Assembly: GCA_020845475.1 (NCBI GenBank)
Contig: JADLFN010000039.1
Coordinates: 1-64,000, forward strand
DNA: 64,000 bases
Reading direction: 5' to 3'
Source of the DNA: Planctomycetota bacterium
GTDB lineage: Bacteria > Planctomycetota > UBA8742 > UBA2392
Position 1 is the first letter of the stretch; the number at the start of each line of letters is the position of its first letter. The notes under the pieces are model-generated. The model did not search any database. It saw only the letters and a program-made list of their open reading frames with translations, and was not told where the DNA came from. Shown piece after piece: positions 1 through 64,000 of the stretch. The position numbers and the translations under genes were made by a program.

Positions 1-477
1 ATTGAATTCCTCGGTTCGGTCGCGGTCCCAGCGGGGCCGGACTTCGACGTAGGCTTCGCACTCCAGCAGAGCGCGCATCTTCAAGGAAACGTCCTCGTAG
101 AAACTCTCGGCCCAGGCGTAGAGGTTGACGTGCTCCTCAAGCTTTGTGCCTTCGCTGAAATGTTCCATCAGCTTGGCGCGTTCACTGGCCGTCCACTCTT
201 CCGGCTTGGGCGTGAAGCCGACATCGGCGTAGTCGCCGGCGATCACGATGCGGTCGCCTTTCCAGCGGCCGATCAACGCAAGGTCGGGATTGCTGCCCTT
301 CTTCGCGTGGTAATCGCCGCCACCGCGGCCACAGCCGTCAGCGAGCAACAGGCCGAGTGCCAGCATGGTGCCGTCACCCTGACCAGCGAACTCCATCAGC
401 TTGAGACCGTCACCCAGCTTGTGCGGGTGAAGGAACTCTTTCTTGTCCAGATTTACGACGAGATAGTACTGACCCAT
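1..477 (-). CDS. Hypothetical protein (3' end outside window)
   Basis: Open reading frame of 159 codons that starts at 477 (MGQYYLVVNLDKKEF) and runs off the left edge without a stop. The visible N-terminal part is acidic and soluble. A Gly-rich stretch (CGRGGGDYH) follows a Leu-rich helix, then comes a segment with IGRWKGDRIVIAGDYAD. There is no signal peptide or membrane segment. Proteins beginning MGQYY-VVNLDK occur as small cytosolic hypotheticals in plasmid/phage contexts, but I assign no function. It is the last visible gene of the minus-strand island operon. Truncated at its C-terminus by the window. Confidence 0.75.
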   Translation of the reverse strand, partial: MGQYYLVVNLDKKEFLHPHKLGDGLKLMEFAGQGDGTMLALGLLLADGCGRGGGDYHAKKGSNPDLALIGRWKGDRIVIAGDYADVGFTPKPEEWTASERAKLMEHFSEGTKLEEHVNLYAWAESFYEDVSLKMRALLECEAYVEVRPRWDRDRTEEFN

Positions 478-502
478 TTGGGTCTCCGATTGCGAAGCAA
501 TC

Positions 503-587
503 GCCCTGAGCGACGAAGGAGTCGAAGGGCTTTGCTTGATTCACCGCCCCGAATGGGGCGGCAGTGACACGGGCCCGGAGGCCCGTG
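503..587. repeat. Cluster of three palindromes in an operon gap
   Basis: Three hairpins fill the gap between two minus-strand genes. 503-530 is a palindrome of the CCCTGAGCGA...TCGAAGGGC type. 544-561 is CCGCCCC-GAAT-GGGGCGG. 568-587 is CACGGGC...GCCCGTG. The same three types recur elsewhere: the first at 940 and 4935, the second in most gaps of this operon, the third at 19366. The third abuts the TAG stop codon of the gene at 591-914. Confidence 0.8.
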
Positions 588-590
588 CTA

Positions 591-914
591 CTAAGCGATG
601 CGGAACAGCAATTCCTCGGTGCCGTAGACCTTCTTCTCGCCGCAGCTTTCGCACTCGACGCGCCTGGCGTCGGGCTCGCAGCCGCTTTGCTCTTCGCCGC
701 AGGCGATACAGAAGCCGGTGCAATCGTCGCGCTCGACAGCGGCCATGACGGCCGCAATTTCGATGCGCTGCTTGCGCTTCTTTTGTTTCGTCTCGGCGAG
801 TTTGGTCTGGGCGGCGGGTTTCTGTTCCGGCGGCAACTCCGTTTCGCTGATGCGAAGTGCTTCAGCGGGGTCGCCGTCTTCAATCGCCTTCATGAATCGA
901 TCCCATGTGGTCAT
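591..914 (-). CDS. Small zinc-ribbon protein
   Basis: 107-residue protein; start chosen at 914 (MTTWDRFMKAIEDGD) because the longer frame upstream is only translated repeat. The N-terminal half is an acidic helix followed by a Lys/Gln-rich helix. The C-terminal half carries CIACGEEQSGC and later CESCG, two CxxC pairs that form a probable zinc ribbon and end in GTEELLFRIA. Zinc ribbons of this size commonly bind nucleic acid or protein partners; which one is unknown. The gene lies in the island operon between two other small genes. Confidence 0.75.
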   Translation of the reverse strand: MTTWDRFMKAIEDGDPAEALRISETELPPEQKPAAQTKLAETKQKKRKQRIEIAAVMAAVERDDCTGFCIACGEEQSGCEPDARRVECESCGEKKVYGTEELLFRIA

Positions 915-925
915 GGTTTTCTCCG

Positions 926-1040
926 AGCCCAACGGGCTCGCCCTGAGCGAGCAAAGCGAGCCGAAGGGCAACAAAAACGCCGCTCCGAATGGAGCGGCAG
1001 CCGACTCCGCCAAGGCTTCGTAGGCCAAGGCAGAGGCGGC
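926..1040. repeat. Composite palindrome spacer
   Basis: The gap is made entirely of hairpins. GAGCCC-aac-GGGCTC is at 926-940. A CCCTGAGCGA...GCCGAAGGGC palindrome is at 940-969. CCGCTCC-GAAT-GGAGCGG is at 980-997. A degenerate CCGCCAAGGCTTCGTAGG element at 1003-1040 resembles those at 21956 and 34284. Only the 926-940 and 980-997 hairpins are perfect. Confidence 0.75.
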
Positions 1041-1042
1041 TA

Positions 1043-1489
1043 CTAATCTTCGCTGGGGTAACAGAACGTGATGCGGCCGTTGCCGTCATGGCAGGCCTTC
1101 ACGCGTTCGCGCAAGCCGAGGTCAAACCACCAGTACTCGTTCTCCTCTTTGCCCGCCAGATTCACAGCGCGGCTGAAGGCCCCGAGCAGATGGCGCAACG
1201 GGTTGCGGATCTCTGAGACTCCGGCGATGTCTTCGCCCCGTGCCACGAGGGCTTCCTCGAACAAGGCGCGTGAAATGAGTACGCGCTTGATCCTGGCGCC
1301 TTCGACGTTGCACTGGGCAGTGATGTCAACAAGCGTGCCGTCCTTGACGGCGTCGTCGTCGGTGTATTGGCTCACGACGTCGAAGCCGGCGAACGGATGG
1401 TTCGCGGGGAATCCGATGTCGCTGCCTTTGACCTGCGGCGGGCCGTCGATGAAAGCGTGCAGCTTGTTGTCTGTCTCATCAGGTTTCAT
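1043..1489 (-). CDS. DUF6573-like protein
   Basis: 148 residues, start at 1489. The core PFAGFDVVSQYTDDDAVKDG followed by TLVDIT resembles DUF6573, a family found on plasmids and mobile elements whose members carry a Y(T/S)...A..DG.LVD signature. The rest is soluble with no signal peptide. The C-terminus contains EYWWFDLG and ends near FCYPSED. No catalytic motif is visible. It fits the plasmid/phage-like cargo of this island. Family assignment is from motif memory only. Confidence 0.65.
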   Translation of the reverse strand: MKPDETDNKLHAFIDGPPQVKGSDIGFPANHPFAGFDVVSQYTDDDAVKDGTLVDITAQCNVEGARIKRVLISRALFEEALVARGEDIAGVSEIRNPLRHLLGAFSRAVNLAGKEENEYWWFDLGLRERVKACHDGNGRITFCYPSED

Positions 1490-1506
1490 GGGTGAATCCT
1501 CTGGAA

Positions 1507-1525
1507 CCCGCGCGAAATGCGCGGG
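1507..1525. repeat. Hairpin CCCGCGC-GAAAT-GCGCGGG
   Basis: Perfect 7-bp stem with a 5-nt loop, just upstream (minus-strand sense) of the gene at 1043-1489. It has the same design as the hairpins at 544, 980, 1894, 2746, 3991, 4986 and 29617: different stems but a conserved GAAT/GAAA loop. Confidence 0.8.
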
Positions 1526-1626
1526 CAGCAGTCTTGCAGGCGGTCAGGTCTGGCCTCGTGCGGGCCAAAGCCGCGAACGGCGGAACATTGGCGAGCGTCA
1601 TGCCGCCACAACCGCCTGCAAGCTTG

Positions 1627-1875
1627 CTACATGCAAACCGTGTTGGACCAGAGCAGTTCGGTGATCTGGGGTTCAGCCAGCACTTGGATGACGCCGGGGC
1701 CGTTGCCCTCGGGATCTCGCAGCGGCAGCAACTGCGTGCCGTCGTCGAGAGTAATCAACCAGGCGGGCTGCCAGTCGCACCAATCGAATCCGTAGATGTC
1801 GCACTGGCGCTTGCTGAGCTGCTCGACCTTCACGATCTTCTTGCCGATGATCAGGGATGTGTTGTCCTTGCTCAT
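1627..1875 (-). CDS. Small hypothetical protein
   Basis: 82 residues, start at 1875 (MSKDNTSLIIGKKIVKVEQL); upstream codons are translated repeat and were excluded. The fold looks like a small beta protein: IIGKKIVKVEQLS, then a Cys/Trp segment (RQCDIYGFDWCDWQPAW), then TLDDGTQLLPLRDPEGNGPG. No membrane segment. The pattern of a short protein with ITLDDG suggests a conserved accessory protein of mobile elements, but the function is unknown. Flanked on both sides by hairpin spacers. Confidence 0.65.
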   Translation of the reverse strand: MSKDNTSLIIGKKIVKVEQLSKRQCDIYGFDWCDWQPAWLITLDDGTQLLPLRDPEGNGPGVIQVLAEPQITELLWSNTVCM

Positions 1876-1893
1876 GGTGGGTCCTCTGTAGCT

Positions 1894-1942
1894 CCGGCGG
1901 GAAATCCGCCGGCAGGGGGAAGGACGCGGCTGAGCCGCGTCC
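1894..1942. repeat. Two adjacent hairpins
   Basis: CCGGCGG-GAAAT-CCGCCGG at 1894-1912 and GGACGCGGC-TGA-GCCGCGTCC at 1922-1942, both perfect. They occupy the gap between the genes at 1627-1875 and 1949-2647. The second is separated from the TAG stop of the upstream gene by only a few bases. Confidence 0.8.
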
Positions 1943-1948
1943 CTACTC

Positions 1949-2647
1949 CTATGCCGCTTTCGCAAGTTCCCTGACCGGCACTTGTGCCGACGCGCGGGTC
2001 TCGGTGGTTCCGGTGATCTTGTGGAACCAGCGCGAGATGCGGCCGAGGCAATGTGAGATCAGGTTCTTGCTTTGCGGAAGTACTGCGCCGAACACACCGC
2101 CGGGGCTGTGAAGCTCCAGCGGGTGTTCAGCATTGTGGCTCACACGCAGCGTGACGCTCGGAGCCGCGCCTCTTGAGGCGGGCAGGCGGTCACGGCTGAG
2201 CTGCTCGACGGACATCAACGCGCCACGCAATTCGCGGGGATTGACCGCGACTTCGTAGTAGTCGTTGTGCGCCGGCAGACCTTTGCGCCAGTCGGGTGCA
2301 CCGCGTTCGGCGAGCGGAGCCTGGTGCATGACGCCTTTGGCGTCGCGCAAAAACAGGTTGTTCCTCTCGACCGACAGCTCGAGCCCTGCGTCATCGGCCA
2401 TGCACCCTTTGGGCAGTTCTTTGGCGATGCGCTTGGCATCTTTGCTGTGCAGCGCTTTGCCGACCAGCTCGCGCGACGTTTTCTCGCCGCCCAGATTGGG
2501 TGCGAAGAGAATCGTCGATCCGTTGCACGAAGCAACGCCATCGGGCTCGAAGAAGTAAAACTCCTGGTTCTCCGGGCCTTTGGCGTTCTTGCCACGGGCG
2601 GGCGACTTGGCCCGCATACGCGTGAGCGAGTTCTTGCGAAACTTCAT
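1949..2647 (-). CDS. Hypothetical protein of the island operon
   Basis: 232 residues. The start at 2647 (MKFRKNSLTRMRAKSPARGK) follows a good ribosome-binding site (AAGGAG, 5 nt upstream). The N-terminus is very basic. The body contains EFYFFEPDGVASCNGSTI and later NPRELRGALMSVEQLS, followed by alternating beta-strand-like segments (VTLRVSHNAEHPLELHSPGG). This is faintly like the third domain of sliding clamps, but I do not claim it. The C-terminus (LISHCLGRISRWFHKITG) is basic and amphipathic. Function unknown; in the plasmid/phage-like operon next to the DUF932 gene. Confidence 0.65.
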   Translation of the reverse strand: MKFRKNSLTRMRAKSPARGKNAKGPENQEFYFFEPDGVASCNGSTILFAPNLGGEKTSRELVGKALHSKDAKRIAKELPKGCMADDAGLELSVERNNLFLRDAKGVMHQAPLAERGAPDWRKGLPAHNDYYEVAVNPRELRGALMSVEQLSRDRLPASRGAAPSVTLRVSHNAEHPLELHSPGGVFGAVLPQSKNLISHCLGRISRWFHKITGTTETRASAQVPVRELAKAA

Positions 2648-2664
2648 GATTGCTCCTTGAGGCT

Positions 2665-2761
2665 GAGAGATGGAGTGTTGGAGAGATCGAGAGATGGCAA
2701 AGGCGATCTCTCCATCTCTCGATTTCTCCATCTCTCAAGTGATGACGGCGCGAATGCGCCG
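2665..2761. repeat. Word-based inverted repeat (GAGAGATGG) plus hairpin
   Basis: 2665-2736 is an inverted repeat with two 34-nt arms and a 4-nt centre, about 28 of 34 positions pairing. Each arm is tandem copies of the word GAGAGAT(G/C)G. A second near-copy lies at 4021-4092. 2746-2761 is the perfect hairpin CGGCGC-GAAT-GCGCCG. The whole sits between two genes of the same operon, so it should be transcribed and fold as a strong RNA stem. Confidence 0.9.
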
Positions 2762-2812
2762 CCAGAACTCCTCGACTTGCCATGCTTGGCGCATCGAGGG
2801 TTTCTGTAATTC

Positions 2813-3970
2813 CTACGCCGCGGCCAATGCTGAATTCAGCACCTGGCCTGCGGTGGTGCACAGCTCCGTGCGATCCTCTTCGTTCGCCAGTTCCTTGGCG
2901 TGGAAGGTGAGGCCGTTCACGACGCTCCAGATCGAGAGATCGCCGCCGTTAATCTCCAACTTGGCGGCCTCGACTCCGGCCTTCGCGGCACCGAGGGAAA
3001 CGCCTTGGAAGTTGAGCCGTTTAATGGCGGCTTCATCATCCTTGGCGTACTCGATGCGCTTGGCTTTGGTGAGCTGATCCATTTCTTGTTCCGTCAATTC
3101 TCCGGCCAACTCCCTGCAATCCTGGGCGAAGACCTCAAAAGCCTCGCGTACTACGCCAACGTGGCGGGTGCGCTTTGTCTTTCCGTCTTTCATGCCCCAG
3201 ATCAGGAAGTTGCCGCAGACGTTGCGGAACACGAACTGGCTCCAGCCGAAGCTCTTGTGAGAGGTCTCGCTGTTCCAAACCATGATGCCCTTGCGCAAAC
3301 CGCCGAGATCATCGTCGGTCGCATTGGCATCAGGCGAAGTAAAGAGGAACGCGAAGCTGTAGCGATCCGTGCGAATCAGCGCCTTGGGGCGCTGTTCCAC
3401 GGGGATGCTCAAATCGTAGTTGAACGTCGGGTGCGCCGGGACCCAACCCGCTTTCACGAGCGTGCTATCGATGGTCTCCAGAACTTCAGAATCCCATAGC
3501 CGCGTGTAGCGGGTGCCGGTGACTGCCCGCAACAGCAGTTTCCCGTCGAGCTTCTCGGCGAGGAACTGCATGTCGTGCTTGCCCTCGTTGCGATTCACCT
3601 GCCAGAGCTCGTTGAACACGCGAACGCGTGTCTCCGGGCGGAGGCGGGCAACGGTTTCGATGGGCAGGCCGATGTTGCGTGCCAGCTGCTTGTAGGCGTA
3701 GTTCGTGAGCGCGAAGTCGTCATGCCCGAGCGCCAGATAATCCTGGCCGTCGTGCGTGGCGAAGAGCATCTCGGCCGAGCTGCCCTGGATTTCGATCGAG
3801 CGTTTTCTCTGCTCGTCGGCATCCCGGCGCATTTCGGCCAGACTCATGAACTTGCAGTCATCGGGCGCACTGAACATCAAACGATGCGCGAGTTGGGCGT
3901 TGGCGCCCTGGCGTTCAATAACGGATACGCCCGCCATTGTCCTGGCGGGTAAAGCGGTTGCAGTCGTCAT
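2813..3970 (-). CDS. DUF932 (plasmid/phage-like) protein
   Basis: 385 residues. The start at 3970 is preceded by a GGAG ribosome-binding site; the frame is open further upstream but that part is repeat sequence. The layout matches the DUF932 plasmid/phage-like family (TIGR03299): an N-terminal helical part, the segment YLALGHDDFALTNYAYKQLA, then LLRAVTGTRYTRLWDSEVL, then a C-terminal part with FVFRNVCGNFLIWGMKDGK. Members accompany plasmids, phages and integrative elements, and their biochemical role is not established. It is the most diagnostic gene of this island. Length is normal for the family. Confidence 0.85.
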   Translation of the reverse strand: MTTATALPARTMAGVSVIERQGANAQLAHRLMFSAPDDCKFMSLAEMRRDADEQRKRSIEIQGSSAEMLFATHDGQDYLALGHDDFALTNYAYKQLARNIGLPIETVARLRPETRVRVFNELWQVNRNEGKHDMQFLAEKLDGKLLLRAVTGTRYTRLWDSEVLETIDSTLVKAGWVPAHPTFNYDLSIPVEQRPKALIRTDRYSFAFLFTSPDANATDDDLGGLRKGIMVWNSETSHKSFGWSQFVFRNVCGNFLIWGMKDGKTKRTRHVGVVREAFEVFAQDCRELAGELTEQEMDQLTKAKRIEYAKDDEAAIKRLNFQGVSLGAAKAGVEAAKLEINGGDLSIWSVVNGLTFHAKELANEEDRTELCTTAGQVLNSALAAA

Positions 3971-3990
3971 GGAAATTCTCCGGACGTTGA

Positions 3991-4092
3991 CGGCCCGAAT
4001 GGGCCGCCAGCCGTGGGGGCGAGAGATGGAGTGTTTGAGAGATCGAGAGATGGCAAAGGCCATCTCTCCAACGCTCAATCTCTCCATCTCTC
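3991..4092. repeat. Hairpin plus second GAGAGATGG inverted repeat
   Basis: 3991-4006 is CGGCCC-GAAT-GGGCCG. 4021-4092 is an inverted repeat of two 34-nt arms around 4 nt, with the same GAGAGATGG word as 2665-2736. The left arms of the two copies are almost identical, while the right arms differ more, so the copies have diverged by word exchange rather than by simple point drift. Confidence 0.9.
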
Positions 4093-4103
4093 CGCCCCTG
4101 GGG

Positions 4104-4907
4104 CTATGCTGCGAACAGCTTTCTCGTTTGCGTGTGGCCCTGTGCCTCGACGTAGCCGAGATCAAGCAACGCCTGCCAAAGCAGGGGTGCGTAGATCCAG
4201 CCGTCGATCCACTCGTCGATTTCCCAGGCGCCGCTGTCGTAGATGTGGGCTGCGCAGCGTTCGAGCAAGGTGTATTCGTGCTCGTCGCTGCTACGGCTTG
4301 AGAAGAAGGCGTGCAGCTTGGCCGCGACTTCCTGATAGTCATCAGGCAAGCCTGCGGTTTCGCTCTCGTCGCCAACGTTCTCCCACAGCCATTCCAGCGT
4401 ACCTGCGATAAACCGGCAAATGACCGAGCGGCGCGCGGCTTCGTCGGGGCCAATGGCCCCATCACGCAGCAGCGCGAGCTTGCCTTGCATCCAGCACGCG
4501 ATGGGATGCACACGGCCGCGCTCGTCGAGAACGCGGTACGAAAGAAAGTCCCAGCCCTGGTCGCAGGTGGTGATTTTCCAGTGTGCGTGCTCCCATTCGG
4601 GGTGCTCTTTGCGCAGCAGGTTCATGAGCATTTCGCCCACGATCTGCGCATCCGCGTCGTAGTAATCGCCGCTCTCGGGGTCGTTGATGCTCACACCCTG
4701 AGACCAGCCCTCGGGCAACTCCGGCTCAATATCATGGCCGCAGTTGCGGCCAATGGCCGCGGCAATTTGTTCCGACGACAAGTAAGGCACAGGCTCTGCA
4801 AACAACAGAAACGTTCGCAACTGGTCAGTCGGCAGGCGTCGTCCGAGAATCAAAGCCCGGATGACCGCCAGCATCGCCGACCAGAAGGTTTCGTTATCGG
4901 TTTTCAT
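4104..4907 (-). CDS. Hypothetical protein of the island operon
   Basis: 267 residues, start at 4907 (MKTDNETFWSAMLAVIRALI). Acidic and Trp-rich with no signal peptide or membrane segment. Segments include LPEGWSQGVSINDPESGDYY, YRVLDERGRVHPIACWMQGK and FIAGTLEWLWENVGDESE. The C-terminus has EIDEWIDGWIYAPLLWQALL and ends near GHTQTRKLFAA. Nothing resembles a catalytic motif. I do not recognise the family. It is the second gene of the operon running 5588 to 1, and its stop codon abuts a GAGAGATGG repeat. Confidence 0.65.
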   Translation of the reverse strand: MKTDNETFWSAMLAVIRALILGRRLPTDQLRTFLLFAEPVPYLSSEQIAAAIGRNCGHDIEPELPEGWSQGVSINDPESGDYYDADAQIVGEMLMNLLRKEHPEWEHAHWKITTCDQGWDFLSYRVLDERGRVHPIACWMQGKLALLRDGAIGPDEAARRSVICRFIAGTLEWLWENVGDESETAGLPDDYQEVAAKLHAFFSSRSSDEHEYTLLERCAAHIYDSGAWEIDEWIDGWIYAPLLWQALLDLGYVEAQGHTQTRKLFAA

Positions 4908-4934
4908 GTGGTACTCCGATTCGCGGAGCGCATC

Positions 4935-5038
4935 GCCCTGAGCGAGCCCGCTTTTGGCGAGTCGAAGGGCTGCTCCGTCAGGTGACCGCGCGAAAGCGCG
5001 GCCAGCCGCGGGGGCGGACACGTTCGTCCGCCCCTACG
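4935..5038. repeat. Composite palindrome spacer
   Basis: Three elements in tandem. 4935-4970 is a CCCTGAGCGAG...GAGTCGAAGGGC palindrome. 4986-5001 is CCGCGC-GAAA-GCGCGG. 5010-5038 is the GGGGCGGAC...GTCCGCCCCTACG element, the same class as 23413-23480 and 28186-28214. The last abuts the TAG stop of the gene at 5040-5588. Confidence 0.85.
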
Positions 5039-5039
5039 G

Positions 5040-5588
5040 CTACGAAGCCCAGGCAACGTGGGCGCCTGTCATGTCAACGAGCTGCCCGTCGCGGCTTCGC
5101 CAGAGTTGCCGGCGCGAATCCCATGAGTAATTGAGGTCAATGGGGTTCCAGCCGTTGCGAAGCGCCACCTGCTGTGCCTGGACTTCACTCAGTGTCTGGG
5201 CTGCGCCTGGAAGCTGCATGACGCGCCCTTCGGGGCGCTCACGCGCCACGTTGCTGCGCTGCGGGGGCGGCTCGGGCTCCCGGCCTTGAGGCCGGTACCC
5301 GATGTCCTCGCAGGCATAGAGCGCATTCATCAGCTTGAAGCAGCCGATCTCGTAGGCCGCAAGCGCGAGGATCGCGCCGATGCTCACGAGCCAGACAGGC
5401 GAGAAGAACAGCAGGCCACAGAAGGAAACGAGCATCACGCCGGAGTCCTTGTGTTTCGTGCTCCTCTTCAGACCCTGCCCGGCGCAGTTGAGCACGGCAA
5501 AGATGCCGCGCGCGGCCAGAACGGGAAACCAGACAACACTCACGACGGCCAAAACCGCCACGAGCGCCAACTTCTTGAGATACGTCAT
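5040..5588 (-). CDS. Small inner-membrane protein
   Basis: 182 residues. The start at 5588 (MTYLKKLALVAVLAVVSVVW) has a strong GGAGG ribosome-binding site 5 nt upstream. Two hydrophobic segments, about residues 5-30 and 58-85 (LVSFCGLLFFSPVWLVSIGA), make it a two-pass membrane protein. A cytoplasmic tail follows, rich in Pro/Glu/Arg and ending in a Trp-containing segment (NYSWDSRRQLWRSRDG). Probably the first gene of the island operon running leftward. Function unknown. Confidence 0.7.
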   Translation of the reverse strand: MTYLKKLALVAVLAVVSVVWFPVLAARGIFAVLNCAGQGLKRSTKHKDSGVMLVSFCGLLFFSPVWLVSIGAILALAAYEIGCFKLMNALYACEDIGYRPQGREPEPPPQRSNVARERPEGRVMQLPGAAQTLSEVQAQQVALRNGWNPIDLNYSWDSRRQLWRSRDGQLVDMTGAHVAWAS

Positions 5589-6164
5589 AGAGCCTCCAGT
5601 CCCCAAGGCGGCCACAGCCGCCCCGAAAGACAAAAAGCACCGGCCCAAAGCCCCAGGACAACCCCAGAGCAAAAGGGCCGGCAGCACTCGGCAGGCAAAC
5701 CCGCCGGATGCTATGTGCCTCCACAAATGGAACCGTTTGGGCAGATTCCGGCGCACAAAGGGGAAGCCCAAGCGCGAGTCCACTTTTGTGGAGTCCGGGC
5801 GCGGAGAGGACTCGAAAACAGAGTTATTTAATGAATTCGATTCAAAGCCGCCTGTAGAGCCAGTCCAAAGGGTTTTTTTCGTATATCCCACGGTGTTTCT
5901 ACACAGATAAAATGCTGAAAAACTCTCCAAAAGTTGGCAAACGACCGCATTTCGGCCCTACGCCGGTCCACATGGGGTGAGAAATGCATTTAATGCCGGC
6001 CGCGGCCGCAATCTCCGGGACGGAAGCGGTCACGAGCGGTCAATCAACCCCTCGCCAAGCCCGAAATCGGACAGTCCTCGGTTGACGACGGGTTGACGGC
6101 GCTGTCGACGCAAATCGCGAACAACTGCAGGGCGCGGGCGCGGCTGCGCCTTGGCCAACATCGC
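5589..6164. other. Gene-poor stretch upstream of the island operon
   Basis: 576 bases without a supportable gene. The AT-richer part around 5820-5930 probably holds the promoter and leader of the leftward operon that begins at 5588, but I could not pick a convincing -35/-10 pair. The part around 5990-6130 is very GC-rich with a CCGGCCGCGGCCG core. Open frames here are short and have no family signal. Confidence 0.5.
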
Positions 6165-6671
6165 CTAGCACTTCAGCTCGTGCTGAAGGAGATTGAGAAA
6201 TTCGAGGAAGTCGACTAGAGCCGGACCGGACAAGTTCTCGCCAGTGGTAGTCGGCAGCGCCCCAGGCGCACAATCGGCTGCCAGTGCCGGGTTCGCGCCG
6301 GACGGGCTGGGCGTTTGCGCGGCGGCGGGCGGGCCGAGCGAGTCCAGGTCGTCAAGAAGAGCGCGGGACACGCACACCCGGCTGCCCTTGAGGTCCACCA
6401 AGCGCGCCACGAAAAGCGTGTCCAGCAGCTTGCGCAGCGCCTCGCGCGACACGCACATATTGAACCCCGCAAGCCACTTCAACAGGGCCTTGCGTGTCAT
6501 CGCAGCCGCGCGCCCATCGAGGCCGGGCGGCGAACTACGCGCCGCAATCAGCAACGCCAGCAGGATCAGGACTACGCGCGGCGACCTGGAAACGGGGTGC
6601 GCCAGTTCGCCCAGCCTCTTCAAGTGGGCGGCGCCGATCAGTTTGGCGAGCTTCTGCAGCTTGCTAATCAT
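6165..6671 (-). CDS. Hypothetical protein, possible DNA-binding helices
   Basis: 168 residues from the start at 6671 (MISKLQKLAKLIGAAHLKRL), which has a GGAG ribosome-binding site. A hydrophobic helix (VVLILLALLIAARSS) around residues 32-46 is followed by a helical block (RKALLKWLAGFNMCVSREAL) that reads like a winged helix, and an Ala/Pro-rich linker before the C-terminus (FLEFLNLLQHELKC). The longer frame to 6773 has no better start. Not recognised; island cargo. Confidence 0.5.
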   Translation of the reverse strand: MISKLQKLAKLIGAAHLKRLGELAHPVSRSPRVVLILLALLIAARSSPPGLDGRAAAMTRKALLKWLAGFNMCVSREALRKLLDTLFVARLVDLKGSRVCVSRALLDDLDSLGPPAAAQTPSPSGANPALAADCAPGALPTTTGENLSGPALVDFLEFLNLLQHELKC

Positions 6672-6801
6672 GCGAACTCTCCAGCAACCGGCCTGCAAGT
6701 CGAGGCAACCCCGGGTACTCGCCCCGCCCTTGCCGCAAAGCCAGTCGACAAGCGATACATGCGGCGGCGACACGACGATTCCTCGACAGTGGTTCGATGC
6801 G

Positions 6802-7062
6802 CTAGCCGGCTTTCGTCAAGTTGGCGATCCTGGCCTCGCGAGGGCTCAAGGCTGCCTGGCGATTGCCGGCGAAGTTGTTGAGCCAGTCAACAATCGCCGC
6901 TTCGGTGAGCAAAATGGGCGCGTTGCACCCGGGACGAGCACGGACACAGCGCAGCCGCCCAGCCAACACCTCCGCGCGCAACGTGCTGACTGGGATGTTG
7001 CCGCCCAACTGCGCAGCCGCCTGTTTCAGCGTGAAGAGCGTTGGTATGTTCTTCATCGGCAT
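6802..7062 (-). CDS. AlpA/excisionase-like helix-turn-helix protein
   Basis: 86 residues. The N-terminus (TLFTLKQAAAQLGG then VSTLRAEVLAGRL) matches the small MerR/AlpA-type helix-turn-helix that reads a DNA site through a short winged domain. The pattern is a helix of the KQAA-LG type followed by a recognition helix and then LLTEAAIVDWLNNF. Such proteins act as excisionases or as regulators of integrases in mobile elements. This one supports the island interpretation, although no integrase is adjacent here. The start could also be 6 nt later (MKNIPT). Confidence 0.7.
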   Translation of the reverse strand: MPMKNIPTLFTLKQAAAQLGGNIPVSTLRAEVLAGRLRCVRARPGCNAPILLTEAAIVDWLNNFAGNRQAALSPREARIANLTKAG

Positions 7063-7237
7063 TGGGCACCGTGACTCGTGTGTCCGGCCGCCCGATCAAC
7101 CACTTCCCAAACGGGCCGCCTACACCGACTATGGAATCGGCGGCCCGCAAGAACTCCAATCGCCGTTTTGAATTCGGCCGGCGAAGCCCACCTAATCCCT
7201 GTGCACCGCTTGGGAAGCGGCTCGGGCGGAGGTTTGA

Positions 7238-8266
7238 CTATCGGCCCCGTTTGCCGGGCGATTGCCGTTTTGCGCCGATCAGCTTCACTCGTCCCCGAAG
7301 AACGGCTGCCAACTCGTAGTGCACCTTATCTCCGGCCGCCACACCATCGCCCTCTTTGACACTTCCACGTTTGCGCGGAACGGCGTGGATGTGCGGACGC
7401 AGGACCGGCACCTTTGAGCAGAGATCGTTCTTGATGTCCGGGGTCGATGCGGCACTCCACGACTTGCTGTGGAGCAGTTCATTCAGAAACGCGGAAGTTT
7501 CGTGGCTGAGTTTCTCCGGGCCTCGCTCGATCCCGGCCTGGCTCGTCGTTACGACGCAGCGGCCGTTGCTGACCCTGACACGAATGCGCGGCAGGGTCCG
7601 TTTCTCCCAGTTCTTGACTGCGGTGGTGCAAGCACTCACGAGTTCGAGGGCCAGAGCACGTGCCCAGAGCACCTGATGGCGAAGGTACCCAAGCATGGAG
7701 CGCCATTCTTCAGAAGCTGTGTTTTGTGGAGCTTCCTTGGCATCGGGAAATGGAGGCCCGACTTCCGGAACAGAAGACTCGTTCAGAATCTGATCCAGGG
7801 CATATTCCGAGAGCGGCGAAGAACGTTCGTCACCGCGGTAGAGTTGAAATCCCAGCGGTTCAATGCACTCGGCGAGACTGACCTTGGACAGCGGTTCAAG
7901 GCCACGAGCACCGATAAGATTACCGCTTGGGCGAATCAAACGGTCGTCAATTTCGAGCAGTACATCAATGAGTCGTGTGGCGTCCTGGGGGCGAAGTGCA
8001 GCGTCACTTCTTGAAAGCAGTGGTTCAAACAGCTTTTCGAGAACGCTGCCTTTTGTGAACTTACTGGACAGGGAGTCTTCGTGCCCATAAGCCTTGGCAA
8101 CGCGGCCCTGCCATTCGAGACAGCCATCCACAAGCCGGCGTTTGTCTGCCGCGAATCGCGGCGGCGTGTCTAAAGGGTCGAATGGCAATTCCCTCAACGC
8201 AGCGTCATAGAGCGCGTTGAGCGAACGGCCCAGTTCCTTGAATACTGGATAGCCAGCGCGCTTCAT
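7238..8266 (-). CDS. Hypothetical protein at the island edge
   Basis: 342 residues. The start at 8266 (MKRAGYPVFKELGRSLNALY) has a GAGGA ribosome-binding site. Mostly alpha-helical and soluble. The middle part contains EWRSMLGYLRHQVLWARALA; the C-terminal quarter is very basic (RPHIHAVPRKRGSVKEG, ending GAKRQSPGKRGR), suggesting nucleic-acid binding. There is no tyrosine-recombinase RHRY pattern and no serine-recombinase motif, so it is not an evident integrase although it holds the tRNA-proximal position where one is expected. Confidence 0.6.
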   Translation of the reverse strand: MKRAGYPVFKELGRSLNALYDAALRELPFDPLDTPPRFAADKRRLVDGCLEWQGRVAKAYGHEDSLSSKFTKGSVLEKLFEPLLSRSDAALRPQDATRLIDVLLEIDDRLIRPSGNLIGARGLEPLSKVSLAECIEPLGFQLYRGDERSSPLSEYALDQILNESSVPEVGPPFPDAKEAPQNTASEEWRSMLGYLRHQVLWARALALELVSACTTAVKNWEKRTLPRIRVRVSNGRCVVTTSQAGIERGPEKLSHETSAFLNELLHSKSWSAASTPDIKNDLCSKVPVLRPHIHAVPRKRGSVKEGDGVAAGDKVHYELAAVLRGRVKLIGAKRQSPGKRGR

Positions 8267-8508
8267 CAGCTTTCCTCTAGACTCGCGGTGGTTTGTGTTC
8301 TCAATGGGCCCGCACGCCTGTGCTTGTCTGGAAGGCAAACGCAATGGCCGCCGTGGCGCAAATTGGCTCAAGATGGATCACAGCGCAACCTGGCCTTCGT
8401 GGATCTCAAGATGGAATTTCGAGACGGTTTGATCCAGAGGCGAGCCAGGCAGTGCAATCGCCGCCCGAAATTCTCGGTACAATAGACGGTACACCTCAAG
8501 TTAGAGAT

Positions 8509-8550
8509 CGCAGTAAGAAAGCGGGGAACGCCTTGGAAGGCGCTCCCCGC
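8509..8550 (-). terminator. Rho-independent terminator of tRNA-Asn
   Basis: Minus-strand hairpin with a 14-bp stem (one mismatch) of GCGGGGAGCGCCTT type and a 2-nt loop, followed by TTTCTT. It starts 14 nt past the CCA end of the tRNA. On the plus strand it would also fold, but without a T tract. Confidence 0.75.
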
Positions 8551-8563
8551 TTGCGTTGTAGGT

Positions 8564-8638
8564 TGGCTCCGCGGGCTGGACTCGAACCAGCAACCTGTCG
8601 ATTAACAGTCGAATGCTCTACCATTGAGCTACCGCGGA
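8564..8638 (-). tRNA. tRNA-Asn (anticodon GTT), CCA encoded
   Basis: 75-nt cloverleaf on the minus strand. The 7-bp acceptor stem TCCGCGG/CCGCGGA pairs perfectly, with discriminator G and genomic CCA. The D arm is AGCTCAATGGTAGAGC. The anticodon loop is CTGTTAA with anticodon GTT. The T arm is GCTGG-TTCGAGT-CCAGC. One mismatch at the top of the anticodon stem is tolerable. The 3' end points toward the island at its left, as expected for an integration target. Confidence 0.97.
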
Positions 8639-8737
8639 ACTGCGGGCGGGAAAGATAGGACAGCCATGGGCTACGTCAAGACGGGGATTGAGTGCTTTGC
8701 GCCCTTGCCTACAATGCCTGCACGTTTTGGAGCGGCC

Positions 8738-10213
8738 ATGAATCGCCTACTTTCCGCTTTTCTGCTACTTGCGCTCTGCGCGCTTGCCTGCTGCGCCGAG
8801 GACAAGCCTGTTCGCCCAAAAGCCGCTGATGCTGCAAAGATTCGCGAAACCAAAGACACCATGCGCAAGCTGGTCGGCGAATTGACCGCCGCAAAATCCC
8901 TGCTCCAGGCATACCCTGAAAAACTCGATGAACTGGTCAAGAACCAGCTGATCGAAAGCGTTCCCAAGGATGCCTGGGGCCGCGAGTTCATTTATTCACG
9001 CAACAAGGAACACGGCTACGAGCTGGTCAGTTACGGGGCCGATGGCCAGAAGGGCGGCGCCGCCGCCGACGCTGACATCACCTTCACCGAGCAGGGCTAC
9101 AGGCAGGAACTGACCGAGGAGCAGAAAGCAGCACTGGCCGTCAAACGCGAAGCGCAGCGCGTGATCGGCCGCAAGGTGGTAGCCCTTTTTGAAATGAAAG
9201 TGATTGGCATGCTGGCCGTCAATCACCGCAAAAACAAGGGCGCGTGGCCGGAGAAGCTGGCGGCACTCAAACCCACGGGCGACACCGTCCAGGACAAAGC
9301 CACGGCGCGTTGTTTTGACGATCCGTGGAAACACGAGTACACGCTCAAGTTGCTGCCCAACGATAACTTCGCGATCGTGTGCTACGGAGCAGACGGCGCG
9401 GAGGGCGGCGAAGACGCCAACGCTGATTTCGTCATCACCGAACGCGACGTGCGCGGCGAGCGCAACAACGAAGATTACGAATATCGCGGATCCGGCTACA
9501 ACAATGACTGGCGCGTGGACGACCTGGCTGAAGGCGTGCGCCAGTTCAAGAAAACCAACAAGAAGCTGCCGACGGAACTGAGCGATCTTACTCAGGGTGC
9601 GCGCCGCATCCGCAATGACATTCCCAGGGACCGCTTCGGCGGCGACTACATTTACCTCGTGGCGGATGACGACGAGTTTTACGTCATCGCATTGGGCAGC
9701 GACCAGGAGGCAGGCGGCATTGGCGACGGGCAGGACTCGGTGTCTCCAAGACCCGGCCAGGTGCCCTACGAGCGCGAGGAGTATGTCCAGCCCGAGGAAG
9801 CCAAGCCCGAGGACACCGAAGAAAACAAGATGCTGGCACTCGTGGCCGAGGCCCAGATGCAGGACATCATGCGCGCGGCCAGCGCCCACCACGCTGAGAA
9901 AAACGCCTGGCCCGCGTCGCTCGATGACATCAAGGACAAACTGCCCGGCAAGGCCGTGCCCAAAGACCCTTGGGAAAACGCCTTTGAACTTGAACAGGTG
10001 AAAAACGCCCAGGGCGAGGTCACTGGCGTGCGCGTCATCTGCCGCGGCTGCGACAAGACGGCCGGCGGCAACAGTGCAGCCGCAGACTTCGCCGTGAGCG
10101 ACAAAGGCGAAGTTCAGGAAATCGCCGGCCCGCCGCCCCCCGAGGGCGAAAAGCCCGCAGAAGACGCCGAAAAACCAGCAGAAGCAAGGCCCGCAGGCGG
10201 GCGATTCAGATAA
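8738..10213 (+). CDS. Secreted protein with four GspG-like C-terminal domains
   Basis: 491 residues; start at 8738 with GGAG five bases upstream. A short signal peptide (LLSAFLLLALCALACC) may be a lipoprotein signal ending at one of the two Cys. Four blocks of about 105-115 residues follow, each with the signature of the C-terminal half of the major type II pseudopilin GspG: an acidic D-x-(W/F) followed by aromatic strands, then YGADG..GG...AD. The motif positions are near residues 78 (KDAWGREFIY), 193 (DDPWKHEYTL), 296 (RDRFGGDYIY) and 407 (KDPWENAFEL). There is no prepilin cleavage site or N-terminal pilin helix, so it is not a pseudopilin. The C-terminus is Pro/Glu-rich. Role unknown. Confidence 0.75.
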   Translation: MNRLLSAFLLLALCALACCAEDKPVRPKAADAAKIRETKDTMRKLVGELTAAKSLLQAYPEKLDELVKNQLIESVPKDAWGREFIYSRNKEHGYELVSYGADGQKGGAAADADITFTEQGYRQELTEEQKAALAVKREAQRVIGRKVVALFEMKVIGMLAVNHRKNKGAWPEKLAALKPTGDTVQDKATARCFDDPWKHEYTLKLLPNDNFAIVCYGADGAEGGEDANADFVITERDVRGERNNEDYEYRGSGYNNDWRVDDLAEGVRQFKKTNKKLPTELSDLTQGARRIRNDIPRDRFGGDYIYLVADDDEFYVIALGSDQEAGGIGDGQDSVSPRPGQVPYEREEYVQPEEAKPEDTEENKMLALVAEAQMQDIMRAASAHHAEKNAWPASLDDIKDKLPGKAVPKDPWENAFELEQVKNAQGEVTGVRVICRGCDKTAGGNSAAADFAVSDKGEVQEIAGPPPPEGEKPAEDAEKPAEARPAGGRFR

Positions 10214-10231
10214 ACAACACCGGAGAGTTCC

Positions 10232-11818
10232 ATGCGCGTGGCGACCACTTTCGTAGCAATTGGTCTGTTGTCCTGGTGCGGCTTCACGGCCAATGCCGAC
10301 AAGGTTGAGTTCAAGGACGAAGCGACGTTCTCCGTCAAAGCAGCGCCCGGCTACCAGCGCGAAATCGTCGTGGTATTCCCCAAGCCTTCAGCGAAGCGAG
10401 AACTCACGCTGGCGCAGCAGGCGCCCGCATTCACGGGCACAAGCTTTGTCGCGCTGGAAGATTGCTGCCAGGGCGCCCGTCGGATGACGCAGGACGAACC
10501 CGAAGCTGCCGGCGATCCTGACGCCGACGCGCTCCGCCGCCGCAAGTTGGCGGCCGCCTTCGAAGCCGGCTTGAAAAAACTCGGCCTTGAGCCTGCCCAG
10601 CGCAAGTTTGTGCGCGTGACCGCGATGGCGTTTGAAGGCTCGTCGGGTGACGCCATGAGACTGTATGCCGCAGGGAAACTCGATTGCGACCAATTGATCA
10701 TGGTCGATCCGGTCATTGAAGAGCTGCCGACTGTGGGCGCGGGCCAGAAAATGCGTGCCATCGACATGGTGCTTCCCAGCCGCAGCGACGCCGAGGCTGT
10801 CAGGCGCTTTGCCGACGTCATCACCAGGCTTGGCCCCTGGAGCAAAACCGCGCGCGTGTTTACCGGCGCGGGCGAGTGGGGCGTTCAGCGCACGCTCGAG
10901 CTTTTCCGCGGCTACCAGGTGCATGACCCAAAGCGCGCGCAGCCGGCCATGGACACGCCCTTTCGAACCGCGACGCGCCTGGAAGACATCCGTAGCGCCT
11001 GCAAGTCCGCTGACGTCGTGATCGTGGGCGAATTGCACGGCAACCCCGGCGCCCACACGCTGCAACTGGACGTGCTGGAACTCCTGCAGGCCAAGGCGGC
11101 ACAGCCGCTGGCGCTGTCCACCGAACAGTTTGAGCGCGATACGCAGGCCGGTCTTGACGCTTTCCTGACACAAGACCTGAGCAAGATGACAGCCGTTGAG
11201 CGGGGCAAGATGGAACAGGCATTCATGAAAGAAACACGCGCTTGGCCCAACTATGCCGATTATCGTCCGTTGGTCGAGTTCTGTCGCACCAGCAACCTGC
11301 CCGTGATCGCCGGCAACGTGCCGCGCCCCCTGGCGGCGCGCATCAACAAGGAAGGCCCCGAGGCGTTCGAGAAATTCACTCCCGAAGAAAAAGCATGGTG
11401 CGCCAGCAAGATCAACGCGCCTGAGGGCGCTTACAAAGACAAGTTCTTCGAGGTCATGGGCAGCAGCACCAGCGCAAAAAAGGACGACCGCTACGCAGCC
11501 ATGGAGCGCATGTACAACGCGCAGTGCCTCAAGGATGACACTATGGCCGAGAGCATCGTGGCATGGCTGGACAAAAACAAAGGCGGCAAAGTCCTGCACA
11601 TCAACGGTGCGTTTCACAGCGCAGGCGGTTTGGGCGTTCCCGAAAAGTTGAAGGCACTCCGCCCCGAACTCAAGATCGTCGTGATCACCTGCGTTGAGGC
11701 CGACAACCCCTTCACCGCCGAGGTCGAACCCGACGATGCCAAGGGCAATGACTTCGTGGTCTTTGTGCCCGGTTCACGACCCAACCGCAGCAGCGAAGGC
11801 CCCGCACATCCGAAGTAG
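10232..11818 (+). CDS. ChaN-like (haem-binding uptake) domain protein
   Basis: 528 residues with a signal peptide at 1-22. Residues about 262-515 match the ChaN/Tiki-like fold (Cofac_haem_bdg): VVIVGELHGNPGAH at the start, the acidic STEQFERDTQ, ETRAWPNYADYRPLVEF in the middle, and VLHINGAFHSAGGLGVP at the end. The conserved Glu-Leu-His and Asn-Gly-x-x-His pairs are the known ligand/metal positions. The first ~240 residues are not part of that domain and I do not recognise them; they contain a Cys pair (EDCCQG) and an alpha/beta pattern. Located outside the cytoplasm, 19 nt after the preceding gene. Confidence 0.8.
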   Translation: MRVATTFVAIGLLSWCGFTANADKVEFKDEATFSVKAAPGYQREIVVVFPKPSAKRELTLAQQAPAFTGTSFVALEDCCQGARRMTQDEPEAAGDPDADALRRRKLAAAFEAGLKKLGLEPAQRKFVRVTAMAFEGSSGDAMRLYAAGKLDCDQLIMVDPVIEELPTVGAGQKMRAIDMVLPSRSDAEAVRRFADVITRLGPWSKTARVFTGAGEWGVQRTLELFRGYQVHDPKRAQPAMDTPFRTATRLEDIRSACKSADVVIVGELHGNPGAHTLQLDVLELLQAKAAQPLALSTEQFERDTQAGLDAFLTQDLSKMTAVERGKMEQAFMKETRAWPNYADYRPLVEFCRTSNLPVIAGNVPRPLAARINKEGPEAFEKFTPEEKAWCASKINAPEGAYKDKFFEVMGSSTSAKKDDRYAAMERMYNAQCLKDDTMAESIVAWLDKNKGGKVLHINGAFHSAGGLGVPEKLKALRPELKIVVITCVEADNPFTAEVEPDDAKGNDFVVFVPGSRPNRSSEGPAHPK

Positions 11819-11872
11819 CCTTGACCCGCGCCCCCGACGCTCGCAAAGTGGTTCCGTTCTTCGGGGGCGGCC

Positions 11873-13456
11873 GTGGCAAAAACTTCCAAAACAGGCAGCA
11901 AGAAGACCAAGGGCGTGACGTCGAAAAAGACGGTGATCGCGCGCCCCAGAAAGCCCGGCAAACCCGCCGCAAGAATCGAGCCGCCAAAGTCGATTCCGCG
12001 GCTGTTCGGCACGGACGGCATTCGCGCCGTCGCGGGCGAAGATGCGCTCACGCCCGGCAATATCCTCAGGTTGGGCCGCGCCCTTGGGCGCTACCTGTGC
12101 GGCTTCACCAAAGGCAACGAGCGGCCTACGGTTCTTTTGGGTGTTGACCCGCGCCCGAGCGCCGATTTCGTGGGTACCACTCTTTGCGCCGGATTGATCG
12201 CTGAATGCTGCGATGTGCACTGGCCGGGCATGATGAGCACACCCGAAGTCGCGTTCTGCACCAAGCACGGTCCCTTTGCAGCGGGCATTGCCGTGACCGC
12301 CAGCCACAACCCGGCCAGCGATAACGGCATCAAGATTCTGGCCAAAGATGGCGGCAAATTGCCTGACGTGGTTGAGCGCGAACTCGAGCGTGCCATGGCG
12401 CAGGATGGCGCAAGTTCCCACGCGCAACCCACCAAGGGCCGCTTTGGCTGGCTGCAGCTTTCGCGCGAGCGCCACTACGAAGAATTCATCGCGGGCACTT
12501 TCCGCGCCAGCTTCGCCAATCTGGCCAAGAAGCCTTTGCGCGTGGTGTTCGACTGCGCCTTTGGCGCGCGCAGCATTGACTTGCAAGTTGTTTCGCGCCT
12601 CGCCAAGAGCGTGACCATGGGCCGCACCACGCCGCAACTGCGCACCGGCATGCCCATGAACACCAGCGGCGAGAATGCGAAAAACGCGCTCGACATTTTC
12701 TATCTCAACACCGCTTCGCCCAGCAACCCCGACACCCACCACATGATCAACGCGGGCGTGGGCTCGCTGCACCCGCAAAGCTGCGCGTCTGCCGTCAAGG
12801 AACTGCAGGCCGACCTCGGCGTATGCTTCGATGGCGACGGCGACCGCTGCATCCTCGTGGATGAAAAGGGCGAAATCCGCGACGGCGATTTCATGCTCGC
12901 AATCCTGGCGCGCGACCTCAAGGAAGCCGGCAAGCTCAGCGGCAACACGGTGGTCAGCACCAGCATGGCCAACTTCGGCCTCGAATCGGCGCTGCGCGAC
13001 AACGGCATCAAGCTTGTGCGCACCGAAGTGGGCGACCGCTTTGTGCGCGAGGCCATGAAATCGGGCAACTTTGTGCTCGGCGGCGAGCAAAGCGGCCACA
13101 TCATCATCGCCGACGAAAAACACGATATCGGCGACGGCCTTTACACGGCGCTGCGCGTCATTGAAATCATGCTCGATTCGGGCAAGCGCCTGAGCGAACT
13201 GTGCGCGGGCCTGACCAAATACCCGCAAACAATCCGCAATGTGCGTGTTTCGCACAAGCCTGAACTCACCTCGCTGCGCCATGTAGTCGAAGCCCGCCGC
13301 GAAGCTGAAAAGAAGCTGGGCAATAACGGCCGAATTGTCGTGCGCTATTCCGGCACCGAGCCGCTCTTGCGCATTATGGTCGAAGGCCGCGACGACACTC
13401 TGGTCAAGAGCGTGGCCGACACCGTGGAATCAGCAGCGAAAAAGGAACTCGGATAA
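11873..13456 (+). CDS. glmM: Phosphoglucosamine mutase
   Basis: 527 residues with a GTG start and a GGGGGCGG ribosome-binding site. Converts glucosamine-6-phosphate to glucosamine-1-phosphate for UDP-GlcNAc synthesis. The alpha-phosphohexomutase motifs are all present: FGTDGIRAV at about 45, the phosphoserine loop TASHNP with Ser144, the metal loop DGDGDR near residue 320, the sugar-binding GGEQSGH, and the phosphate loop RYSGTEP near 490. About 40 Lys/Pro-rich residues precede the catalytic core, which is unusual for GlmM. An insertion with TASPSNPDTHH lies in domain 2. The gene could also serve phosphomannomutase activity; GlmM is favoured by the FGTDGIR start. Confidence 0.85.
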   Translation: MAKTSKTGSKKTKGVTSKKTVIARPRKPGKPAARIEPPKSIPRLFGTDGIRAVAGEDALTPGNILRLGRALGRYLCGFTKGNERPTVLLGVDPRPSADFVGTTLCAGLIAECCDVHWPGMMSTPEVAFCTKHGPFAAGIAVTASHNPASDNGIKILAKDGGKLPDVVERELERAMAQDGASSHAQPTKGRFGWLQLSRERHYEEFIAGTFRASFANLAKKPLRVVFDCAFGARSIDLQVVSRLAKSVTMGRTTPQLRTGMPMNTSGENAKNALDIFYLNTASPSNPDTHHMINAGVGSLHPQSCASAVKELQADLGVCFDGDGDRCILVDEKGEIRDGDFMLAILARDLKEAGKLSGNTVVSTSMANFGLESALRDNGIKLVRTEVGDRFVREAMKSGNFVLGGEQSGHIIIADEKHDIGDGLYTALRVIEIMLDSGKRLSELCAGLTKYPQTIRNVRVSHKPELTSLRHVVEARREAEKKLGNNGRIVVRYSGTEPLLRIMVEGRDDTLVKSVADTVESAAKKELG

Positions 13457-13467
13457 CAGCAACTGCG

Positions 13468-13542
13468 GAACGCGAAGGGACGATGTAACGAAAGAAAGGC
13501 CAAAGGCCGTTTTGATTTCCTTCGCTTCTTCGTCCTTCGCGT
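13468..13542. repeat. Word-based inverted repeat (CGAAGG)
   Basis: Arms ACGCGAAGGGACGATGTAA... and ...TTCTTCGTCCTTCGCGT pair over about 30 nt around a short centre rich in AAAGGCC. The arms are built from CGAAGG/CGAAGA-type words. Fills the glmM-tsaB gap. Confidence 0.8.
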
Positions 13543-13577
13543 GCAGGCATTTCCGCTCGCGAAAAGGCCAGTCGCCC

Positions 13578-14318
13578 ATGGATGGATTGATTCTCGCAAT
13601 TGAAAGCAGCGGTGATCTCGGCGGCGCCGCACTGCTCGAGAAGGGCACGCTCGTGGGCGAGGAGCTCGTCAGCGGGCCGCGCAAGCACGGCGGCGAACTC
13701 ATGCCCTGCGTTGACCGCCTGTTCGTCAAACACAAGGTCGCGCGCGAGGCGCTGGCCGTGATTGCCGTCAACGCCGGCCCCGGCTCCTACACCGGCCTGC
13801 GCATCGGCCTGATGACGGCCGCTGCACTTGGCTTTGCGCTCGACAAACCCGTAATCGGCGTCAGCGCCTTTGATTGCATGGCGCTGCAACTGGTCATGTC
13901 ACGCGGCTTCGATACCCGCTACAAGGGCGAAATCTGGCCGGCGCTGGACGCGCGGCGCGATGAATTGATGACCGCGAAGTTCGTATTCGAGAAGGGCGAT
14001 CTCAAGCGTATTGGCGGCGATGAACTCATCGCCCCCGCTGAGTTCAGCAAACACGCAGCTCCGGGCAGCATCGTGTTCGGCAGCGGCGTTGCGCCCTATG
14101 AGAACGTTCTCAAGCCCCAGCCGCTCAAACTCTCCGAGCCGAAGCTGGAAATCAACCCCGGCACCGTGGCAATCCAGGCCTGGCGCGAACTCGTGAATAC
14201 GCCCGACGCCAAAGCGATTAAGCGGGCGCCCGTGGAGCCGCGCTATTTCCGCCCGGTGCTCGCCAAAACCACCGAAGAACGCGCCAGCGCTTCGGGCGTC
14301 GGTCGTGTCGCCGACTAG
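13578..14318 (+). CDS. tsaB: tRNA threonylcarbamoyladenosine biosynthesis protein TsaB
   Basis: 246 residues; start at 13578 (MDGLILAIESSGDLGGAALL). ASKHA-type fold of the YeaZ/TsaB family: the N-terminal LAIESSG strand, then HGGELMPCVDRLF, and the strongly conserved NAGPGSYTGLRIG around residue 65. It forms the t6A-synthesis complex with TsaD and TsaE. TsaE lies at 28326 and TsaD is not in the window. C-terminus: VEPRYFRPVLAKTT. The length is typical. Separated from glmM and from the following dehydrogenase by two different word-based inverted repeats. Confidence 0.9.
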   Translation: MDGLILAIESSGDLGGAALLEKGTLVGEELVSGPRKHGGELMPCVDRLFVKHKVAREALAVIAVNAGPGSYTGLRIGLMTAAALGFALDKPVIGVSAFDCMALQLVMSRGFDTRYKGEIWPALDARRDELMTAKFVFEKGDLKRIGGDELIAPAEFSKHAAPGSIVFGSGVAPYENVLKPQPLKLSEPKLEINPGTVAIQAWRELVNTPDAKAIKRAPVEPRYFRPVLAKTTEERASASGVGRVAD

Positions 14319-14326
14319 CCAAATGC

Positions 14327-14425
14327 GAGGTCAGAAGTAAGAAGTCAGAGGTCAGAGGTTCGCAAGCGATGTTCGCACCTTCTGACCTCTGACTTCTGAC
14401 CTCTGACTTCTGACCTCTGACTTCT
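14327..14425. repeat. Word-based inverted repeat (AGAGGTCAGA)
   Basis: Left arm of about 34 nt made of (A)GAGGTCAGAAGT words; right arm of about 49 nt made of TGACCTCTGACTTC words, its reverse complement; centre about 15 nt. The right arm carries extra word copies, so arm lengths differ. Ends 11 nt before the start of the aldehyde dehydrogenase gene. Confidence 0.9.
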
Positions 14426-14436
14426 ACGGAGTCGCC

Positions 14437-15891
14437 ATGCCGCTCGTAACCAAGCCCGCCTCGTTCCCCACCAAGCTCTTCATCAACGGTGAATTCGTCG
14501 ATGCCGCTGACAAGCGCACCTACGACACCGTCAATCCCGCCGACGAATCCGTAATCGCGCCCATTGCCATGGCGGGCAAAGCCGACCTCGACGCGGCTAT
14601 CGCGGCCGGCAAGGCGGCACTCGCGGGCAAGTGGGGCACCATGGGCCCAGCACAGCGCTCGCAACTGATCTGGAACATCGGCGACGAGATCATGAAGCGC
14701 CGCGAGCAGTTCGCGGCACTCGAAGCCATGGACGCGGGCAAGCCCTACAGCGAGTGCTACGCCATCGACGTGCCCATGGCCGCCGATCACTTCAAGTATT
14801 TTGCGGGCGTGCTGCGCTCGCTGCAGGGCGACACGATTCCCGTCAACGACAGCCTGTTCGTTTACACGCTGCGCGAGCCGCTGGGCATCGTGGCGGGCAT
14901 CACGCCCTGGAATTTCCCGCTGCTGATGGCCGCGCGCAAGATTGGCCCCGCGATTGCGGCGGGCAACGTGTGCATTTTGAAGCCGGCAAATCCGACGCCG
15001 CTGACAGCGCTATTGCTCGCCGAGTGCATCGCGGCAGCCAAAGTCCCCGCGGGTGTGGTCAGCGTGCTGACGGGCAAGGGCAGTGAAGTCGGCCAGATGA
15101 TCGTCGAGCATCCCGAGATTGCTGCCATCAGTTTCACGGGCAGCACGGAAATCGGCGTCAAAATGGTCCGCGACGCGGCTCACACGCTCAAGAAGCTCAC
15201 GATGGAGCTGGGCGGAAAATCCCCGAACGTGGTGTTTGCCGACGCCGACATCGAGTCAGCGATCAAAGGCGCGCAGGCCGCGATCTTCTATAACAAGGGC
15301 GAAGTGTGCACCGCAGGCTCGCGCCTCTTCGTTGAAGCCAAAGTCCACGACGAAGTCGTCGAGAAGCTCGCAGCCCGCGCCAATAAGATGACCCACGGCG
15401 ACCCGCTCGACAGCGACACGCGCCTTGGCCCCCAGAACAACAAGCAACAGTTCGATACGACGCTCAAGTTCATCGAGGAAGGCAAGAAGGCCGGCGCCAA
15501 GCTTGTCGCGGGCGGTGAGCGCGCCGGAGCCAAGGGCTACTTCGTCAAGCCCACCGTGTTCGCCGACGTGAAGCCGGATATGAGCATCGCGCGCGAAGAG
15601 ATTTTCGGCCCGGTACTCGCTGTACAGAAGTTCGAAAGCTTCGAAGAACTTGTGGCCAAGGCCAACGACTCGCGCTACGGCCTCGCCGCTGGCGTCTGGA
15701 CCAAAGACGTCAGCAAGGCCCACAGGTATGCAAAAGCCGTCAAGGCCGGCGCCATCTGGGTCAATTGCTACAACTGGTACGACAGCGCAGTCCCCTACGG
15801 CGGCTACAAGCAAAGCGGCTACGGCCGCGAAATGGGTTTGCAAGGTCTGGCCGCCATGACGCAATCCAAGAGCGTTTGGGTGCAACTCTAA
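14437..15891 (+). CDS. NAD(P)-dependent aldehyde dehydrogenase
   Basis: 484 residues, full length for the ALDH superfamily. Catalytic residues are visible: Asn159 in TPWNFPL, Glu257 in MELGGKSPN and nucleophile Cys291 in NKGEVCTAGSR. The cofactor loop FTGSTEIG is at about 233. The C-terminal YNWYDSAVPYGGYKQSGYG resembles betaine-aldehyde/gamma-aminobutyraldehyde-type enzymes, so a substituted aliphatic aldehyde is plausible, but the substrate cannot be assigned. A GGAG ribosome-binding site precedes the start right after the AGAGGTCAGA repeat. The next gene follows within a repeat arm. Confidence 0.9.
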   Translation: MPLVTKPASFPTKLFINGEFVDAADKRTYDTVNPADESVIAPIAMAGKADLDAAIAAGKAALAGKWGTMGPAQRSQLIWNIGDEIMKRREQFAALEAMDAGKPYSECYAIDVPMAADHFKYFAGVLRSLQGDTIPVNDSLFVYTLREPLGIVAGITPWNFPLLMAARKIGPAIAAGNVCILKPANPTPLTALLLAECIAAAKVPAGVVSVLTGKGSEVGQMIVEHPEIAAISFTGSTEIGVKMVRDAAHTLKKLTMELGGKSPNVVFADADIESAIKGAQAAIFYNKGEVCTAGSRLFVEAKVHDEVVEKLAARANKMTHGDPLDSDTRLGPQNNKQQFDTTLKFIEEGKKAGAKLVAGGERAGAKGYFVKPTVFADVKPDMSIAREEIFGPVLAVQKFESFEELVAKANDSRYGLAAGVWTKDVSKAHRYAKAVKAGAIWVNCYNWYDSAVPYGGYKQSGYGREMGLQGLAAMTQSKSVWVQL

Positions 15892-15893
15892 AA

Positions 15894-15931
15894 GCTATCC
15901 GCAGATGACGCCGATGGACGCCGATAAAGAC
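15894..15931. repeat. ATCTGCG-type arm 1
   Basis: Reads GCTATCCGCAGATGACGC followed by CGATGGACGCCGATAAAG. It contains the ATG start of the GxxExxY gene (15905), so the first codons (MTPMDADKD) are encoded by the repeat. Confidence 0.85.
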
Positions 15932-16330
15932 ATTCCAGTCTCGGATCCTCAGACCCACGCGATCATCGGCGCGTGCATGGAAGTGCATCGGATTCTGGGG
16001 TTTGGCTTTTCTGAAACCGTCTATCAAGAAGCCGCAGCCCGGGAATTTGCTCTTCGCGGCATCCCATACCTTCGCGAGCCCGGACTGGAGATCGTGTATA
16101 AAGGTGAGCGCCTTGACACCGTCTTTCGCGCGGACTTTCTTTGCTTCGACGACATCATCGTCGAGTTCAAGGCATTGGCAAAACTCGGCGACAGTGAGTT
16201 GGCCCAGATTCTGAATGAACTCAAAGCGAGCAAGAAACGGCGCGGCTTGCTGATCAACTTCGGCGCACGGCGGCTCGAGTTCAAGCGTGTCGTGTGGAAA
16301 TGGGATGAACCAAAACCCCCATCTGCGTAA
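15905..16330 (+). CDS. GxxExxY protein (PD-(D/E)XK nuclease-like)
   Basis: 141 residues. The defining motif G34-F-S-E37-T-V-Y40 is followed by a PD-(D/E)XK-like core: D77 in FRADFLC and E87-F-K89 in IIVEFKA, as in family PDDEXK_3 (PF13366, TIGR04256). The C-terminal part (GLLINFGARRLEFKR) is also typical. The family is widespread and usually of unknown function; the fold suggests a nuclease. The start codon lies inside repeat arm 1 and the TAA stop inside repeat arm 2, so the gene and its flanking repeats seem to form one unit. The alternative start 9 nt later (MDADKD) is also inside the arm. Confidence 0.85.
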   Translation: MTPMDADKDIPVSDPQTHAIIGACMEVHRILGFGFSETVYQEAAAREFALRGIPYLREPGLEIVYKGERLDTVFRADFLCFDDIIVEFKALAKLGDSELAQILNELKASKKRRGLLINFGARRLEFKRVVWKWDEPKPPSA

Positions 16331-16404
16331 TCTGCGTCATCTGTGGATTGCCGTTTGCCGCAATACACGATCCGCAGATGACGCAGATTCCCGCAGATAG
16401 AGGC
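16320..16404. repeat. ATCTGCG-type arms 2 and 3 around a short centre
   Basis: CATCTGCGTAATCTGCGTC at 16320-16338 begins arm 2, which carries the stop codon of the upstream gene. GATCCGCAGATGACGCAGAT at 16369-16388 begins arm 3. The two are inverted around 16 nt. The word is ATCTGCG(T/A)(C/A). The geometry is the same as the other word-based inverted repeats of the window. Confidence 0.9.
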
Positions 16405-16426
16405 ATAACGACGGGAGCTTGTCCCG

Positions 16427-17054
16427 CTGATTTGCCCGAAATGTGGAGCCGACCTCGACGTGCCGGATGGCATTGAGGCGTTTCGCTGCGAATACTGCGG
16501 CTCAAAGTGCCAGGTAAAGGCCAGCGGTTCCGTACGCGGCTTGGCTTTACTTGAAGCGGGCGTACAAAAAGTCGTTCAGCACACCGAACGAAGCGCCGAC
16601 TATCTGGAAGAACTGGTCGAAGCCCAGCGGGAAAAACAGCGGACAGAACAACGCGCCCGTGACGATGCCTTGCGTGCGGACGCGCAATCGCGCGCAGATG
16701 CGAAATCCCAATGGGAAAAACGCCTCAATGAACTGAACACCGCATGGAGCACCCGCGGGGAGGCGGCGTTGAAGACCTATCGAGCGTACGTCACCACTGC
16801 CAAGTGGGTCTATTTTGCCTGCGCGCTGGGGGGGGGCGGTTTTCGCAAAGCTCGGTTATTCCCATGAGGCGCAGGTCTCTATCAGTGTCTCCTGGATAGA
16901 AGTTAGTGGATGGGCTCTTTTAGGCATGTTGCTCGGTTGCGGATTTGGACTTATTCCGTTCATGCTCATTTGTTCCGCGGGGTCGCATTACCAACGCGAA
17001 GCTTGGAGCCTTCGTTCTCAACTGGACAACTGGCGCAAAGCAAAGCCCCCGTAG
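16427..17054 (+). pseudogene. Zinc-ribbon, coiled-coil, two-pass membrane protein, frameshifted at a G9 run
   Basis: In frame 1 the product opens at a CTG (16427, with GGGAG spaced 9 nt) or GTG (16460). The upstream start adds ICPKCGADLD, which pairs with CEYCG to make a zinc ribbon. A long Arg/Glu coiled coil follows, then a first membrane segment WVYFACALG. There the frame crosses nine Gs (16828-16836) and ends early at 16867. Removing one G (or adding two) joins it to VFAKLGYSHEAQ, a second membrane segment (WALLGMLLGCGFGLIPFML) and a stop at 17054. The stop lies at the edge of repeat arm 4. The cause could be sequencing error, decay, or phase variation. Confidence 0.7.
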
Positions 17055-17094
17055 TGCCTCTATCTGCGAACATCTGCGTCATCTGCGGATAGCC
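17055..17094. repeat. ATCTGCG-type arm 4
   Basis: Inverse of arms 1 and 3, reading CATCTGCGTCATCTGCGGAT in its centre. Its similarity to arm 3 continues leftward past the TAG stop codon of the frameshifted gene. Confidence 0.85.
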
Positions 17095-17111
17095 CTTTCA
17101 ACTCCACGTCC

Positions 17112-17140
17112 GAAAGCGGCGCGCTTGTCGCGCCGCTTTC
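17112..17140 (+). terminator. Hairpin terminator
   Basis: Perfect 12-bp stem GAAAGCGGCGCG with loop CTTGT, then TATTAT. Lies between the frameshifted gene and the ada-like gene. The tail is short of T, so it may be weak or may be another palindrome. Confidence 0.6.
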
Positions 17141-17155
17141 TATTATGACGGGCGC

Positions 17156-17701
17156 ATGCTGGATACCAACGCCTGCTATCGCGCCGTCAAAACCCACGAC
17201 CGCAAGTTCGACGGCAAGTTCTTCGTCGGCGTGAAATCGACGCGCATCTATTGCCGCCCCATCTGCCCCGCACGTACGCCGCGCCGCGACCGATGCTCGT
17301 TCTTTGCGACCGCGCTCGAAGCCGAACGCGCGGGATTCATGCCCTGCCTGCGCTGCCGCCCTGATCTCGCGCCGGGCAATGCGGTCGTTGACGCCAAAGC
17401 CAATCTGGCCAGACGGGCCGCGCTTTTGCTCGAGAAGAACTGGGCCATCGGCGTCGAAGAACTCGCGGCGCGGCTGGGCGTAACTTCCCGCCACCTCCGC
17501 CGTGCCATGCTCGACGAACTTGGCACAACGCCCTTGCAGCTCAAGCAATCACGCCGCATCGCGGTCGCACGAAAACTCATCCGCAAATCGCAGCTTCCAC
17601 TGATTCGCATCGCCTACGCCAGCGGCTTTGCAAGCCTGCGCCGCTTCAACGCCGCGTTCAAACAGCACACAGGCCGCGCTCCTTCGACGCTGCGCCGCTA
17701 G
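17156..17701 (+). CDS. Ada-type methyl-phosphotriester sensor and AraC regulator
   Basis: 181 residues. The N-terminal Ada zinc domain has its four ligands at Cys33, Cys37, Cys64 and Cys67 (IYCRPICPARTP, MPCLRCRP). The first is the Cys that takes methyl from DNA phosphotriesters in E. coli Ada. An AraC-type double helix-turn-helix follows (VEELAARLGVTSRHLRRAM and IRIAYASGFASLRRFNAAF). The methyltransferase domain is not attached: it is the separate gene 10 nt downstream. Role: methylation-activated transcription of repair genes. No Ada box identified. The same N-terminal architecture also heads AlkA fusions, but no glycosylase domain is present. Confidence 0.9.
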   Translation: MLDTNACYRAVKTHDRKFDGKFFVGVKSTRIYCRPICPARTPRRDRCSFFATALEAERAGFMPCLRCRPDLAPGNAVVDAKANLARRAALLLEKNWAIGVEELAARLGVTSRHLRRAMLDELGTTPLQLKQSRRIAVARKLIRKSQLPLIRIAYASGFASLRRFNAAFKQHTGRAPSTLRR

Positions 17702-17711
17702 AAAGACCCTC

Positions 17712-18206
17712 ATGACCGAAACCTACTACCTCGAAATGCCAAGCCCCATCGGCAAGCTGACCTTGACCTGCGACGGCAAAGCCCTCACCGCTGTGCACAT
17801 GGACTGCGGGCCCATAAAACTCCCCAAAGACGCCAAACGCGGCCACGCCCTGCTCGAGAAGGCGCGCGAGCAGTTGAATGAGTATTTCCAGGGCAAGCGC
17901 ACCGAGTTCGATCTGCCGCTGGCCGCGCAAGGCACCGAATTCCAGCGCAAAGTCTGGGCGCGGCTGTGCGAAATCCCCTTTGCGCAAACCGCGAGCTACG
18001 GCGACGTCGCGAAAAAAGTCGGCAACGCCAAAGCGTCGCGCGCCGTGGGTTTAGCGAACGGCCGCAACCCCATCGGCATCATCGTGCCCTGCCATCGCGT
18101 GATTGGCGCCAAAGGCACACTTACGGGCTACGGCGGCGGCCTCGAGCGCAAGCAGTGGCTGCTCGATCACGAGCAATCCGTGGCCTCCACCTCGCGCCAA
18201 CGCTAA
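17712..18206 (+). CDS. ogt: Methylated-DNA-protein-cysteine S-methyltransferase
   Basis: 164 residues. Suicide repair of O6-methylguanine by transfer to Cys127 in the signature IVPCHRVIG. The helix-turn-helix region is ASYGDVAKKVGNAKASRAVG and the Asn hinge is ANGRNP. The N-terminal ribonuclease-like domain is short but complete (YYLEMPSPIGKLTLT). Starts 10 nt after the stop of the ada-like gene, so the pair forms one operon and is a split version of the classical Ada protein. Confidence 0.95.
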   Translation: MTETYYLEMPSPIGKLTLTCDGKALTAVHMDCGPIKLPKDAKRGHALLEKAREQLNEYFQGKRTEFDLPLAAQGTEFQRKVWARLCEIPFAQTASYGDVAKKVGNAKASRAVGLANGRNPIGIIVPCHRVIGAKGTLTGYGGGLERKQWLLDHEQSVASTSRQR

Positions 18207-18239
18207 CATTCGGGCGTTCCGTCACTCCCGGAGCCATTC

Positions 18240-18461
18240 GTGAAAGAAAAAACCGGCAAGAAGAAATCCCAGCGCATCGCCGCCACGCGCGTGGCTGAGA
18301 ACCCCACGCTCCCCGACGGCGAAGTGAAAGTGCGCTGCCTGGCCTGTAACAAGAAACTCAAGGCACCCGGCATGCGCTTCATGCGCAGCGTTTGCTGCCC
18401 CAACTGCAAGGCCAAGCCGTTCCGCTTTGAACTGATCGAAGACGATCTCAAAGCGTCATAG
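18240..18461 (+). CDS. Small Lys-rich zinc-ribbon protein
   Basis: 73 residues, GTG start with GGAG upstream. Basic N-terminus (MKEKTGKKKSQRIAATR), then a four-Cys zinc ribbon (VRCLACNKKLK and VCCPNCKAK) and an acidic tail (ELIEDDLKAS). A DNA- or RNA-binding role is plausible. It follows the alkyl-repair pair by 33 nt and may share its transcript. Family not recognised. Confidence 0.7.
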   Translation: MKEKTGKKKSQRIAATRVAENPTLPDGEVKVRCLACNKKLKAPGMRFMRSVCCPNCKAKPFRFELIEDDLKAS

Positions 18462-18531
18462 CCGCGCTGACCCATTGCCAAATCGCGCGCCATCGCTACG
18501 TTGACTGCCCGTTCAAATTACGAGGAAGACC

Positions 18532-19365
18532 ATGGCAATCAGGCAGCCCAGCGTTGACAAAGAACGCGAGAAGATGACCGTCGTGAAAACCAGCCGCCCC
18601 GCTCCGGGCGTGTTCATGATCGAGCTCTCCGATCCGCCGGCCAACACCTACACGCACCAGATGTTCCGCCAGATGGACGCGGCTATCCTCGAAGCACGCT
18701 TCGACGACGAAATCTCCGTCATCCTGATCACCGGCGAAGGCGAAAAATTCTTCTGCGCCGGCGCCAACATCAAGATGCTCGAGGAAAGCAACCCGCACTG
18801 GAAGTATTTCTTCTGCCTGCACGCGAATGAAACGCTCTCGCGCCTTGAGCAAACGCCCAAGCTGGTGATCGCCGGCCTCAACGGCCACACCGTCGGCGGC
18901 GGCCTTGAAATCGCCATGGCCGCGGACATCCGCATCGCGCGCCGCGACGCCGGCCGCTGCGGCCTGCCGGAAGTGAACCTAGGCGTGCTGCCCGGCACGG
19001 GCGGCACACAGCGCCTGCTGCGCATGGTGGGCAAGAGCAAAGCCATCGAGCTGATGTGCTCGGGCCGCCTGTTCAGCTTCGAAGAAGCCCACGAAATGGA
19101 CATCGTCAACGACATCTACGACGGCGACGCCAAGAGCTTCCGCCAGCAACTGCTTGATTACTGCAAGCAATTCACGCTGCCCAACAAAGCCACGAAAGTC
19201 GTCGGCAATATCAAACGCAGCGTGCAAAGCGGAGCCGAGATGAGCTTCGAGTCAGGCCTCACGCTCGAGCGCGAACTGCAAAAGGCGCTCTTCGATTCAA
19301 GCGACGCCAAGGAAGGCCTCAACGCCTTCAACAGCAAGCGCACGCCCCAGTTCAAAGGCGTGTAG
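18532..19365 (+). CDS. Enoyl-CoA hydratase/isomerase family protein
   Basis: 277 residues with GAGGAAGACC before the start. Crotonase fold: the oxyanion-hole segments FFCAGANIKML and NGHTVGGGLEIAMAADIRIA, and the catalytic Glu126 and Glu147 (LPEVNLGVLPGTGGTQRLL), are all present, so hydratase activity is credible. An N-terminal extension of about 14 residues precedes the usual start. Substrate and pathway cannot be read from the sequence, since no other beta-oxidation genes are adjacent. The TAG stop codon abuts a palindrome. Confidence 0.9.
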   Translation: MAIRQPSVDKEREKMTVVKTSRPAPGVFMIELSDPPANTYTHQMFRQMDAAILEARFDDEISVILITGEGEKFFCAGANIKMLEESNPHWKYFFCLHANETLSRLEQTPKLVIAGLNGHTVGGGLEIAMAADIRIARRDAGRCGLPEVNLGVLPGTGGTQRLLRMVGKSKAIELMCSGRLFSFEEAHEMDIVNDIYDGDAKSFRQQLLDYCKQFTLPNKATKVVGNIKRSVQSGAEMSFESGLTLERELQKALFDSSDAKEGLNAFNSKRTPQFKGV

Positions 19366-19385
19366 CACGGGCCTCCCGGCCCGTG
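19366..19385. repeat. Palindrome CACGGGCC-TCCC-GGCCCGTG
   Basis: Perfect 8-bp stem directly after the TAG stop codon. Same family, with the same preceding TAG, as 568-587. Confidence 0.8.
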
Positions 19386-19441
19386 GCCGTTCGCGGCTCG
19401 CGGCCGGCGGTTCGCAGGAGCAACAAAGAGACTAGTTCACA

Positions 19442-19474
19442 GAGGCGCAACGAAAGTTGCGCCTCGTTCATTTG
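19442..19474 (+). terminator. Rho-independent-type terminator
   Basis: Perfect 10-bp stem GAGGCGCAAC-GAAA-GTTGCGCCTC followed by GTTCATTT. Follows the enoyl-CoA hydratase gene. Confidence 0.6.
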
Positions 19475-19475
19475 G

Positions 19476-19523
19476 CGAAAAGGGGTCAGGCTCCGGGAAC
19501 TTCCGGTGCCTGACCCCTTTTCG
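19476..19523. repeat. Palindrome with AAAAGGGGTCAGGC stem
   Basis: Perfect 16-bp stem CGAAAAGGGGTCAGGC / GCCTGACCCCTTTTCG around a 16-nt centre. The stem word resembles palindromes found around REP-associated (Y1) transposases, but no transposase is in the window. Confidence 0.8.
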
Positions 19524-19551
19524 GTCACCAAGATTTGCCAGCGTCCCGATC

Positions 19552-20562
19552 ATGATGTATTGTCACCATATTGTCACGTCACAATCACCATTTATGACAT
19601 CAAGCGGGCTCCAGACGACTCTTGCACCCGCGCCATTCCCCCGGATTCGCGAAGCCGCGCCGTTTGGAGCCCGCCCGCTTCTGCTCGTGCTTCTAATTCT
19701 CGCCTCAGAACCGCTTGTGGCAACGTCAATAGACACCGCGAGCGAGCCGCGCGCGGCTGCGGGCGCGTTGAGTGACCGGCTGCGCATGAAGTACCGTAAC
19801 AACGGGAACAAGTTCGATCCGGCATGGCTGGACGATGGGCTTGCATCCCGCGACGAATTGGCGGGCTCGTTCTGCGATGCGTCCAACTATGGCTTCTCCA
19901 TCGAATCGTCTGCGCCGCCGGTTGTGCTGGTTGTTTACCGCAAGCGCCTCTACTTCCAGCCGCGCGACTTCTACGTGCGCGTGCGACTCGACACTGGTGA
20001 AATGACCGTTGAGCGCGGCACGAATCCCGAAAGCCGCGCGATTTTTCCCTGGCCACCCGACCCTGCGGTGGACGCACAACGATTGCGCCGCGAGTGGTTG
20101 AGCCAGCACGCGGCGTTGCTCCTTCGCATCTGGTGGATCGGCACAAGCCTGTGCGTCAGCTTGTCCGCCCTTTGGGTTTGGCGCGCAGGCAGGCGCAGTT
20201 ATGGGGAACGCTCGCACGCAGCCGTGCTCGCGTTGTCCGCGTTATCTTGCGCGTGGGTTGTCTACGCATGGATTGAGTTGGAGTTTTTGCAAGCGACCAT
20301 CATGTGGCTGATTGCTTACGTTCTCGGTGCGGGTTTCTTTTGCGGCGGCGTTTCATCGTTGATCGCCAACCGAGCCCGCACACGCATGGAGTTGACGCTT
20401 TCGATTGCCATGGCATTGCTCGTTGTGCCACCGGCCGTCGTGCTGTTCACGGAGTTGGCACAATTGAGCAGTAACATCACACACACCATGACTCTCTTGC
20501 CTTCGACACTCTTGCTCACCATCGGCGCACAGGTCATGCGCCACAGGAGCGCGCGGCTATGA
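19552..20562 (+). CDS. Paralogous membrane protein 1 of 4
   Basis: 336 residues; start uncertain (19552 or 19594) because no ribosome-binding site is obvious and the N-terminus (about 40 residues) precedes the hydrophobic signal RPLLLVLLILASEP. The extracytoplasmic domain of about 120 residues carries the family signature FCDASNYGFSIESSAPPVV then YRKRLYFQPRDF. Membrane segments follow: one at about 190-205 and four more near the C-terminus. It heads a four-gene tandem cluster and its last codon overlaps the next start (ATGA). No known family recognised. Confidence 0.7.
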   Translation: MMYCHHIVTSQSPFMTSSGLQTTLAPAPFPRIREAAPFGARPLLLVLLILASEPLVATSIDTASEPRAAAGALSDRLRMKYRNNGNKFDPAWLDDGLASRDELAGSFCDASNYGFSIESSAPPVVLVVYRKRLYFQPRDFYVRVRLDTGEMTVERGTNPESRAIFPWPPDPAVDAQRLRREWLSQHAALLLRIWWIGTSLCVSLSALWVWRAGRRSYGERSHAAVLALSALSCAWVVYAWIELEFLQATIMWLIAYVLGAGFFCGGVSSLIANRARTRMELTLSIAMALLVVPPAVVLFTELAQLSSNITHTMTLLPSTLLLTIGAQVMRHRSARL

Positions 20563-21410
20563 AAGCACTGCTTGCGATCCTGCTTGCATTGGTCATCGCC
20601 GCGCCGCTTTGCGCCAGCGAGGAAGCCCGTTCGTCGGAGGCGCGTGCGGCACTGGGTGCGTTGAAAGATCGGCTCTTGGTGAAGTATCGCGAAAGTGGCG
20701 GCCGCGTTGACACGCGCTGGGGAATCGGCGATCTGCTTTCGCCGCAAGAAATGCGCGAGCTGGATGGCAGCTATTTCAAGCGTACCGACTACTCGCTGCA
20801 TTGGCCCGAGGATCGTGACAACGCAGCCGTGCTTTCCTGCCATGGGGTCTTCTCCGGGCGAGATCGCCCAGCGACCATGGAACTTGAGGTGGACTTGCGC
20901 ACGGGCGAGGCCAGGTTCAATGATCCTCCGGAGCCATTTTGGCCGAAGATCGCTGATTGGGGTGCGCTGGTATTGCTTCTAGTGCTGACGATGGCCGTGT
21001 TTTGCGCGATCTATCGACGAATCGTTGTTCACTCAAAGCCGAATACGGCGGCGCGCTGGTCCTACGCCACCTTATTGTCTGGCGTCTGGCTGATGCTCCT
21101 TGGCGGCCTGACGTGGCGATGCTCGTATTCGCCCGATCGTCTCGCCATCGGCTATCTGGCGGCTGCGCTGCCGCTCGGATTCTTGCTGACAGTGGTGGGA
21201 GCGCAGTCTTTGCCGCCAACCAGCGACCTCCGACTACTGTTGAACTGGATTTCAAGCGCCCTGATCGGAGCCGCGCTCTGGGATCTATTTGCTTTGAGTG
21301 AATCAATGAAGGAGCACCGACGGTTCCTGTGCATCTCCGCGGCATTGCTGCTCGCTTGTTTCGGACTGCTACGCTGTTTGCGTGCCCAACGAACGGGGGT
21401 CCAGCCATGA
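20559..21410 (+). CDS. Paralogous membrane protein 2 of 4 (diverged)
   Basis: 283 residues with a signal peptide (LLAILLALVIAAPLCAS). The first 60 residues align with copy 1 (ARAALGALKDRLLVKYRESGG), but the CDASN signature is replaced by SYFKRTDYSLHWPEDRDN and the YRxRxxYQP motif is lost. After the outer domain come about five membrane segments with LVLLLVLTMAVFCAIYRR and LGFLLTVVGAQSL. Translation is coupled to both neighbours by ATGA overlaps at 20559 and 21407. The diverged outer domain in an otherwise intact tandem suggests subfunction or loss of a ligand. Confidence 0.7.
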   Translation: MKALLAILLALVIAAPLCASEEARSSEARAALGALKDRLLVKYRESGGRVDTRWGIGDLLSPQEMRELDGSYFKRTDYSLHWPEDRDNAAVLSCHGVFSGRDRPATMELEVDLRTGEARFNDPPEPFWPKIADWGALVLLLVLTMAVFCAIYRRIVVHSKPNTAARWSYATLLSGVWLMLLGGLTWRCSYSPDRLAIGYLAAALPLGFLLTVVGAQSLPPTSDLRLLLNWISSALIGAALWDLFALSESMKEHRRFLCISAALLLACFGLLRCLRAQRTGVQP

Positions 21411-21946
21411 GGTGGCTCGCGACAATCTTGCTCCTCTTTGCAACGCCATTGATGGCGCAGGACGCGGCTTCGCCGGGGCGGGATGAGGCGGAGCGCTCGT
21501 TGGAATTGATTGCGGGCAAGGTGCGCGCGGCCTACGCGAAGTCCAAGACACTGGATAGCAAGTTGACGCTGCAGACGCTGATTGACAAAGACGAACTCTC
21601 GGGCCGGTATTGCGATGCCTCGAACTTTGGCCTGCACATTGAAAGCGCCGAGCCGCCACTTGTGTTGCTGGTCTATCGCCGCCGCTTCGATTACCAGCCC
21701 GAGGAATTCCACTGGCGACTTGAACTGCGTAAGCAGACGCACGAGGCCATCAACAAAACCGCGCCTGAAGGTGTGGGGCAAAGCCCCTGGCCGCCGGATC
21801 GCGAGCTGCACGAAAACCGCCTGCGCAACTTCTGGTGGCGGGCGCATCGCTGGTACTACTTTGCGGGCCTGAGCCTGACGGCGGTGATCGCCGGAGCATG
21901 GCTCGTGCTGCGAAACAAGTGGTTCTCGCTGCGGGGGCCCAGATAA
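21407..21946 (+). CDS. Paralogous membrane protein 3 of 4 (short)
   Basis: 179 residues; start at 21407 inside the previous stop. Signal peptide WLATILLLFATPLMAQ, then the outer domain with the full signature YCDASNFGLHIESAEPPLV and YRRRFDYQPEEFHW, and a single membrane helix near the C-terminus (WYYFAGLSLTAVIAGAWLVL). It lacks the four extra membrane segments of copies 1, 2 and 4, so it is the minimal form. Ends near a palindrome at 21956-22003. Confidence 0.75.
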   Translation: MRWLATILLLFATPLMAQDAASPGRDEAERSLELIAGKVRAAYAKSKTLDSKLTLQTLIDKDELSGRYCDASNFGLHIESAEPPLVLLVYRRRFDYQPEEFHWRLELRKQTHEAINKTAPEGVGQSPWPPDRELHENRLRNFWWRAHRWYYFAGLSLTAVIAGAWLVLRNKWFSLRGPR

Positions 21947-21955
21947 CTTTGGAGT

Positions 21956-22003
21956 GCGCCGGCTTCCGACTTCGCCAAGGCTTCGTCGGACAAGCGCCGG
22001 CGC
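21956..22003. repeat. Palindrome CTTCGCCAAGGCTTCGTCGG
   Basis: TCCGAC...GTCGGA stem around the core CTTCGCCAAGGCTTC, flanked by GCGCCGGC on both sides. The same core, in opposite orientation, is inserted in the coding sequence at 34284-34340; a degenerate copy is at 1003-1040. Confidence 0.85.
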
Positions 22004-22013
22004 TTTGTGAACG

Positions 22014-23006
22014 ATGCGAGTTCTCTTGATTGTCGCCCTTCTCATCGTATCCGCGCCATTGTGTGCGACTCCGGCACCGTCGCATGAAACGTATGCGGTT
22101 CTAGGCGAACTTGCTGATCGGCTCTTGCGGTTGTTCGAGCAACCCGAGCGCCGATTGACGCCCAGCCTGAGCCTGAAGGACTTGGTCAAAGATCGCAGAG
22201 AGATTGCAGGCGACAACTGCGACGCTTCCAACTACGGCCTTAAGGTTGCATCGCTTGATCCTCCGGTGGTCTGGATCATTTACCGGCCGCGGCATGACTA
22301 TCAGCCGCCCGGGAGCCATGTGGTCGTCGATTTGGCGGCGCGTACACGTGTTTTCGCCGACAAGCCGGCACCCGACGGCGAGGGTGAATTCCCCTTTCCT
22401 CCGGACGATGCGCTTGATGCGCAACGTGAATGGGAGAGGACCTCGCGCACTATTCGAGTTACTGCATTTGCTGCGTGGTGGTGCGGCGTCGTGATCTGGA
22501 CCTTTGCTTCAGGCGTGCTGGTGCTGGGCGCGCGCAGCGTTGACCGGAAGCGGCAACTTCGCGCTGCCATCGGCAGTGGCAACGTGGGGCAATCGGCGCT
22601 GCTCATGAGCGAGGGTCAACAACTGGCGCGCGAGGATCGAGCAGCGTTAGCCGCGCTTGGAATGACCGTGTTGTTCATCGTGATCTGGTCACAGATAGGG
22701 ACTTCCGTTGGCGGCATTGGAATCGGCGGCTGGGCGTTGACCGCGCTTGCGGCGGTGTTTTTCGCGACAGCGCTGTATTCACTCTGGGTCAATGGCTGCT
22801 CGACTCGCCGGTCGTTCTCGCTGGCGCTTTCCGTAATCACCATGGCGCTGCCCGGCCCCTGGGCCTTTGCCATCATGTGCATGCGTGAGCCGCCCGGGAT
22901 TGCGCTGGAACTGGCCGTTCCGACCGCAGCGGTCGCGGTCTGTGGATTCGCCGCGTGGCTGCGGCGGCGCGTTTGGCGCGGCTATGGCGGCAATGGGCCG
23001 CCGTAG
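22014..23006 (+). CDS. Paralogous membrane protein 4 of 4
   Basis: 330 residues with a signal peptide (LLIVALLIVSAPLCATP). The outer domain has NCDASNYGLKVASLDPPVV and YRPRHDYQPPGSH. Several membrane segments follow, including TAFAAWWCGVVIWTFASGVL and AALGMTVLFIVIWSQIG. The 3' end overlaps the convergent restriction-methylation gene by 25 nt. It resembles copy 1 in overall length and topology. Function unknown. Confidence 0.75.
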   Translation: MRVLLIVALLIVSAPLCATPAPSHETYAVLGELADRLLRLFEQPERRLTPSLSLKDLVKDRREIAGDNCDASNYGLKVASLDPPVVWIIYRPRHDYQPPGSHVVVDLAARTRVFADKPAPDGEGEFPFPPDDALDAQREWERTSRTIRVTAFAAWWCGVVIWTFASGVLVLGARSVDRKRQLRAAIGSGNVGQSALLMSEGQQLAREDRAALAALGMTVLFIVIWSQIGTSVGGIGIGGWALTALAAVFFATALYSLWVNGCSTRRSFSLALSVITMALPGPWAFAIMCMREPPGIALELAVPTAAVAVCGFAAWLRRRVWRGYGGNGPP

Positions 23007-26000
23007 GATTCGGGCAGGCTGTCGATGATATCGAGCGTTTCCATGCTTACGCGGATGACCTGCTTCACTAGCCGCACGATGTATTGCGGGTCGTCTTCGC
23101 GGTTGGGATCAGAGCGGATGCCGGACTTTTTGTCTTCGCTGACCTGATATTGGTCGATCACCCAATCCAAAGCACTGCGGTTGCCGAGCCGGTATTCAAA
23201 GCAGCGCTCGGGAATGCCGCTGAGCGTGAGCCATTCGTTGACCGTGAGTGATTTCTTGTCTTTGGCCAGCCGCATTTTCTCGACGTGCCAGAGATCGCGG
23301 TTCTTGGCACCTTCCTTGATGCTTTCGGTCAGCGGCCAGGGCTCGGCCCTTTCGTAATCAAGGTGCAGCTTGGCGAGCTTTTCGCCTGCGGCTGCGAAGG
23401 CCTTGAAGTCCTGTAGGGGCGACGCATGCGTCGCCCGGCCTTTGCCTTTCTTCGCGGGCGACCCATGGGTCGCCCCTACGAAACCGGCGAACGGGATGCG
23501 GGGCAACTCGCGTTTGAGGCAGTCTTTGAACTTCTCGCGGTAGCCGCGATGGTGGAGCATGGCGTAGACGTAATAAAAAATGTCCCACTTGGAGATGGTC
23601 TTGTCGGCGTAGGCCTCACGGAAAGTCTTCAACGCCCAGTCCGTGATGTTCTCCCGCCGGTTCTTCCCGTCTTCGTCATAGACGTAGAACGGGAAGCATT
23701 GGTGGCCATCCAACGAAGCGCCAAGGTGCAGGTCGACCGGACAATTCCCGACCATTACGTTGTAGGTGTCGGCCCGATAACCAATGTCGCTCACACATAG
23801 GACTTGGTTGGCGGTGTCACGCACGTTCAAAGGGAAGAACGACGGAAACCTACCGCTCTCGTCCACGGCGATATCCGCCAAATACAGCCACTTCTCAGTA
23901 AACGGTCTGTACAACGCTCGACGGATGTGACCCCCGAAGTAATCCAGTTCCTTGTGCCTCTTGAGTGCGGACTTGAGATTTCGGCTCCATTTGACTTTTG
24001 AATAGTCGAGAAAGTCGTCCAAATCCTTGCCCTGCCCTTTGCGGTTAAATCGATCAAGTTCGGAATTGTAGGCGTCGGCGAACGCAGCCAATCTTTTATC
24101 CAGAGAGGTTCGGTCGAAGTCATAGACGACACTGTCGCGATTTGTCGAAACCCCATGAGAGTAGGTTGTGAAGATTGTTTCGGTCCGAGAAGCGCCAGCC
24201 TTGGCGGCCTTGGACGCAATGGAAGGAAACGTCCCAAAGTCGTCTTCATTCGCCGCAGCTAGCCAATTGCCGCGAAGGTCCGGGGCAATTGGTGTAAGAC
24301 TTGATTTGTAGATGTTGCCGATGCGCTTGATGAGGCTGAACTTTTCGAACCGCGTGGCACGCCAATCAACTTCGCTATAGAGAATTCGGTGTTTGGTATC
24401 TTTCTTTGACTTAATGAAGATGTTCACGGAGACGCCAACCATAGCTCCCAGACCAAACACCGTGTGCTCTTCACCAATTGGGATTCCTTCGCGCATCGAG
24501 TCCTTGCGCACGTTTCCCTTCAGGTCAAGTATCAATACCTTGCTGAAATCCTTGGCCAGATGCTTCCTCACGCCGTCAAAAGCTAGGCCGTCCACGAAGT
24601 AGTTGTTGCTGACAAACACAATTACACCCTCGTCGCCGATTCGATCACTTGCCCACCGGAAGAACCTGAGGTAGGGATCGTACAGCTTGCTGCGAAGGGT
24701 CGCTGAGGAGTCTTTGACGTATGTGGCTTGGATACGCGAATCAACTTGGGCGTAGCGACGGTTCTTGTTGTTGTCGTTTTCGCTCTCTTGTTGTGTCCGG
24801 TATGGCGGGTTACCAATGATAACCGTGATTGGAGCCTTGCGCTGTCGCTCTACGCGCTGAGCATTTTCCTTGGTCATGAACGACAGACCCTTCTGCTTGC
24901 TTTCCGCCAGTTCCAGCGTATCCACGAAGCACAGGCCCTCGAACGATTCGTACTCCTTTGTGCGCTCCCAATAAGCGTGCTCAATATTCAGCGCGGCTAT
25001 GTAGTAGGGCAGCAACAGAATCTCGTTGGCGAAGAGCTGGTGTTTATACACGCGCTCAAGATCGGCTCGCGGGATGCGCCGGATTAGATTGACGATGAAA
25101 TTGCCCGTGCCCGTGCAGGGGTCGAGGATGTTCACGTCTTTGCCGCCAAGTGTGGCGCCGAACTCTTTTTGCAGCACTTCATCAACGCTGGCGCACATGA
25201 AATCGACAATCGCCTGCGGCGTGTAAACGATCCCGTGCGTGTCCGCCACCTTCACCGAATAGTCTTGAAAAAAGCGCTCGTAAACGGTGTTTAATAACTC
25301 CTGCTTCTCCGAATAGTCGCCCATGTCCTCGGCCTGCGCTTCGATGGCCTTGTAGAAGTAATCGAGGCCCTTGAGGAATTTTGAGCGGTCAAACTCCTGC
25401 GCCTTGAGCGCGTCGATGACTTTTTCGACTTCGTTGGCGATCACGTTGCGCCGCGTGAAATCTTCCTGGTGGAACACCTTCCTGAAGATGCGCTCCGTGA
25501 GCAGGTGCTGCACCAGCATTTCATCGACGGTGCTTTGCGAGATCGAAGGATTCAGCGATGACTTGCAGAGTTCAAAGAAGTCGCCAAAGGCTTTCTTGAA
25601 GCCTGTGTTGTTGGCGTGCGCCTTCTTGAGTTCCTCCTGCAAGTGCTGGGCGAGCACCGGCACATCTTCACGGAATTTCGCTAACGCCTGTTTGAACGAC
25701 TGCTGGACGGGCTTCTCGTAGGCGAAGAACTGGTTGAGCAACAGGCAAAGCTCAGCCGGTTCGTAGAGGTTCTTCGTCTTGAGCTCGATGCCGTTCTGGT
25801 AGTGGATTGCCTGGTGCGTGTCCTCGAAGATGATGTTGTCGGTCGGGTAACCCTTTTCGATCTTCTTCTTTACTTCGATAGCCAGTTTGTCGTCGCCGTC
25901 CTTGGCTTCCCAGTGGCCCAGCGGCACGCCTTCATCGAGCAGCGTTCCATCGGGCACGACGCGCTTGCCATCGCGGTTGATCGGGCGTTCGGGCATGAAC

Positions 26001-26164
26001 GTCCAGCCGCGCTGGCGGGCGAGTTTGCTCAGCAATTCCTGAAACGCGGCGCGCAGTTCCGTCTCGCGTTTGCCACCCTGGCCGCGCAGGGCTTCGAGGG
26101 CCGCGTAGTAATCCTTGATCGGCTTGTGGCTGGGTTTGATGTCTTCGTGGGGCATAGGCGACAT
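22982..26164 (-). CDS. Type IIG/ISP-like restriction-methylation enzyme without helicase
   Basis: About 1060 residues from the start at 26164 (or 26155); the frame upstream of this is translated repeat and was excluded. The N-terminal nuclease-like core has PD72 and E86-A-K88. A long helical region follows, then an N6-adenine methyltransferase with motif I DPCTGTGNF (about 349) and motif IV NPPY (about 450), in gamma-class order. A C-terminal half of type ISP (LlaBIII-like) recognition type completes it. The helicase block expected between nuclease and methyltransferase in type ISP enzymes is missing, so it acts as a single-chain type IIG-like enzyme. Residues around 895-918 are a repeat insertion. 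No partner gene. Confidence 0.8.
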   Translation of the reverse strand: MSPMPHEDIKPSHKPIKDYYAALEALRGQGGKRETELRAAFQELLSKLARQRGWTFMPERPINRDGKRVVPDGTLLDEGVPLGHWEAKDGDDKLAIEVKKKIEKGYPTDNIIFEDTHQAIHYQNGIELKTKNLYEPAELCLLLNQFFAYEKPVQQSFKQALAKFREDVPVLAQHLQEELKKAHANNTGFKKAFGDFFELCKSSLNPSISQSTVDEMLVQHLLTERIFRKVFHQEDFTRRNVIANEVEKVIDALKAQEFDRSKFLKGLDYFYKAIEAQAEDMGDYSEKQELLNTVYERFFQDYSVKVADTHGIVYTPQAIVDFMCASVDEVLQKEFGATLGGKDVNILDPCTGTGNFIVNLIRRIPRADLERVYKHQLFANEILLLPYYIAALNIEHAYWERTKEYESFEGLCFVDTLELAESKQKGLSFMTKENAQRVERQRKAPITVIIGNPPYRTQQESENDNNKNRRYAQVDSRIQATYVKDSSATLRSKLYDPYLRFFRWASDRIGDEGVIVFVSNNYFVDGLAFDGVRKHLAKDFSKVLILDLKGNVRKDSMREGIPIGEEHTVFGLGAMVGVSVNIFIKSKKDTKHRILYSEVDWRATRFEKFSLIKRIGNIYKSSLTPIAPDLRGNWLAAANEDDFGTFPSIASKAAKAGASRTETIFTTYSHGVSTNRDSVVYDFDRTSLDKRLAAFADAYNSELDRFNRKGQGKDLDDFLDYSKVKWSRNLKSALKRHKELDYFGGHIRRALYRPFTEKWLYLADIAVDESGRFPSFFPLNVRDTANQVLCVSDIGYRADTYNVMVGNCPVDLHLGASLDGHQCFPFYVYDEDGKNRRENITDWALKTFREAYADKTISKWDIFYYVYAMLHHRGYREKFKDCLKRELPRIPFAGFVGATHGSPAKKGKGRATHASPLQDFKAFAAAGEKLAKLHLDYERAEPWPLTESIKEGAKNRDLWHVEKMRLAKDKKSLTVNEWLTLSGIPERCFEYRLGNRSALDWVIDQYQVSEDKKSGIRSDPNREDDPQYIVRLVKQVIRVSMETLDIIDSLPESYGGPLPP
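23413..23480. repeat. GGGCGACNNNNNNGTCGCCC double hairpin inside a coding sequence
   Basis: Two perfect palindromes, GGGCGACGCATGCGTCGCCC at about 23417-23436 and GGGCGACCCATGGGTCGCCC at about 23456-23475. They are held in a larger inverted repeat with GTAGGGGCGAC ends. Read in the minus-strand frame they encode VGATHGSP and GRATHASP. Same class as 5010-5038 and 28186-28214. Confidence 0.9.
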
Positions 26165-26223
26165 TATACAGGGCGTGGCGACAAGGGGACACAACGGGGG
26201 CGGGCGCTTGCCTTCGCGGGCTT

Positions 26224-26332
26224 GTAGCGCCGGCATCCTGCCGGCTTCGGCGCGGGCATCTTGCCCGCGCCTTGGGCGGGCGCTGGAAGCTCCCGCCGAG
26301 GCCGCCGGGATGGCGGCGCTACGAACCGCAAC
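26224..26332. repeat. Composite palindromic element with GTAGCGCC ends
   Basis: Outer ends GTAGCGCC and GGCGCTAC are inverted. Inside lie three palindromes: GCCGGCATCCTGCCGGC, CGCGGGCATCTTGCCCGCG and a GGGCGGG...CCCGCC stem. Lies between the restriction-methylation gene and the LOG gene. GTAGCGCCAGC at 49559 looks like a partial relative. Confidence 0.85.
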
Positions 26333-26380
26333 CCCCACGAAGGGAATGCCCGACATCAGGGCTATGACCTTATGGCGCCG

Positions 26381-27085
26381 TTAGTCGTCGTCGCGGGCGC
26401 TTCTTCCCATGGCTCGGGATTTCTGGCTGGCCTTGGGCATTTTCTTGTGGAAATCGACGATGTAGCGCACGGCGTCGTCGGGGTCGTCTGTCCTGTGGAA
26501 CAGGTCGAGGTCTTCGGCGTTGATGTGCTGGTACTGCGCCAGCATCGTGCCCTTGATCCAGTCTATCAAACCCTGCCAGTACTTCATGTTGAACATCACG
26601 CAGGGAATCTTGCGGATTTTCAAGGTCTGCACGAGCGTGAGCACCTCGAACATTTCATCGAGGGTGCCGTAGCCTCCGGGCATGAAGATGAAGCCCTGGC
26701 TGTATTTCACGAACATCACTTTGCGGATGAAAAAGTAGCGGAACTCGACGAGCGTCTTGCAGTAGATGTTCGGCTCCTGCTCCATGGGCAAATCGATGCC
26801 CAGGCCCACGCTTTCGCCGCCGGCCTCAAAGGCGCCGCGGTTGCCGGCTTCCATGATGCCGGGGCCGCCGCCCGTGACCACGCCGTAGCCCGCCTCATTG
26901 AGCTTGCGCGCGACTTCCATGGTCGTCTTGTAAAGCGGCGAATCGGGCGGTGTGCGCGCTGAACCGAATATGGCCACGGCTTTGCCGGTTTTGGAAAGCG
27001 TGTCAAAGCCCTCAACAAATTCGGCCATGACGCGGAACACCTGCCAGGTGTCGCGAAGGCCTTCAATCACTTGGGTTTTGCGCAT
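26381..27085 (-). CDS. LOG family protein (nucleotide 5'-monophosphate phosphoribohydrolase)
   Basis: 234 residues; start at 27085 (MRKTQVIEGLRDTWQVFRVM). Rossmann-like LOG fold. GGGPGIMEAGNRGA is at about 72 and the hallmark PGGYGTLDEMFE at about 135, whose Gly loop and Glu bind and hydrolyse the N-glycosidic bond of purine monophosphates. The longer class (TIGR00730 relatives) with an N-terminal helix is the best match. The C-terminus is basic and acidic in turn (RSARDDD). The minus-strand frame continues far upstream but opposes thiL and was cut here. Confidence 0.85.
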   Translation of the reverse strand: MRKTQVIEGLRDTWQVFRVMAEFVEGFDTLSKTGKAVAIFGSARTPPDSPLYKTTMEVARKLNEAGYGVVTGGGPGIMEAGNRGAFEAGGESVGLGIDLPMEQEPNIYCKTLVEFRYFFIRKVMFVKYSQGFIFMPGGYGTLDEMFEVLTLVQTLKIRKIPCVMFNMKYWQGLIDWIKGTMLAQYQHINAEDLDLFHRTDDPDDAVRYIVDFHKKMPKASQKSRAMGRSARDDD

Positions 27086-27181
27086 GGGGCGGGATGATAG
27101 CGGGAATCCTGTGATTGGCGAGTGTGCCCCCCGTAAATCCCTACGCTCTAAGCCCTTGCATGATGTATAAGGCCATGCGCC

Positions 27182-28189
27182 ATGACCCATGCTCCTAACG
27201 TCTCTGACGAATTCGCTTACATCAAGTGGCTGCGTTCCGAGCTGCCACCCGCCACGCCGCGCCTTGAACTTGGCCCCGGCGACGACGCCGCCATTTTGCG
27301 CATCGAGCAAAAAGAGCGCATCGTGCTCAAGGCTGACTCCGTGCTTGAGGGCGTGCACTTTGTAATCAAGGCGCCGGGCGTCAAAATGCAGCCTTCGCAG
27401 GGCCCCGCAGCCACGCCTGAAGAAGTCGGCCGCAAGGCCCTTTGCCGCTGCCTCTCGGACATGGCCGCCATGGGCGCTGTGCCCATTGCCTGCATGGCCG
27501 CCGTGGCCCTGCACGAAGGCGCGGGTGTGAAGCTGCGCGAAGAACTCTTCCTCGGGCTGGCCAAGGCCTGCGCCACCTACGGCGTCACGCTCGCAGGCGG
27601 CGACACACAAAGCTGGCACGGCCCGCTGATGATGAGCGTTTCCATGGTCGGCGAGATGCAGGGCGAGCGCCCGGCCATCCGCGGCGGCGCCGCTGAGGGC
27701 GACGTGATTGCGATTACCGGCTCGCTCGGCGGCAGCATTCTGGGCCACCACCTGCGCTTTGAGCCGCGCGTGACCGAGGGCCGCTTCCTCGTGCGCCACG
27801 GCATTTCGGCGATGATCGATTTGAGCGACGGCATCTCGGGCGACCTCGCCCACATCTGCGAGGAAAGCTCGCGCCGCCAGCCCCTTGGCGCCGATCTCGT
27901 GGCCGAGGCGATTCCGGTTTCCAAAGCCGCGCGCCGCTTGGCGAAGATTGAAGGCAAGGGCGGCGAGCGCGCGCTGGAGCACGCGCTGCACGACGGCGAG
28001 GATTTCGAGCTGTGCTTCACGGTGCCGCCGTTCCGCTGGCAGCGCATCGTGCGCGAGTGGCCCTTTGACACGCCAATCCGCGCGCTGGGCGTAATTCGTT
28101 CGCGCAAGCCCAACGAGCCCGTGATCCGGCTTTTGCGCAAGGGTGAAGCGGAGGCGCTGGCGCTGAAATCCTGGGTGCACAAGTTGTAG
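27182..28189 (+). CDS. thiL: Thiamine-monophosphate kinase
   Basis: 335 residues; phosphorylates thiamine monophosphate to the diphosphate cofactor. The ThiL/PurM-type ATP-binding fold shows LELGPGDDAAILR near 30, KADSVLEGVHFVI at about 50, the metal-binding CRCLSDMAAMGAVP at about 90, TLAGGDTQSW at about 140 and IDLSDGISGDLAHI at about 215. All Asp ligands are in place. The TAG stop (28187-28189) is shared with a GTAGGGGCGAC repeat. Stands alone, with no other thiamine genes nearby. Confidence 0.92.
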   Translation: MTHAPNVSDEFAYIKWLRSELPPATPRLELGPGDDAAILRIEQKERIVLKADSVLEGVHFVIKAPGVKMQPSQGPAATPEEVGRKALCRCLSDMAAMGAVPIACMAAVALHEGAGVKLREELFLGLAKACATYGVTLAGGDTQSWHGPLMMSVSMVGEMQGERPAIRGGAAEGDVIAITGSLGGSILGHHLRFEPRVTEGRFLVRHGISAMIDLSDGISGDLAHICEESSRRQPLGADLVAEAIPVSKAARRLAKIEGKGGERALEHALHDGEDFELCFTVPPFRWQRIVREWPFDTPIRALGVIRSRKPNEPVIRLLRKGEAEALALKSWVHKL

Positions 28190-28214
28190 GGGCGACATAT
28201 ATGTCGCCCTTACG
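28186..28214. repeat. GTAGGGGCGACATATATGTC hairpin
   Basis: Stem GGGCGACATA/TATGTCGCCC with GTAG at one end and TACG at the other. The first TAG is the thiL stop codon. Same family as 5010-5038 and 23413-23480. Confidence 0.9.
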
Positions 28215-28325
28215 AAGCGGCGACGCATCGACCCGCCACAAAATTCTAGTTCTGTTACCGTACTCACGGCCCCCATTCGCGGGGTAAGATAATGTATTGA
28301 GTTGTTGCACTTGCAGGAGATTGAC

Positions 28326-28814
28326 ATGTCTGAAATCGAACTGATCAGTTCCGAAGTCGAGGACACGCTCTCGATCGGCCGCGAAATCGGTTTGCTCGTG
28401 CCCGCCGGCACGTTTATCGCCCTGACGGGCGAACTGGGTGCCGGCAAGAGCCACCTGGCCAAAGGCATCGCACAAGGCCTGGGCGTTGACGGCTGGGCGG
28501 GGCTGCGCAGCCCCACGTTCACGCTCATGCTCACCTATCACGGCGGGCGCTGCGTGCTGCACCACGTTGATTTCTACCGCCTCGCCGATTCGCCCAACCT
28601 GCCGGGCGAAATCGAGGAAGTCATGCACTCCAAGTCCGACGTCTGCATCGTGGAGTGGGCGCAGGTCTGGCGCGAGCTGTGGCCCAAGCGCCACCTGCAC
28701 GTGGACATGCAGGCGCTCGAGGACAACCAGCGGCGGATCGTGATCCATGACGCCTCAAAGCTGGCGCCCAAACTGGCGGCGCAACTGGCCAAGTGGGCCG
28801 CCCCGAAGGCTTAG
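28326..28814 (+). CDS. tsaE: tRNA t6A biosynthesis ATPase TsaE
   Basis: 162 residues with AGGAGA upstream of the ATG. Walker A loop GELGAGKS at 35-42 and the signature FTLMLTYHG; the acidic end of the switch region is HHVDFYRL. It drives TsaB/TsaD cycles in N6-threonylcarbamoyladenosine formation at A37 of tRNAs. The C-terminus is slightly longer than usual. TsaB is at 13578, so the pathway genes are dispersed in this genome. Confidence 0.93.
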   Translation: MSEIELISSEVEDTLSIGREIGLLVPAGTFIALTGELGAGKSHLAKGIAQGLGVDGWAGLRSPTFTLMLTYHGGRCVLHHVDFYRLADSPNLPGEIEEVMHSKSDVCIVEWAQVWRELWPKRHLHVDMQALEDNQRRIVIHDASKLAPKLAAQLAKWAAPKA

Positions 28815-28834
28815 TCTTGACACGTCAATAGGCG

Positions 28835-29599
28835 CTACGCGAACTTCTGCGCGCGCATGAACACTTCCATCCACTTCGTCTGCCACTCCTTCGATTGGCG
28901 CTCGAGGATCGCGGCCACCACGTCCTGCTTGTCTTCCTCCAGGGCCTTCATCAGCGCGGAACCGTCTTCGGGCTTGTCCATGCGCGCGAACAGCTCGTTG
29001 CTCTGCGCCTCGATGCTGTTCACTTCCTCCTGCGCCGCCGCCACTTCCGCTTCGCGCCCGCGAATCACGGCGCGCCCGGTGTCCGACAACTCATTGAACA
29101 CGCTCTCCAGCGCGGCTTGCAGCTCTTCGTCGTTGCGCGCCTCCCAGTTTCTGACTGCGGTCATCACGATCTCGCGGCATGCGGCCATCAGTTCATCGCG
29201 CCGGTCCATCAGTTGCGCCTGCTTGGTGCTGTAGAGCCGGCTTTCACTGTTTGACATCAGCGGGCGCTCGCCCTTTTCACGCAGCACTTCGCCGGCCTGC
29301 GCGCGCTTGAGCTCCTGCTCGCGGCACAGGCACGCAATGGCAATGCCCAGGTCGTAAAGGCGCAACTGCGCGTCAAGCCGCGCGCCGCCGCGCTGCTTGT
29401 AAAGGCGCTCCACGGCGGCGGAAATGAGCTGCTGCCCGCGCACGTTGGCCTCGGCTCGCGCAAGGTTCGTGGGTGCGAGGCTCGCGCGCGGCTTGGGCGG
29501 GTTCGCCTGGCTTGCGTCTGGCCTGGGCGAGTTCACGGGCTTGGCAGCGTCGGCAGGTTTGGAAGTGGAAGTGGCACTGCGATAGCGGACATTGGACAT
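28835..29599 (-). CDS. Coiled-coil hypothetical protein
   Basis: 254 residues, start at 29599 (MSNVRYRSATSTSKPADAAK). The first 60 residues are Pro/Ala/Ser-rich and disordered-looking. The rest is helical, rich in Glu/Arg/Ala, with long coiled-coil stretches (REAEVAAAQEEVNSIEAQSN). No signal peptide or membrane segment; ends ...QTKWMEVFMRAQKFA. It resembles the flexible-N, helical-C layout of some type III-secretion-like chaperones or cytoskeletal accessory proteins, but I assign no function. Downstream hairpin design at 29617 links it to the island-style spacers. Confidence 0.65.
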   Translation of the reverse strand: MSNVRYRSATSTSKPADAAKPVNSPRPDASQANPPKPRASLAPTNLARAEANVRGQQLISAAVERLYKQRGGARLDAQLRLYDLGIAIACLCREQELKRAQAGEVLREKGERPLMSNSESRLYSTKQAQLMDRRDELMAACREIVMTAVRNWEARNDEELQAALESVFNELSDTGRAVIRGREAEVAAAQEEVNSIEAQSNELFARMDKPEDGSALMKALEEDKQDVVAAILERQSKEWQTKWMEVFMRAQKFA

Positions 29600-29616
29600 G
29601 GGATCTCGGCCCGGAA

Positions 29617-29636
29617 CCCGCGCGAAATTGCGCGTG
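29617..29636. repeat. Hairpin CCGCGCGAAATTGCGCG
   Basis: CGCGC-GAAATT-GCGCG core lying 17 nt upstream of the minus-strand start at 29599. Same GAAA-loop design as the hairpins in the island operon. Confidence 0.65.
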
Positions 29637-29847
29637 GCAGGGCCCTTCAATGCCTGCAACAAAGGGGTACAGGTTTGCGGAAAAAATCCGCAAGTAGTTG
29701 CAAGTGCAGGCAGTACCAAGCGTTATCCGACCGAACACAAGTCACAGTTTGCGCCGTGCGTTGGGCCTTGGGGCGGAAATGCGGCGCAGCTTGCGCGCTC
29801 ATGGGCTATACTGTCGTGTCCCCGCGTGCGCCCCTGCGCAGGTCTTG

Positions 29848-32800
29848 ATGTCCACCCGCACTGTTTTGATTCTGGCGTGTTCACTCGTGCTGCTGTTTGC
29901 GCTCGTGGCCGGCGCGATTGTGTGGCCGGAAATGCGGCCGCGCGGCTTTGTGATCAACAGCGAGCGTGCGGGCCAGGGCGCGCAAGTGCGCAGCGGCGAT
30001 CTGCGCGACGACAGCCCCGAAGCGGGCGGCGGCAATGCGGCCAAACCGGGGCCCGGCCCGAAGGTTATCACAACGGGCAAGACCGAAGAGCCCAGGCGCG
30101 CGCCCTACGACACTTCGAAACTGGATGCGGGCCAGATCCTGCTCCGGGCACAGGTCAAGATCACCAGTCCCGGCGGCCTCGATACGCTGGCTGCGGCTGA
30201 TCGTCTGCCCTGCGACCTGTGCCTGCGCCACATTGATGAAAAGGGCGAAGCGGCGGACCTGTACTACACGTTCGACCTCGACGGCATCATTGAGACTCCG
30301 TGCTCCATCGAAGACTTTCCCATCGAGAATGGCGTGCTGGCAAGCCGCGCGTGGTCGGCGCGCATCTGCTGGAATGACGTTGAAGGATTTGCGCCCATAG
30401 CCGCGCCAAAATTGCAGGAGCGCGTGCTGGATTTCGGCACGATCGAGCTGGATTTGTCGGCGGCTCTTGAAGAGGGCGAGTGGTTGTTCATCGGGCGGCT
30501 GCTGCATCCCACGGGCCTGCCGATCTGCGGCCTTGACTCACTGACGCTGAAAATCGGCGACGACGAGCAAAACTGGATTGAGCAGAGGGAAAACGGCAGG
30601 TTCGTCTGCGATTACTGGGGCGATTACAACGCCGACGTGCGTGTGTGGCTCGTGCACAGTTACGACGAAGACGAAACGCTGCAGGTGCTGGGCAAACCGG
30701 AGATTCGCGGGCGCATTGTGGATTTGGGCGACATCACGGTGAAGTGCGCGGCGATTGAAGTGCACATCGATGCCTGGCCCGACCAGCAACTGCGACGCCA
30801 GCGCCGCGGCCTGGAAGCGAACGCAGAGCTGCCGGAGATAACGGCGGACATTTACCTGTCGTCGATCAACTACAGCACCGAGATCACGTTTGCGTCGCCC
30901 GAAACCGTCAAGGTGGGTTTTGCCATGCCCGGCCCCTACCGCTGGAGTCTCTACCAGTCCGACGAAACGCTGGCCTATGCCGACGCGGGCGGCGAGATCA
31001 TGCTCGAAGCCGGCAAACTGACGCGGCTTGACGTCGCCTTCGTTCCGGTGCATTCAGTGCTGGTGCATTTCAAGGCGGCAGGCGAATTGGGCGACGTGCG
31101 CTTTGAAGTGCAGATGATCAACGCGGACGGCGATGCCGATTACTGGTTGAGCGATCAACTCGGCGCAACGCGACGCACAATCGCTGTGCCCAACCCCAAG
31201 CGCGCGAAAATGGTGTTCACGGCGGCGGCGCGCGGCTGGGTCACAATCGAGTGCGAAGTGGCGCCGGAGACGACTGCGCTGACCATTGAGTTCAAAGAGC
31301 GCGCGCCCGCAACCACGGGCATTCTGGTAGTGGAACTGCCAAAGCTGCCGGAGTTTTTTGATCATCACCCGATTGAAATCGGAATCTTCTGCGAGGTAAT
31401 GAACGCCGGCTCGAAGCAAAAGCAACAACTGGCCTCTTACAACAGTGGCAGCAAGTACTGGGGCCTGACCGATGAAGACAAGTTGCTGCGCTTTGAAGTC
31501 CTGCCGGGGGCGGCGAAAGTGTGGCTTCAGGAAGTGAGCCAGATTTACGGCTATCCGCGCGGCATGATCAGCGGGCCGGTGGAATGCACGGTCACGATCG
31601 ATGCGCCGTGCAAAGTGAAGCTGCCGGCATTTGAAGCGCCGCCATGGAGCGTTGCGGCACAGGGCTCGTACCCGCGCCTGACGTGCGAAGGCCTGCCCAT
31701 GAACTATCACGGCCCGATTCTGGATGGCGCCAATTCACGCAACTATTCGCTGCAATACGGCAACAGCCTGCAATTGCCGGCCGGAGACTACACCATTCCC
31801 GACGGCGCACAGCGCCACACGCTGCGCATGACGCTGCCCACCGAGCAGCAGCAATGGCTGCTGTTTGAGTACGACTTTCCGGCCCGCATCGAAGTGCGCG
31901 TGCGCCGAGGCAAGTCGCTGGTGCCCTCGCTGATCAGCGTCAGCGCTTCGCTAACCGACGGCACCGCTTCCGCCAACGCAACATCGAAGGAGAACGGCAA
32001 GCTGAGACTCTGGGCGCCGCAGGGCGAGGTGCGGCTCAAGGCCGAGGTGCTCGGCAGCCTGACCAGTCTTTTCAAGACGATCGTGGTCGGCGTGGATCTG
32101 ACCGTGGTGGAATTCTCCGTTGAAGGCTCCTACGCGCAATTCGACTGGGATGAGCGCTATCAAACCGAGCCGGGCTGCTGCTGGTGGCTACGCGACGCAA
32201 CGGGCGAAATCATCGACACGCTCCACTCAAGTACGAAATCCAGGAAGTGTGAGCCCGGCACCTACACCCTGCGGCCTGAAAACGCCAACAAACCCGAAAT
32301 CTCGTTTTCAATCGCCGCCGACAGCGACCTCACGCTTGAGATTCCCTTCGTGCCCAAGATTGCTTACACGGGTTCGTTCCTGGTTAAGTATCCCAAGGAT
32401 CTCAAACCCGACCCCGACGGTTATGCCATTGAATGGTTCTGGTACGTGCCGCTGAACAACGACGTGGCCAAGGATATTCAGGCCCGCGATTACGCCTCAG
32501 AATACGGCTGGATGCGCTGCACGGTCGATGGTCTGAAATTCGGCGAGCTGCCGGCCAATGTTGAAATCGTTTTGGCGCTTGCCGTGGGCGCGCTGGACGA
32601 CGACGACAGCTTCGCGCCGCAGGCATGGGCCGCAGCACCCATGCGCCTGACACTCAAGGGCGGCGAAATGGAGACAATCACGGTCGCGTGGAAGCGCGCC
32701 GTGGTGCTCAGCAGTGATTGGTACGACAGCGCCGAGTTCGTTTGGGTCGGCCCTGATGGCGCGGCTATGCGCTTTACGCAATATAACCGCATCTTCCTGC

Positions 32801-32952
32801 CCGGCGCCTATAACGCCATTTGCCACTACGGCGAGACGCCCCGCGAATTCCCCGTGACGCTGAAGCTGGAAGCCGACAAGTTTTTTGACCTGACGCCGGA
32901 GATCCGCAAGTTTGTGTCCGGCGAGGAAGGCGGCGACGAGGGCGGGGATTAG
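29848..32952 (+). CDS. Large membrane-anchored extracytoplasmic protein
   Basis: 1034 residues from the start at 29848 (MSTRTVLILACSLVLLFALV). One N-terminal membrane anchor (residues 5-25) is followed by a Gly/Pro/Lys linker and then a long beta-rich ectodomain of repeated Ig-like or carboxypeptidase-regulatory-like modules with many paired aromatic strands. No catalytic signature. The tail is acidic (SGEEGGDEGGD). Immediately upstream of an ECF sigma gene and an anti-sigma-like protein, so it may be part of the same envelope-sensing cluster. Family not recognised. Confidence 0.7.
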   Translation: MSTRTVLILACSLVLLFALVAGAIVWPEMRPRGFVINSERAGQGAQVRSGDLRDDSPEAGGGNAAKPGPGPKVITTGKTEEPRRAPYDTSKLDAGQILLRAQVKITSPGGLDTLAAADRLPCDLCLRHIDEKGEAADLYYTFDLDGIIETPCSIEDFPIENGVLASRAWSARICWNDVEGFAPIAAPKLQERVLDFGTIELDLSAALEEGEWLFIGRLLHPTGLPICGLDSLTLKIGDDEQNWIEQRENGRFVCDYWGDYNADVRVWLVHSYDEDETLQVLGKPEIRGRIVDLGDITVKCAAIEVHIDAWPDQQLRRQRRGLEANAELPEITADIYLSSINYSTEITFASPETVKVGFAMPGPYRWSLYQSDETLAYADAGGEIMLEAGKLTRLDVAFVPVHSVLVHFKAAGELGDVRFEVQMINADGDADYWLSDQLGATRRTIAVPNPKRAKMVFTAAARGWVTIECEVAPETTALTIEFKERAPATTGILVVELPKLPEFFDHHPIEIGIFCEVMNAGSKQKQQLASYNSGSKYWGLTDEDKLLRFEVLPGAAKVWLQEVSQIYGYPRGMISGPVECTVTIDAPCKVKLPAFEAPPWSVAAQGSYPRLTCEGLPMNYHGPILDGANSRNYSLQYGNSLQLPAGDYTIPDGAQRHTLRMTLPTEQQQWLLFEYDFPARIEVRVRRGKSLVPSLISVSASLTDGTASANATSKENGKLRLWAPQGEVRLKAEVLGSLTSLFKTIVVGVDLTVVEFSVEGSYAQFDWDERYQTEPGCCWWLRDATGEIIDTLHSSTKSRKCEPGTYTLRPENANKPEISFSIAADSDLTLEIPFVPKIAYTGSFLVKYPKDLKPDPDGYAIEWFWYVPLNNDVAKDIQARDYASEYGWMRCTVDGLKFGELPANVEIVLALAVGALDDDDSFAPQAWAAAPMRLTLKGGEMETITVAWKRAVVLSSDWYDSAEFVWVGPDGAAMRFTQYNRIFLPGAYNAICHYGETPREFPVTLKLEADKFFDLTPEIRKFVSGEEGGDEGGD

Positions 32953-33015
32953 CCGAACTTTCGCCGCCGCCTGCCGTTGCTACACTTTCCCCTTTCACTG
33001 TCAGATGGAGGTCCC

Positions 33016-33609
33016 TTGGGGGACTCCGCGCGCGACCTTGAGCTGATGCGCCGCTTTCAAGCGGGCGACGCCGACGCGTTTACACAGCTCTACGAGCGGC
33101 ACCTGCGCGGCTTGCTGAACTTCTTTTTCCGCCTGTGCTGGGACGCGAGCATGAGCGAAGACTTCGCGCAGGAAGTGCTGCTGCGCGTTTACAAGTCCGC
33201 CCGCAACTGGGAACCGAACGCCAAGTTCACCACCTTCCTTTATCGCATCGCGCGCAACCACTGGATTGACCACTGCCGCCTGCTCTCGACGCAGAAAGAG
33301 AAAGTCAGCCTCAACGCCGATGCCGCCGGCGAAGGCGAACTGAGCCTGATCGACCGCCTGCCCGACGACATCAAGCCGCCCGAGGACGACCTCGACCGCC
33401 GCGAACTCTACGGCGCAATCATGAAAGCGCTCGAGCAACTGCCCGAAGAACAGCGCATGGTGTTCGTGCTCTCCGAAATCGAAGAGATGAAGTACCAGGA
33501 AATCGCCGAAGTCATGGACGTTCCCGTGGGCACGATCAAGAGCCGCATGCACACGGCCATCGCCAAGCTGCAAGAGCTGCTGGGCGACTACAAGCCGATT
33601 TCGGCCTGA
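33016..33609 (+). CDS. ECF-type RNA polymerase sigma factor
   Basis: 197 residues with a TTG start at 33016, chosen because GGAGG lies 4 nt before it; an upstream TTG at 32977 is less well placed. The sigma-2 region (LYERHLRGLLNFFFRLCWD, DFAQEVLLRVYKSA, FTTFLYRIARNHWIDH) and the sigma-4 region (LPEEQRMVFVLSEIEEMKYQ then GTIKSRMHTAIAKLQ) are complete. The sigma-70 region 3 is absent, as in ECF factors. Followed after 96 nt by a membrane protein with an anti-sigma-like N-terminus that is its likely partner. Confidence 0.93.
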   Translation: MGDSARDLELMRRFQAGDADAFTQLYERHLRGLLNFFFRLCWDASMSEDFAQEVLLRVYKSARNWEPNAKFTTFLYRIARNHWIDHCRLLSTQKEKVSLNADAAGEGELSLIDRLPDDIKPPEDDLDRRELYGAIMKALEQLPEEQRMVFVLSEIEEMKYQEIAEVMDVPVGTIKSRMHTAIAKLQELLGDYKPISA

Positions 33610-33704
33610 ACCTTCCCGCCACACATCCGTTTCTATTCCGTAACCGAACCGATTGTTCGGCCGGGAATCAGGCCACCCCTTGGTCTCATCCTAAGTAGCG
33701 CGCC

Positions 33705-35939
33705 ATGCAGGACTTCGGACTACTCCTCGATTTCATCCGCTGCGAGCTTGATGCTGAGCAAGCAGCGCTGGTTCGCTCCCGTCTGGAGCGCGAGGCCGAT
33801 TTCTTTGCAACTTTTGAACGCCTGCGCCGCACCCTGGATGTCATCCGCTGCCTGCCCTCGCTTGATGGAAATTTCGCGCCGCCGCAGCCCTCCCCCACCG
33901 AGGCTTTGCCCTTGGTGCAGCCGCGCCCTGAGTTTGTGGCGAACCTGCGCCGCGAATACCACGCGCGCGGCTGGGCGGCGTTTGTTCCCATGTTGAACGT
34001 GAGGCCGGAGTTCGCGGCGACGTTGCGCGCCGAGTTCAGCGTGCGCTCGCTGCTGATTGCGCTGCCGTGGCTGAACGTGCGTGCGGAGTTTGCGGCGGCG
34101 CTGCGCACGGAGTTTGCCGCGCGCACGCTGTGTGCTGCGCTGCCGGCGCTTTCCGTGCGGCCCGAATTTGCGCGCGCGCTCAATGCCGAATTCTGCGTGC
34201 GCTCGCTCGTCGGCGCGCTGCCCATGCTCGCAGTGCGCGAGGCTTTTGCGCGCCGCGTGAAAGTGGCGCTGTATGAGGCGTCACGTGAGAGTGCCGCCTT
34301 GTCCGCCGAAGCCTTGGCGAAGGCGGGCGAGCCGCAGCCGGTTCGCTCGGCCCTGCCGCTGCTTGAACCCTCAGACAGTTTCCGCCGCCGCCTGTTCAAC
34401 GCAATTCGCAATGCCGCGCGCAAGCCGTTGCGTGAGCGCCCCGCGCGCGCGCTGGCCGCGCTTTACACCGGCGCGGGCCGCGAATTCGCGCGCACGATCC
34501 GCCGCAGCAAGTCGCTGGCGTTCACGGCGGGCGCGCACGTTCTGGCGATTGTGGTTGCGTTCTTCATCGTGAGCCAGGCCAGCATCGTGGACAGCGCCAG
34601 CCTTTCGGTGAGCATGAATGAGGGCGTAGCGCCCATGGTCGCGCCCGAAGGCGCTGGCGGCCTGCCCTACAGCGAAATGCCCGGCAATCGCCCGGCATTG
34701 CCCGAGGATTCCAGCGGCTTTGGCGAGGAAAAGGCACCGCTCGGCGCCCCCGAAGATCGCGGCTACGACGAAGCGCCTGCACCGCAGATTCCCACGGATA
34801 TGGCCGAAACTCCGGAACCCTACCGGCCCATGGGCATGGGCGGCGGCGCCACGGCCACCAAGGCGCACAGCGAATTTGCAATGTTCCGCCTGCGCGGCGA
34901 AGGCCGCCACAAGAAGATCGGCTATCTGGGTTCAAGTGAACTCTATGACACGCTTTCGCGCGCGCTGGTTTTCCTGCGCGATCACCAGAAGCACGAAGGC
35001 TACTGGGAACCCGAGGGCGTTGACTACGTGCCCTCCGGCCCCGAAGGCACGATCCAGCGCGTGGAACTGACGGCCGCAAGCGCCTTGGCTTTCCTGGGCG
35101 ACGGTCACTCGTCGGCGGTCAGTGAGCTGGATTATCAACGCCACGTGGGCAAAGCGATTGACTGGCTGCTCAAGCAGCAGAACGAAGACGGCCAGATTGG
35201 CCCGGCCCAGCGCGGCATCGTGTATTGCCATGCGATCGCGCTGATGGCGCTGATCGAGGACTTCGCGCTGACCGGCCGCTACGACTTGCGTGCGCCGATT
35301 CGCAAGGCCTGCCGCTGGCTTGTGGAGTCGCGCCCCAATGACGGCTCGGGCGCGTTCCCCTATGGCCGCGGCGGCGGCGCTTCACTGATGACCAGCGTGT
35401 GGGGCTACATGGCGCTGGAAACAGCGCGCGTGGTGAAGGTGCCCGATGTGGATGCACCCAAGGCGCGCATGGATGAGCTGCTGACGTGGTTCGACAACAT
35501 CACGAACAAGGAGCCGCTGCTCGATACCAACGAAGCCATGCAGGGCCCCGAAGAGTTGATTCCCACGGCGGCCGCTTATTCGCTCACGTTCTTCCCGCGT
35601 GAGGGCACCTATGAGATGCGGCGCAGCTCGTACCAGTCCAAGCTGTTTGAAGAACTGCCCGACGTGCGCAAGGATAACAGCCGCGCCAACGGCGACATGC
35701 GCTACCTGTTCTTTGGCAGCCTGGCCCACGCGCAGCAAAACCCGCTTGACGGCAAACTCAACGGCTGGGAGCAGGCCTTTGCCAATACGCTGATCAAGAA
35801 CCAGATCAGGACCGGCCACAACACCGGCAGCTTCGAGCTTGGCAAGGGCTACTACGCCGGACTCTACGGCCATGTTTACCAGGCTGCGTTCGCCGCGCTC
35901 GCAATCGAAAACGCCTACCGCGTTTCGCTGCTCAAGTAG
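33705..35939 (+). CDS. Anti-sigma-like membrane protein with 26-residue repeats and alpha-toroid domain
   Basis: 744 residues in four parts. Residues 1-72 look like an anti-sigma N-terminus (DFIRCELDAEQAALVRSRLE). Residues 73-220 hold five tandem 26-residue repeats with VRPEFA..LR.EF..R.L.. LP.L as pattern. A single membrane helix follows at about 272-292 (HVLAIVVAFFIVSQAS). The extracytoplasmic part has a Gly/Pro linker and then a prenyltransferase/squalene-cyclase-like alpha/alpha toroid (about 405-744; VGKAIDWLLKQQNEDGQIG, SLMTSVWGYMALETA, GYYAGLYGHVYQAAFAALA). The likely partner is the ECF sigma factor just upstream. An insertion of 19 residues from a genomic repeat sits in repeat 5. Confidence 0.8.
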   Translation: MQDFGLLLDFIRCELDAEQAALVRSRLEREADFFATFERLRRTLDVIRCLPSLDGNFAPPQPSPTEALPLVQPRPEFVANLRREYHARGWAAFVPMLNVRPEFAATLRAEFSVRSLLIALPWLNVRAEFAAALRTEFAARTLCAALPALSVRPEFARALNAEFCVRSLVGALPMLAVREAFARRVKVALYEASRESAALSAEALAKAGEPQPVRSALPLLEPSDSFRRRLFNAIRNAARKPLRERPARALAALYTGAGREFARTIRRSKSLAFTAGAHVLAIVVAFFIVSQASIVDSASLSVSMNEGVAPMVAPEGAGGLPYSEMPGNRPALPEDSSGFGEEKAPLGAPEDRGYDEAPAPQIPTDMAETPEPYRPMGMGGGATATKAHSEFAMFRLRGEGRHKKIGYLGSSELYDTLSRALVFLRDHQKHEGYWEPEGVDYVPSGPEGTIQRVELTAASALAFLGDGHSSAVSELDYQRHVGKAIDWLLKQQNEDGQIGPAQRGIVYCHAIALMALIEDFALTGRYDLRAPIRKACRWLVESRPNDGSGAFPYGRGGGASLMTSVWGYMALETARVVKVPDVDAPKARMDELLTWFDNITNKEPLLDTNEAMQGPEELIPTAAAYSLTFFPREGTYEMRRSSYQSKLFEELPDVRKDNSRANGDMRYLFFGSLAHAQQNPLDGKLNGWEQAFANTLIKNQIRTGHNTGSFELGKGYYAGLYGHVYQAAFAALAIENAYRVSLLK
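33921..34367. repeat. Five 78-bp (26-codon) tandem coding repeats
   Basis: Units start at 33921, 33999, 34077, 34155 and 34233, each 78 nt. The fifth is 135 nt because a 57-nt palindromic element interrupts it (34284-34340). The protein consensus begins VRPEFA and ends LP-L. Units 2-4 are the most alike. Confidence 0.9.
34284..34340. repeat. In-frame palindromic insertion (CTTCGCCAAGGCTTC family)
   Basis: 57 nt that encode RESAALSAEALAKAGEPQP. Its reverse complement holds CTTCGCCAAGGCTTCGGCGG, matching the element at 21956-22003. Removing the 57 nt restores an exact 26-residue unit. Confidence 0.85.
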
Positions 35940-35988
35940 TACGTCGCCACAATTCGCTCAGATATCTCGAAGCAGGTCGCAGCTGCCA

Positions 35989-36351
35989 TCAGGCCGCATT
36001 GCGACGGCGAACCCCAAGCGCTTCGTCGCCGAGCAGGGCTTGTGGATTGCTCTTCAACACCTCGAACAACCTCAGGACGGAAGCACTGGGCCTGCGTGTG
36101 CCCTGCTCCCAGCTTTGCAGCGCCTTGAGCGAAACTCCCAGCAGGCCCGCCATCACGGCCTGCGAAAGGTGCAGCTTCTTGCGCAAGCGCCGTATTTGAT
36201 TCCCGTTGAGCTTTGCGGGAGGCGCAGGCAAGACGGTCACTCTCAGATTAATCTCGCCGCGCTCCCATGCGAGCGCCGATTTGAGGCTGTGAACCAACCT
36301 ATGTCCCAAGGGGAGCTTGGCAATTCGTTCAATTTCGGCATTCGACTTCAT
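35989..36351 (-). CDS. HigA-like antitoxin (helix-turn-helix)
   Basis: 120 residues. The C-terminal Xre/Cro-type helix-turn-helix is NGNQIRRLRKKLHLSQAVMA followed by GVSLKALQSWEQGTRRP. The N-terminal half (HRLVHSLKSALAWERGEINL) is the toxin-contacting part typical of the MqsA/HigA-2 type. The start overlaps the toxin stop by 4 nt (ATGA), so translation is coupled. The toxin-first order fits HigBA modules. Convergent with the preceding gene. Confidence 0.85.
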   Translation of the reverse strand: MKSNAEIERIAKLPLGHRLVHSLKSALAWERGEINLRVTVLPAPPAKLNGNQIRRLRKKLHLSQAVMAGLLGVSLKALQSWEQGTRRPSASVLRLFEVLKSNPQALLGDEALGVRRRNAA

Positions 36352-36635
36352 GGCGCGTCTCGCTTGATCATGCCCGCAATAAGGGCCAGTGCCTCTTTGT
36401 CGTCTGACGAGACATCTTCCTTTTCACTCTTGTCGCAAATGTCCAGAAGGTGGATGCGTGAGCGACTGATGATTACGAAGTACAAAACACGCACACCGCC
36501 TCGTTTGCCAGAACTTGTGGCCGAACGCCCGAACCGTATTTTCCTTACGCCGCCACAGCCCGGCATGACACTTCCGGCATTGGGGTTCTCCATCAACAAA
36601 GCCTGCAACGCCCGCAATTCATCGTCTGCAAGCAA
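36348..36635 (-). CDS. HigB/RelE-like toxin with a suspect 5' end
   Basis: The 95 residues shown begin at a TTG (36635). The body matches RelE/HigB toxins (GCGGVRKIRFGR, GKRGGVRVLYFV, IHLLDICDKSEKEDVS). The reading frame stays open upstream to a stop at about 36675 without an ATG. The expected toxin start TFVESP is encoded in another frame just upstream, followed by FTARVEWLLADD in this frame. So a 1- or 2-nt indel may have broken the 5' end, or an odd start is used. Pair with the HigA-like gene downstream. Confidence 0.65.
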   Translation of the reverse strand: MLADDELRALQALLMENPNAGSVMPGCGGVRKIRFGRSATSSGKRGGVRVLYFVIISRSRIHLLDICDKSEKEDVSSDDKEALALIAGMIKRDAP

Positions 36636-36710
36636 CCATTCAACGCGCGCCGTAAAGGCGACTCGACAAACGTGAATCTCAGTCTATCCCACTCCGTGGT
36701 ATAGTTAAGT

Positions 36711-37907
36711 CTACCTAACCAGGTTGGCGTACTTCAGGCCGGTGTTGGTGTTGATCAACACGACTTGCTCGTTTTTCTTCACCAGCCCCTGCTCCACGGC
36801 TTTGCGCAGCCCGGCCAGTGAAGCCGCGCCTTCGGCTGCTGCGAGTACGCCCTCTGTTCGCGCCATGTCACGCATGGCGTTGACGATGGCATTGTCCGGC
36901 ACGGCAATGGCCGCGCCGCCGGATTCCTTGAGCGCCGTGAGGATCAGATTGTCGCCGAGAGTTTTTCCCACGCGCAGGCCTGTAGCCACGCCCGTGGGAT
37001 TGGCAATCGTTTCCGCGCGGTCTTCGCCCGCGTTGAATGCGTTCACGATGCCGGCGCAGCCCTCGCCCTGCACGAACAGCAGCTTGGGGCGCTTTTTGCC
37101 GATGAACCCGGCTTCTTCCAGTTCGCGCCACGCCTTCCACATGCCTATTAAACCCATGCCGCCGTCGCCGGGGTAAACCACCCAGTCGGGCAACTGCCAG
37201 TTGAAACCTTCCGCGATTTCAAGACCCAGCGTTTTGTCGCCCTCAAGGCGGTAGGGCTCCTGGTAGCTCGACAAATCAAAGTAGCCGTCCTTGAGCACCG
37301 CCGTTTGCACCGTCTGAGTGCAATCTTCCAGTGTGCCGCGCGACAGGTTCACACGAGCCCCCAGCATCTCGCACGCCAGCAGCGTCAGCTCTGGCGCATC
37401 CTTGGGCATGACGATCAGGCTCTTCACGCCCGCGCGCGCGCAATAAGCCGCAAAGGGCGCTCCGGCGTTGCCGGCGCTGCGCAGCGCAAGGCGGTCAAGC
37501 TTAAGCTGCAATGCCAGGCTCACCGCGACACTCATGCCGCGCGCCTTGAACGTGAAGCCGGGGTTCTTGCTTTCGTCCTTGAGCCAGAGGTTATCGAGTT
37601 TCAGGCGCTTGCCTTCGCGCGGCAGCACAAACAACGGCGTGCAGCCTTCGCGCAAACTTACAGGCTGCGCGTCCTGCGGCAGCGGCAGGAATTCGCGATA
37701 GCGCCAGATGCTCGACTCGCGCTCGCGCAGACCGGCGGGCTTGACGCAGGCCCCAATCGCCTTGGTGTCATATTCGGCCAGCAGCGGAGCGCCGCACGCC
37801 TGGCACAGCGTCTGGACGCGGGTGTGCGGGTAGTTCTTGCTGCAGCCTGAGCACACGAGCTTTTTCAGAAACGACTGCGGAGCTTTCACACCGGCGGTAT
37901 TCTTCAT
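36711..37907 (-). CDS. thrC: Threonine synthase
   Basis: 398 residues; PLP enzyme converting O-phosphohomoserine to threonine. An N-terminal zinc ribbon (Cys19, 22, 35, 38) is followed by the PLP-lysine Lys121 in FTFKARGMS, AGNAGAPFAAYCARAG for substrate contact and the cofactor-phosphate loop GDGGMGLIGM. The ribbon-bearing form is the bacterial/archaeal short class. The start ATG at 37907 is 5 nt from the downstream gene on the same strand (37912-38958), so the two are in one transcript. Confidence 0.92.
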   Translation of the reverse strand: MKNTAGVKAPQSFLKKLVCSGCSKNYPHTRVQTLCQACGAPLLAEYDTKAIGACVKPAGLRERESSIWRYREFLPLPQDAQPVSLREGCTPLFVLPREGKRLKLDNLWLKDESKNPGFTFKARGMSVAVSLALQLKLDRLALRSAGNAGAPFAAYCARAGVKSLIVMPKDAPELTLLACEMLGARVNLSRGTLEDCTQTVQTAVLKDGYFDLSSYQEPYRLEGDKTLGLEIAEGFNWQLPDWVVYPGDGGMGLIGMWKAWRELEEAGFIGKKRPKLLFVQGEGCAGIVNAFNAGEDRAETIANPTGVATGLRVGKTLGDNLILTALKESGGAAIAVPDNAIVNAMRDMARTEGVLAAAEGAASLAGLRKAVEQGLVKKNEQVVLINTNTGLKYANLVR

Positions 37908-37911
37908 GGCG

Positions 37912-38958
37912 CTAGTCGTCCTTGTCCGGCGGCGTCACGCCGTCGAGCACGCTTTTCTTGTCGTACACTTCGTCGATGTCCACCTTCAGGGCCAGCAGGC
38001 GGCGATCTTTGGGGTCAATCTCCAGCGCGCGCTCGCAGGTCTTGCCCGCCAGCGCGAAATTCTTCATGGCAAACAAGTGGCAGGCCCAGCGCTCGTAACT
38101 GTCCACGATCAGCTTTTTCGCGCGCTCGTCGATGTCTTTGGCGCGCAACACCTGGCCGTCGTATTGCAGCACCTGTGCGTTCTTGGCCAGCGCGTCGCGC
38201 ACCTTCTGGCCGGCGTTGACGATTTCTTCCATGGCCGTCAAACCCTTGCCGGTGCGGCCCGCGGTTGCGTCGGCGTCGGCGTCGCGCAGCCGCTGCTCGT
38301 CGCGGTTCAGTTGCGTATCGAATTCCTGCAGCCAGTCGTCGATCGGCTGGCGCTTCTTGCGCACTTCGGCGTCCGCTTGCTCCTGCGCCTTGCGCGCTTC
38401 CTCTTCCAGCGCTTTCTGTTTCAACTCCGCCGCAAGCTGATCAAGCGTGGACAAAAGCGCCTCGCCGCGCCGCGCCGCAGAACTGCCGCGAAAACGCGAC
38501 AGCAGCGAAGTCAGCCGCGCGCGCGCGCCTTCCACATCTGCCGCGTCAAGGCTTGCATTGGCTTGCGCGAACAGCGCCTCGGATTCCAGCGTGTCGCACA
38601 ATGCCACAACCTGTGCGCAATCGCCGGCAAGCGCTTTGTCCTGTGATTGCGCTTCCTGGGCGCACTCGCGCGCCTGCGCAAACAGCTCGCGATGCAGGGC
38701 AAATCGCGCGAGTTCCAGCAGCGGCCGCGCCTCGCGCAGCGTCAGCACGCGCTTGATCTCGTAGGCGGATTCGGCCGTGAATTCATCAATGCCGCACGAC
38801 AGCTCTTTTGAGCCGCGCTTGTAGGTCAGCGTGTGCCCCTCAAGCTTCAGGGGCGTGGCTTCAAAGGGCTTGTCCTCGGATTTCAGCGTTACCTTCAGGG
38901 CCCAGAGCGGCCCCGCGAGAGCGAAACAGGTCAGCGCCAGCAGGAAGGTCAAGCGCAT
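37912..38958 (-). CDS. Secreted helical-repeat protein
   Basis: 348 residues with a signal peptide (LTFLLALTCFALAGPLWALK). A short beta-rich head (LEGHTLTYKRGSKELSCG) precedes a long helical region with TPR-like spacing (ALFAQANASLDAADVEGARA, MKNFALAGKTCERALEIDP) and a Lys/Glu coiled coil in the middle. Probably periplasmic, for protein contacts. Upstream of thrC in the same direction with a 4-nt gap. Function unknown. Confidence 0.7.
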   Translation of the reverse strand: MRLTFLLALTCFALAGPLWALKVTLKSEDKPFEATPLKLEGHTLTYKRGSKELSCGIDEFTAESAYEIKRVLTLREARPLLELARFALHRELFAQARECAQEAQSQDKALAGDCAQVVALCDTLESEALFAQANASLDAADVEGARARLTSLLSRFRGSSAARRGEALLSTLDQLAAELKQKALEEEARKAQEQADAEVRKKRQPIDDWLQEFDTQLNRDEQRLRDADADATAGRTGKGLTAMEEIVNAGQKVRDALAKNAQVLQYDGQVLRAKDIDERAKKLIVDSYERWACHLFAMKNFALAGKTCERALEIDPKDRRLLALKVDIDEVYDKKSVLDGVTPPDKDD

Positions 38959-38997
38959 GGGCGGAGTATAGCAAGGCTGCGGGGCTGCGTCCGCCGC

Positions 38998-39732
38998 TTA
39001 CACCTTCAAAAGGCCTTCTTTCACCGCCCAGCCGAACACGAACAGAATGCTGTTGCCCGCCACATGCAGGATGATGGACGCCCAGATGGTCTGGCGCTTT
39101 TCATAGGCATAAGCAAAGGCCAGCCCGCCGATGAACTGCGTGACCGGCGGCCAGCCGTGCGCCACAGCAAACACCACCGACAGCAGCAAAATCGCCCAGC
39201 CGCGCGTCAGGTGCAGGCGCAGCGGCGCATACACCAGCGAGCGAAACCAGAACTCTTCCAGAATCGGCGCGGCTACGCAGACAGCCAGAATGTGGCCCGC
39301 GCTGAGATCCTGCATGGGCATTCTGCGCACGAATTCCCAGAACGCATCGGGCCGCCCGTTCCACCAGATAGCGCCCAGCCAGGCGAGCGCCAAGCCGCCG
39401 AGATAAAGCGCGCCCATGCCCAGGCTTGCAGCCACACCCCAGGCAAGATCGGCGGGCAGCTTGCGCACCGACGCGCCAAGGTCATCGGCGCGGCCCTTGC
39501 GCCAGATAAAGAAGTAGCCAAGAAGAATGAGTGTCAGCACACCACGCAGCAACATTTGAGGCGAATACTTGTACCAGCCTTCGGGCGCTGACAGTTGCAG
39601 TTGCTCTGACAGGAGCTGGGGCAATGTGTAAGCAGCCGCGAGCCAGATGACCGCCTCGGGCAGGCTCAAAGGAAAGGCCTTGGCCCGTTCAAGCCAAGGG
39701 TCAGGCAAGATGTTGACTGTGGGAACACTCAA
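38998..39732 (-). CDS. CPBP-family intramembrane metalloprotease
   Basis: 244 residues with about seven membrane segments. The three CPBP (CAAX-prenyl-protease/bacteriocin-processing) motifs are present: EExxxR in LEEFWFRSLVYAP (about 158), FxxxH in VVFAVAHGWPP and HxxxN in LHVAGNSIL. The catalytic Glu and two His should hold zinc. The substrate is unknown; in bacteria such proteins serve in envelope protein processing or self-immunity. No bacteriocin genes nearby. Confidence 0.85.
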   Translation of the reverse strand: MSVPTVNILPDPWLERAKAFPLSLPEAVIWLAAAYTLPQLLSEQLQLSAPEGWYKYSPQMLLRGVLTLILLGYFFIWRKGRADDLGASVRKLPADLAWGVAASLGMGALYLGGLALAWLGAIWWNGRPDAFWEFVRRMPMQDLSAGHILAVCVAAPILEEFWFRSLVYAPLRLHLTRGWAILLLSVVFAVAHGWPPVTQFIGGLAFAYAYEKRQTIWASIILHVAGNSILFVFGWAVKEGLLKV

Positions 39733-39797
39733 GTTGTAAAGCCTTTAGCTGTAAAGCTTTGCCTCAAGGTTGTCTTAAGTCTTTTGCCCAATGTTGC

Positions 39798-39825
39798 TTG
39801 CAATGCTGCATTGGCGCGATACACT
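39798..39825 (+). promoter_or_regulatory. Candidate sigma-70 promoter of the HU gene
   Basis: TTGCAA at 39798, a 16-nt spacer, then TACACT at 39820, 51 nt before the HU start. Pattern match only; no experimental support. Confidence 0.35.
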
Positions 39826-39876
39826 AACTCACGACGGTTACTCACTTTATGAGCATTCTTGAAAGGTTGGGCGCCC

Positions 39877-40242
39877 ATGGCGACCGCCCGCACCATCACC
39901 AAGAAAGAGCTCGTCCTGCGTATTGCCGAGCGCACGCAGCAAAAGCAAACGATTACGCGCGACATCATCCAGCTTTTCATTGATGAAGTCATCCATGAAC
40001 TTGCCTCGGGCAACCGCATGGAGCTGCGTGACTTCGGCGTGTTCGAAGTCAAAACGCGCCGCGCACGCAAGGCAAGAAACCCCAAGACCGGCCAGGAAGT
40101 GCGCGTGCCGGAAAAGCGCGTTGTGAGCATCAAGCCCGGCAAAAAGATGAAAGAGCTGATCAACAAGCTCGCCGCCGAGCGCGAGGCTGCCCAAGCCGCC
40201 CAGACCAATCCGCCACAACCCACGCCCGGCCAGACGGCGTAG
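39877..40242 (+). CDS. HU/IHF-family DNA-binding protein
   Basis: 121 residues. The core matches the histone-like HU/IHF fold: [20 protein letters not shown], then the DNA arm [20 protein letters not shown] with the RNPKTG tip, and the C-terminal [13 protein letters not shown]. About 20 Gln/Ala/Pro-rich residues follow at the C-terminus, beyond the normal length. Bends DNA and compacts the nucleoid as a dimer. Directly upstream of tadA with 2 nt between, so the two share a transcript. Confidence 0.92.
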
Positions 40243-40244
40243 CC

Positions 40245-40751
40245 ATGGCCGGCATCAGTGTCCTGAATCCCGATGACCAATCTTTCATGCGCCTTGCGCT
40301 GCGCGAGGCTGAGCGCGCCTTTGAAGCCGAGGAAGTGCCGGTGGGTGCGATCATCGTTCACGCGGGCAAAGTCATCGGCAGAGGTTTCAACCAGCGCGAA
40401 AAACTTGAAGACCCCACAGCCCACGCCGAAATGCTTGCGATCACCGCAGCCGCGCAGGCGCTTGGCGACTGGCGCCTGGAGGATTGCACGCTTTACGTAA
40501 CGCTTGAACCCTGCCCGATGTGCGCGGGCGCGATTGTCAATGCGCGCGTGAAGCGTGTGGTGTTCGGAGCCAGCGACCCCAAGGCCGGTGCTTGCGGAAG
40601 TTTAATGAATGTGGTACAGGATGCCCGCCTGAACCACCGCGTAGAGCTGGTTTGCGGCGTGCTCGCTGAAGAAACGGGCGCGATTTTGAAACAGTTTTTC
40701 CGGACGAGGCGGAAAGCCCAATCGGAAAACGCCTCCGGAGATGAACGATGA
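40245..40751 (+). CDS. tadA: tRNA-specific adenosine deaminase
   Basis: 168 residues. Converts A34 to inosine in tRNA-Arg. The zinc site has His60-Ala-Glu62 ([12 protein letters not shown]), where Glu62 is the proton shuttle, and Cys90-Pro-Met-Cys93 ([17 protein letters not shown]). It also has the ACGSLMN substrate loop and a C-terminal helix with FFRTRRKA. Typical length. Two bases after the HU-like gene and overlapping the small basic protein downstream. Confidence 0.95.
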
Positions 40752-40852
40752 ACCCACAGAAGATTTACGCCCGCAAACGCGCCGCCGGCAAGAAAACCAC
40801 CAACCGCTGGAAGCGCAACAAGAAGATCCGCGGGCGCTCCAACGGACGCTAA
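40748..40852 (+). CDS. Small basic protein (34 residues)
   Basis: [20 protein letters not shown] and [14 protein letters not shown] form a 34-residue, Lys/Arg-rich peptide. Its ATG overlaps the tadA stop region (40748 inside GAACGATGAAC), so translation could be coupled. The composition is ribosomal-protein-like, but I do not recognise the family. Too short for standard gene calling; could be spurious. Confidence 0.35.
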
Positions 40853-40988
40853 CTGAAGGCAATCTTCGCAAGCTCGGCCGCAAATGGCCGGGCCGCGTGC
40901 ATTTGCGGCGGGCCTGTGCTCCGCGGCCTTGACACCATCGTCTCCGACCCATTGTGGACACACTCAGTCCACAAACTAGAATGAGCCC

Positions 40989-41906
40989 ATGGCGCCGTAC
41001 CCGGAAAAAGTCCGCGATCATTTCCTCAACCCGCGCAACGCCGGCGAGTTGCCACGCGCCACCGTCGTGGGCGAGGCCGGCTCGCTGGCCAGCGGCGATG
41101 CGCTCAGGCTGCAGCTTGAAATCGTCAACGACCGCATTGAGGACGCGCGCTTTCAGTCCTTTGGCAAACCTGCCTCCGTCGCCGCCGCCAGCGCGCTCAC
41201 CGAAATGCTGATCGGCCGCCAGATTGACGAAGCCTCGCGCATCACCGCGCCCGAAATCGCAGCCACGCTGGATCTGCCCGCGCAATACATGAGTGCCGCC
41301 CGCAGCGCCATGGAAGCGCTCGAAAACGCCTACGCGCGGCATCGCAGTCTTGACACGTCAAGTGACGACGCGCAGGGCGAGCGCGTGATCTGCCGCTGCT
41401 TTGACGTGAGCCAGGGCCGCATCGCCCGCGCCATTTCCGATCACGCCCTCAACAGCGTCGCTGAGGTCACCGCGCACACGCGCGCCGGCGGCGGGTGCGG
41501 CTCGTGCCACATTGACCTTGAAAACATGCTCGCGCGCGCCCGCGCCGAACGCGCTAGAGCCGCCGAAGACCAGCGCGTCAAACAGGCCCGCGAAGCCGCG
41601 CGCGCCCAGGTGGCCTCGACCAGCACCGGCATTTCCGATTTGCAGCGAGCCGCGCTGATCCAGGAAGTGCTCGATAGAGAAGTAAGGCCGGGCCTGGCCA
41701 TGGACGGCGGCGACATGGAACTCGTGGGCGTTGAAGGCACGCTGGTAAAGGTCAAGCTCAACGGCCATTGCGTAAGCTGCTCAAGCTCGACGGCCACGAT
41801 GCGCTTTTTCGTCGAGGACAAGCTGCGCGAACTGGTCGATCCCGCCATCGAAGTCCAGGATGTCACCGACCACGGCGAAGTCCTCCACGCGCCCCCGATG
41901 AGATAA
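40989..41906 (+). CDS. NifU-like protein with a cysteine-less scaffold domain
   Basis: 305 residues in three parts. The N-terminal IscU/NifU-like scaffold (1-110) lacks the three cluster-binding Cys, which would fall at about Ser35 (ASGD), Lys60 (FGKPAS) and Ala103 (MSAARS). The middle part is a BFD-type [2Fe-2S] domain with Cys135, 137, 170 and 173 (ICRCFDV, GGGCGSCH). The C-terminal NifU-type domain keeps Cys261 and Cys264 (GHCVSCSSST). So the permanent and C-terminal cluster sites remain but the assembly site is gone. Role: electron transfer or cluster storage/transfer rather than classical scaffolding (inference). Confidence 0.85.
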   Translation: MAPYPEKVRDHFLNPRNAGELPRATVVGEAGSLASGDALRLQLEIVNDRIEDARFQSFGKPASVAAASALTEMLIGRQIDEASRITAPEIAATLDLPAQYMSAARSAMEALENAYARHRSLDTSSDDAQGERVICRCFDVSQGRIARAISDHALNSVAEVTAHTRAGGGCGSCHIDLENMLARARAERARAAEDQRVKQAREAARAQVASTSTGISDLQRAALIQEVLDREVRPGLAMDGGDMELVGVEGTLVKVKLNGHCVSCSSSTATMRFFVEDKLRELVDPAIEVQDVTDHGEVLHAPPMR

Positions 41907-41948
41907 GCGCCCCGTTGCCATTCGGGCAGGTGCGCCGACAATGGCGCC

Positions 41949-43667
41949 GTGAGCAACGTGAACCCACATTTGATCTTGCCGCCGGGAACCAAGGTGGTGA
42001 CGCGCGTTGAAACGCGTGCGCTCGATGGTGGCACCGTTCATCCGGCGCAGAGCGTGGGCGTTATCGTGGGCGCGCCAGTCGACGCGACGCACGCTTACAG
42101 CGTTCGCTTTGTCGATGGCACGCAGGCCATGCTTTCAAGGGCCGAACTTTCGATTCTCAAGGAACACCAGCGCGAGGGCATGGCCAGCGACCCCGTGGCC
42201 GAGCGCGGCTTGTTCGAACACGTGATCCTGCGCGTCATCGTGGGCTCGCGCGCTTACGGGCTGGACAACGAGCAATCGGACACGGATGTGCGCGGCATCT
42301 ATCTGCCACCGGCAGAATTGCAGTGGTCGCTCTACGGCGTGCCGGAGCAGCTTGAGAACGACGAACGCCAGGAGTGTTTCTGGGAGTTGCAGAAATTCCT
42401 GGTGCTCGCGCTCAAGGCCAACCCGAACGTGCTCGAATGCCTCTACACGCCGCAGATCGAGCACGCGACGCCGCTGGCCCGTGAGCTGCTGGCCATGCGT
42501 GATGCGTTTTTGAGCAAGCTCGCTTACCAGACCTTCAACGGTTACGTGCTCTCGCAGTTCAAGAAGCTCGAACAGGACTTGCGTACCACGGGTGCGATCA
42601 AGTGGAAGCATGCTATGCACCTGGTGCGCCTGCTCTTGTCTGGCATCGGGCTTTTGCGTACGGGCGAGTTGCCGGTGCGCGTCACCGATCATCGCGAGCG
42701 TTTGCTCGCCATCAAGGCCGGCGGCGAATCATGGGACAGCGTGAACGCCTGGCGGCTCGCTTTGCACAAAGAGTTCGAGCAGGCCTTTGCCGAAGCGAAA
42801 CTGCCTGAACGTCCGGACTACGAGCGCGTGAACGCGTTTCTCGTGCGAGCACGCCAAGCCGCGCTTGGCCCTGCGATGCATATGACGCAACCGGAAATTG
42901 CAGGCATCCCCGAAAGCAAAGCGGTGCACTTGCGAAAAGTCTGCGCTGACCAGCCGTATCCGCTCTTGTTCGCAACGATCAGCGGCGCGCACTTGTACGG
43001 CTTTCCGTCGCCGGACAGTGACTTCGATTTGCGCGGCGTACACGTTTTGCCCGCGAGCGAGTTGCTCGGCCTCAAAGAGCCGCGCGAGACTATTGAGATC
43101 TCGCGCATGGACGAGACCATGGAGCTCGACCTGGTCACGCATGACGCGCGCAAGTTTTTCACACTCATGCTGCGAAAAAACGGCTATGTGCTTGAGCAAC
43201 TGCACTCGCCACTGATCGTGCAAACTTCGCCCGAGCACGCCGAACTCAAAGAAATCGCGCGCGGCTGCGTGACGCGCCATCACGTGCACCACTATCTGGG
43301 ATTTGCGGATACACAGTGGAAGCTGTTCCAGAAAGAGAACCCGCCGCGGGTGAAGCCATTGCTCTACGTGCTGCGCGTGCTGCTGACGGGAATCCACTTG
43401 ATGCAGACAGGCGCAATCGAAGCAAACCTGCTCAAGCTCAACGAGAAATTCCGGCTGCCCTACGTGAACGAGTTGGTAGCGCGCAAGGTCGAGGGCAAAG
43501 AGAAGTCCAAACTGAGCGCCGCCGATCTCGCGATCTACGAACCCGAGTTCACGCGCCTGCGCGCGGAGCTGGAACGCGCCGCCAAGGAAAGCACGCTGCC
43601 GGAAAGTGCAAGCGCCGGTGATGCGTTGAGTGATTTGCTGGTGCGGATAAGGCGCCGGAACGGATAG
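41949..43667 (+). CDS. Tandem RlaP-like nucleotidyltransferase
   Basis: 572 residues with a GTG start. Two copies of a polymerase-beta-type nucleotidyltransferase domain (PF10127/RlaP, YcgL-like) lie in one chain. The first has VGSRAYGLDNEQSDTDVRG at about 97 and the second SGAHLYGFPSPDSDFDLRG at about 344. Each contains the GS/G-x-x-x-G helix start and the metal DxD (SDTDV, SDFDL). RNA-repair/ligase-associated roles are reported for RlaP relatives; no ligase is adjacent. The N-terminal 80 residues (an SH3-like strand segment VTRVETRALDGGT) are extra. The TAG stop lies in a palindrome. Confidence 0.8.
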   Translation: MSNVNPHLILPPGTKVVTRVETRALDGGTVHPAQSVGVIVGAPVDATHAYSVRFVDGTQAMLSRAELSILKEHQREGMASDPVAERGLFEHVILRVIVGSRAYGLDNEQSDTDVRGIYLPPAELQWSLYGVPEQLENDERQECFWELQKFLVLALKANPNVLECLYTPQIEHATPLARELLAMRDAFLSKLAYQTFNGYVLSQFKKLEQDLRTTGAIKWKHAMHLVRLLLSGIGLLRTGELPVRVTDHRERLLAIKAGGESWDSVNAWRLALHKEFEQAFAEAKLPERPDYERVNAFLVRARQAALGPAMHMTQPEIAGIPESKAVHLRKVCADQPYPLLFATISGAHLYGFPSPDSDFDLRGVHVLPASELLGLKEPRETIEISRMDETMELDLVTHDARKFFTLMLRKNGYVLEQLHSPLIVQTSPEHAELKEIARGCVTRHHVHHYLGFADTQWKLFQKENPPRVKPLLYVLRVLLTGIHLMQTGAIEANLLKLNEKFRLPYVNELVARKVEGKEKSKLSAADLAIYEPEFTRLRAELERAAKESTLPESASAGDALSDLLVRIRRRNG

Positions 43668-43739
43668 CCCCCTCGTTACCGAGGGGGCTCTGAGGGATTT
43701 ACCGTTTCTGACGACCGACGACCGGTAACCGACGACCGG
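43666..43739. repeat. Palindrome AGCCCCCTCG and CGACGACCG word repeat
   Basis: 43666-43689 is AGCCCCCTCG-TTAC-CGAGGGGGCT, which contains the last two bases of the upstream TAG stop codon and could act as a bidirectional terminator without T tail. 43709-43739 has three CGACGACCG copies in direct order with a CCGGT centre. The gap separates two convergent genes. Confidence 0.8.
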
Positions 43740-45443
43740 CTAGAACGTATCGCGCTGCGTAATCGTGGCGACTTCTTCGAGGGTGGTTTGGCCGAGCAGG
43801 GCTTTGGCGATTCCGTCCATGCGCAGCGTTCTCAGGCCGCCTTCTTGCACAGCCACTCTTTTCATTTCGCCGGCGGGCACTTTGTCCACGATCTGCTGCT
43901 TGAGCGCCTCGGTGATGGGCATGACTTCGTGGATGCCCGTTCGCCCCGTATATCCCGTGTTGAAGCAGGCCGTGCAGCCCTTGCCTTTCCACAGGTGGCC
44001 CTTGGGCAAATCCTGAATCGTGAGATCAAAGCCGTGGAGTTCGGCGGTGTCGGGCGTGTATTCGTGTTTGCAATCGGGGCAGATTCGGCGCACGAGGCGC
44101 TGCGCAACGACGCACAGCACCGATGACGACACCAGGAACGGCTCCACGCCGAGATCGACCAGACGCGTCATCGTGCTGGGTGCGTCGTTCGTGTGCAGCG
44201 TAGAGAACACCAGGTGGCCCGTGAGCGCCGACTGGATGGCAATCTGCGCCGTTTCCAAATCGCGGATTTCGCCGACCATGATCACGTCCGGGTCCTGGCG
44301 CACGAGTGAACGCAAGCCGCGCGCGAAGGTGAGGCCTTTCTTCTCGTTGACCTCAATCTGCGAGGCGCCGGCCATGTGATACTCGATCGGGTCCTCGATC
44401 GTCATGATGTTCAGGTCGGCCTTGTTGATCGCCGTTACGCCGGCATAGAGCGTGGTGGTTTTGCCCGAGCCCGTGGGGCCAGTGAGCAGCAGAATGCCGT
44501 TCGAATAGCTCAGGTACTGCTTGAACATCTCGAGGTTCTTGGGCAGGAACCCGATGTCATCGAGGTTGTAAGTCTTGCCGCTCTTGTCGAGCAGACGAAT
44601 CACCACGCGCTCGCCGAAGTTCGTGGGCACGCTGGAAATACGCAAGTCCACTTCGTTGTCGCCCATCTTGATCGTGGCGCGGCCGTCTTGCGGCAATCTG
44701 CGCTCGGCGATGTCCATCTTGCTCATGACCTTGATGCGCGCGGTCACGGCATCCTGCAGCTTCTTGTTAGGCGTCATGATGTCGTACAAAACGCCGTCAA
44801 CGCGAAAGCGCACCTGCAGCTTGTGCTCAAAGGGCTGGATGTGCACGTCTGAGGCGCGCATGCGCAGCGCCTGGGCCAGGATCGTGTTCACCAGCTTGAT
44901 GATCGGCGCCGCGCTTGCAACATCGAGAATGTTGGTCGATTCGTCGAACTCGACATCCGAGTCGAGCATGCCCTCTTCTTCGAGCTCTTTTTCGACTTCC
45001 TCGTTCAGGTCGCTCTTTTGGGCGTAGGCCTTGTTGATCAGCGCGGAAATTTCAACGCGCGGCGCAAGCACAGGCTCGATGGGCTGGCGCAGCATCGCGG
45101 CCAGTTCGTCCATCGGGTAAAGATCGAGCGGGCGGCACGTTGCCACGCGCACCTGGCCGCCGACTTCCTCAAGGCCGACCAGGTTGTAATTGCGCGCAAA
45201 GTTGACGCTGACCTTCTCCACAAATCGCGCGGGCGTTTTGTATTTGTCCAGGGATTCTTCGTAGGGCAGCGAGAGTTCTTCGGCGAAGAACTTGAGCATG
45301 TCCGCTTCACCCAGCAACCCGGCCTCAACCAGCGCATGATCGACGGTCATGCCCGAGTCCTTCGCCTTCTCAAGCACGTTCGTTACTTTGTCTTCGCGCA
45401 GGTTCTTGGTCTTGACCAGTTGCTGCATCAGCATGTCGGACAT
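43740..45443 (-). CDS. Type II secretion/type IV pilus assembly ATPase (GspE/PilB)
   Basis: 567 residues; hexameric ATPase that powers pseudopilus or pilus extension. An N-terminal GspE-II domain (MSDMLMQQLVKTKNLREDKV) is followed by the core: Asp box (MTIEDPIEY), Walker A GPTGSGKTT at about 321, Walker B (VIMVGEIRD) and the His box (STLHTNDAPS). The zinc-binding tetracysteine motif (CPDC at about 454, CTAC at about 489) is present. The protein could be GspE or PilB. The GspG-like protein at 8738 suggests a secretion/pilus context, but the partner genes lie outside the window. Confidence 0.9.
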   Translation of the reverse strand: MSDMLMQQLVKTKNLREDKVTNVLEKAKDSGMTVDHALVEAGLLGEADMLKFFAEELSLPYEESLDKYKTPARFVEKVSVNFARNYNLVGLEEVGGQVRVATCRPLDLYPMDELAAMLRQPIEPVLAPRVEISALINKAYAQKSDLNEEVEKELEEEGMLDSDVEFDESTNILDVASAAPIIKLVNTILAQALRMRASDVHIQPFEHKLQVRFRVDGVLYDIMTPNKKLQDAVTARIKVMSKMDIAERRLPQDGRATIKMGDNEVDLRISSVPTNFGERVVIRLLDKSGKTYNLDDIGFLPKNLEMFKQYLSYSNGILLLTGPTGSGKTTTLYAGVTAINKADLNIMTIEDPIEYHMAGASQIEVNEKKGLTFARGLRSLVRQDPDVIMVGEIRDLETAQIAIQSALTGHLVFSTLHTNDAPSTMTRLVDLGVEPFLVSSSVLCVVAQRLVRRICPDCKHEYTPDTAELHGFDLTIQDLPKGHLWKGKGCTACFNTGYTGRTGIHEVMPITEALKQQIVDKVPAGEMKRVAVQEGGLRTLRMDGIAKALLGQTTLEEVATITQRDTF

Positions 45444-45494
45444 GGCGGTTCTCCGGCGCGCATTGCGCCACGAATGTAACGACCGAAACAGGCA

Positions 45495-46646
45495 CTAGTT
45501 GGACGCTTTGGCCGGCTCCGGATCAGCGTTGGACGCTGCCTGCGCGGCCTGCTGCTGCTTTTGCGTATCAAGGGCGGTCAGACCGTGCTTCTCGATGTGC
45601 TCTTGCGGAATCATGATTTCGTCAAAGGTCACGCCGTCCACTTCGTAGCGCATGACCATGTACAGGATTACATCAGAAGCCGCGCCCACGGTCAGGAACC
45701 ATCCAAGCCAGATCATGGCGCTGCCGTAGAAAGCGGCCGCAAAGAAAGCCGCGCCGGTGACGAGATCAGCCCTGACCTCGCCCGAACGCCGCACCAGGCG
45801 ATAGCTCGATAAAGCAAGATCGCCTTCACCAACCATGACCAGCGCCAGGTAAATCAGCGCCCAGGCCAGCAAGAACACCGCGCCGCCAACAACTGCTGCC
45901 ACCAACGTGACTCCCAGCTTGGCGCACAGCCCCGCCAAGTAGCGGAACGGGCGCTGCAGCACGTAGGCCGCCGCGCGCGAGACCACATCCATCAAATCTC
46001 GGCATTCAATCACCGCAGCCGGCGTCATCATAGGCAACGACACCACGGTCACGATCAGCACCGCCGCCGCAATCAGCGCTGCTATGAGCGCAAGGGGCAG
46101 AATCAGCGCGGCCAGTCCCGTTCCCACGGGTGCGGGCAGCTTGGCAAGCACCGCGCAGAGCAGCACGCAGCCAAAAAACAGTGCCGCAACCAGGAGCGCC
46201 GATAGCGGCGAACCGGTCACCAGGCCCGAAAGGCGGTGCGAGGCAACAACCATGGCCTTCTGATCGGGGCGTTCATCGCGTGAAACTTCCAGCGCGAGGC
46301 TGCGGAAAACGGGCGTGATGATGCGCGCAAAGCCGAGCCACCACAGGCCTGCAACTCCAATCCAGAGCAGTGCGCGGTCGAATGTGACATCAGGGGAAAC
46401 CAGCAGGCGCCAGGAGTGTTCGAGGTGCTTTGGCGCCAGCGCCGCATCAAGCGGATACCCGGCAACACGCCATGAGATCAATGCCAGGTAAAGGCCGACA
46501 ACGGCCACAGTCCAGCTGCCGGCCACGGACATAAGCAGGACGCGGCGCAGATCAAAGCCCAGGGAAAAGACCTGGAGCATGTCACGAAAGCTGTGGTGGT
46601 GTTGGCGCACGGGCCGCGAGTCTAGTTTGAATAGCGCCGGTATCAA
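45495..46646 (-). CDS. Multi-pass membrane protein
   Basis: 383 residues with a TTG start at 46646 (an ATG at 46580 is possible). Six to seven hydrophobic segments, including SWTVAVVGLYLALISWRVA, LLVAALFFGCVLLCAVLA, LALIAALIAAAVLIVTVVSL and LVAAVVGGAVFLLAWALIYL. The C-terminus is soluble (YEVDGVTFDEIMIPQEHIEK) and ends in a Gln/Ala tail. No transporter signature seen. It lies next to the GspE/PilB gene, in the same direction, 51 nt away. Family not recognised. Confidence 0.7.
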   Translation of the reverse strand: MIPALFKLDSRPVRQHHHSFRDMLQVFSLGFDLRRVLLMSVAGSWTVAVVGLYLALISWRVAGYPLDAALAPKHLEHSWRLLVSPDVTFDRALLWIGVAGLWWLGFARIITPVFRSLALEVSRDERPDQKAMVVASHRLSGLVTGSPLSALLVAALFFGCVLLCAVLAKLPAPVGTGLAALILPLALIAALIAAAVLIVTVVSLPMMTPAAVIECRDLMDVVSRAAAYVLQRPFRYLAGLCAKLGVTLVAAVVGGAVFLLAWALIYLALVMVGEGDLALSSYRLVRRSGEVRADLVTGAAFFAAAFYGSAMIWLGWFLTVGAASDVILYMVMRYEVDGVTFDEIMIPQEHIEKHGLTALDTQKQQQAAQAASNADPEPAKASN

Positions 46647-46693
46647 ACATCAACGCCCTCGACAGCGTTGTTATCGCCGCCTAGTCTGGCGCC

Positions 46694-46897
46694 ATGGCCC
46701 AGGCCCGAAGAACAAGCCCGCTCGTGCTGATTTCCATTGTGGGCCTGGTGCTTGTCGGCGCGTTTGAGCTGGCCGCGCCTTCGATCAACGGCAAACCGAC
46801 GGAATGGGTGATCGTGGCGCTGTGCGCGTTGCCGGTGTTCTGGTTTGTGGTTATCCGGCCGTTTCTCGTGCGCCGCAACGACCCGCCGCCGAAGTAA
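46694..46897 (+). CDS. Small two-pass membrane protein
   Basis: 67 residues: two hydrophobic helices (PLVLISIVGLVLVGAFELAA and WVIVALCALPVFWFVVIRPF) with a short connection and a basic C-terminus (RRNDPPPK). ATG start; could be a membrane-complex accessory. No family assigned. Confidence 0.55.
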   Translation: MAQARRTSPLVLISIVGLVLVGAFELAAPSINGKPTEWVIVALCALPVFWFVVIRPFLVRRNDPPPK

Positions 46898-46898
46898 A

Positions 46899-47333
46899 TC
46901 AGCGCCCCGAAAGCCGACGCAAAGCACCGTGCGCACGCAGCGCGCTGTCGCGGCTGTCGAGCCACAGGCGCACAGGGCCGCCGCGCGCATCAATGCGGAT
47001 CAGCCAGCCGCGCGCATCGCGCTCCACGGCGCTGAGCGCAGTGATTTCCGCAAATCCCAGCGTGGCGCCGATCCACTCGCGCGCGTCTTTTGCGGGCGGG
47101 GCCGGCTCGCCGTAGATGTCGGTCTCGAAGTAAAGTTCAAGCTCGCTTGTGTGTACGCCGCGCATGCGCACGCCGTGCTGAGTGAGTTCCTGCGTGAGCA
47201 CGCGCGCGGCTTCGTGCATTGTGGCCGGGGGCGCGCCGACCTCGTTATCGCGGCGCGGATTGCCGCAGGCGGTCGCGAACAAAGCAATGGCCGCCGCTAC
47301 AAACGCGAAAATCGACAGTCGAGAATCGCTCAA
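46899..47333 (-). CDS. Putative lipoprotein
   Basis: 144 residues with a TTG start at 47333 that overlaps the upstream esterase stop (TTGA); GGAG is 8 nt before. A signal peptide (FAFVAAAIALFATAC) ends at a Cys, a possible but not ideal lipobox. The mature part has VHTSELELYFETDIYGEP and later IRIDARGGPVRLWLDSRDSA, a small beta domain. Function unknown. Coupled to the esterase gene by a 4-nt overlap. Confidence 0.6.
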   Translation of the reverse strand: MSDSRLSIFAFVAAAIALFATACGNPRRDNEVGAPPATMHEAARVLTQELTQHGVRMRGVHTSELELYFETDIYGEPAPPAKDAREWIGATLGFAEITALSAVERDARGWLIRIDARGGPVRLWLDSRDSALRAHGALRRLSGR

Positions 47334-48013
47334 AGGGTTTTCTCCAGCCACTCCCCTACCCATTGCGCCATGCGCGGCGTGATTTCGTGGCCGGCGTGCG
47401 TGTCTTCGAAGTATTCGGCCTCAAAGCCGAGCTTCGCGCATTGCGCCACCGCGTCGCGCGCGGCATCAGCCTTGACGCTTTCATCAAGCGCGCCGTGGAC
47501 TTGCGCAAGCCTGACGCGCTTTGCGGCCTGGGGCGCGACCTCGGCCATGAACTCGTGTTTCAGCCGCCCGGCGATGCTGCACGCGCCCTTGAATCGGCGC
47601 CAGTTCCAGGCCCCCAGCGCGCCCGCCAAATAGCCGCCCTGCGAAAAGCCGACCACGGCGGCTCTTGACAGGTCAATACCGCCGGCGTTCCACACGGAAT
47701 CGAGCACGCCCAGCAGGTGGCGCGAAGTCTGCTCCATGCTCGCGCGCAGCTCGGGCTGGTCGCCATCGAACATGTACCAGGCATAGCCGATGCGCATGGT
47801 TTTGCCGCGCACTTCCATGGGGTAAGGCCCGCGCGGCAACAGCCACGCCCACGGCCTGGCGAACAGCGGCGCCAGGTCGCGCTTGATGGTTTGAGGGTCC
47901 TGGCCCATGCCATGAAGCGCGACGACCAGCGGCACGCGTATTGACGCGTCAAGGCCGGCGGGCCGGACAACCTCAAAGGGAACGTCGAGCGTAAAGGGGC
48001 GCGAACCGTGCAT
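47330..48013 (-). CDS. Phospholipase/carboxylesterase-type alpha/beta hydrolase
   Basis: 227 residues. The nucleophile elbow GFSQGG (about 121-126, Ser around 123) belongs to the Abhydrolase_2 family (acyl-protein thioesterase/carboxylesterase type). The general-acid/base regions are QVHGALDESVKADAA (Asp) and DTHAGHEITPRM (His). The oxyanion region is VVALHGMGQDPQ. Cytoplasmic, no signal peptide. Its stop overlaps the start of the lipoprotein downstream, and it starts 2 nt after the ABC permease stop on the same strand. Confidence 0.85.
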   Translation of the reverse strand: MHGSRPFTLDVPFEVVRPAGLDASIRVPLVVALHGMGQDPQTIKRDLAPLFARPWAWLLPRGPYPMEVRGKTMRIGYAWYMFDGDQPELRASMEQTSRHLLGVLDSVWNAGGIDLSRAAVVGFSQGGYLAGALGAWNWRRFKGACSIAGRLKHEFMAEVAPQAAKRVRLAQVHGALDESVKADAARDAVAQCAKLGFEAEYFEDTHAGHEITPRMAQWVGEWLEKTL

Positions 48014-48015
48014 GG

Positions 48016-49536
48016 CTACTCCTGCCGCAGCGCGTCAATGGGCGTCAGGCGCGAGGCTCGCCACGCCGGATAGAGGCTGGCAAAGAAGCCGATCACGAAG
48101 GCCAACGCCAGCGCCTGGCCCGCACGCAGCCAGTTGAAGCCGCCGGTCAGCGCCACCATGCCGATGTAATCGCGCGCAAGAATCGTTTCGCCATAGCCAA
48201 AGGCCACACCCACGGCGCCGCCAAGCACGGCAATCACAAGGCCTTCGAGAATCGTCAGCCACAGTACGCGCCACTTGGGCCAGCCCACCGCAAGCATCAG
48301 GCCGATTTCGCGCGTGCGCTCGAGCACCGCCATCATCATCACGTTCATGATGCCCAAAGCACCCGCCAGCGCGGCTATGATGCTCACCACCCAGCCGAAC
48401 TTTTCGATGAGCTGCAGCTCTTTGTGGCGGCCAACGATGTCGCGCGAGGGCTGCGCGCGCAAATCGCGAAACTCGGTTTCGCTACGGTTGATTGCGTTGC
48501 ACAGCTCGTGGATCTGCTCAACGCTTTCGGAATCGTTCACGGTCACAACAATCATCGTGCACTGCGCGGGCTTCTCTTCGATTTCATCGGTCCAACGTCC
48601 GTCGCGTTTGACGCGGCGCTTTTCCGTGCGCTTGTGCATGCCCTTGATGACCTGCGCCTTGTCGAGGTGGAAGTAAACCGCCGCATCCTGCAAGGCAAAG
48701 CCCGTGCGGCACACGCCGCGCACGTAGAGGTTGAGCTTGCTCTCGCGCGTGGCAATGTTGCCCAGCGGATCAACGCCGTTGGGAAACGCTGCAGGGTCAA
48801 GCTCGCGCGAGCGCTTTCGATACTCTTCGTTAGTTTCATCAGCGCGGCGCAGCCACACCTTGGGATCTTTGCCGGTGCGCTTTTGGTACTCCTCGTCGGA
48901 TTCCTCCGACATCGCGTCGCGGTGGATGCCCAGGCGCGCCAGTTTGTCGTACACCCAGGCCATGCGCTGCAGCTCGGTCATTTTCTCCCAGTCAGGCGCC
49001 TTGCCGAACACGCTGGCGAAGCCCTCCGAGGTAATCAAATCCATCAGCGAAAGCCGCGAGCCTTTGCTCAGGCGCTTGGCCTTGTCCATCTTCTCGTTCA
49101 CGATCTTCCAGGCAATTTCGCCGAAGACCACGCCGTTGGGCTCGCTGTCGGCGATGCGCTCACCTTCGACCATTTCCATGGCCGCGTTGATCGGGTTGTC
49201 TTGTTTGATGCCGTAATAAAGGATGGCCGGGTTATCGTTGAAGTCGCCCTCGGTGCGCAGGAACGCCGCGATCATCGGCGTGGCGTGCTTGACGTTGGGC
49301 AGCTTGGAGACGGGCTCGACCCAATCGACATCGACCGAGCTTTCGAGCTCTTCGGCCGCGGCTTCGCCGACGATCACGTCGCCGCGCTGGGTTTCCATCA
49401 TGTCGCGCACCTGGCCGATCAGGTCGTCACTGATCGTGAACAGCGCGACCATGATTGAAATGCCCAGCCCCACGCCCAGCACCGAAAACAGCGTGCGGAA
49501 CTTGCGGCGCAACACGTTTTTCAAGACGAACTTCAT
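48016..49536 (-). CDS. MacB/FtsX-type ABC transporter permease
   Basis: 506 residues; start at 49536 (MKFVLKNVLRRKFRTLFSVL). One N-terminal membrane helix (about 14-33), a large periplasmic domain (SSVDVDWVEPVSKLPNVK ... ELCNAINRSETEFRDL), then three C-terminal helices (GWVVSIIAALAGALGIMNVM onward) and the conserved end RLTPIDALRQE. This is the FtsX-like permease layout of lipoprotein or macrolide export. The charged insertion (about 200-330; LGIHRDAMSEESDEEYQK) is unusually long. No ATPase partner adjacent. Confidence 0.87.
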   Translation of the reverse strand: MKFVLKNVLRRKFRTLFSVLGVGLGISIMVALFTISDDLIGQVRDMMETQRGDVIVGEAAAEELESSVDVDWVEPVSKLPNVKHATPMIAAFLRTEGDFNDNPAILYYGIKQDNPINAAMEMVEGERIADSEPNGVVFGEIAWKIVNEKMDKAKRLSKGSRLSLMDLITSEGFASVFGKAPDWEKMTELQRMAWVYDKLARLGIHRDAMSEESDEEYQKRTGKDPKVWLRRADETNEEYRKRSRELDPAAFPNGVDPLGNIATRESKLNLYVRGVCRTGFALQDAAVYFHLDKAQVIKGMHKRTEKRRVKRDGRWTDEIEEKPAQCTMIVVTVNDSESVEQIHELCNAINRSETEFRDLRAQPSRDIVGRHKELQLIEKFGWVVSIIAALAGALGIMNVMMMAVLERTREIGLMLAVGWPKWRVLWLTILEGLVIAVLGGAVGVAFGYGETILARDYIGMVALTGGFNWLRAGQALALAFVIGFFASLYPAWRASRLTPIDALRQE

Positions 49537-49557
49537 GGGGGCACGATAACAGCAGCC

Positions 49558-49620
49558 CGTAGCGCCAGCGAGGGCTGGATGCCTGTGCACCGGAGCCAAT
49601 CCCATCGCTAACGCGATGGG
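49558..49620. repeat. GTAGCGCC fragment and CCCATCGC hairpin
   Basis: GTAGCGCCAGC at 49559 matches the end of the 26224-26332 element. CCCATCGC-TAAC-GCGATGGG at 49601-49620 is a perfect 8-bp hairpin 18 nt upstream of the tgt start, where it could affect translation or end transcription of the preceding unit. Confidence 0.65.
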
Positions 49621-49638
49621 CTCTGATAGGATTCCCGC

Positions 49639-50766
49639 GTGCCCGACTTCTATGATCTTGCTTCCACCGATGGCGCCGCGCGCGCGGGCTTGCTTCACAC
49701 CGACCACGGCAGCGTTCAGACCCCAGTGTTCATGGCTGTGGGCACGCAGGGCACCGTCAAAGCCTGCACGCCTGAACAGCTTGTCAGTGCCGGAATCACG
49801 GTCGTGCTGGGCAACACCTACCATCTAGAACTGCGCCCCGGCAGCGAGGCCGTAGCCGCGCTGGGCGGATTGCACGCGTTCATGAGCTGGCGCGGCCCGA
49901 TTCTCACCGACAGCGGCGGCTTTCAAGTTTTCTCGCTGGGCGAAACGAACACCGTCACGGAAGAAGGCTGCGAGTTCAAAAGCCACCTTGATGGCTCGAT
50001 GCAGATGCTCACGCCCGAGCGCAGCATGCAGGTTCAACATCGGCTGGGCTCCGATATTGTCATGCAGCTTGACGATGTGCCCGCACTGCCCGCACCGATC
50101 GAGCGCGAGCGCGACACCATGCTGCGCTCGCTGCGCTGGGCCGCGCGTTGCAAGGCGGCGCTGCCGGCACTCTCGGCGCAGGGCAAGCGCCAGCACTTGT
50201 TCGGCATCGTTCAAGGCGGCACGAACGCTGATTTGCGCATCGAAAGCGCGCGCGCTCTCGTGGCCCTCGACCTGCCCGGCTACGCCATCGGCGGGCTTTC
50301 CGTGGGCGAGACCAAACGCCAAATGGCGGAGATTCTCGGCCTCGTAACGCCGCTCTTGCCGAGCGAGAAGCCGCGCTATCTCATGGGCGTGGGTTACCCC
50401 GAGGACATGATTGACGCCGTGAGCCTTGGCGTGGACATGTTCGATTGCGTGCTGCCCACGCGCAGCGCGCGGCATGCGCTGGCCTTCACGAGTGCCGGCC
50501 GATTGCGCATCCGTAACGCCAAGCACGCGCGCGACAACCGGCCGCTTGATGCGCGCTGCGATTGCTACGCCTGCGTCAACTTCTCGCGCGGCTATTTGCG
50601 GCACTTGCTTGTGGCGGGCGAGTTCCTGGGCATGACGCTGCTCTCGCTGCACAATCTCGCGTTCTACGCGCGGCTGATGCGCGAGATGCGCGAAGCGATT
50701 GTGGCGCAGCGATTTGCGAATTGGGCCGAAGAAGCCAAGCCGCGCGTGGCCGGTGATGCCGAGTAG
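49639..50766 (+). CDS. tgt: Queuine tRNA-ribosyltransferase (bacterial TGT)
   Basis: 375 residues with a GTG start. Exchanges guanine 34 for preQ1 in tRNAs with GUN anticodons. Motifs: TDSGGFQVFS at about 90, catalytic Asp about 269 in DMFDCVLPTRSARH, and the zinc ligands at Cys307-x-Cys-x-x-Cys (DCYACVNFSRGYLRHL) plus His. YLMGVGYPEDM is also conserved. preQ1 genes are not in the window. Typical length. The upstream spacer is hairpin-rich. Confidence 0.96.
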   Translation: MPDFYDLASTDGAARAGLLHTDHGSVQTPVFMAVGTQGTVKACTPEQLVSAGITVVLGNTYHLELRPGSEAVAALGGLHAFMSWRGPILTDSGGFQVFSLGETNTVTEEGCEFKSHLDGSMQMLTPERSMQVQHRLGSDIVMQLDDVPALPAPIERERDTMLRSLRWAARCKAALPALSAQGKRQHLFGIVQGGTNADLRIESARALVALDLPGYAIGGLSVGETKRQMAEILGLVTPLLPSEKPRYLMGVGYPEDMIDAVSLGVDMFDCVLPTRSARHALAFTSAGRLRIRNAKHARDNRPLDARCDCYACVNFSRGYLRHLLVAGEFLGMTLLSLHNLAFYARLMREMREAIVAQRFANWAEEAKPRVAGDAE

Positions 50767-50781
50767 CCCAGACAACTGCAC

Positions 50782-50868
50782 GGCGCGCGGATGGACAGGA
50801 TTGGCAGGATTCAGATGATTCGCCAACGCAAATAGCCTTATCCTGCCTATCCTGTACATCCTTGCGCC
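50782..50868. repeat. Word-based inverted repeat (CAGGATNNN)
   Basis: 29-nt arms 50782-50810 and 50840-50868, differing at 4 of 29 positions; centre 29 nt. The word is ACAGGATNGGCAGGAT, shared with 59331-59423. Fills the tgt-gdh gap; the gdh ATG starts 24 nt after it. Confidence 0.92.
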
Positions 50869-50892
50869 TTTCTCTGTTTGTGCGAGACTTCC

Positions 50893-52137
50893 ATGCCTGA
50901 GAAACCCAACGCTTTTGCCATCGCCCAGCAGCAGTTCTTCAACGTAGCCGACAAGCTCAAGCTCAGCGCGGGCATTCGTGCGTTCTTGGCCGAGCCCGAG
51001 GCCGTGCACGTTTTCACGGTGCCCTTCAAGCGCGACGACGGCTCCACGCAGGTCGTCACCGGCATTCGCGCGCAGCATTCGTTCGCCCGAGGCCCGGCCA
51101 AGGGCGGCTTGCGCTTTCATCCCGACGTTACGGTTGACGAAGTGAAGGCGCTTTCCATGTGGATGACCTGGAAATGCGCCGTCGTTGACATCCCCTACGG
51201 CGGCGGCAAGGGTGGCCTCGTCATCGATTACAAGGCGCTCAGTGCCGGCGAAAAGGAGCGGCTCACGCGCGCCTTTGCGCGGCGCATGGCGCCCGTCATC
51301 GGCCCGGACTTCGATATCCCAGCACCCGACGTCAACACCGGCGCCCAGGAAATGGCCTGGATCGCCGACGAGTACGGCCACACCGTCGGTCACCCCGAGC
51401 CGGCCGTCATTACCGGCAAGCCCGTCGAACTGGGCGGCTCACTCGGGCGCGGCTCAGCCACCGGGCGCGGTCTGGTGTTCTGTGTGGAGCGTTTTTTCGA
51501 GAACAACAAGCAGAGCATCAAGGGCAAAACGGTGGCCGTGCAGGGCTTTGGCAATGCGGGCCAATATGCCGCGCGCCTGATTGCGGGCCTTGGCGCAAAC
51601 GTCGTTGCCATCTCTGATTCCAAGGGCGCGATTCATAATCCCAAGGGCATCTCCATCGGCGCGGCCATCGAGCACAAGAACAAGACCGATCAAGTGACGG
51701 GCCTCGACGGCAAGGAAATCACGAACGAGGAACTCCTGCAACTTGAGGTGGACATCCTGATTCCTGCCGCGCTGGAGAACGTGATTACGGCGCAGAACGC
51801 AAAAAAGGTGCGCGCCAAATTGATCGCGGAAGCCGCCAACGGGCCGACGACGCCCGAAGCCGACGCGATTCTGTTCAAGAAGGGCATCACGATTATCCCC
51901 GACGTGCTGGCCAACGCCGGCGGCGTGACGGTGAGCTACTTCGAGTGGGTGCAGAACCGCCAGCGCTTCTACTGGACTGAGGAAGACGTGAACACGCGCC
52001 TGCGCGAAATCATGCGCCGCTCGCTCGACCAGGTGGAACGCACCGCCAGCGAGCATCAGTGCATGTGGCGCGAAGCGGCCTATCGCCTCGCGATCGAGCG
52101 AGTGGCCAACGCGGTCAAGACCTCGCGCAACCTCTAG
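50893..52137 (+). CDS. Glutamate dehydrogenase
   Basis: 414 residues, Glu/Leu/Phe/Val dehydrogenase family. Catalytic Lys about 106 in PYGGGKGGLV; substrate contacts in GLRFHPDVTVDEVKALS; Rossmann cofactor loop QGFGNAGQYAARLIAGLGA. The C-terminal part (PDVLANAGGVTVSYFEWVQN) is characteristic. The GRGSATGRGLVF region also fits. NAD or NADP preference is not readable. Product: 2-oxoglutarate to glutamate. The flotillin-like gene follows 9 nt later in the same direction. Confidence 0.95.
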   Translation: MPEKPNAFAIAQQQFFNVADKLKLSAGIRAFLAEPEAVHVFTVPFKRDDGSTQVVTGIRAQHSFARGPAKGGLRFHPDVTVDEVKALSMWMTWKCAVVDIPYGGGKGGLVIDYKALSAGEKERLTRAFARRMAPVIGPDFDIPAPDVNTGAQEMAWIADEYGHTVGHPEPAVITGKPVELGGSLGRGSATGRGLVFCVERFFENNKQSIKGKTVAVQGFGNAGQYAARLIAGLGANVVAISDSKGAIHNPKGISIGAAIEHKNKTDQVTGLDGKEITNEELLQLEVDILIPAALENVITAQNAKKVRAKLIAEAANGPTTPEADAILFKKGITIIPDVLANAGGVTVSYFEWVQNRQRFYWTEEDVNTRLREIMRRSLDQVERTASEHQCMWREAAYRLAIERVANAVKTSRNL

Positions 52138-52146
52138 GGGCTCCAC

Positions 52147-52956
52147 ATGGTGGCACAATCCCCCAGTCCCGAAGTCTTGTTTGCCATGTTTGCCGCCATC
52201 AGCGTGGCATTCTTTGCCATGGCGGTGACGCTGTTCGTCACACGCTTCAAGCGCTGCCCCAGCAACAAGCTCCTTGTCGTTTTCGGTCAGGGAATTCCCG
52301 GCGGCATGCGGGTGCAGCACGGCGGCGCGCGGCTTGTGTGGCCGCTGATTCAGGATTTTGGCTTTCTCTCGCTTGAGCCGATCACGGCGCCGTTTTCCAA
52401 AGAGAGCGTATTCACGCGCGAGTCCATTCGCGTCATTGTTGCCGGCGAAGTCGTGCTCGCGGTAGGAACCAGCCCTTCGCTGATGCAGGCCGCAGCCGAG
52501 CGCCTGCTGGGCTTCGATGAACCCGCGATTAGGCGCGTGGGGCAGGATGAATGCGCGGCGGCGTTGCGAGAACTGGCCGGGCAATTGACGGTTGAAATGA
52601 TTCACCGCGATCGCGAGCGGCTGGGCGAAGAACTCAAGAAGATGCTCGACGAACGCCTGGCCCGTTACGGACTGGAGGTAGTCAACGTGCGCATCGGCGA
52701 AATCTCTGACGACGGCGGCGTCATCGCGGCTTTCGAGCAGGAAACGCGCGAACGGCTTGAAAGCCGCGCGCGTGAAGACGCGACCTTGGCCGAACAACGC
52801 AAGCGCGAAGAAGCCGAGTTCCTGGCCCGGCGCGCTGAAGCTGAAGCAGAGCTGGCCGCGCGCCACCAGCGCGAGATCGAGGAAGAAGAGCGCAGGCGAA
52901 AGGCGCCGCCTGATGTGCTCAAGGACGACCCCGGAGAATCACTCAAGAACATGTGA
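52147..52956 (+). CDS. Flotillin/SPFH-like short paralog
   Basis: 269 residues: N-terminal membrane helix (VLFAMFAAISVAFFAMAVTL), then an SPFH domain (KRCPSNKLLVVFGQGIPGGM, VRIGEISDDGGVIAAFEQE) and a short Glu/Arg coiled coil (LARRAEAEAELAARHQREIE). It lacks the long C-terminal repeats of the flotillin at 53682, of which it appears to be a reduced version. Same operon, followed after 107 nt by the NfeD-like gene. Likely a membrane-scaffold partner. Confidence 0.8.
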   Translation: MVAQSPSPEVLFAMFAAISVAFFAMAVTLFVTRFKRCPSNKLLVVFGQGIPGGMRVQHGGARLVWPLIQDFGFLSLEPITAPFSKESVFTRESIRVIVAGEVVLAVGTSPSLMQAAAERLLGFDEPAIRRVGQDECAAALRELAGQLTVEMIHRDRERLGEELKKMLDERLARYGLEVVNVRIGEISDDGGVIAAFEQETRERLESRAREDATLAEQRKREEAEFLARRAEAEAELAARHQREIEEEERRRKAPPDVLKDDPGESLKNM

Positions 52957-53063
52957 AGGCTACAAAACAGGGCTCCAATTGGAGTGGCTCAAGTCGCAGC
53001 TTGTGGTAGGGTTTGGGCGTTGAAAGCGGGGCAAACACTTTGGCCCCAAGCAGGAGGTGAGCT

Positions 53064-53624
53064 ATGGATACCTTGATTGCCGTTCTCTATTTCTTCGCGA
53101 TCACTTCGTCGGTGCTGTTCCTGATCAAGCTCGTGCTGGTGATGATGGGCGGCAGCCACGACGGCGGAGAATTCCATGATGTCGGCGACACGGCCCACGA
53201 CGCGGCCGGGGCGGCCCAGTTCAAGTTTGTCAGCACGCAAATGCTGATCTCGGTTTTCATGTTCGGCGGCTGGTGCTCGCTGCTGTTCCTGGAGGGTTTG
53301 AACTGGTCGCCGCTGCCCGCGATTTCGCTGGGCATCGTGATCGGCCTGTGCATGGGACTGGGCATGAGCTATGCCATGTTCTCGCTGCGCAAACTGGAAA
53401 GCGACGGCACAATTCGCGATTTCAAGGCTGAAGGTCTCAAGGGCACCTGCTACCTTCGCGTACCCGAAGCCGGAAAAGGCAAAGGCCAGGTGCAGGTGGT
53501 GGTGCAGAACCGCACCCTTACCCTGGACGCGATTTCTGACGGCCCGGCCATTGAGAGCTTCAAGAAAGTTGTCGTGATGAGCCGCGTCGATAACAACACG
53601 CTGCGTGTGTGTGAAACTGATTAG
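53064..53624 (+). CDS. NfeD-like membrane protein
   Basis: 186 residues. Membrane segments at about 5-27 and 60-105 (LISVFMFGGWCSLLFLEGL, AISLGIVIGLCMGLGMSYA), then an OB-fold-like soluble tail (GLKGTCYLRVPEAGKGKGQ, VVVMSRVDNNTLRVCETD) as in the NfeD partners of flotillins. GGAGG-like AGGAGGTGAG precedes the start. It lies directly upstream of the flotillin, the order seen in floT/nfeD pairs. Confidence 0.85.
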   Translation: MDTLIAVLYFFAITSSVLFLIKLVLVMMGGSHDGGEFHDVGDTAHDAAGAAQFKFVSTQMLISVFMFGGWCSLLFLEGLNWSPLPAISLGIVIGLCMGLGMSYAMFSLRKLESDGTIRDFKAEGLKGTCYLRVPEAGKGKGQVQVVVQNRTLTLDAISDGPAIESFKKVVVMSRVDNNTLRVCETD

Positions 53625-53681
53625 CCGTGCACTGAAGCCCTGGCGAATTGCTTTGAGACAGTTCCGAAAATGGGGGAATCC

Positions 53682-55289
53682 ATGAATCTGCTGACATTGA
53701 TGCCGCTGGCGCTCGGAGTCGAGGAATTCCTCGTCATCCTGGGCTTCCTGATTGGCGCTTTTGCGCTCACCTTCATATTCCTGGTCATCAATCGCTACAA
53801 ACGCTGCCCCTCGAACAAGATTCTGGTCGTGTTCGGTAAGGGCGTTGGCGGCGGCACGGCACGCTGCATTCACGGCGGCGCGGCTTTGGTCTGGCCGCTC
53901 ATTCAAGACTACGCCTATCTCGGCCTGGAGCCGCGCTATATCGATGTGGACCTGCGCAGCGCCCTGACCAAGAAGAACATCCGCGTGAACATTCCCGCGG
54001 CGTTCACGATTGCGATTGGTACGGCACCGCAGTTGATGCAGGCGGCCGCCGAGCGCTTGCTCGGGCTTGATGACCGCGCCATTCAGGTGCAGGCGAGCGA
54101 AATCATCATCGGCCAGTTGCGCCAGGTGATTGCGCTGATGAGCATCGAAGAAATCAACTCCGACCGCGACCGCTTCCTTGTTGAAGTAAACGACAAAGTC
54201 GCAGCCGAGCTCCACAAGATCGGCCTGGAAACGATCAACGTGAACATCCGCGACATCACCGATGAGTCGGGCTACATCGACGCCATCGGCAAGCGCGCAG
54301 CGGCCGAAGCCATCAACAAGGCCAAGGTGGAAGTGGCCGAACAGGAAAAGACCGGTGCGGCGGGCGAAGCGTTGCAGAACAGAGAGCGCGTGATCGCGGT
54401 CAGCAACGAAACGGCCATTGCCACGGAAGGTAAAAAGAAAGCCGAGCGCGACCAGCGTATCGCGCTGGCCAACCTTGAAGCGGAAACAATCCAGGCGGAA
54501 TCCGAGGCCAAGCGCAAACAGGAAATCACGGTCGCGCTGCAAACAGCCGAAACCGAAAAGGGCAAAAAGGAAGCCGAGCGTAACCGCCGCGTGGCGCAGG
54601 CCACCTTTGAAGCGCAGTCAATCGAAGGCGAAAACACGGCCAAGGCCAACATCGCCGCGCGCAACGCCATACTCGCCCAGGCTGAAGCCGAGGCGCGCCA
54701 GAAAGGTGAAGTGGCCAAGGCCGAAGCGCAGCGCGCGATTTTCGAGGCCGAGAAACTTCTGCAACAGGCCAAGCTGGAAAAAGAAATCATCGTGCAGCAG
54801 GAAATCCACAAGCGCACGATTGAAATCGATGCCGCCGCCGAAGCCGAAAAACGCCGCATCGAAGCCAAGGGCGACGCCGACGCGATTTTGGCCAAATACA
54901 ACGCCGAGGCCGAGGGCACCAAGGCCGTGCTCGAAGCCAAGGCCGAGGGTTACCGCAAGCTGGTGGAAGCCTGCGCCACGCGCCCGGACATCGCGCCTAC
55001 TCTGCTCATGATCGAACGACTCCCCGAGATCGTGGCCGAGCAGGTCAAGGCGATCCAGAACCTGAAGATCGACAAGGTCACGGTGTGGGATTCCGGCAAC
55101 GGCGCCAACGGCAAGGGCGGCACCGCGAACTTTCTCTCAAGCATGATCCAGAGCCTGCCGCAGGTGCACGAGCTGGCCGAGCAAGCCGGCATCAAGTTGC
55201 CCGCCTATCTGGGCAGCATGACCAGCGGCAAAGCCGACGCCAACGACGAACCCAGCCTTGAGTCCAGACACGGCAAGGGCAAGGCGTAA
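53682..55289 (+). CDS. Flotillin-like membrane scaffold protein
   Basis: 535 residues, start at 53682 with GGGGGA before it; an in-frame ATG at 53670 is possible. An N-terminal membrane helix (VILGFLIGAFALTFIFLVIN), then an SPFH domain (SNKILVVFGKGVGGGTARC ... VNIRDITDESGYIDAIGKR), then a long coiled coil of Glu/Ala/Lys repeats (ANLEAETIQAESEAKRKQE, EAKGDADAILAKYNAEAEGT). The C-terminus has NFLSSMIQSLPQVHELAEQA. This is the YqiK/FloT type that organises membrane microdomains. Third gene of the flotillin-NfeD operon. Confidence 0.93.
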   Translation: MNLLTLMPLALGVEEFLVILGFLIGAFALTFIFLVINRYKRCPSNKILVVFGKGVGGGTARCIHGGAALVWPLIQDYAYLGLEPRYIDVDLRSALTKKNIRVNIPAAFTIAIGTAPQLMQAAAERLLGLDDRAIQVQASEIIIGQLRQVIALMSIEEINSDRDRFLVEVNDKVAAELHKIGLETINVNIRDITDESGYIDAIGKRAAAEAINKAKVEVAEQEKTGAAGEALQNRERVIAVSNETAIATEGKKKAERDQRIALANLEAETIQAESEAKRKQEITVALQTAETEKGKKEAERNRRVAQATFEAQSIEGENTAKANIAARNAILAQAEAEARQKGEVAKAEAQRAIFEAEKLLQQAKLEKEIIVQQEIHKRTIEIDAAAEAEKRRIEAKGDADAILAKYNAEAEGTKAVLEAKAEGYRKLVEACATRPDIAPTLLMIERLPEIVAEQVKAIQNLKIDKVTVWDSGNGANGKGGTANFLSSMIQSLPQVHELAEQAGIKLPAYLGSMTSGKADANDEPSLESRHGKGKA

Positions 55290-55310
55290 GCTTGAGCGAT
55301 TTCGAAATCG

Positions 55311-55347
55311 AGAGCCCATCACGTTGCGTGGTGGGCTCTTCAATTTT
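55311..55347 (+). terminator. Rho-independent-type terminator of the flotillin operon
   Basis: AGAGCCCATCACG-TTG-CGTGGTGGGCTCT (13-bp stem, one mismatch) followed by TCAATTTT. Also preceded by a GATTTCGAAATC palindrome and followed by ATTTTCGATTTTCGATTTTG word repeats. Confidence 0.75.
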
Positions 55348-55428
55348 CGATTTTCGATTTTGGATTGGCTTGGCTGAGCCTAACCTCTTGGGTGCGTAGA
55401 GTTGGCCGGTCATGCTCGGGGAACTCGC

Positions 55429-57099
55429 ATGACACGTTTACTGATTCTCGCGGCGCTTGTGTTTGCGCCCGCGCTTTGTGCCACCGTCGCGGAACTTCGC
55501 ATCACGGAAGTTCGCCCGCTCACTGACACCGTCGAAGTCACCCACACCGGCGCTGCCGGATTCACCCAGGGTTCAGACGCGTTTTTCCGCTTTGGCACCT
55601 CCAGCCAGGCCATTGCCACGGGCACAGCCTGGACGGCGGGCGAAGTCAAACAGTTCACCGTCACCGGCCTGCCCGACGCGCTCTCGGACATCTGGCTCTT
55701 CCTCGATAACCAGTTCACCCAATCCGCGAGTATCATCCATGGCCTGAAATACGGCGGCTCCACAGCCGCGGGCAACGAAGCGGTGGCCGTAGCCGCGTTC
55801 ATCTGGCCCAGCGCGCTGCACTTTTGCCCCGCCCCGGCCACGGGCCAGTCGCTGTCCTATGACGGCGCAGGATTTACACCCCAGGACTGGTTTATCGACG
55901 AAACCCCCAGCCTCGGCGCGTTTCCGGACAACGCCTTTGGGTCGCCCGTAGGAACGACTTTCACCTGGCCCTCGGGCGCCCAGACATTTCAAACCATGGG
56001 CCTGGGCGACACAGCATCTTCGCTCGTGGGCTGGACCGTCGTTGATTCCAGCGCGGCCAACGTGTTCACCATCCGCGGCGCGGCTGACACCTACAGCGGC
56101 ACCGGCATTGGCTCGGCCGGCAGTACACGCTGGCTGCGCATCAACGATGCCGACGCCGGCAACGTGCAAAACCGCTTCTACTCCCCCACCGTGACCGCGC
56201 CCGCAGCACCCGCGAGCTACTCGTGGACCTGGTACGTCAACATTGAAGAGCCGATCGCCGCAGGCGCCGCTTCTTTTCCGCGCATGGTCATCCAGCACGT
56301 TGACGGCGGATTTTCCAACGCGTGGGGCGTTGAGTTCACCGATGCGGCCATCAACCTTGTGGTGATTGCACCCAGCGGCGCGGCTACGCCTTCCACCACG
56401 CCCGTCGAAGCGGCGCTTTTCAGCCAGTGGGTGAAACTCACGCTGTCGGTCAATTTCACCGGCAACACCGTGGCGCTTTCGGTGAACAACCAGACGCCCA
56501 TTTCAGCGACGATTGCACCCGCCGGCACGCTCGACAAAACGCAATTCCGCTGGTGCTACCGCGGCGAAGGCACGGGCAACGTCTGTAAGCTGCTGGTGGA
56601 TGACATCTCCTTCACGGGTTCGGCGGGCGTGGCGCCAACGATCTCGGTTACTTCCAATGGCATTCCGATCAGCGCCGCGCAGATCATTACCGTGCAACCC
56701 AACACGGCGTTGGCGGCGTTGAATCTGTCCATTACGGTCAACGACCCCAACTCCAACAGCACCAGCCTGACGGGGAGCGTTTCAAACGTGACCACGCAGG
56801 GCATTCTCAGCAGCGAGTTCAGCAGCGCTTCAGCGGGCGTGCCCTACCTGCTTACACCCACCAGCGGCGTGTTTTCGGTGAACGACGTGGTTCACAGCAT
56901 CGTGCTTACGGCCAACGATGGCCAGGGAAACATCACGAACTTCGCCTTCAGCGTAGCTGTGCAGAAGCCCGGCGGCGGTGGCGGCGGCGACGATGAGGGC
57001 GGCTGCACAACCGGAAAAGGCGCTTCGCTTATGTGGGCGGCGGCGGGCCTGGTGGTGGGCTTGTTCCTGCTCAGGCCGAGGCAAAGCGTGAAGCGCTGA
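55429..57099 (+). CDS. Secreted protein with a CTERM-type sorting tail
   Basis: 556 residues; start at 55429 (MTRLLILAALVFAPALCATV). Signal peptide, then a lamin-tail-like start (VAELRITEVRPLTD), a beta-rich laminin/concanavalin-like middle (SSLVGWTVVDSSAANVFTIR, VKLTLSVNFTGNTVALSVNN) and an Ig-like C-terminal part. The last 45 residues are a Gly-rich linker (PGGGGGGDDEGGCTTGKG), a hydrophobic helix (LMWAAAGLVVGLFLL) and a basic end (RPRQSVKR). That tripartite tail resembles the MYXO-CTERM/rhombosortase-type sorting signals and suggests surface anchoring. Overlaps the convergent gene by 29 nt. Confidence 0.8.
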   Translation: MTRLLILAALVFAPALCATVAELRITEVRPLTDTVEVTHTGAAGFTQGSDAFFRFGTSSQAIATGTAWTAGEVKQFTVTGLPDALSDIWLFLDNQFTQSASIIHGLKYGGSTAAGNEAVAVAAFIWPSALHFCPAPATGQSLSYDGAGFTPQDWFIDETPSLGAFPDNAFGSPVGTTFTWPSGAQTFQTMGLGDTASSLVGWTVVDSSAANVFTIRGAADTYSGTGIGSAGSTRWLRINDADAGNVQNRFYSPTVTAPAAPASYSWTWYVNIEEPIAAGAASFPRMVIQHVDGGFSNAWGVEFTDAAINLVVIAPSGAATPSTTPVEAALFSQWVKLTLSVNFTGNTVALSVNNQTPISATIAPAGTLDKTQFRWCYRGEGTGNVCKLLVDDISFTGSAGVAPTISVTSNGIPISAAQIITVQPNTALAALNLSITVNDPNSNSTSLTGSVSNVTTQGILSSEFSSASAGVPYLLTPTSGVFSVNDVVHSIVLTANDGQGNITNFAFSVAVQKPGGGGGGDDEGGCTTGKGASLMWAAAGLVVGLFLLRPRQSVKR

Positions 57100-58201
57100 A
57101 GCGCGAAAGGTCAAATGCGGGCCTGTGCCCCAGCGCCAGGTCAGCCGCGATTTTTCCAAGCAGCACCGTGAACTTGAAACCGTGCCCCGAACAACCGCTG
57201 ACGTGCACGATGCCGCGCTCTTCGCCGATGACAAAATCCTTGTCCGGCGTGTTGGTGTAGAGGCAGGTTTTGGCCGCTGCGACTTCGCCTGAAAGATCGG
57301 GCATGCGCTCGCGCGCGTATTGGCGCAGCGCCTCAATGGCCGCGGGCTCAACTTCGCGGTTCATGGCTTCGGGGTTGACAGGCGCACCTTCGAGGTGTGC
57401 CGCGAACTTCACGCCCTCGACGCGGCTATCGCTGGGAAAGCCGTACATTTCCCCGCCGGTCACGCCGCCGGCATCGATCCAGACGGGGAACCTGCCGGGC
57501 GCAAAATGCGCCGCGTTGCGCGCGATGCGCAAATACGCGTATTGCTGTTTGGTCACCTGCAGCGCTGGCTTGAGCGCGGGCACGAGCCTGTCGATCCAGG
57601 CGCCGGCTGTGATCACAATGCGATCGACCACATGTTCCAGCCGCTTGCCGTCGCGCTCGCTGATCACCGTCAGGCCACCTTCGTGCTCAATAGCTTCGAC
57701 GCGGCATCGCTCAACCAGATGCGCGCCGTGCTCGACGGCAAGCCGCGTTTGCGCGCGCACGCAGGCCGAGGCGTGCAAGAAACCGCTGTCGGCCTGAAAC
57801 ACGGCGCTTTCACCCTCACGCAAGCGAAAGCCGGGAAAGCGCGCGTTGTGCTCGCGCGCGCTGAGGTGCTCGTAGGGCGTGTTCGTGCTTTTGAGCGCGC
57901 TGATCACGGCCGCGATGTCCGGGTGCCCGTCGCGCCCGAAGTACGTGCCGCCGGATTTGACGAACAACTGCTCGCCCGCTTCGCGCTCAAGTTCATCCCA
58001 AAGCGGGTAGGCGGCGGCCATCATTTGCGTGTAGAGCAGGTCCGGGTAGGTGCGGCGGATGATGCGCGATTCGCCAAAGCTCGAACCGAGGTCGTGGTCG
58101 AGGGTGAATTGCTCGAGCATCAGCACGTCGTGGCCCGCACGCGCGAGATGCCGCGAGCAGGCGCTGCCGGTGCCGCCGATGCCGATGATGGCGATGCGCA
58201 T
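57071..58201 (-). CDS. Monomeric sarcosine oxidase-like FAD enzyme
   Basis: 376 residues, ATG at 58201. FAD-binding GIGGTGSACSRHLARAG at the N-terminus and the covalent-flavin Cys around 313 in AKTCLYTNTPDKDFVIGE, the counterpart of MSOX Cys315. The end SGCSGHGFKFTVLLGKIAAD is strongly conserved in sarcosine/N-methyltryptophan oxidases and pipecolate oxidase. Oxidises a secondary amine; the exact substrate cannot be decided. The start codon is flush with an inverted repeat of the TGGTGG word. Confidence 0.87.
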   Translation of the reverse strand: MRIAIIGIGGTGSACSRHLARAGHDVLMLEQFTLDHDLGSSFGESRIIRRTYPDLLYTQMMAAAYPLWDELEREAGEQLFVKSGGTYFGRDGHPDIAAVISALKSTNTPYEHLSAREHNARFPGFRLREGESAVFQADSGFLHASACVRAQTRLAVEHGAHLVERCRVEAIEHEGGLTVISERDGKRLEHVVDRIVITAGAWIDRLVPALKPALQVTKQQYAYLRIARNAAHFAPGRFPVWIDAGGVTGGEMYGFPSDSRVEGVKFAAHLEGAPVNPEAMNREVEPAAIEALRQYARERMPDLSGEVAAAKTCLYTNTPDKDFVIGEERGIVHVSGCSGHGFKFTVLLGKIAADLALGHRPAFDLSRFSASRFASA

Positions 58202-58202
58202 G

Positions 58203-58289
58203 GGTTGGTGGCTGGTGGCTGGTGGTTGGTGGTTGGGGAGTGGAGCCGTTTGCCCCAGCCACAAACCACCAGTCACCGACCACCATCAA
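58203..58289. repeat. Word-based inverted repeat (TGGTGGNTGG)
   Basis: Left arm GGTTGGTGGCTGGTGGCTGG... and right arm ...CACCAGTCACCGACCACCAT pair around a central GAGTGGAGCCGTTTG. The arms reach from the start of the oxidase gene to inside the HAD gene's stop codon (TGA in TTGATGG). Confidence 0.9.
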
Positions 58290-59020
58290 TGTTTCACATC
58301 AATCGCAAATCGCCCGCGCAGGATATCGAGCAGGTCGAAAAAATTGTGTATCTCGAAATCCGGCTTGGTGGCGCCCTCTTCTTTCGAATATTTGCCGCTG
58401 CGGCGGTTGAGCACGGTAATCATGCCGATCTTGTTGGGCGGGTCGATGTCCATTTTGGGCCGGTCGCCCACATACATCGCTTCGCTGGGCCGGATGCCCA
58501 AAGCCGCGCAGGCGCGCAGGTAGAGCTTGGGGTTGGGCTTGGAAATGCCCAGTTCGTCGGAGATGAAAATGGCATGGGGGTCGAACAACTCGGCAATGCC
58601 CAGACGGACGATCTTCTCGGCCTGCTTGAGGGGAATGCCGCTGGTGATCACGCCCAGCTTGAGTTGCGTCTGCTCGCGCAGAAGCTTGAGCACGTCAACG
58701 GCGTCCTCATACGCGCGCAATGAGCGGAACTTGGTTTCGTGGTAACCCACCACCGCCGCGGCTACGAGGATCGTGGGCGAAACCGGCTCGTAGTAGTGCT
58801 TGGGCACGCGCAGCAGCAGCTTGTCGAAGTGGTGTTCGTAGTTGCTCGTGAATTCGGCGACGATTTCTTCGAGCTCGCGCAGTGCATCCTCCACGCTCAT
58901 GCGAAAACCATGGGCGCGCATGGATTCAATGGCGTTCTTGCGCGCCAGCGCCGCGAACTCGCTCGTGGAGTAAAGCGTGTCGTCGATATCAAAGAAGATC
59001 GCGCGCAGCGTATCGGCCAT
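58286..59020 (-). CDS. HAD-family phosphatase (CTE7-like)
   Basis: 244 residues. Nucleophile D11 and acid/base D13 in FFDIDDTLYS, Ser/Thr motif II (LGVITSGIP), motif III lysine (ISKPNPKLYL) and the final YVGDRPKMDIDPPNKI. The cap domain lies between about 18 and 115. It fits TIGR02253 (CTE7-type HAD hydrolases of small phosphate esters). No operon partner; both ends lie against word-type inverted repeats. Confidence 0.87.
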   Translation of the reverse strand: MADTLRAIFFDIDDTLYSTSEFAALARKNAIESMRAHGFRMSVEDALRELEEIVAEFTSNYEHHFDKLLLRVPKHYYEPVSPTILVAAAVVGYHETKFRSLRAYEDAVDVLKLLREQTQLKLGVITSGIPLKQAEKIVRLGIAELFDPHAIFISDELGISKPNPKLYLRACAALGIRPSEAMYVGDRPKMDIDPPNKIGMITVLNRRSGKYSKEEGATKPDFEIHNFFDLLDILRGRFAIDVKH

Positions 59021-59025
59021 GGGGG

Positions 59026-59093
59026 GATTGTCGATTGTCGATTGTCGCTTGTCGATTGGGTACAGTGCGGTAGTTCAATCGACAATCGAAAAT
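59026..59093. repeat. Word-based inverted repeat (TCGATTG)
   Basis: ATTGTCGATTGTCGATTGTC on the left and CAATCGACAATCG on the right, about 20 nt paired around GGGTACAGTGCGGTAGT. The left arm has four word copies and the right two. Confidence 0.88.
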
Positions 59094-59097
59094 TGCG

Positions 59098-59277
59098 TCA
59101 TCCCCAGACGCGCAGCAGCCAGAGCACGACGATCACGAGCAGCATCACGGCCGGAACGACAAGCGTCCAGATCAGGAACTGCTGGTTCTCGCGGCGGCGT
59201 TCTTCGTTTGGATCGACGCTCTTGGAGCGCGTTTCGAGCGACTGGCCGATCTTCAGTTTGTGCTTTGATTTCGACAT
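59098..59277 (-). CDS. Small membrane protein (59 residues)
   Basis: MSKSKHKLKIGQSLETRSKS opens a basic, Arg/Glu-rich N-terminus (VDPNEERRRENQQF). A single strong membrane helix (WTLVVPAVMLLVIVVLWLL) then ends in RVWG. The ATG at 59277 lies in the gap between the HAD gene and the DUF4139 gene. Single-pass topology with an N-terminus-in bias. Not recognised; below the length cut of the usual gene calls. Confidence 0.6.
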   Translation of the reverse strand: MSKSKHKLKIGQSLETRSKSVDPNEERRRENQQFLIWTLVVPAVMLLVIVVLWLLRVWG

Positions 59278-59292
59278 GGCGCGAGCAGCCTA

Positions 59293-59449
59293 ACACGAAG
59301 GAGCGAAGGAGCGAAGAACGGTAAGGCAACGGCGCAGGGATCTACAGGATGGGCAGGATGAAAACATGGGCGCACTACAGATCTCTGTTTTTGAGTCCTG
59401 TAAATCCTGACCATCCCTGCGCCGTGTCTGTTCTTCGCTCCTTCGCGTT
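59293..59449. repeat. Nested inverted repeat (outer GAAGGAGC, inner CAGGATNNN)
   Basis: The outer arms ACACGAAGGAGCGAAGGAGC (59293) and the reverse at 59429-59449 enclose inner arms 59331-59358 and 59396-59423. The inner arms are 28 nt, with matching core GGCGCAGGGAT then CAGGAT units; differences fall in the 3-nt spacers. The inner word is the same as in 50782-50868. The outer right arm includes the stop codon of the DUF4139 gene. Confidence 0.92.
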
Positions 59450-61464
59450 CAAGCCTGAATTTTCTGCGCCGTGGTTTCGAACTTCTTGCGCAGCTCGGCG
59501 ATCTTCTTCTCGTTGGCCGCTTTGCGGTCGCGCAGCGTGGCCAGCTTGGTTTCGTCGCTGTCGAGCTGGCTGATGTAACGCTCGCGCAGCTCTTTCTCCT
59601 TGGGCGTGCCGCTGGAGGATAGCCGCGCCAGGTTGTCGCGCAGGCGCGAGTGATCCTGCGTGATGGAGGCAATGTCGCGGTCGATCTGGGCGTTGTCGCG
59701 AACGTGTTCGTTGATGCTTTTGGCGACTTCGAGCAGCGGTTCCAGCGCCTTGATGAGATCCTTCTTGCCGCCGGCGTTTACGACGAGCTTGAGGTAGTTC
59801 TCGATCTGCTCAGGCGCAATCCAGAGCGATTGCGTGTGCTGGCGGCGCTCGGTGATTTTGAACGCCAGTTGCTTGCCCGGCTCGCTTTCGACCACGAAGC
59901 GATCGAAAGTTTCGGTGCGCTCGGCGGGCTTGGCCGTGTCAACGTATTCGGCGCCGCGGTCGGCCGGGTGATCGATGTAGAGCTTCAACTTGCGCTTGGT
60001 CGCGTTCTTGATCGTGTAGGTGACAATGCGGCGCGACCACGTGGTGTGGTACAGGTAGCCGCTGCTCACGCGGACTTCCTGGCCGCTCTCGGTGCTGGAT
60101 TCAAACGCGGTCGTAATCTTGCAGCCCAACTCGACGGAAAACGGCACCAGCTTTTCTTCGCCCGGCCGCATGGTGTCGAGCATGGCTTCGCCGGAGTATT
60201 CGCCTTCGCGGAACACCGTGGCCGGGCCGCCTTCAAGCGTCAGGTTCGTCGAATTCTTGAGCTTGAAGCTGGTGAGCGGATTGCCCACGCGCACGCGCTC
60301 GTTGTAGACGGCCACGATTTCGCCGTCGAACTTGTCGCTGAGAATCGGCACGAGCGCGCTGTTGCCGCCCTTGATGCTCACGGGCGTGCTCACGTCATAG
60401 CTGAACATGTCGCCCAGTTCCTGCGTGCGCGTTGATACGTTCACGCTTTGCGCCATGTCGCCTGCGCGCATGGCAGGCGGCGCGGCTGGCGCGGGCATCG
60501 AAGCCAGGGCCATGCCGGAAGCCTCGGCCATGGAGCGACGCGCCTTCTTTGAGGGCGCGCGCTCCTTGGCGTACTCGTCTTCGTCAGCCAGTTCCTCAGA
60601 AATGTCTTCGCCAGCCTCCTGCTCAGGCATGTCAAACGTTGCGCCCTCGAGCACGGGCGGCGCGATGGGGGCTTCCGTTTCAACGCGCACGTGGGGCCGC
60701 GCGCGGCGGCGAGGTGAATACAGGTCGTGGGTGAACGAAATCGGCAGGCCGGAGACCAGCGAGAGCGCGACATCGTCCCAGTCATCCTGACTGTCGTTAT
60801 CCACCAGTGCAAAACCGAGCACCGTGGGCTTGCCCTTTTCATCAAACAGCACGCGATAGCTCGTCTTCCATACGGTTGCGGGCACGATGTAGGCCACGTT
60901 CACGTCGCGTTCCTTGGAGCCGCGCAAATCCAGCGTCACGCGCCGGCGCTCTGTGCGGCGCTGCGCATCCATGCGCGACAGCAGAATTGCGAGGTCGCGG
61001 CGCAATTGCGCATCGACGGGAGTGACGGTGCGGATATCGCCAATGCGCACGCGGCGCATGGCATCACCCACGACGAGGCTGAGATAGTCCACCTTGATCG
61101 CGACTTCGCCGCTGGATTCATCCACCTGCTCGATGCCCAGCACGCGGCCTTTGAGCTTCTCGCCGCTGTAATCGAGTTCGACTTCCGCGCCGATCAACTG
61201 GCCCAGCAGTTCGAGGATGCCGCCGCCCTCGGGCAGCCTGACCTTGATGTCATTGAGGCGCTCGCTCAGCGCCGGGTGCGGCTCATAGGAAACCGCCGCC
61301 AGTTGCCCGCCGCCGTGGTCCACGACGCTCAGCGATTTCAGCGCGTCGTCCATTTCATCGTGGCGAAACGAAAGCTCCAGCTTGGCATCGCCGCTGACCT
61401 TGGCGTGGCGCTCAAAACAGCCCATACCGTGCTTGTGCAGAACGACGCGAGTAATCTTTGACAT
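59449..61464 (-). CDS. DUF4139 domain protein
   Basis: 671 residues; ATG at 61464 (MSKITRVVLHKHGMGCFERH). N-terminal beta domain (HAKVSGDAKLELSFRHDEMD), coiled region (LRRDLAILLSRMDAQRRTER), then the DUF4139-type middle with VNVAYIVPATVWKTSYRVLF and DWDDVALSLVSGLPIS. A Pro/Ala/acidic linker leads to a C-terminal beta sandwich, and a final coiled coil (LEPLLEVAKSINEHVRDNAQ). No signal peptide. The family covers mucoidy-inhibitor-like proteins of unknown mechanism. The stop codon lies in a repeat arm. Confidence 0.82.
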   Translation of the reverse strand: MSKITRVVLHKHGMGCFERHAKVSGDAKLELSFRHDEMDDALKSLSVVDHGGGQLAAVSYEPHPALSERLNDIKVRLPEGGGILELLGQLIGAEVELDYSGEKLKGRVLGIEQVDESSGEVAIKVDYLSLVVGDAMRRVRIGDIRTVTPVDAQLRRDLAILLSRMDAQRRTERRRVTLDLRGSKERDVNVAYIVPATVWKTSYRVLFDEKGKPTVLGFALVDNDSQDDWDDVALSLVSGLPISFTHDLYSPRRRARPHVRVETEAPIAPPVLEGATFDMPEQEAGEDISEELADEDEYAKERAPSKKARRSMAEASGMALASMPAPAAPPAMRAGDMAQSVNVSTRTQELGDMFSYDVSTPVSIKGGNSALVPILSDKFDGEIVAVYNERVRVGNPLTSFKLKNSTNLTLEGGPATVFREGEYSGEAMLDTMRPGEEKLVPFSVELGCKITTAFESSTESGQEVRVSSGYLYHTTWSRRIVTYTIKNATKRKLKLYIDHPADRGAEYVDTAKPAERTETFDRFVVESEPGKQLAFKITERRQHTQSLWIAPEQIENYLKLVVNAGGKKDLIKALEPLLEVAKSINEHVRDNAQIDRDIASITQDHSRLRDNLARLSSSGTPKEKELRERYISQLDSDETKLATLRDRKAANEKKIAELRKKFETTAQKIQA

Positions 61465-61520
61465 AGTGCCCCCGAGGTTCCTGTGCCGTGATCCGAGCTT
61501 CTCGTTTCCGGCCGCCCCTA

Positions 61521-61550
61521 CGGACCACGAGCCACGAAACACGGACCACG
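61521..61550. repeat. CCACGAA-CACGGA word tandem
   Basis: CGGACCACGAGCCACGAAAC then ACGGACCACG: direct word copies with no clear opposite arm. Lies between two minus-strand genes. May be half of a word-based element. Confidence 0.6.
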
Positions 61551-61563
61551 CTTTCTGAGCCGC

Positions 61564-61791
61564 TCAATCCTTCTTTGGTTCGGATTTCTGCTTTGCAATC
61601 TCTTCCCGCGCGCGCTCTTCGGCCGCTTTGCGCTCGCGCAACAGCCAGCCCGCGATCAGGCCCAGCAAGAACACCGCGGGAATCGTGATCGAATGAATGC
61701 CCCAATTGAAGTTCGACCACATCCCCGGCTCGTCTTGGGCCGCCAGAGGAGCCGCAAACAGCGCGGCTATGACATAGACATGACGTTTCAT
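61564..61791 (-). CDS. Small secreted/membrane protein
   Basis: 75 residues: signal peptide or first helix (YVIAALFAAPLAAQD), then a second membrane helix (SITIPAVFLLGLIAGWLLRE) and a Glu/Lys-rich C-terminus (RKAAEERAREEIAKQKSEPK). Looks like a small single- or two-pass membrane protein with a cytoplasmic charged tail. Function unknown. Confidence 0.6.
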   Translation of the reverse strand: MKRHVYVIAALFAAPLAAQDEPGMWSNFNWGIHSITIPAVFLLGLIAGWLLRERKAAEERAREEIAKQKSEPKKD

Positions 61792-61844
61792 GGTAGCCTC
61801 GTCGGGAGTGTAGTAGCGCTCTGGCGCATTGCACCAGAATCTCC

Positions 61845-61887
61845 TTCCTTAGTAAGGAATTGTGCGGACGTTGCACTAATCAGTGCA
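61845..61887. promoter_or_regulatory. Two adjacent palindromes, candidate operator
   Basis: TTCCTT-AGT-AAGGAA at 61845-61859 and TGCACT-AATC-AGTGCA at 61872-61887 lie between divergent genes (minus-strand 61564-61791 and plus-strand 61924). The symmetry and position suggest a regulator site; no matching regulator is identified. Confidence 0.35.
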
Positions 61888-61923
61888 CTCTACTCCGGAC
61901 TGGGCAAGTCCAAGGAATCGACC

Positions 61924-62742
61924 ATGAAGAACCTGGCATTGGTTTTGGCTCTGGCGTTCGCTTTTGGCGGCGCATTGCAGGCACAAGGCGGGCCCGGCGG
62001 AGCAGGGGGCGCGGGCGGTTGGCCCGGAGGTGCTCGCGGCGGCAATCAGGGGCCGAAGGCGCCCGATGATCCCAACAACAAGGGCAAGAACGGCGGTCAG
62101 GGCCAAGGCGGCAACCAGGGCCAGGATTGGAAGAAGCAATGGGAAGACGCCGTGAACGCGCTGGGATGGGGTGAAGACGGCACAGAAGAGCGCGTCGAAC
62201 CCGGCCAGACGGTGCCCGAAAAAGACAAAGAGGCGTGGCTTGAAACCGAAGCCACCAAGCTTGGGCTTGAGGACAAAAAGATCCGCTCTGACTTCAAGAA
62301 GCTCGGCCTCAAGGCCTGGAAAGACAGCGAAACGGAAGACGCAAAGTTTGCCCAGACCTACAAGGCCTACAAAGATCTCAAGGACGCCGACAAGAAGCTT
62401 GAAGAGCCGCGCAAGAAGCACCTTGAGGCGCTCGCCAAAATCTGGGAAAAGTCAGACGCCGAAATGACGAAGAAGAAGGCGCTGAATGAAGAACAGTTGA
62501 AAACGTGGCAGGAAGACACGAAAAAGATGCGCACGCAAACCGCGACCGACAAGAGCGCGGAACAGGACAAAATTCGCGCCCGCAAGGTTGAAGAACTCAA
62601 GAAGCAGTGGTCCGACTACGCCAAGGGCGGCACGGAGAAGAAGGAAGAGACAGACAAGAAGCCCAAGAAGAAGGAAGAAGGCGAAGAAGACAAGAAGCCC
62701 GCCGAGGGCGATTCCAGCTCCGGCGAATCCGAAAGGAAGTAA
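61924..62742 (+). CDS. Secreted Lys-rich helical protein, paralog A
   Basis: 272 residues with a signal peptide (LALVLALAFAFGGALQAQ). A Gly/Asn/Gln-rich flexible segment (GNQGPKAPDDPNNKGKNGGQ) precedes a helical domain (LETEATKLGLEDKKIRSDFK, KAWKDSETEDAKFAQTYKAY) and a Lys/Glu tail. The LKAWKDSE...ED motif and the later TATDK are shared with paralog B at 62862. Charged, soluble, outside the cytoplasm. Function unknown; followed by a strong terminator. Confidence 0.7.
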   Translation: MKNLALVLALAFAFGGALQAQGGPGGAGGAGGWPGGARGGNQGPKAPDDPNNKGKNGGQGQGGNQGQDWKKQWEDAVNALGWGEDGTEERVEPGQTVPEKDKEAWLETEATKLGLEDKKIRSDFKKLGLKAWKDSETEDAKFAQTYKAYKDLKDADKKLEEPRKKHLEALAKIWEKSDAEMTKKKALNEEQLKTWQEDTKKMRTQTATDKSAEQDKIRARKVEELKKQWSDYAKGGTEKKEETDKKPKKKEEGEEDKKPAEGDSSSGESERK

Positions 62743-62775
62743 CGCTGTAGCCCGCAAGGGCCGCCAGCGCGCCAG

Positions 62776-62805
62776 CACAAGCCCGTTCGCGGGCTTGTGT
62801 TTTTT
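62776..62805 (+). terminator. Rho-independent terminator
   Basis: Perfect 10-bp stem CACAAGCCCG-TTCG-CGGGCTTGTG followed by six Ts. Ends the transcript of paralog A. Confidence 0.92.
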
Positions 62806-62861
62806 CCGCAACCTGACTCCGGCTGCGTGGTTTAATGCGACAACCACCCTAGGGCACGATC

Positions 62862-63569
62862 ATGCGCTACTTCCTCATTGTTCTGTTGCTGTGCGCCGCC
62901 TCGCCATTGATGGCCCAGATTGGCCGCGGGGGCAAGCACGCCGCGCGCGGCGGCGAACCCAAAGGCCCCGACACTGATAAACAGCGCGAAGAAGCCCAGC
63001 GTCGCGCCCAAAAGGCCGCCGCTGAGAAAGAGCGCGACGAAAAGGAAGCCGAGCGCGAAACCGCCAAAGCTGAGCGCGAGGCCAAGAAATCAGAGAAAGA
63101 AGGCGTTGCCGCACCAGAAGAAATCAAGCCCGGCGACGTCATCGCGGAAGAAGTGAAACTGGCCTGGATCGAAGCCGAGATGGACAAACTGGCCATCGAG
63201 AGCAAGACCACGCGCACCAGCTTCTCCAAGCTCGTGCTCAAGGCCTGGAAAGACAGCGAAGCCGAGGACGCGCGCTACGCCAAGGAATACGAGGCAGCCA
63301 AAGACGACGCCAAACTGCTCGACCCGGCGCGCAAGGCTCACCAGGAGAAGCTCAAGAAAATCTGGGACGACCTCGACAGCGAGGCCACCAAAAAGCGCCT
63401 GCTCGACGATATCCGGCTCAAGGCGTGGCAGACCGATAGCAAGTTCCTGCGCGAGAAAACCGCCACCGACAAATTCGAAGAGCAGGAGAAGGCCAAGCTC
63501 GCCAAGAAGCAGCCCAAGAAGAAAGCCGAAGAAAGACCCGAAGGCGAAACGCCGGAAAAGGGCAACTAG
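62862..63569 (+). CDS. Secreted Lys-rich helical protein, paralog B
   Basis: 235 residues with a signal peptide (FLIVLLLCAASPLMAQ). A Lys/Glu/Arg-rich coiled region (KQREEAQRRAQKAAAEKERD) precedes the shared domain (LVLKAWKDSEAEDARYAKEY and later TATDKFEEQEKAK). It lacks the Gly-rich linker of paralog A but keeps the same core, so tandem duplication is likely. Soluble, outside the cytoplasm. Function unknown. Confidence 0.7.
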   Translation: MRYFLIVLLLCAASPLMAQIGRGGKHAARGGEPKGPDTDKQREEAQRRAQKAAAEKERDEKEAERETAKAEREAKKSEKEGVAAPEEIKPGDVIAEEVKLAWIEAEMDKLAIESKTTRTSFSKLVLKAWKDSEAEDARYAKEYEAAKDDAKLLDPARKAHQEKLKKIWDDLDSEATKKRLLDDIRLKAWQTDSKFLREKTATDKFEEQEKAKLAKKQPKKKAEERPEGETPEKGN

Positions 63570-63585
63570 GCGTATCTCAACTCAT

Positions 63586-63613
63586 AGGGGCGGGCTTTGT
63601 GGCCCGCCTCTTT
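63586..63613 (+). terminator. Rho-independent-type terminator
   Basis: AGGGGCGGGC-tttgtg-GCCCGCCTCT (10-bp stem, one mismatch) followed by TTGCT. Resembles the GTAGGGGCGN repeats in its first bases. Confidence 0.65.
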
Positions 63614-63627
63614 GCTATTCTCTGCCT

Positions 63628-64000
63628 ATGCTCTCACGCGCCGAAATTGAGGAGTTGTTCCCCGCTACGCGCAACCTCGTTTACCTCGACACCGCTTACC
63701 GCGGGCCGCTGTGCAAACCCGCCCGTGACGCCGCCGAGGAGTATTTGCGTAGCGTTTCCGAGCGCGGCTCGCTGGAGATCCAGCGCTACATCGACTTGAT
63801 GCACGGCTGCCGCAAACGGCTAGCCAACGTGTTCAACGCCAAGTCCGACGAATTCGTGTTTCTGGCCAACGCCACGGACGCGTTTTCGCGCGTCACGCTC
63901 GGCATTGACTGGCGCGAGGGCGACGAAGTCGTCGCGCCGGAGAACGACTACCCCGGCGTGCTGCGGCCCTTGCTCGATCTAAGAAGGCGCGGTGTCAAGC
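63628..64000 (+). CDS. Class V aminotransferase (cysteine-desulfurase-like), 5' part
   Basis: 124 complete codons before the right edge. MLSRAEIEELFPATRNLVYL then DTAYRGPLCKPARDAAEEYL matches the fold-type I class V PLP enzymes (NifS/SufS and relatives). The segment FVFLANATDAFSRVTLGIDW fits the cofactor-phosphate loop region, and GDEVVAPENDYPGVL the next strand. The PLP-lysine lies beyond the window, so the exact class (desulfurase, kynureninase, isopenicillin-epimerase-like) is open. Confidence 0.85.
   Translation, partial: MLSRAEIEELFPATRNLVYLDTAYRGPLCKPARDAAEEYLRSVSERGSLEIQRYIDLMHGCRKRLANVFNAKSDEFVFLANATDAFSRVTLGIDWREGDEVVAPENDYPGVLRPLLDLRRRGVK

Follow-up and report, generated by a model that had tools for sequence, protein, structure and literature searches.

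Within the window, the whole 64,000-nucleotide stretch of DNA analysed here, the genes for an aldehyde dehydrogenase (14437-15891) and an Ada-type DNA-repair protein (17156-17701) are separated by a predicted nuclease gene, a second coding region and four repeat arms arranged in inverted pairs. The features of the locus are as follows:

15894-15932, plus strand: arm 1, beginning GCTATCCGCAGATGACGCCGATGGACGCCGAT, with three CRCNNAK units at a spacing of 9-10; start codon of the nuclease gene inside.
15905-16330, plus strand: predicted GxxExxY (PF13366/TIGR04256) PD-(D/E)XK nuclease gene, Cas4/RecB-like.
16320-16352, minus strand: arm 2, the inverted partner of arm 1; stop codon of the nuclease gene inside.
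16370-16410, plus strand: arm 3, in the dialect of arms 1 and 2, which pairs with arm 4 and also, as a short hairpin, with arm 2.
16427-17054, plus strand: passenger ORF with a Cys4/coiled-coil N-terminus and a TM-like C-terminus, frameshifted near 16828-16835.
17050-17093, minus strand: arm 4, the inverted partner of arm 3; stop codon of the passenger inside.

Profile searches placed the 141-aa product of the first ORF (15905-16330) in the GxxExxY family, with the full domain scoring above the curated cut-offs of both TIGR04256 (1.8e-36, 125 bits, cut-off 35) and PF13366 (1.4e-33, 116 bits, cut-off 22). As the preliminary description of this DNA had proposed, the ATG at 15905 lies within arm 1 and the TAA at 16328-16330 within arm 2. 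These two arms are of the ATCCGCAGATGACGCCGAT type, and arms 3 (16370-16410) and 4 (17050-17090) are complementary at 88% over 41 nt. With up to three mismatches allowed, CGCAGATNACGCAGAT had nine matches in the window against 2.8 expected, a number reached in 0/100 shuffles, and the five matches with no or one mismatch all fell inside arms 1-4. Genome-wide, ATCCGCAGATNACGCAGAT was matched 16 times and its reversed pattern not once. The same description had placed a second gene between arms 3 and 4. Its position and its stop codon within arm 4 held, but 16427-17054 is not a single open frame: an ORF with a Cys4 N-terminus gives way to a TM-like stretch read in a different frame, the switch falling near a run of G at about 16828-16835, which indicates either a pseudogene or a sequencing error. 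Relatives of this Zn-ribbon-like ORF at other places had no arms; it is therefore a passenger at the focal locus, and the idea of a systematic passenger was rejected.

The encoded protein has the hallmarks of a PD-(D/E)XK nuclease in both its sequence and its predicted structure. In an alignment of 57 GxxExxY sequences, E37, D77, E87, K89 and Q101 were invariant and the Y105 column was conserved in at least 90%; the focal protein has N-E-L-K after Q101 in place of the Q-x3-Y motif. The AlphaFold model (mean pLDDT 92.6) was most similar in Foldseek to Cas4 SSO0001 (4ic1, E = 1.8e-4), with lambda exonuclease and LHK-Exo also matched and tRNA-splicing endonucleases lower in the list. A sequence search of the PDB gave no match, and the likeness came from the fold search. 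The fold initially assigned to this gene from its PF13366 membership was thus borne out by the conserved residues (E, D, E-x-K and Q) and by the Cas4 match. Compared to the Cas4/lambda exonuclease family, GxxExxY proteins are much smaller (about 120-140 aa), have no cysteines in their conserved set and are encoded by genes bracketed by arms in the genome. Values of dN/dS of 0.04 and 0.16 in two ortholog pairs show that the gene is under purifying selection.

Inverted arms around GxxExxY genes were not confined to the focal locus. The host assembly (4.27 Mb, 94 contigs) contains 14 full GxxExxY genes and one truncated at a contig end. For each gene, 200 nt of upstream flank were compared with 200 nt of downstream flank, and the strongest inverted repeat between them gave the arm score; 10 of the 13 genes with catalytic motifs scored 14-31, compared to a mean of 9.4, a 99th percentile of 13.5 and a maximum of 15 at control positions. 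These arms were gene-specific: when an upstream arm was instead combined with a downstream arm from another gene, the score was in most cases well below that of the true pair. In a sample of 80 GTDB species-representative loci, picked by protein motif only so as to remove selection and drawn from Planctomycetota, Verrucomicrobiota, Cyanobacteria, Acidobacteria, Bacteroidota, Chloroflexi, Nitrospirota, Proteobacteria, an archaeon and others, 74 had enough flank to be scored. A score of at least 13 was reached by 58/74 loci and one of at least 16 by 47/74, the corresponding fractions of control positions within these loci being 2.5% and 0.07%; about a fifth to a quarter of the sampled loci were without arms by this scoring. 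Broad sampling, suggested as a check when the locus was first described, therefore revealed a general association, whilst the ATCTGCG arm named at that time proved to be one dialect of a broader code rather than a universal sequence. A search of 50,697 phage records gave no match, and one of plasmids gave eight records.

The association was coupled to the nuclease motif, for which an internal negative control was available. Nearly every genome of the host's family carries, once per genome, a divergent GxxExxY paralog that lacks E-x-K and Q-x3-Y. All 16 of these paralogs (L030, L210-L224) had low arm scores (7.0-11.5), and none was armed, compared to 88/116 other GxxExxY genes (Fisher P = 2.6e-9). 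Arms therefore go with the intact nuclease motif and not with the family alone. The single-copy, motif-less and arm-less paralog looks domesticated.

Arm sequences varied from gene to gene (CGCAGATGA, CGCCAAGGA, CACAGAGA, CACGAAGGGC and others), and a fixed arm sequence was rejected in favour of dialects of a common code. Its unit is the 7-nt CRCNNAK (CRC-N-RAK), found 135 times in 57 near arms versus 10 times after shuffling and spaced almost only at 8, 9 or 10 nt. Between the two arms of an element, mismatches amounted to 7.7% at unit positions versus 45% in the spacers. Within units, position 4 was also free (36% mismatch between arms), and at position 5 the two arms had the same base, G or A, in 101/107 cases. 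Since units pair and spacers do not, rungs of 7-8 bp alternate with small internal loops along the stem of the folded hairpin; the folding stability of the hairpins reached z scores of -6.7 to -9.1 (DNA parameters). The dialects co-varied with the protein: arm similarity rose from 0.21 at 30-40% protein identity to 0.74 above 75% (Mantel r = 0.24; highest value in 999 permutations, 0.241). A further candidate, GCAACTGC/GCAGTTGC as a universal terminal motif outside the arms, was rejected, being strong in the hairpins of G014 and weak or absent elsewhere.

We located the syntenic site of each own-genome element in two same-genus genomes (G001 and G002) by its flanking sequence. Among 12 GxxExxY elements tested, nine (L017-L021, L025, L026, L028 and L029) were empty in both genomes, the whole gene being missing at every one of these sites; presence or absence could not be called for L027. 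For L021, L025 and L028 the gene was also missing in a more distant family member, which favours gain in the host lineage. At the L022 site, the gene is present in G000 and G002, and G001 has a hairpin in that dialect without the gene. The focal site of G001 still has both arms, but of the domain just the first ~80 nt remain, the rest being deleted or decayed; in G002 the GxxExxY gene is gone, and arm 1, arm 4 and a decayed passenger ORF persist. G014, from another genus, has an element (L226) that three genus-mates lack, their flanks meeting directly at the junction; next to the full element, G014 has a second copy with an internal deletion, and another internally deleted copy was found in G004. 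The latter genome also has focal-dialect arms around a small membrane-protein-like ORF (L322, G004:C101:69362-70102), a second non-nuclease ORF inside such arms. Its site syntenic to the focal locus (L077, on C73) has no hairpin element, but two small ORFs, by eye apparently a toxin-antitoxin-like pair, and a duplicated aldehyde dehydrogenase 3' end.

The proposed comparison of empty and filled sites thus yielded empty, decayed and gene-less sites, and conserved neighbourhoods with no empty sites, the outcome that had been named as speaking against mobility, were not what we observed. The precise junctions hoped for were not recovered. No exact insertion junction at high identity was found among the compared sites, as several 'empty' sites have spacers with little similarity to the filled site, which makes exact junctions unreadable there. 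Direct repeats around 44 elements, whose ends are not base-exact, showed no excess over a mismatched-pair control. The dissimilar spacers would also fit immobile, fast-evolving regulatory hairpins (terminators or stability elements) acquired by chance, with presence and absence reflecting intergenic turnover. This we regard as extremely improbable: it sits badly with nine syntenic sites that lack the whole gene and with flanks that abut in three genus-mates at one site, with a dialect that one genome has in dozens of copies and its relatives almost lack, with copies that are alike in their flanks beyond the arms, and with the link of the arms to a single protein family and to its catalytic residues.

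The focal dialect was also present as stand-alone hairpins. The 30 neighbouring pairs of dialect matches in G004 faced inward without exception, with a spacing of 44-68 nt in 25 of them, and in G014 the same orientation was found in 17/19 neighbouring pairs. Hairpins of G014 shared more than their arms, with flank identity above 75% in 33/120 pairs and some common loop sequence in 14/120, compared to none of the shuffled pairs in either case; common flanks and loops demonstrate that the hairpins of this one genome were copied as units. The abundance of hairpins was then compared with the presence of the cognate gene. Focal-dialect matches numbered 29, 73 and 17 in the three genomes with the gene and at most six in the other 13, and the CCACGAAGGGCC dialect numbered 84, 38 and 37 in carriers and 0-1 in non-carriers, with one exception of 13; both patterns were noticed post hoc. 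For two further dialects, predictions of gene dependence were written down before counting. The period-8 CACAGAG dialect had two matches (its own arms, in G004) and six in carriers and was most frequent in the non-carrier G008 (nine). The CGCCAAGG dialect had 22 matches in G000 and two in G002, both carriers, and 17 in the non-carrier G007. Pooled over the four dialects, with own arms subtracted and genome relatedness ignored, dependence on the gene was significant (P = 3.7e-4), whereas the prospective pair alone gave P = 0.26. Since the prospective predictions held only partly and relatedness was ignored, mobilisation of the hairpins in trans by the nuclease is regarded as no more than plausible. 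The original suggestion of a nuclease-driven cassette accordingly has only indirect support, from the unarmed dead relatives, the tracking of protein by dialect and the two post hoc dialects, and in part from the two prospective ones.

Taken together, GxxExxY genes with an intact motif are probably the coding part of widespread small mobile hairpin elements, which would resemble REPIN/RAYT systems with a PD-(D/E)XK nuclease in place of their enzyme. A full element would consist of an arm, the gene and an inverted arm, and derivatives without the gene (short hairpins) or with another ORF would persist beside full elements and could become numerous. The arms could fold into the stem of 7-bp rungs and small internal loops once the DNA is single-stranded, whether on the lagging strand or in an extruded cruciform. 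The cognate Cas4/lambda-exonuclease-like nuclease would recognise this stem and cut or trim there, and host repair or replication might then copy the element into a new intergenic site without target duplication. We infer recognition of the arms by the nuclease, its driving role in movement (both in cis and in trans) and a single-stranded intermediate from the patterns above.

Among the closest known counterparts is REPIN/RAYT (TnpA-REP, 'REPtron'), in which the genes of a single-gene nuclease family have palindromic repeats of their own on either side, hairpin doublets of the same repeat are numerous between genes and serve as non-autonomous units, and repeat classes are matched to particular proteins, with proposed co-evolution (PMC3116915, PMC8266576). 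Likewise, GxxExxY elements have cognate repeats at the gene and inverted doublets elsewhere. However, the protein at the focal locus belongs to PF13366 and not to PF01797, and is predicted to be Cas4-like PD-(D/E)XK where RAYT is HUH/Y1; since the defining Y1 transposase is absent, the element is REPtron-like yet not a REPtron. The gene also lies inside the hairpin, its start and stop codons falling within the arms at the focal locus, and the arms are 8-10-nt tandem units with unpaired spacers, unlike the 20-40 bp palindromes of REPs. Small size, subterminal hairpins, internally deleted non-autonomous copies and, in the case of IS200/IS605, the lack of target duplication recall IS200/IS605 and bacterial MITEs, which differ in having fixed ends where GxxExxY arms are dialect-specific for each element; moreover, GxxExxY elements carry no transposase of any known class. 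Neither the target-site duplication nor the DDE transposase of DDE insertion sequences and their MITEs was found, PF13366 being the sole domain in the element. Unlike the site of a homing endonuclease, the elements of one genome occupy many unrelated intergenic sites.

RAYT-REP pairs coexist with GxxExxY elements in the same genomes, with different repeats. This bears on the alternative that the elements are mobile but moved by a RAYT/Y1 transposase, a reverse transcriptase or replication errors at hairpins, GxxExxY being a passenger or an arm-binding autoregulator. Y1 transposases occur in 16/16 family genomes and could in principle act in trans, other ORFs are found between such arms (focal arms 3-4; G004:C101), an unrelated four-helix-bundle family has arms of its own, and the two prospective carrier tests were mixed. 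Nevertheless, 19/20 Y1 genes had their own strong G+C-rich inverted repeat (score of at least 20) and none had paired CRCNNAK arms. Recovery of these repeats served as a positive control for the scoring and speaks against movement by RAYT, a candidate that we rejected on these grounds. Y1 genes were also common where the tested dialects were rare (G012, 9; G013, 11; G007, 16), and a passenger role for GxxExxY fails to explain arms limited to motif-intact relatives or dialects that track the protein. We therefore consider movement by another agent unlikely. The Y1/RAYT-type genes (L330-L349) had long, double G+C-rich palindromes on their flanks, and these often carried an AATAGCC tag.

The four-helix-bundle genes (TIGR02436, S23-like) of the host genome and its relatives (L100-L129) represent a parallel case, as 18/24 scored at least 13 for arms. 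Their arms have a period of 7 or 14 and consist of tandem units of exactly 7 nt (AGTTGATAGTTGATAG, GTGTCTGGTGTCTGG; for example L101, L103, L104, L118 and L129), distinct from the GxxExxY code. ORFs of the S23p/four-helix-bundle family are known from intervening sequences (IVSs) of 23S rRNA, for example in Coxiella, where their terminal inverted repeats are cut by RNase III (PMC4990558). Like a GxxExxY element, such an IVS is a short ORF between terminal inverted repeats that form a long stem, and it has been called a selfish element (PMC4990558); it differs in its protein family and in lying in rRNA, from which it is excised as RNA. GxxExxY elements might accordingly be RNA-level elements whose arm stem is excised from a transcript, for example by RNase III, with a nuclease that acts on RNA or is incidental. 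The arming of the same S23p family here, the very stable folding of the hairpins and the tRNA-splicing endonucleases among the lower Foldseek matches would agree with this. However, the elements are intergenic, where being cut out of a transcript offers no evident advantage; the top structural matches (Cas4, lambda exonuclease and LHK-Exo) are DNA exonucleases; and excision accounts for tolerance of the elements but not for their spread. Rfam detected no rRNA in the window, and the focal element lies between protein genes without an S23p ORF. Overall, an RNA-level explanation appears very unlikely.

Returning to mobile DNA elements built around the nuclease, a broader reading, which we put forward tentatively and at somewhat less than an even chance, is that they form a pan-bacterial class whose sole enzyme, a Cas4-like nuclease, reads a structural code in the arms and mobilises hairpins in trans, with the S23/four-helix-bundle genes as a parallel class reading a 7-nt code, both being RAYT-like without a transposase. 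If true, a Cas4/RecB-type nuclease would join the DNA-moving enzymes. Many genomes have annotated GxxExxY proteins without a known role, and the link to hairpins gives the family a testable function. Short tandem repeats of the CACAGAG/CGCAAAG type are usually ignored, and their link to a gene offers an origin for the intergenic hairpin population. A literature search, with preprints and most subscription journals outside its scope, found no description of GxxExxY hairpin elements, and within it the arm repeat strings appeared only in a fish eDNA study. The locus had been singled out as a candidate for an undescribed mobile system; the literature searched and sites that come and go agree with that view, whilst movement by the nuclease itself is the inferred part. 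With three gene-repeat partnerships in one genome (RAYT with REPs, GxxExxY with 8/9/10-nt units and four-helix-bundle genes with 7-nt units), the question of what leads a protein to amplify a hairpin becomes directly testable.

Hairpins of both the 8-10-nt and the 7-nt kind were found in a 464-kb sample of the genome. Within the window, a stand-alone period-7 hairpin (beginning AGAAGTCAGAGGTCAGAGGT) lies at 14325-14425, directly upstream of the aldehyde dehydrogenase gene, and a second period-7 hairpin at 59027-59093. Close to the latter, at 59292-59449, hairpins are nested, with AACACGAAGGAGCGAAG outer arms around an inner pair of the ACAGGATGGGCAGGATG type, and these may represent a third arm code.

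Follow-up and report, generated by a model that had tools for sequence, protein, structure and literature searches.

The window analysed here is a stretch of 64,000 nucleotides from a planctomycetotal contig. Near its end, an upstream gene on the minus strand (59449..61467; 672 amino acids to the last in-family start, weak DUF4139 similarity, stop codon at 59449-59451) is followed by a minus-strand gene of 59 amino acids (59098..59277), which is conserved in the congener G001. The 171-nt gap (59278-59448) between the stop of the upstream gene and the start of the 59 amino acid gene is filled by a nested inverted repeat at 59292-59449. Its left outer arm (59292..59319, plus strand, AACACGAAGGAGCGAAGGAGCGAAGAAC) carries three CGAAG words with a period of 8, and its right outer arm (59430..59449, minus strand, GTTCTTCGCTCCTTCGCGTT) carries two CGAAG words and reaches into the upstream gene's stop codon. 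A left connector (59320..59328), which is the start of the outer loop and is common to the solo outer element at C18, leads to the left inner arm (59329..59358, plus strand) with CAGGGAT/CAGGAT words of period 9. This arm pairs with the right inner arm (59396..59425, minus strand) across an apical loop (59359..59395) without a gene.

G001, the only congener in which the gap is readable, has just 16 nt between the orthologous genes and no element. Its comparison with the flanks gave no clear target-site duplication, at a divergence too high for certainty. At eight tested loci, an element-free or empty site was found in G001 and/or G002. The outer element alone was found at the gap 59278-59448 in no genome that we looked at. 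The location is not a 23S rRNA gene, as the nested element sits between two protein-coding genes.

The sequence-only reading had described nested inverted repeats with different words, and our analysis bears this out: outer CGAAG arms enclose inner CAGGAT arms and the pairing exceeds that of shuffled sequence. In the outer arms, 59303-59319 and 59430-59446 pair at 17 of 17 positions; exact 17-nt inverted repeats at most 130 nt apart occur four times in the window and not once in 30 shuffles. The inner arms are 80% complementary, an inverted score that was reached by 0 of 500 shuffles, and it is the CAGGGAT/CAGGAT words that agree between them while the 3-nt spacers mostly differ. Folded as RNA, the outer and inner stems stack as one hairpin with -82.3 kcal/mol (z = -8.4 versus shuffles). 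An Rfam search matched only a tRNA and nothing for the nested hairpin.

The inner word had also been reported alone at position 50782, and indeed a solo CAGGAT element lies at 50782..50866, where the matching gap is short and empty in both G001 and G002. The CAGGAT family is found solo at several further sites of the genome. The CGAAG word is not in excess elsewhere within the window; its solo copies are located elsewhere in the genome, at C38, C40, C49:106k, C59, C75 and C18, and their loops measure roughly 10 to 45 nt. The loop start after the left arm is nearly identical in the solo C18 copy (AACGGTAAAGG) and in the nested copy (AACGGTAAGG). At C40, congeners retain a degenerate trace of the CGAAG arm, so some CGAAG copies are not recent. 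The pattern ACGAAGGANCGAAGNANCGAAG is present in genomes G000, G004, G008 and G009 and absent from G001 and G002. Single forms therefore exist, and the outcome named beforehand as contradicting the nesting, a single unit that never occurs in single form, is not what we found.

Further nested cases, which the sequence-only reading had suggested looking for, number about a dozen in this genome, and several sites in two other genera show nesting too. In this genome, whole or partial CGAAG-type arms surround CAGGAT (C39, C15, C49:20k, C62) or CACGGAG (C16, C17, C33, C65), and CGAAG-type arms surround CAGAT at C58. CACGGAG arms in turn enclose CAGAT (C33, C42) or a heptamer element (C75), and C33 is three layers deep. 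Complete outer and inner pairs are found at C39, C16, C17 and C42; the remaining cases show only part of at least one layer and were called by eye. In the other genera, CGAAG arms enclose CACGAAT in G004 (L298) and either CAGGAT (L288, L294, L295) or CGCAGAG (L290) in G009. Among the nested cases, none had CAGGAT outside CGAAG. A rough estimate from hairpin density gives fewer than one nesting expected in the paired CGAAG loops. Since the nested sites were located by searching with the words themselves, they give no unbiased frequency of nesting. The genome was covered by loci, by pattern searches and by a 400 kb sample of stretches, and two 20 kb pieces of the 64 kb window served as queries. 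A junction match in G007 was rejected as a nested case, being a single site without paired words around it. In L025 (about 625-950), a nested element of two layers, the inner CACGGAG arms enclose an orphan ORF of some 108 amino acids; it has no family match above the cut-off, and G001 and G002 lack it at the corresponding site. The interior ORF of C16 likewise has no family match above the cut-off.

Outer arms of the CGAAG type are also found around genes. In the sister genus genome G004, an intact GxxExxY gene lies directly between CGAAGGA arms without an inner array (L286), with hisA-like and hisF-like genes on either side of the cassette, and in G009 a GxxExxY gene follows a left CGAAGGA arm and runs off the contig end (L287). 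Because these genes sit at such arms, we interpret the outer arms as the ends of a nuclease-gene cassette, and the solo hairpin is therefore best read as a cassette without its cargo. No GxxExxY remnant was detectable in the gene-less hairpins of this genome, and CAGGAT arms were not found around any full-length cassette there. No transposase was recognised beside the arms that we read. The cassette gene family matches PF13366 and TIGR04256. The residues D67, E77, K79 and Q91, corresponding to the nuclease D, E-x-K and Q residues, are invariant in 22 aligned sequences, and a fold search of the nuclease-like protein gave weak matches (best E-value 0.02).

In this genome we found 15 GxxExxY matches, one of which is a fragment at the end of a contig, and 9 matches to the four-helix 23S-IVP family. 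Nearly every copy is flanked by inverted tandem words whose sequence differs from copy to copy. As a control for the flanks we used 437 ORFs of the same genome (95th percentile 14, 99th percentile 17); the alternative comparison of arms with mismatched pairs is weak for IVP, as many copies share heptamers. The 99th percentile of the control was exceeded by 11 of 14 GxxExxY and 6 of 8 IVP genes in this genome, by 19 of 26 and 16 of 24, respectively, in relatives, and by 48 of 76 GxxExxY loci in public genomes that span many phyla. These public loci were gathered by protein similarity alone, in a scan with a 7-sequence alignment, without using the arms. Of two archaeal loci, L233 has clear arms and L269 has none.

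A few GxxExxY copies are without word arms and have altered catalytic positions, among them L118 and its probable relatives L074 and L075; in these three the change affects the E-x-K site, and they are apparently conserved across the genus and possibly domesticated. At L036 (545-1017), CGAAG arms flank a gene whose G001 homologue has no right arm, its left side being cut by the contig end. This fits a single-cassette insertion poorly, as the G001 homologue lacks the right arm; either the gene is a resident one with an element on each side, or it has acquired arms around it. Two CGAAG elements, at L038 (about 579-603) and at L041 (about 572-590), run into the end of the reading frame upstream of them, whose stop codon (AAG TAG, within the arm) they apparently provide.

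Several loci show arms with different contents. In the window, a GxxExxY cassette (15899..16346, plus strand) holds an intact gene at 15905-16327 between CAGAT-type arms. At site 15953 the gene is whole in the window, G001 has the arms with a 44-codon remnant, and G002 has the arms with other content. Directly after this cassette comes a second, gene-less hairpin of the same word (15899-16398 together), the right arm being common to both. An IVP cassette with GAGAGATG arms is present in G001 (L151), and the same arms occur without a gene at 2664-2737 and 4018-4096 of the window and at several loci of G001 and G002, some of which are apparently orthologous between these two genomes. The decay stages at 15953 and the GAGAGATG arms with and without the IVP gene indicate that arms outlast their cargo. 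The two arms agree at a rate of 0.92-0.95 in word positions and of 0.67-0.76 in spacer positions, a contrast that partly follows from how word positions are defined. Selection on the word could account for the likeness of the arms, and so could homogenisation through slippage and template switching in hairpins, a process known for quasipalindromes. A split of the hairpins into coding and non-coding ones was dropped, because word arrays themselves create long open frames.

We have high confidence that the structure at 59292-59449 consists of two stacked members of a word-armed class, the outer one being a cassette remnant. Our preferred explanation, to which we give a probability of roughly 70%, is that such hairpins are gene-less cassette remnants and that the inner element entered the interior of the outer cassette, whose cargo was then lost. 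The outer CGAAG family would be a cassette whose members in sister genera have kept a GxxExxY (PD-(D/E)XK nuclease-like) gene flanked by matching arms. An independent CAGGAT element of the same general kind would have entered its dispensable interior, with the outer gene already gone or still present, and loss of the cargo would have left two stacked stems. Later elements would be found in cassette interiors because these are presumably dispensable DNA in a gene-dense genome. The inner element probably arrived second. It may itself be a cassette remnant, and gene-less hairpins such as this one look like deletion remnants. We infer that the GxxExxY nuclease may take part in mobility. We see an even chance that all of this belongs to one little-noticed class of mobile cassettes that occurs in many bacterial phyla and in at least one archaeon and nests repeatedly. 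Its members would carry one small nuclease or four-helix protein and no recognised transposase, and their ends would follow a grammar instead of a fixed sequence: a short word, repeated with loose spacers, stands inverted on the opposite side and differs by copy.

Insertion into a pre-existing loop predicts separate forms, varied inner words and a near-identical loop start, and all three were observed. The proposal that one element formed in the loop of another thus holds as regards the separate existence of the two, the varied fillings and the loop start in common with solo C18. It needs amending in two respects: the loop is a former cassette interior, as L286 indicates, and not a mere hairpin loop, and after nesting the composite can spread as a unit, because in G009 (C53; L294, L295) the whole CGAAG-with-CAGGAT composite is present in tandem copies. 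These tandem copies, together with the occurrence of CGAAG-with-CAGGAT at four loci here and connectors of 6-7 nt on four of five sides, are also what one would expect if the outer and inner words belonged to one mobile unit inserted as a whole. We consider this improbable, as each word is solo many times, the same outer arms enclose other inner words and the gene-bearing outer cassette L286 has no inner array. Slightly less probable still is that layers were added from outside, with outer arms forming around an older inner element and the outermost being the youngest. The better pairing of the outer than of the inner arms (17/17 against 80%) and the CGAAG arms around a resident gene at L036 agree with such an order, but in L286 a gene cassette ends directly in CGAAG arms, the presence of an inner element makes no difference to the outer loop start, and the outer and inner arms of C16 are about equal in their pairing.

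We think it very unlikely that the hairpin is primarily a host RNA structure (a terminator, processing or stability element) selected for a long stem with the words as by-product. The very stable fold (z = -8.4) and the position between co-directional genes would suit it; yet the structure is absent between the same gene pair in G001, has no Rfam match, and its words are common to gene-bearing cassettes and unrelated sites. Use of the nested hairpin as RNA after insertion is a separate matter and may occur. Chance or an assembly artefact is hardly credible: the genome is a draft of 94 contigs, but 51 word-array pairs were counted over 464 kb versus 2 in shuffled sequence, and the same word families recur in separately assembled relatives.

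Small gene-less inverted-repeat elements and their nesting are of a known kind. Like bacterial MITEs and nested MITEs, the elements described here are short, gene-less, multi-copy and intergenic with inverted ends, have longer gene-bearing relatives with the same ends (L286 and L287 for the outer arms, L151 for GAGAGATG) and show presence and absence between relatives at the same site. Unlike in MITEs, the ends are arrays of repeated words with loose spacers, the word varying from copy to copy within a genome, and neither a transposase nor a target duplication was identified. The nearest described relatives are the 23S rRNA IVS elements with an S23/IVP ORF (e.g. in Coxiella), which have been described as selfish elements (PMC4990558). 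In both, one small four-helix-protein gene lies between long inverted ends; theirs are in 23S rRNA, whereas here protein genes flank the cassettes, many of which have a nuclease-like gene instead. REP palindromes with RAYT transposases bear a GTAG or CGTC tag at one palindrome end (PMC3733652), and by this definition the arms of the nested element have neither tag. REPs are abundant intergenic palindromes too, and insertion of IS1397 into them is a precedent for a second mobile element entering a palindrome (PMC1525189), but here the arms are tandem words and no linked tyrosine transposase was seen. Intergenic 7-nt tandem words are also known from the heptamer repeats of cyanobacteria (STRR) and from the TAACTGA repeats of Beggiatoaceae, the latter almost entirely direct repeats without a linked gene (PMC4679880), in contrast to the arrays here, which form inverted pairs with a gene or a gene remnant in between. 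A literature search, mostly of non-subscription papers, found no account in which GxxExxY genes or intergenic IVP genes belong to mobile cassettes with word arms.

These results offer a concrete origin for very common intergenic hairpins, which are usually left unannotated, and link word hairpins to two orphan gene families, GxxExxY and 23S-IVP. Nested arms could serve as a relative clock, the layers possibly recording which family came first. They also raise the question of how an element moves when its ends share a pattern and not a sequence.

Other hairpins were noted in the window. Gene-less word hairpins are located at 14327-14417, 58206-58285 and 59027-59093, with the words GAAGTCA, GGTGGCT and GATTGTC; including the GAGAGATG ones, the gene-less word hairpins of the window are mostly of the period-7 kind seen around IVP genes. 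Three structures have no tandem words: a REP-like, GTAG-tagged GTAGGGGCGACGCATGCGTCGCCCG palindrome (23413-23479), an imperfect palindrome of 53 nt (26219-26327) and a AAAAGGGGTCAGGCTCC inverted repeat (19476-19523). AACGGC and GCAGTT, which a six-mer count pointed to, and CAACTG look enriched in loops and flanks near arms in this genome, and GAACGGCAA-like strings often come after the last word, in both cases with small counts.
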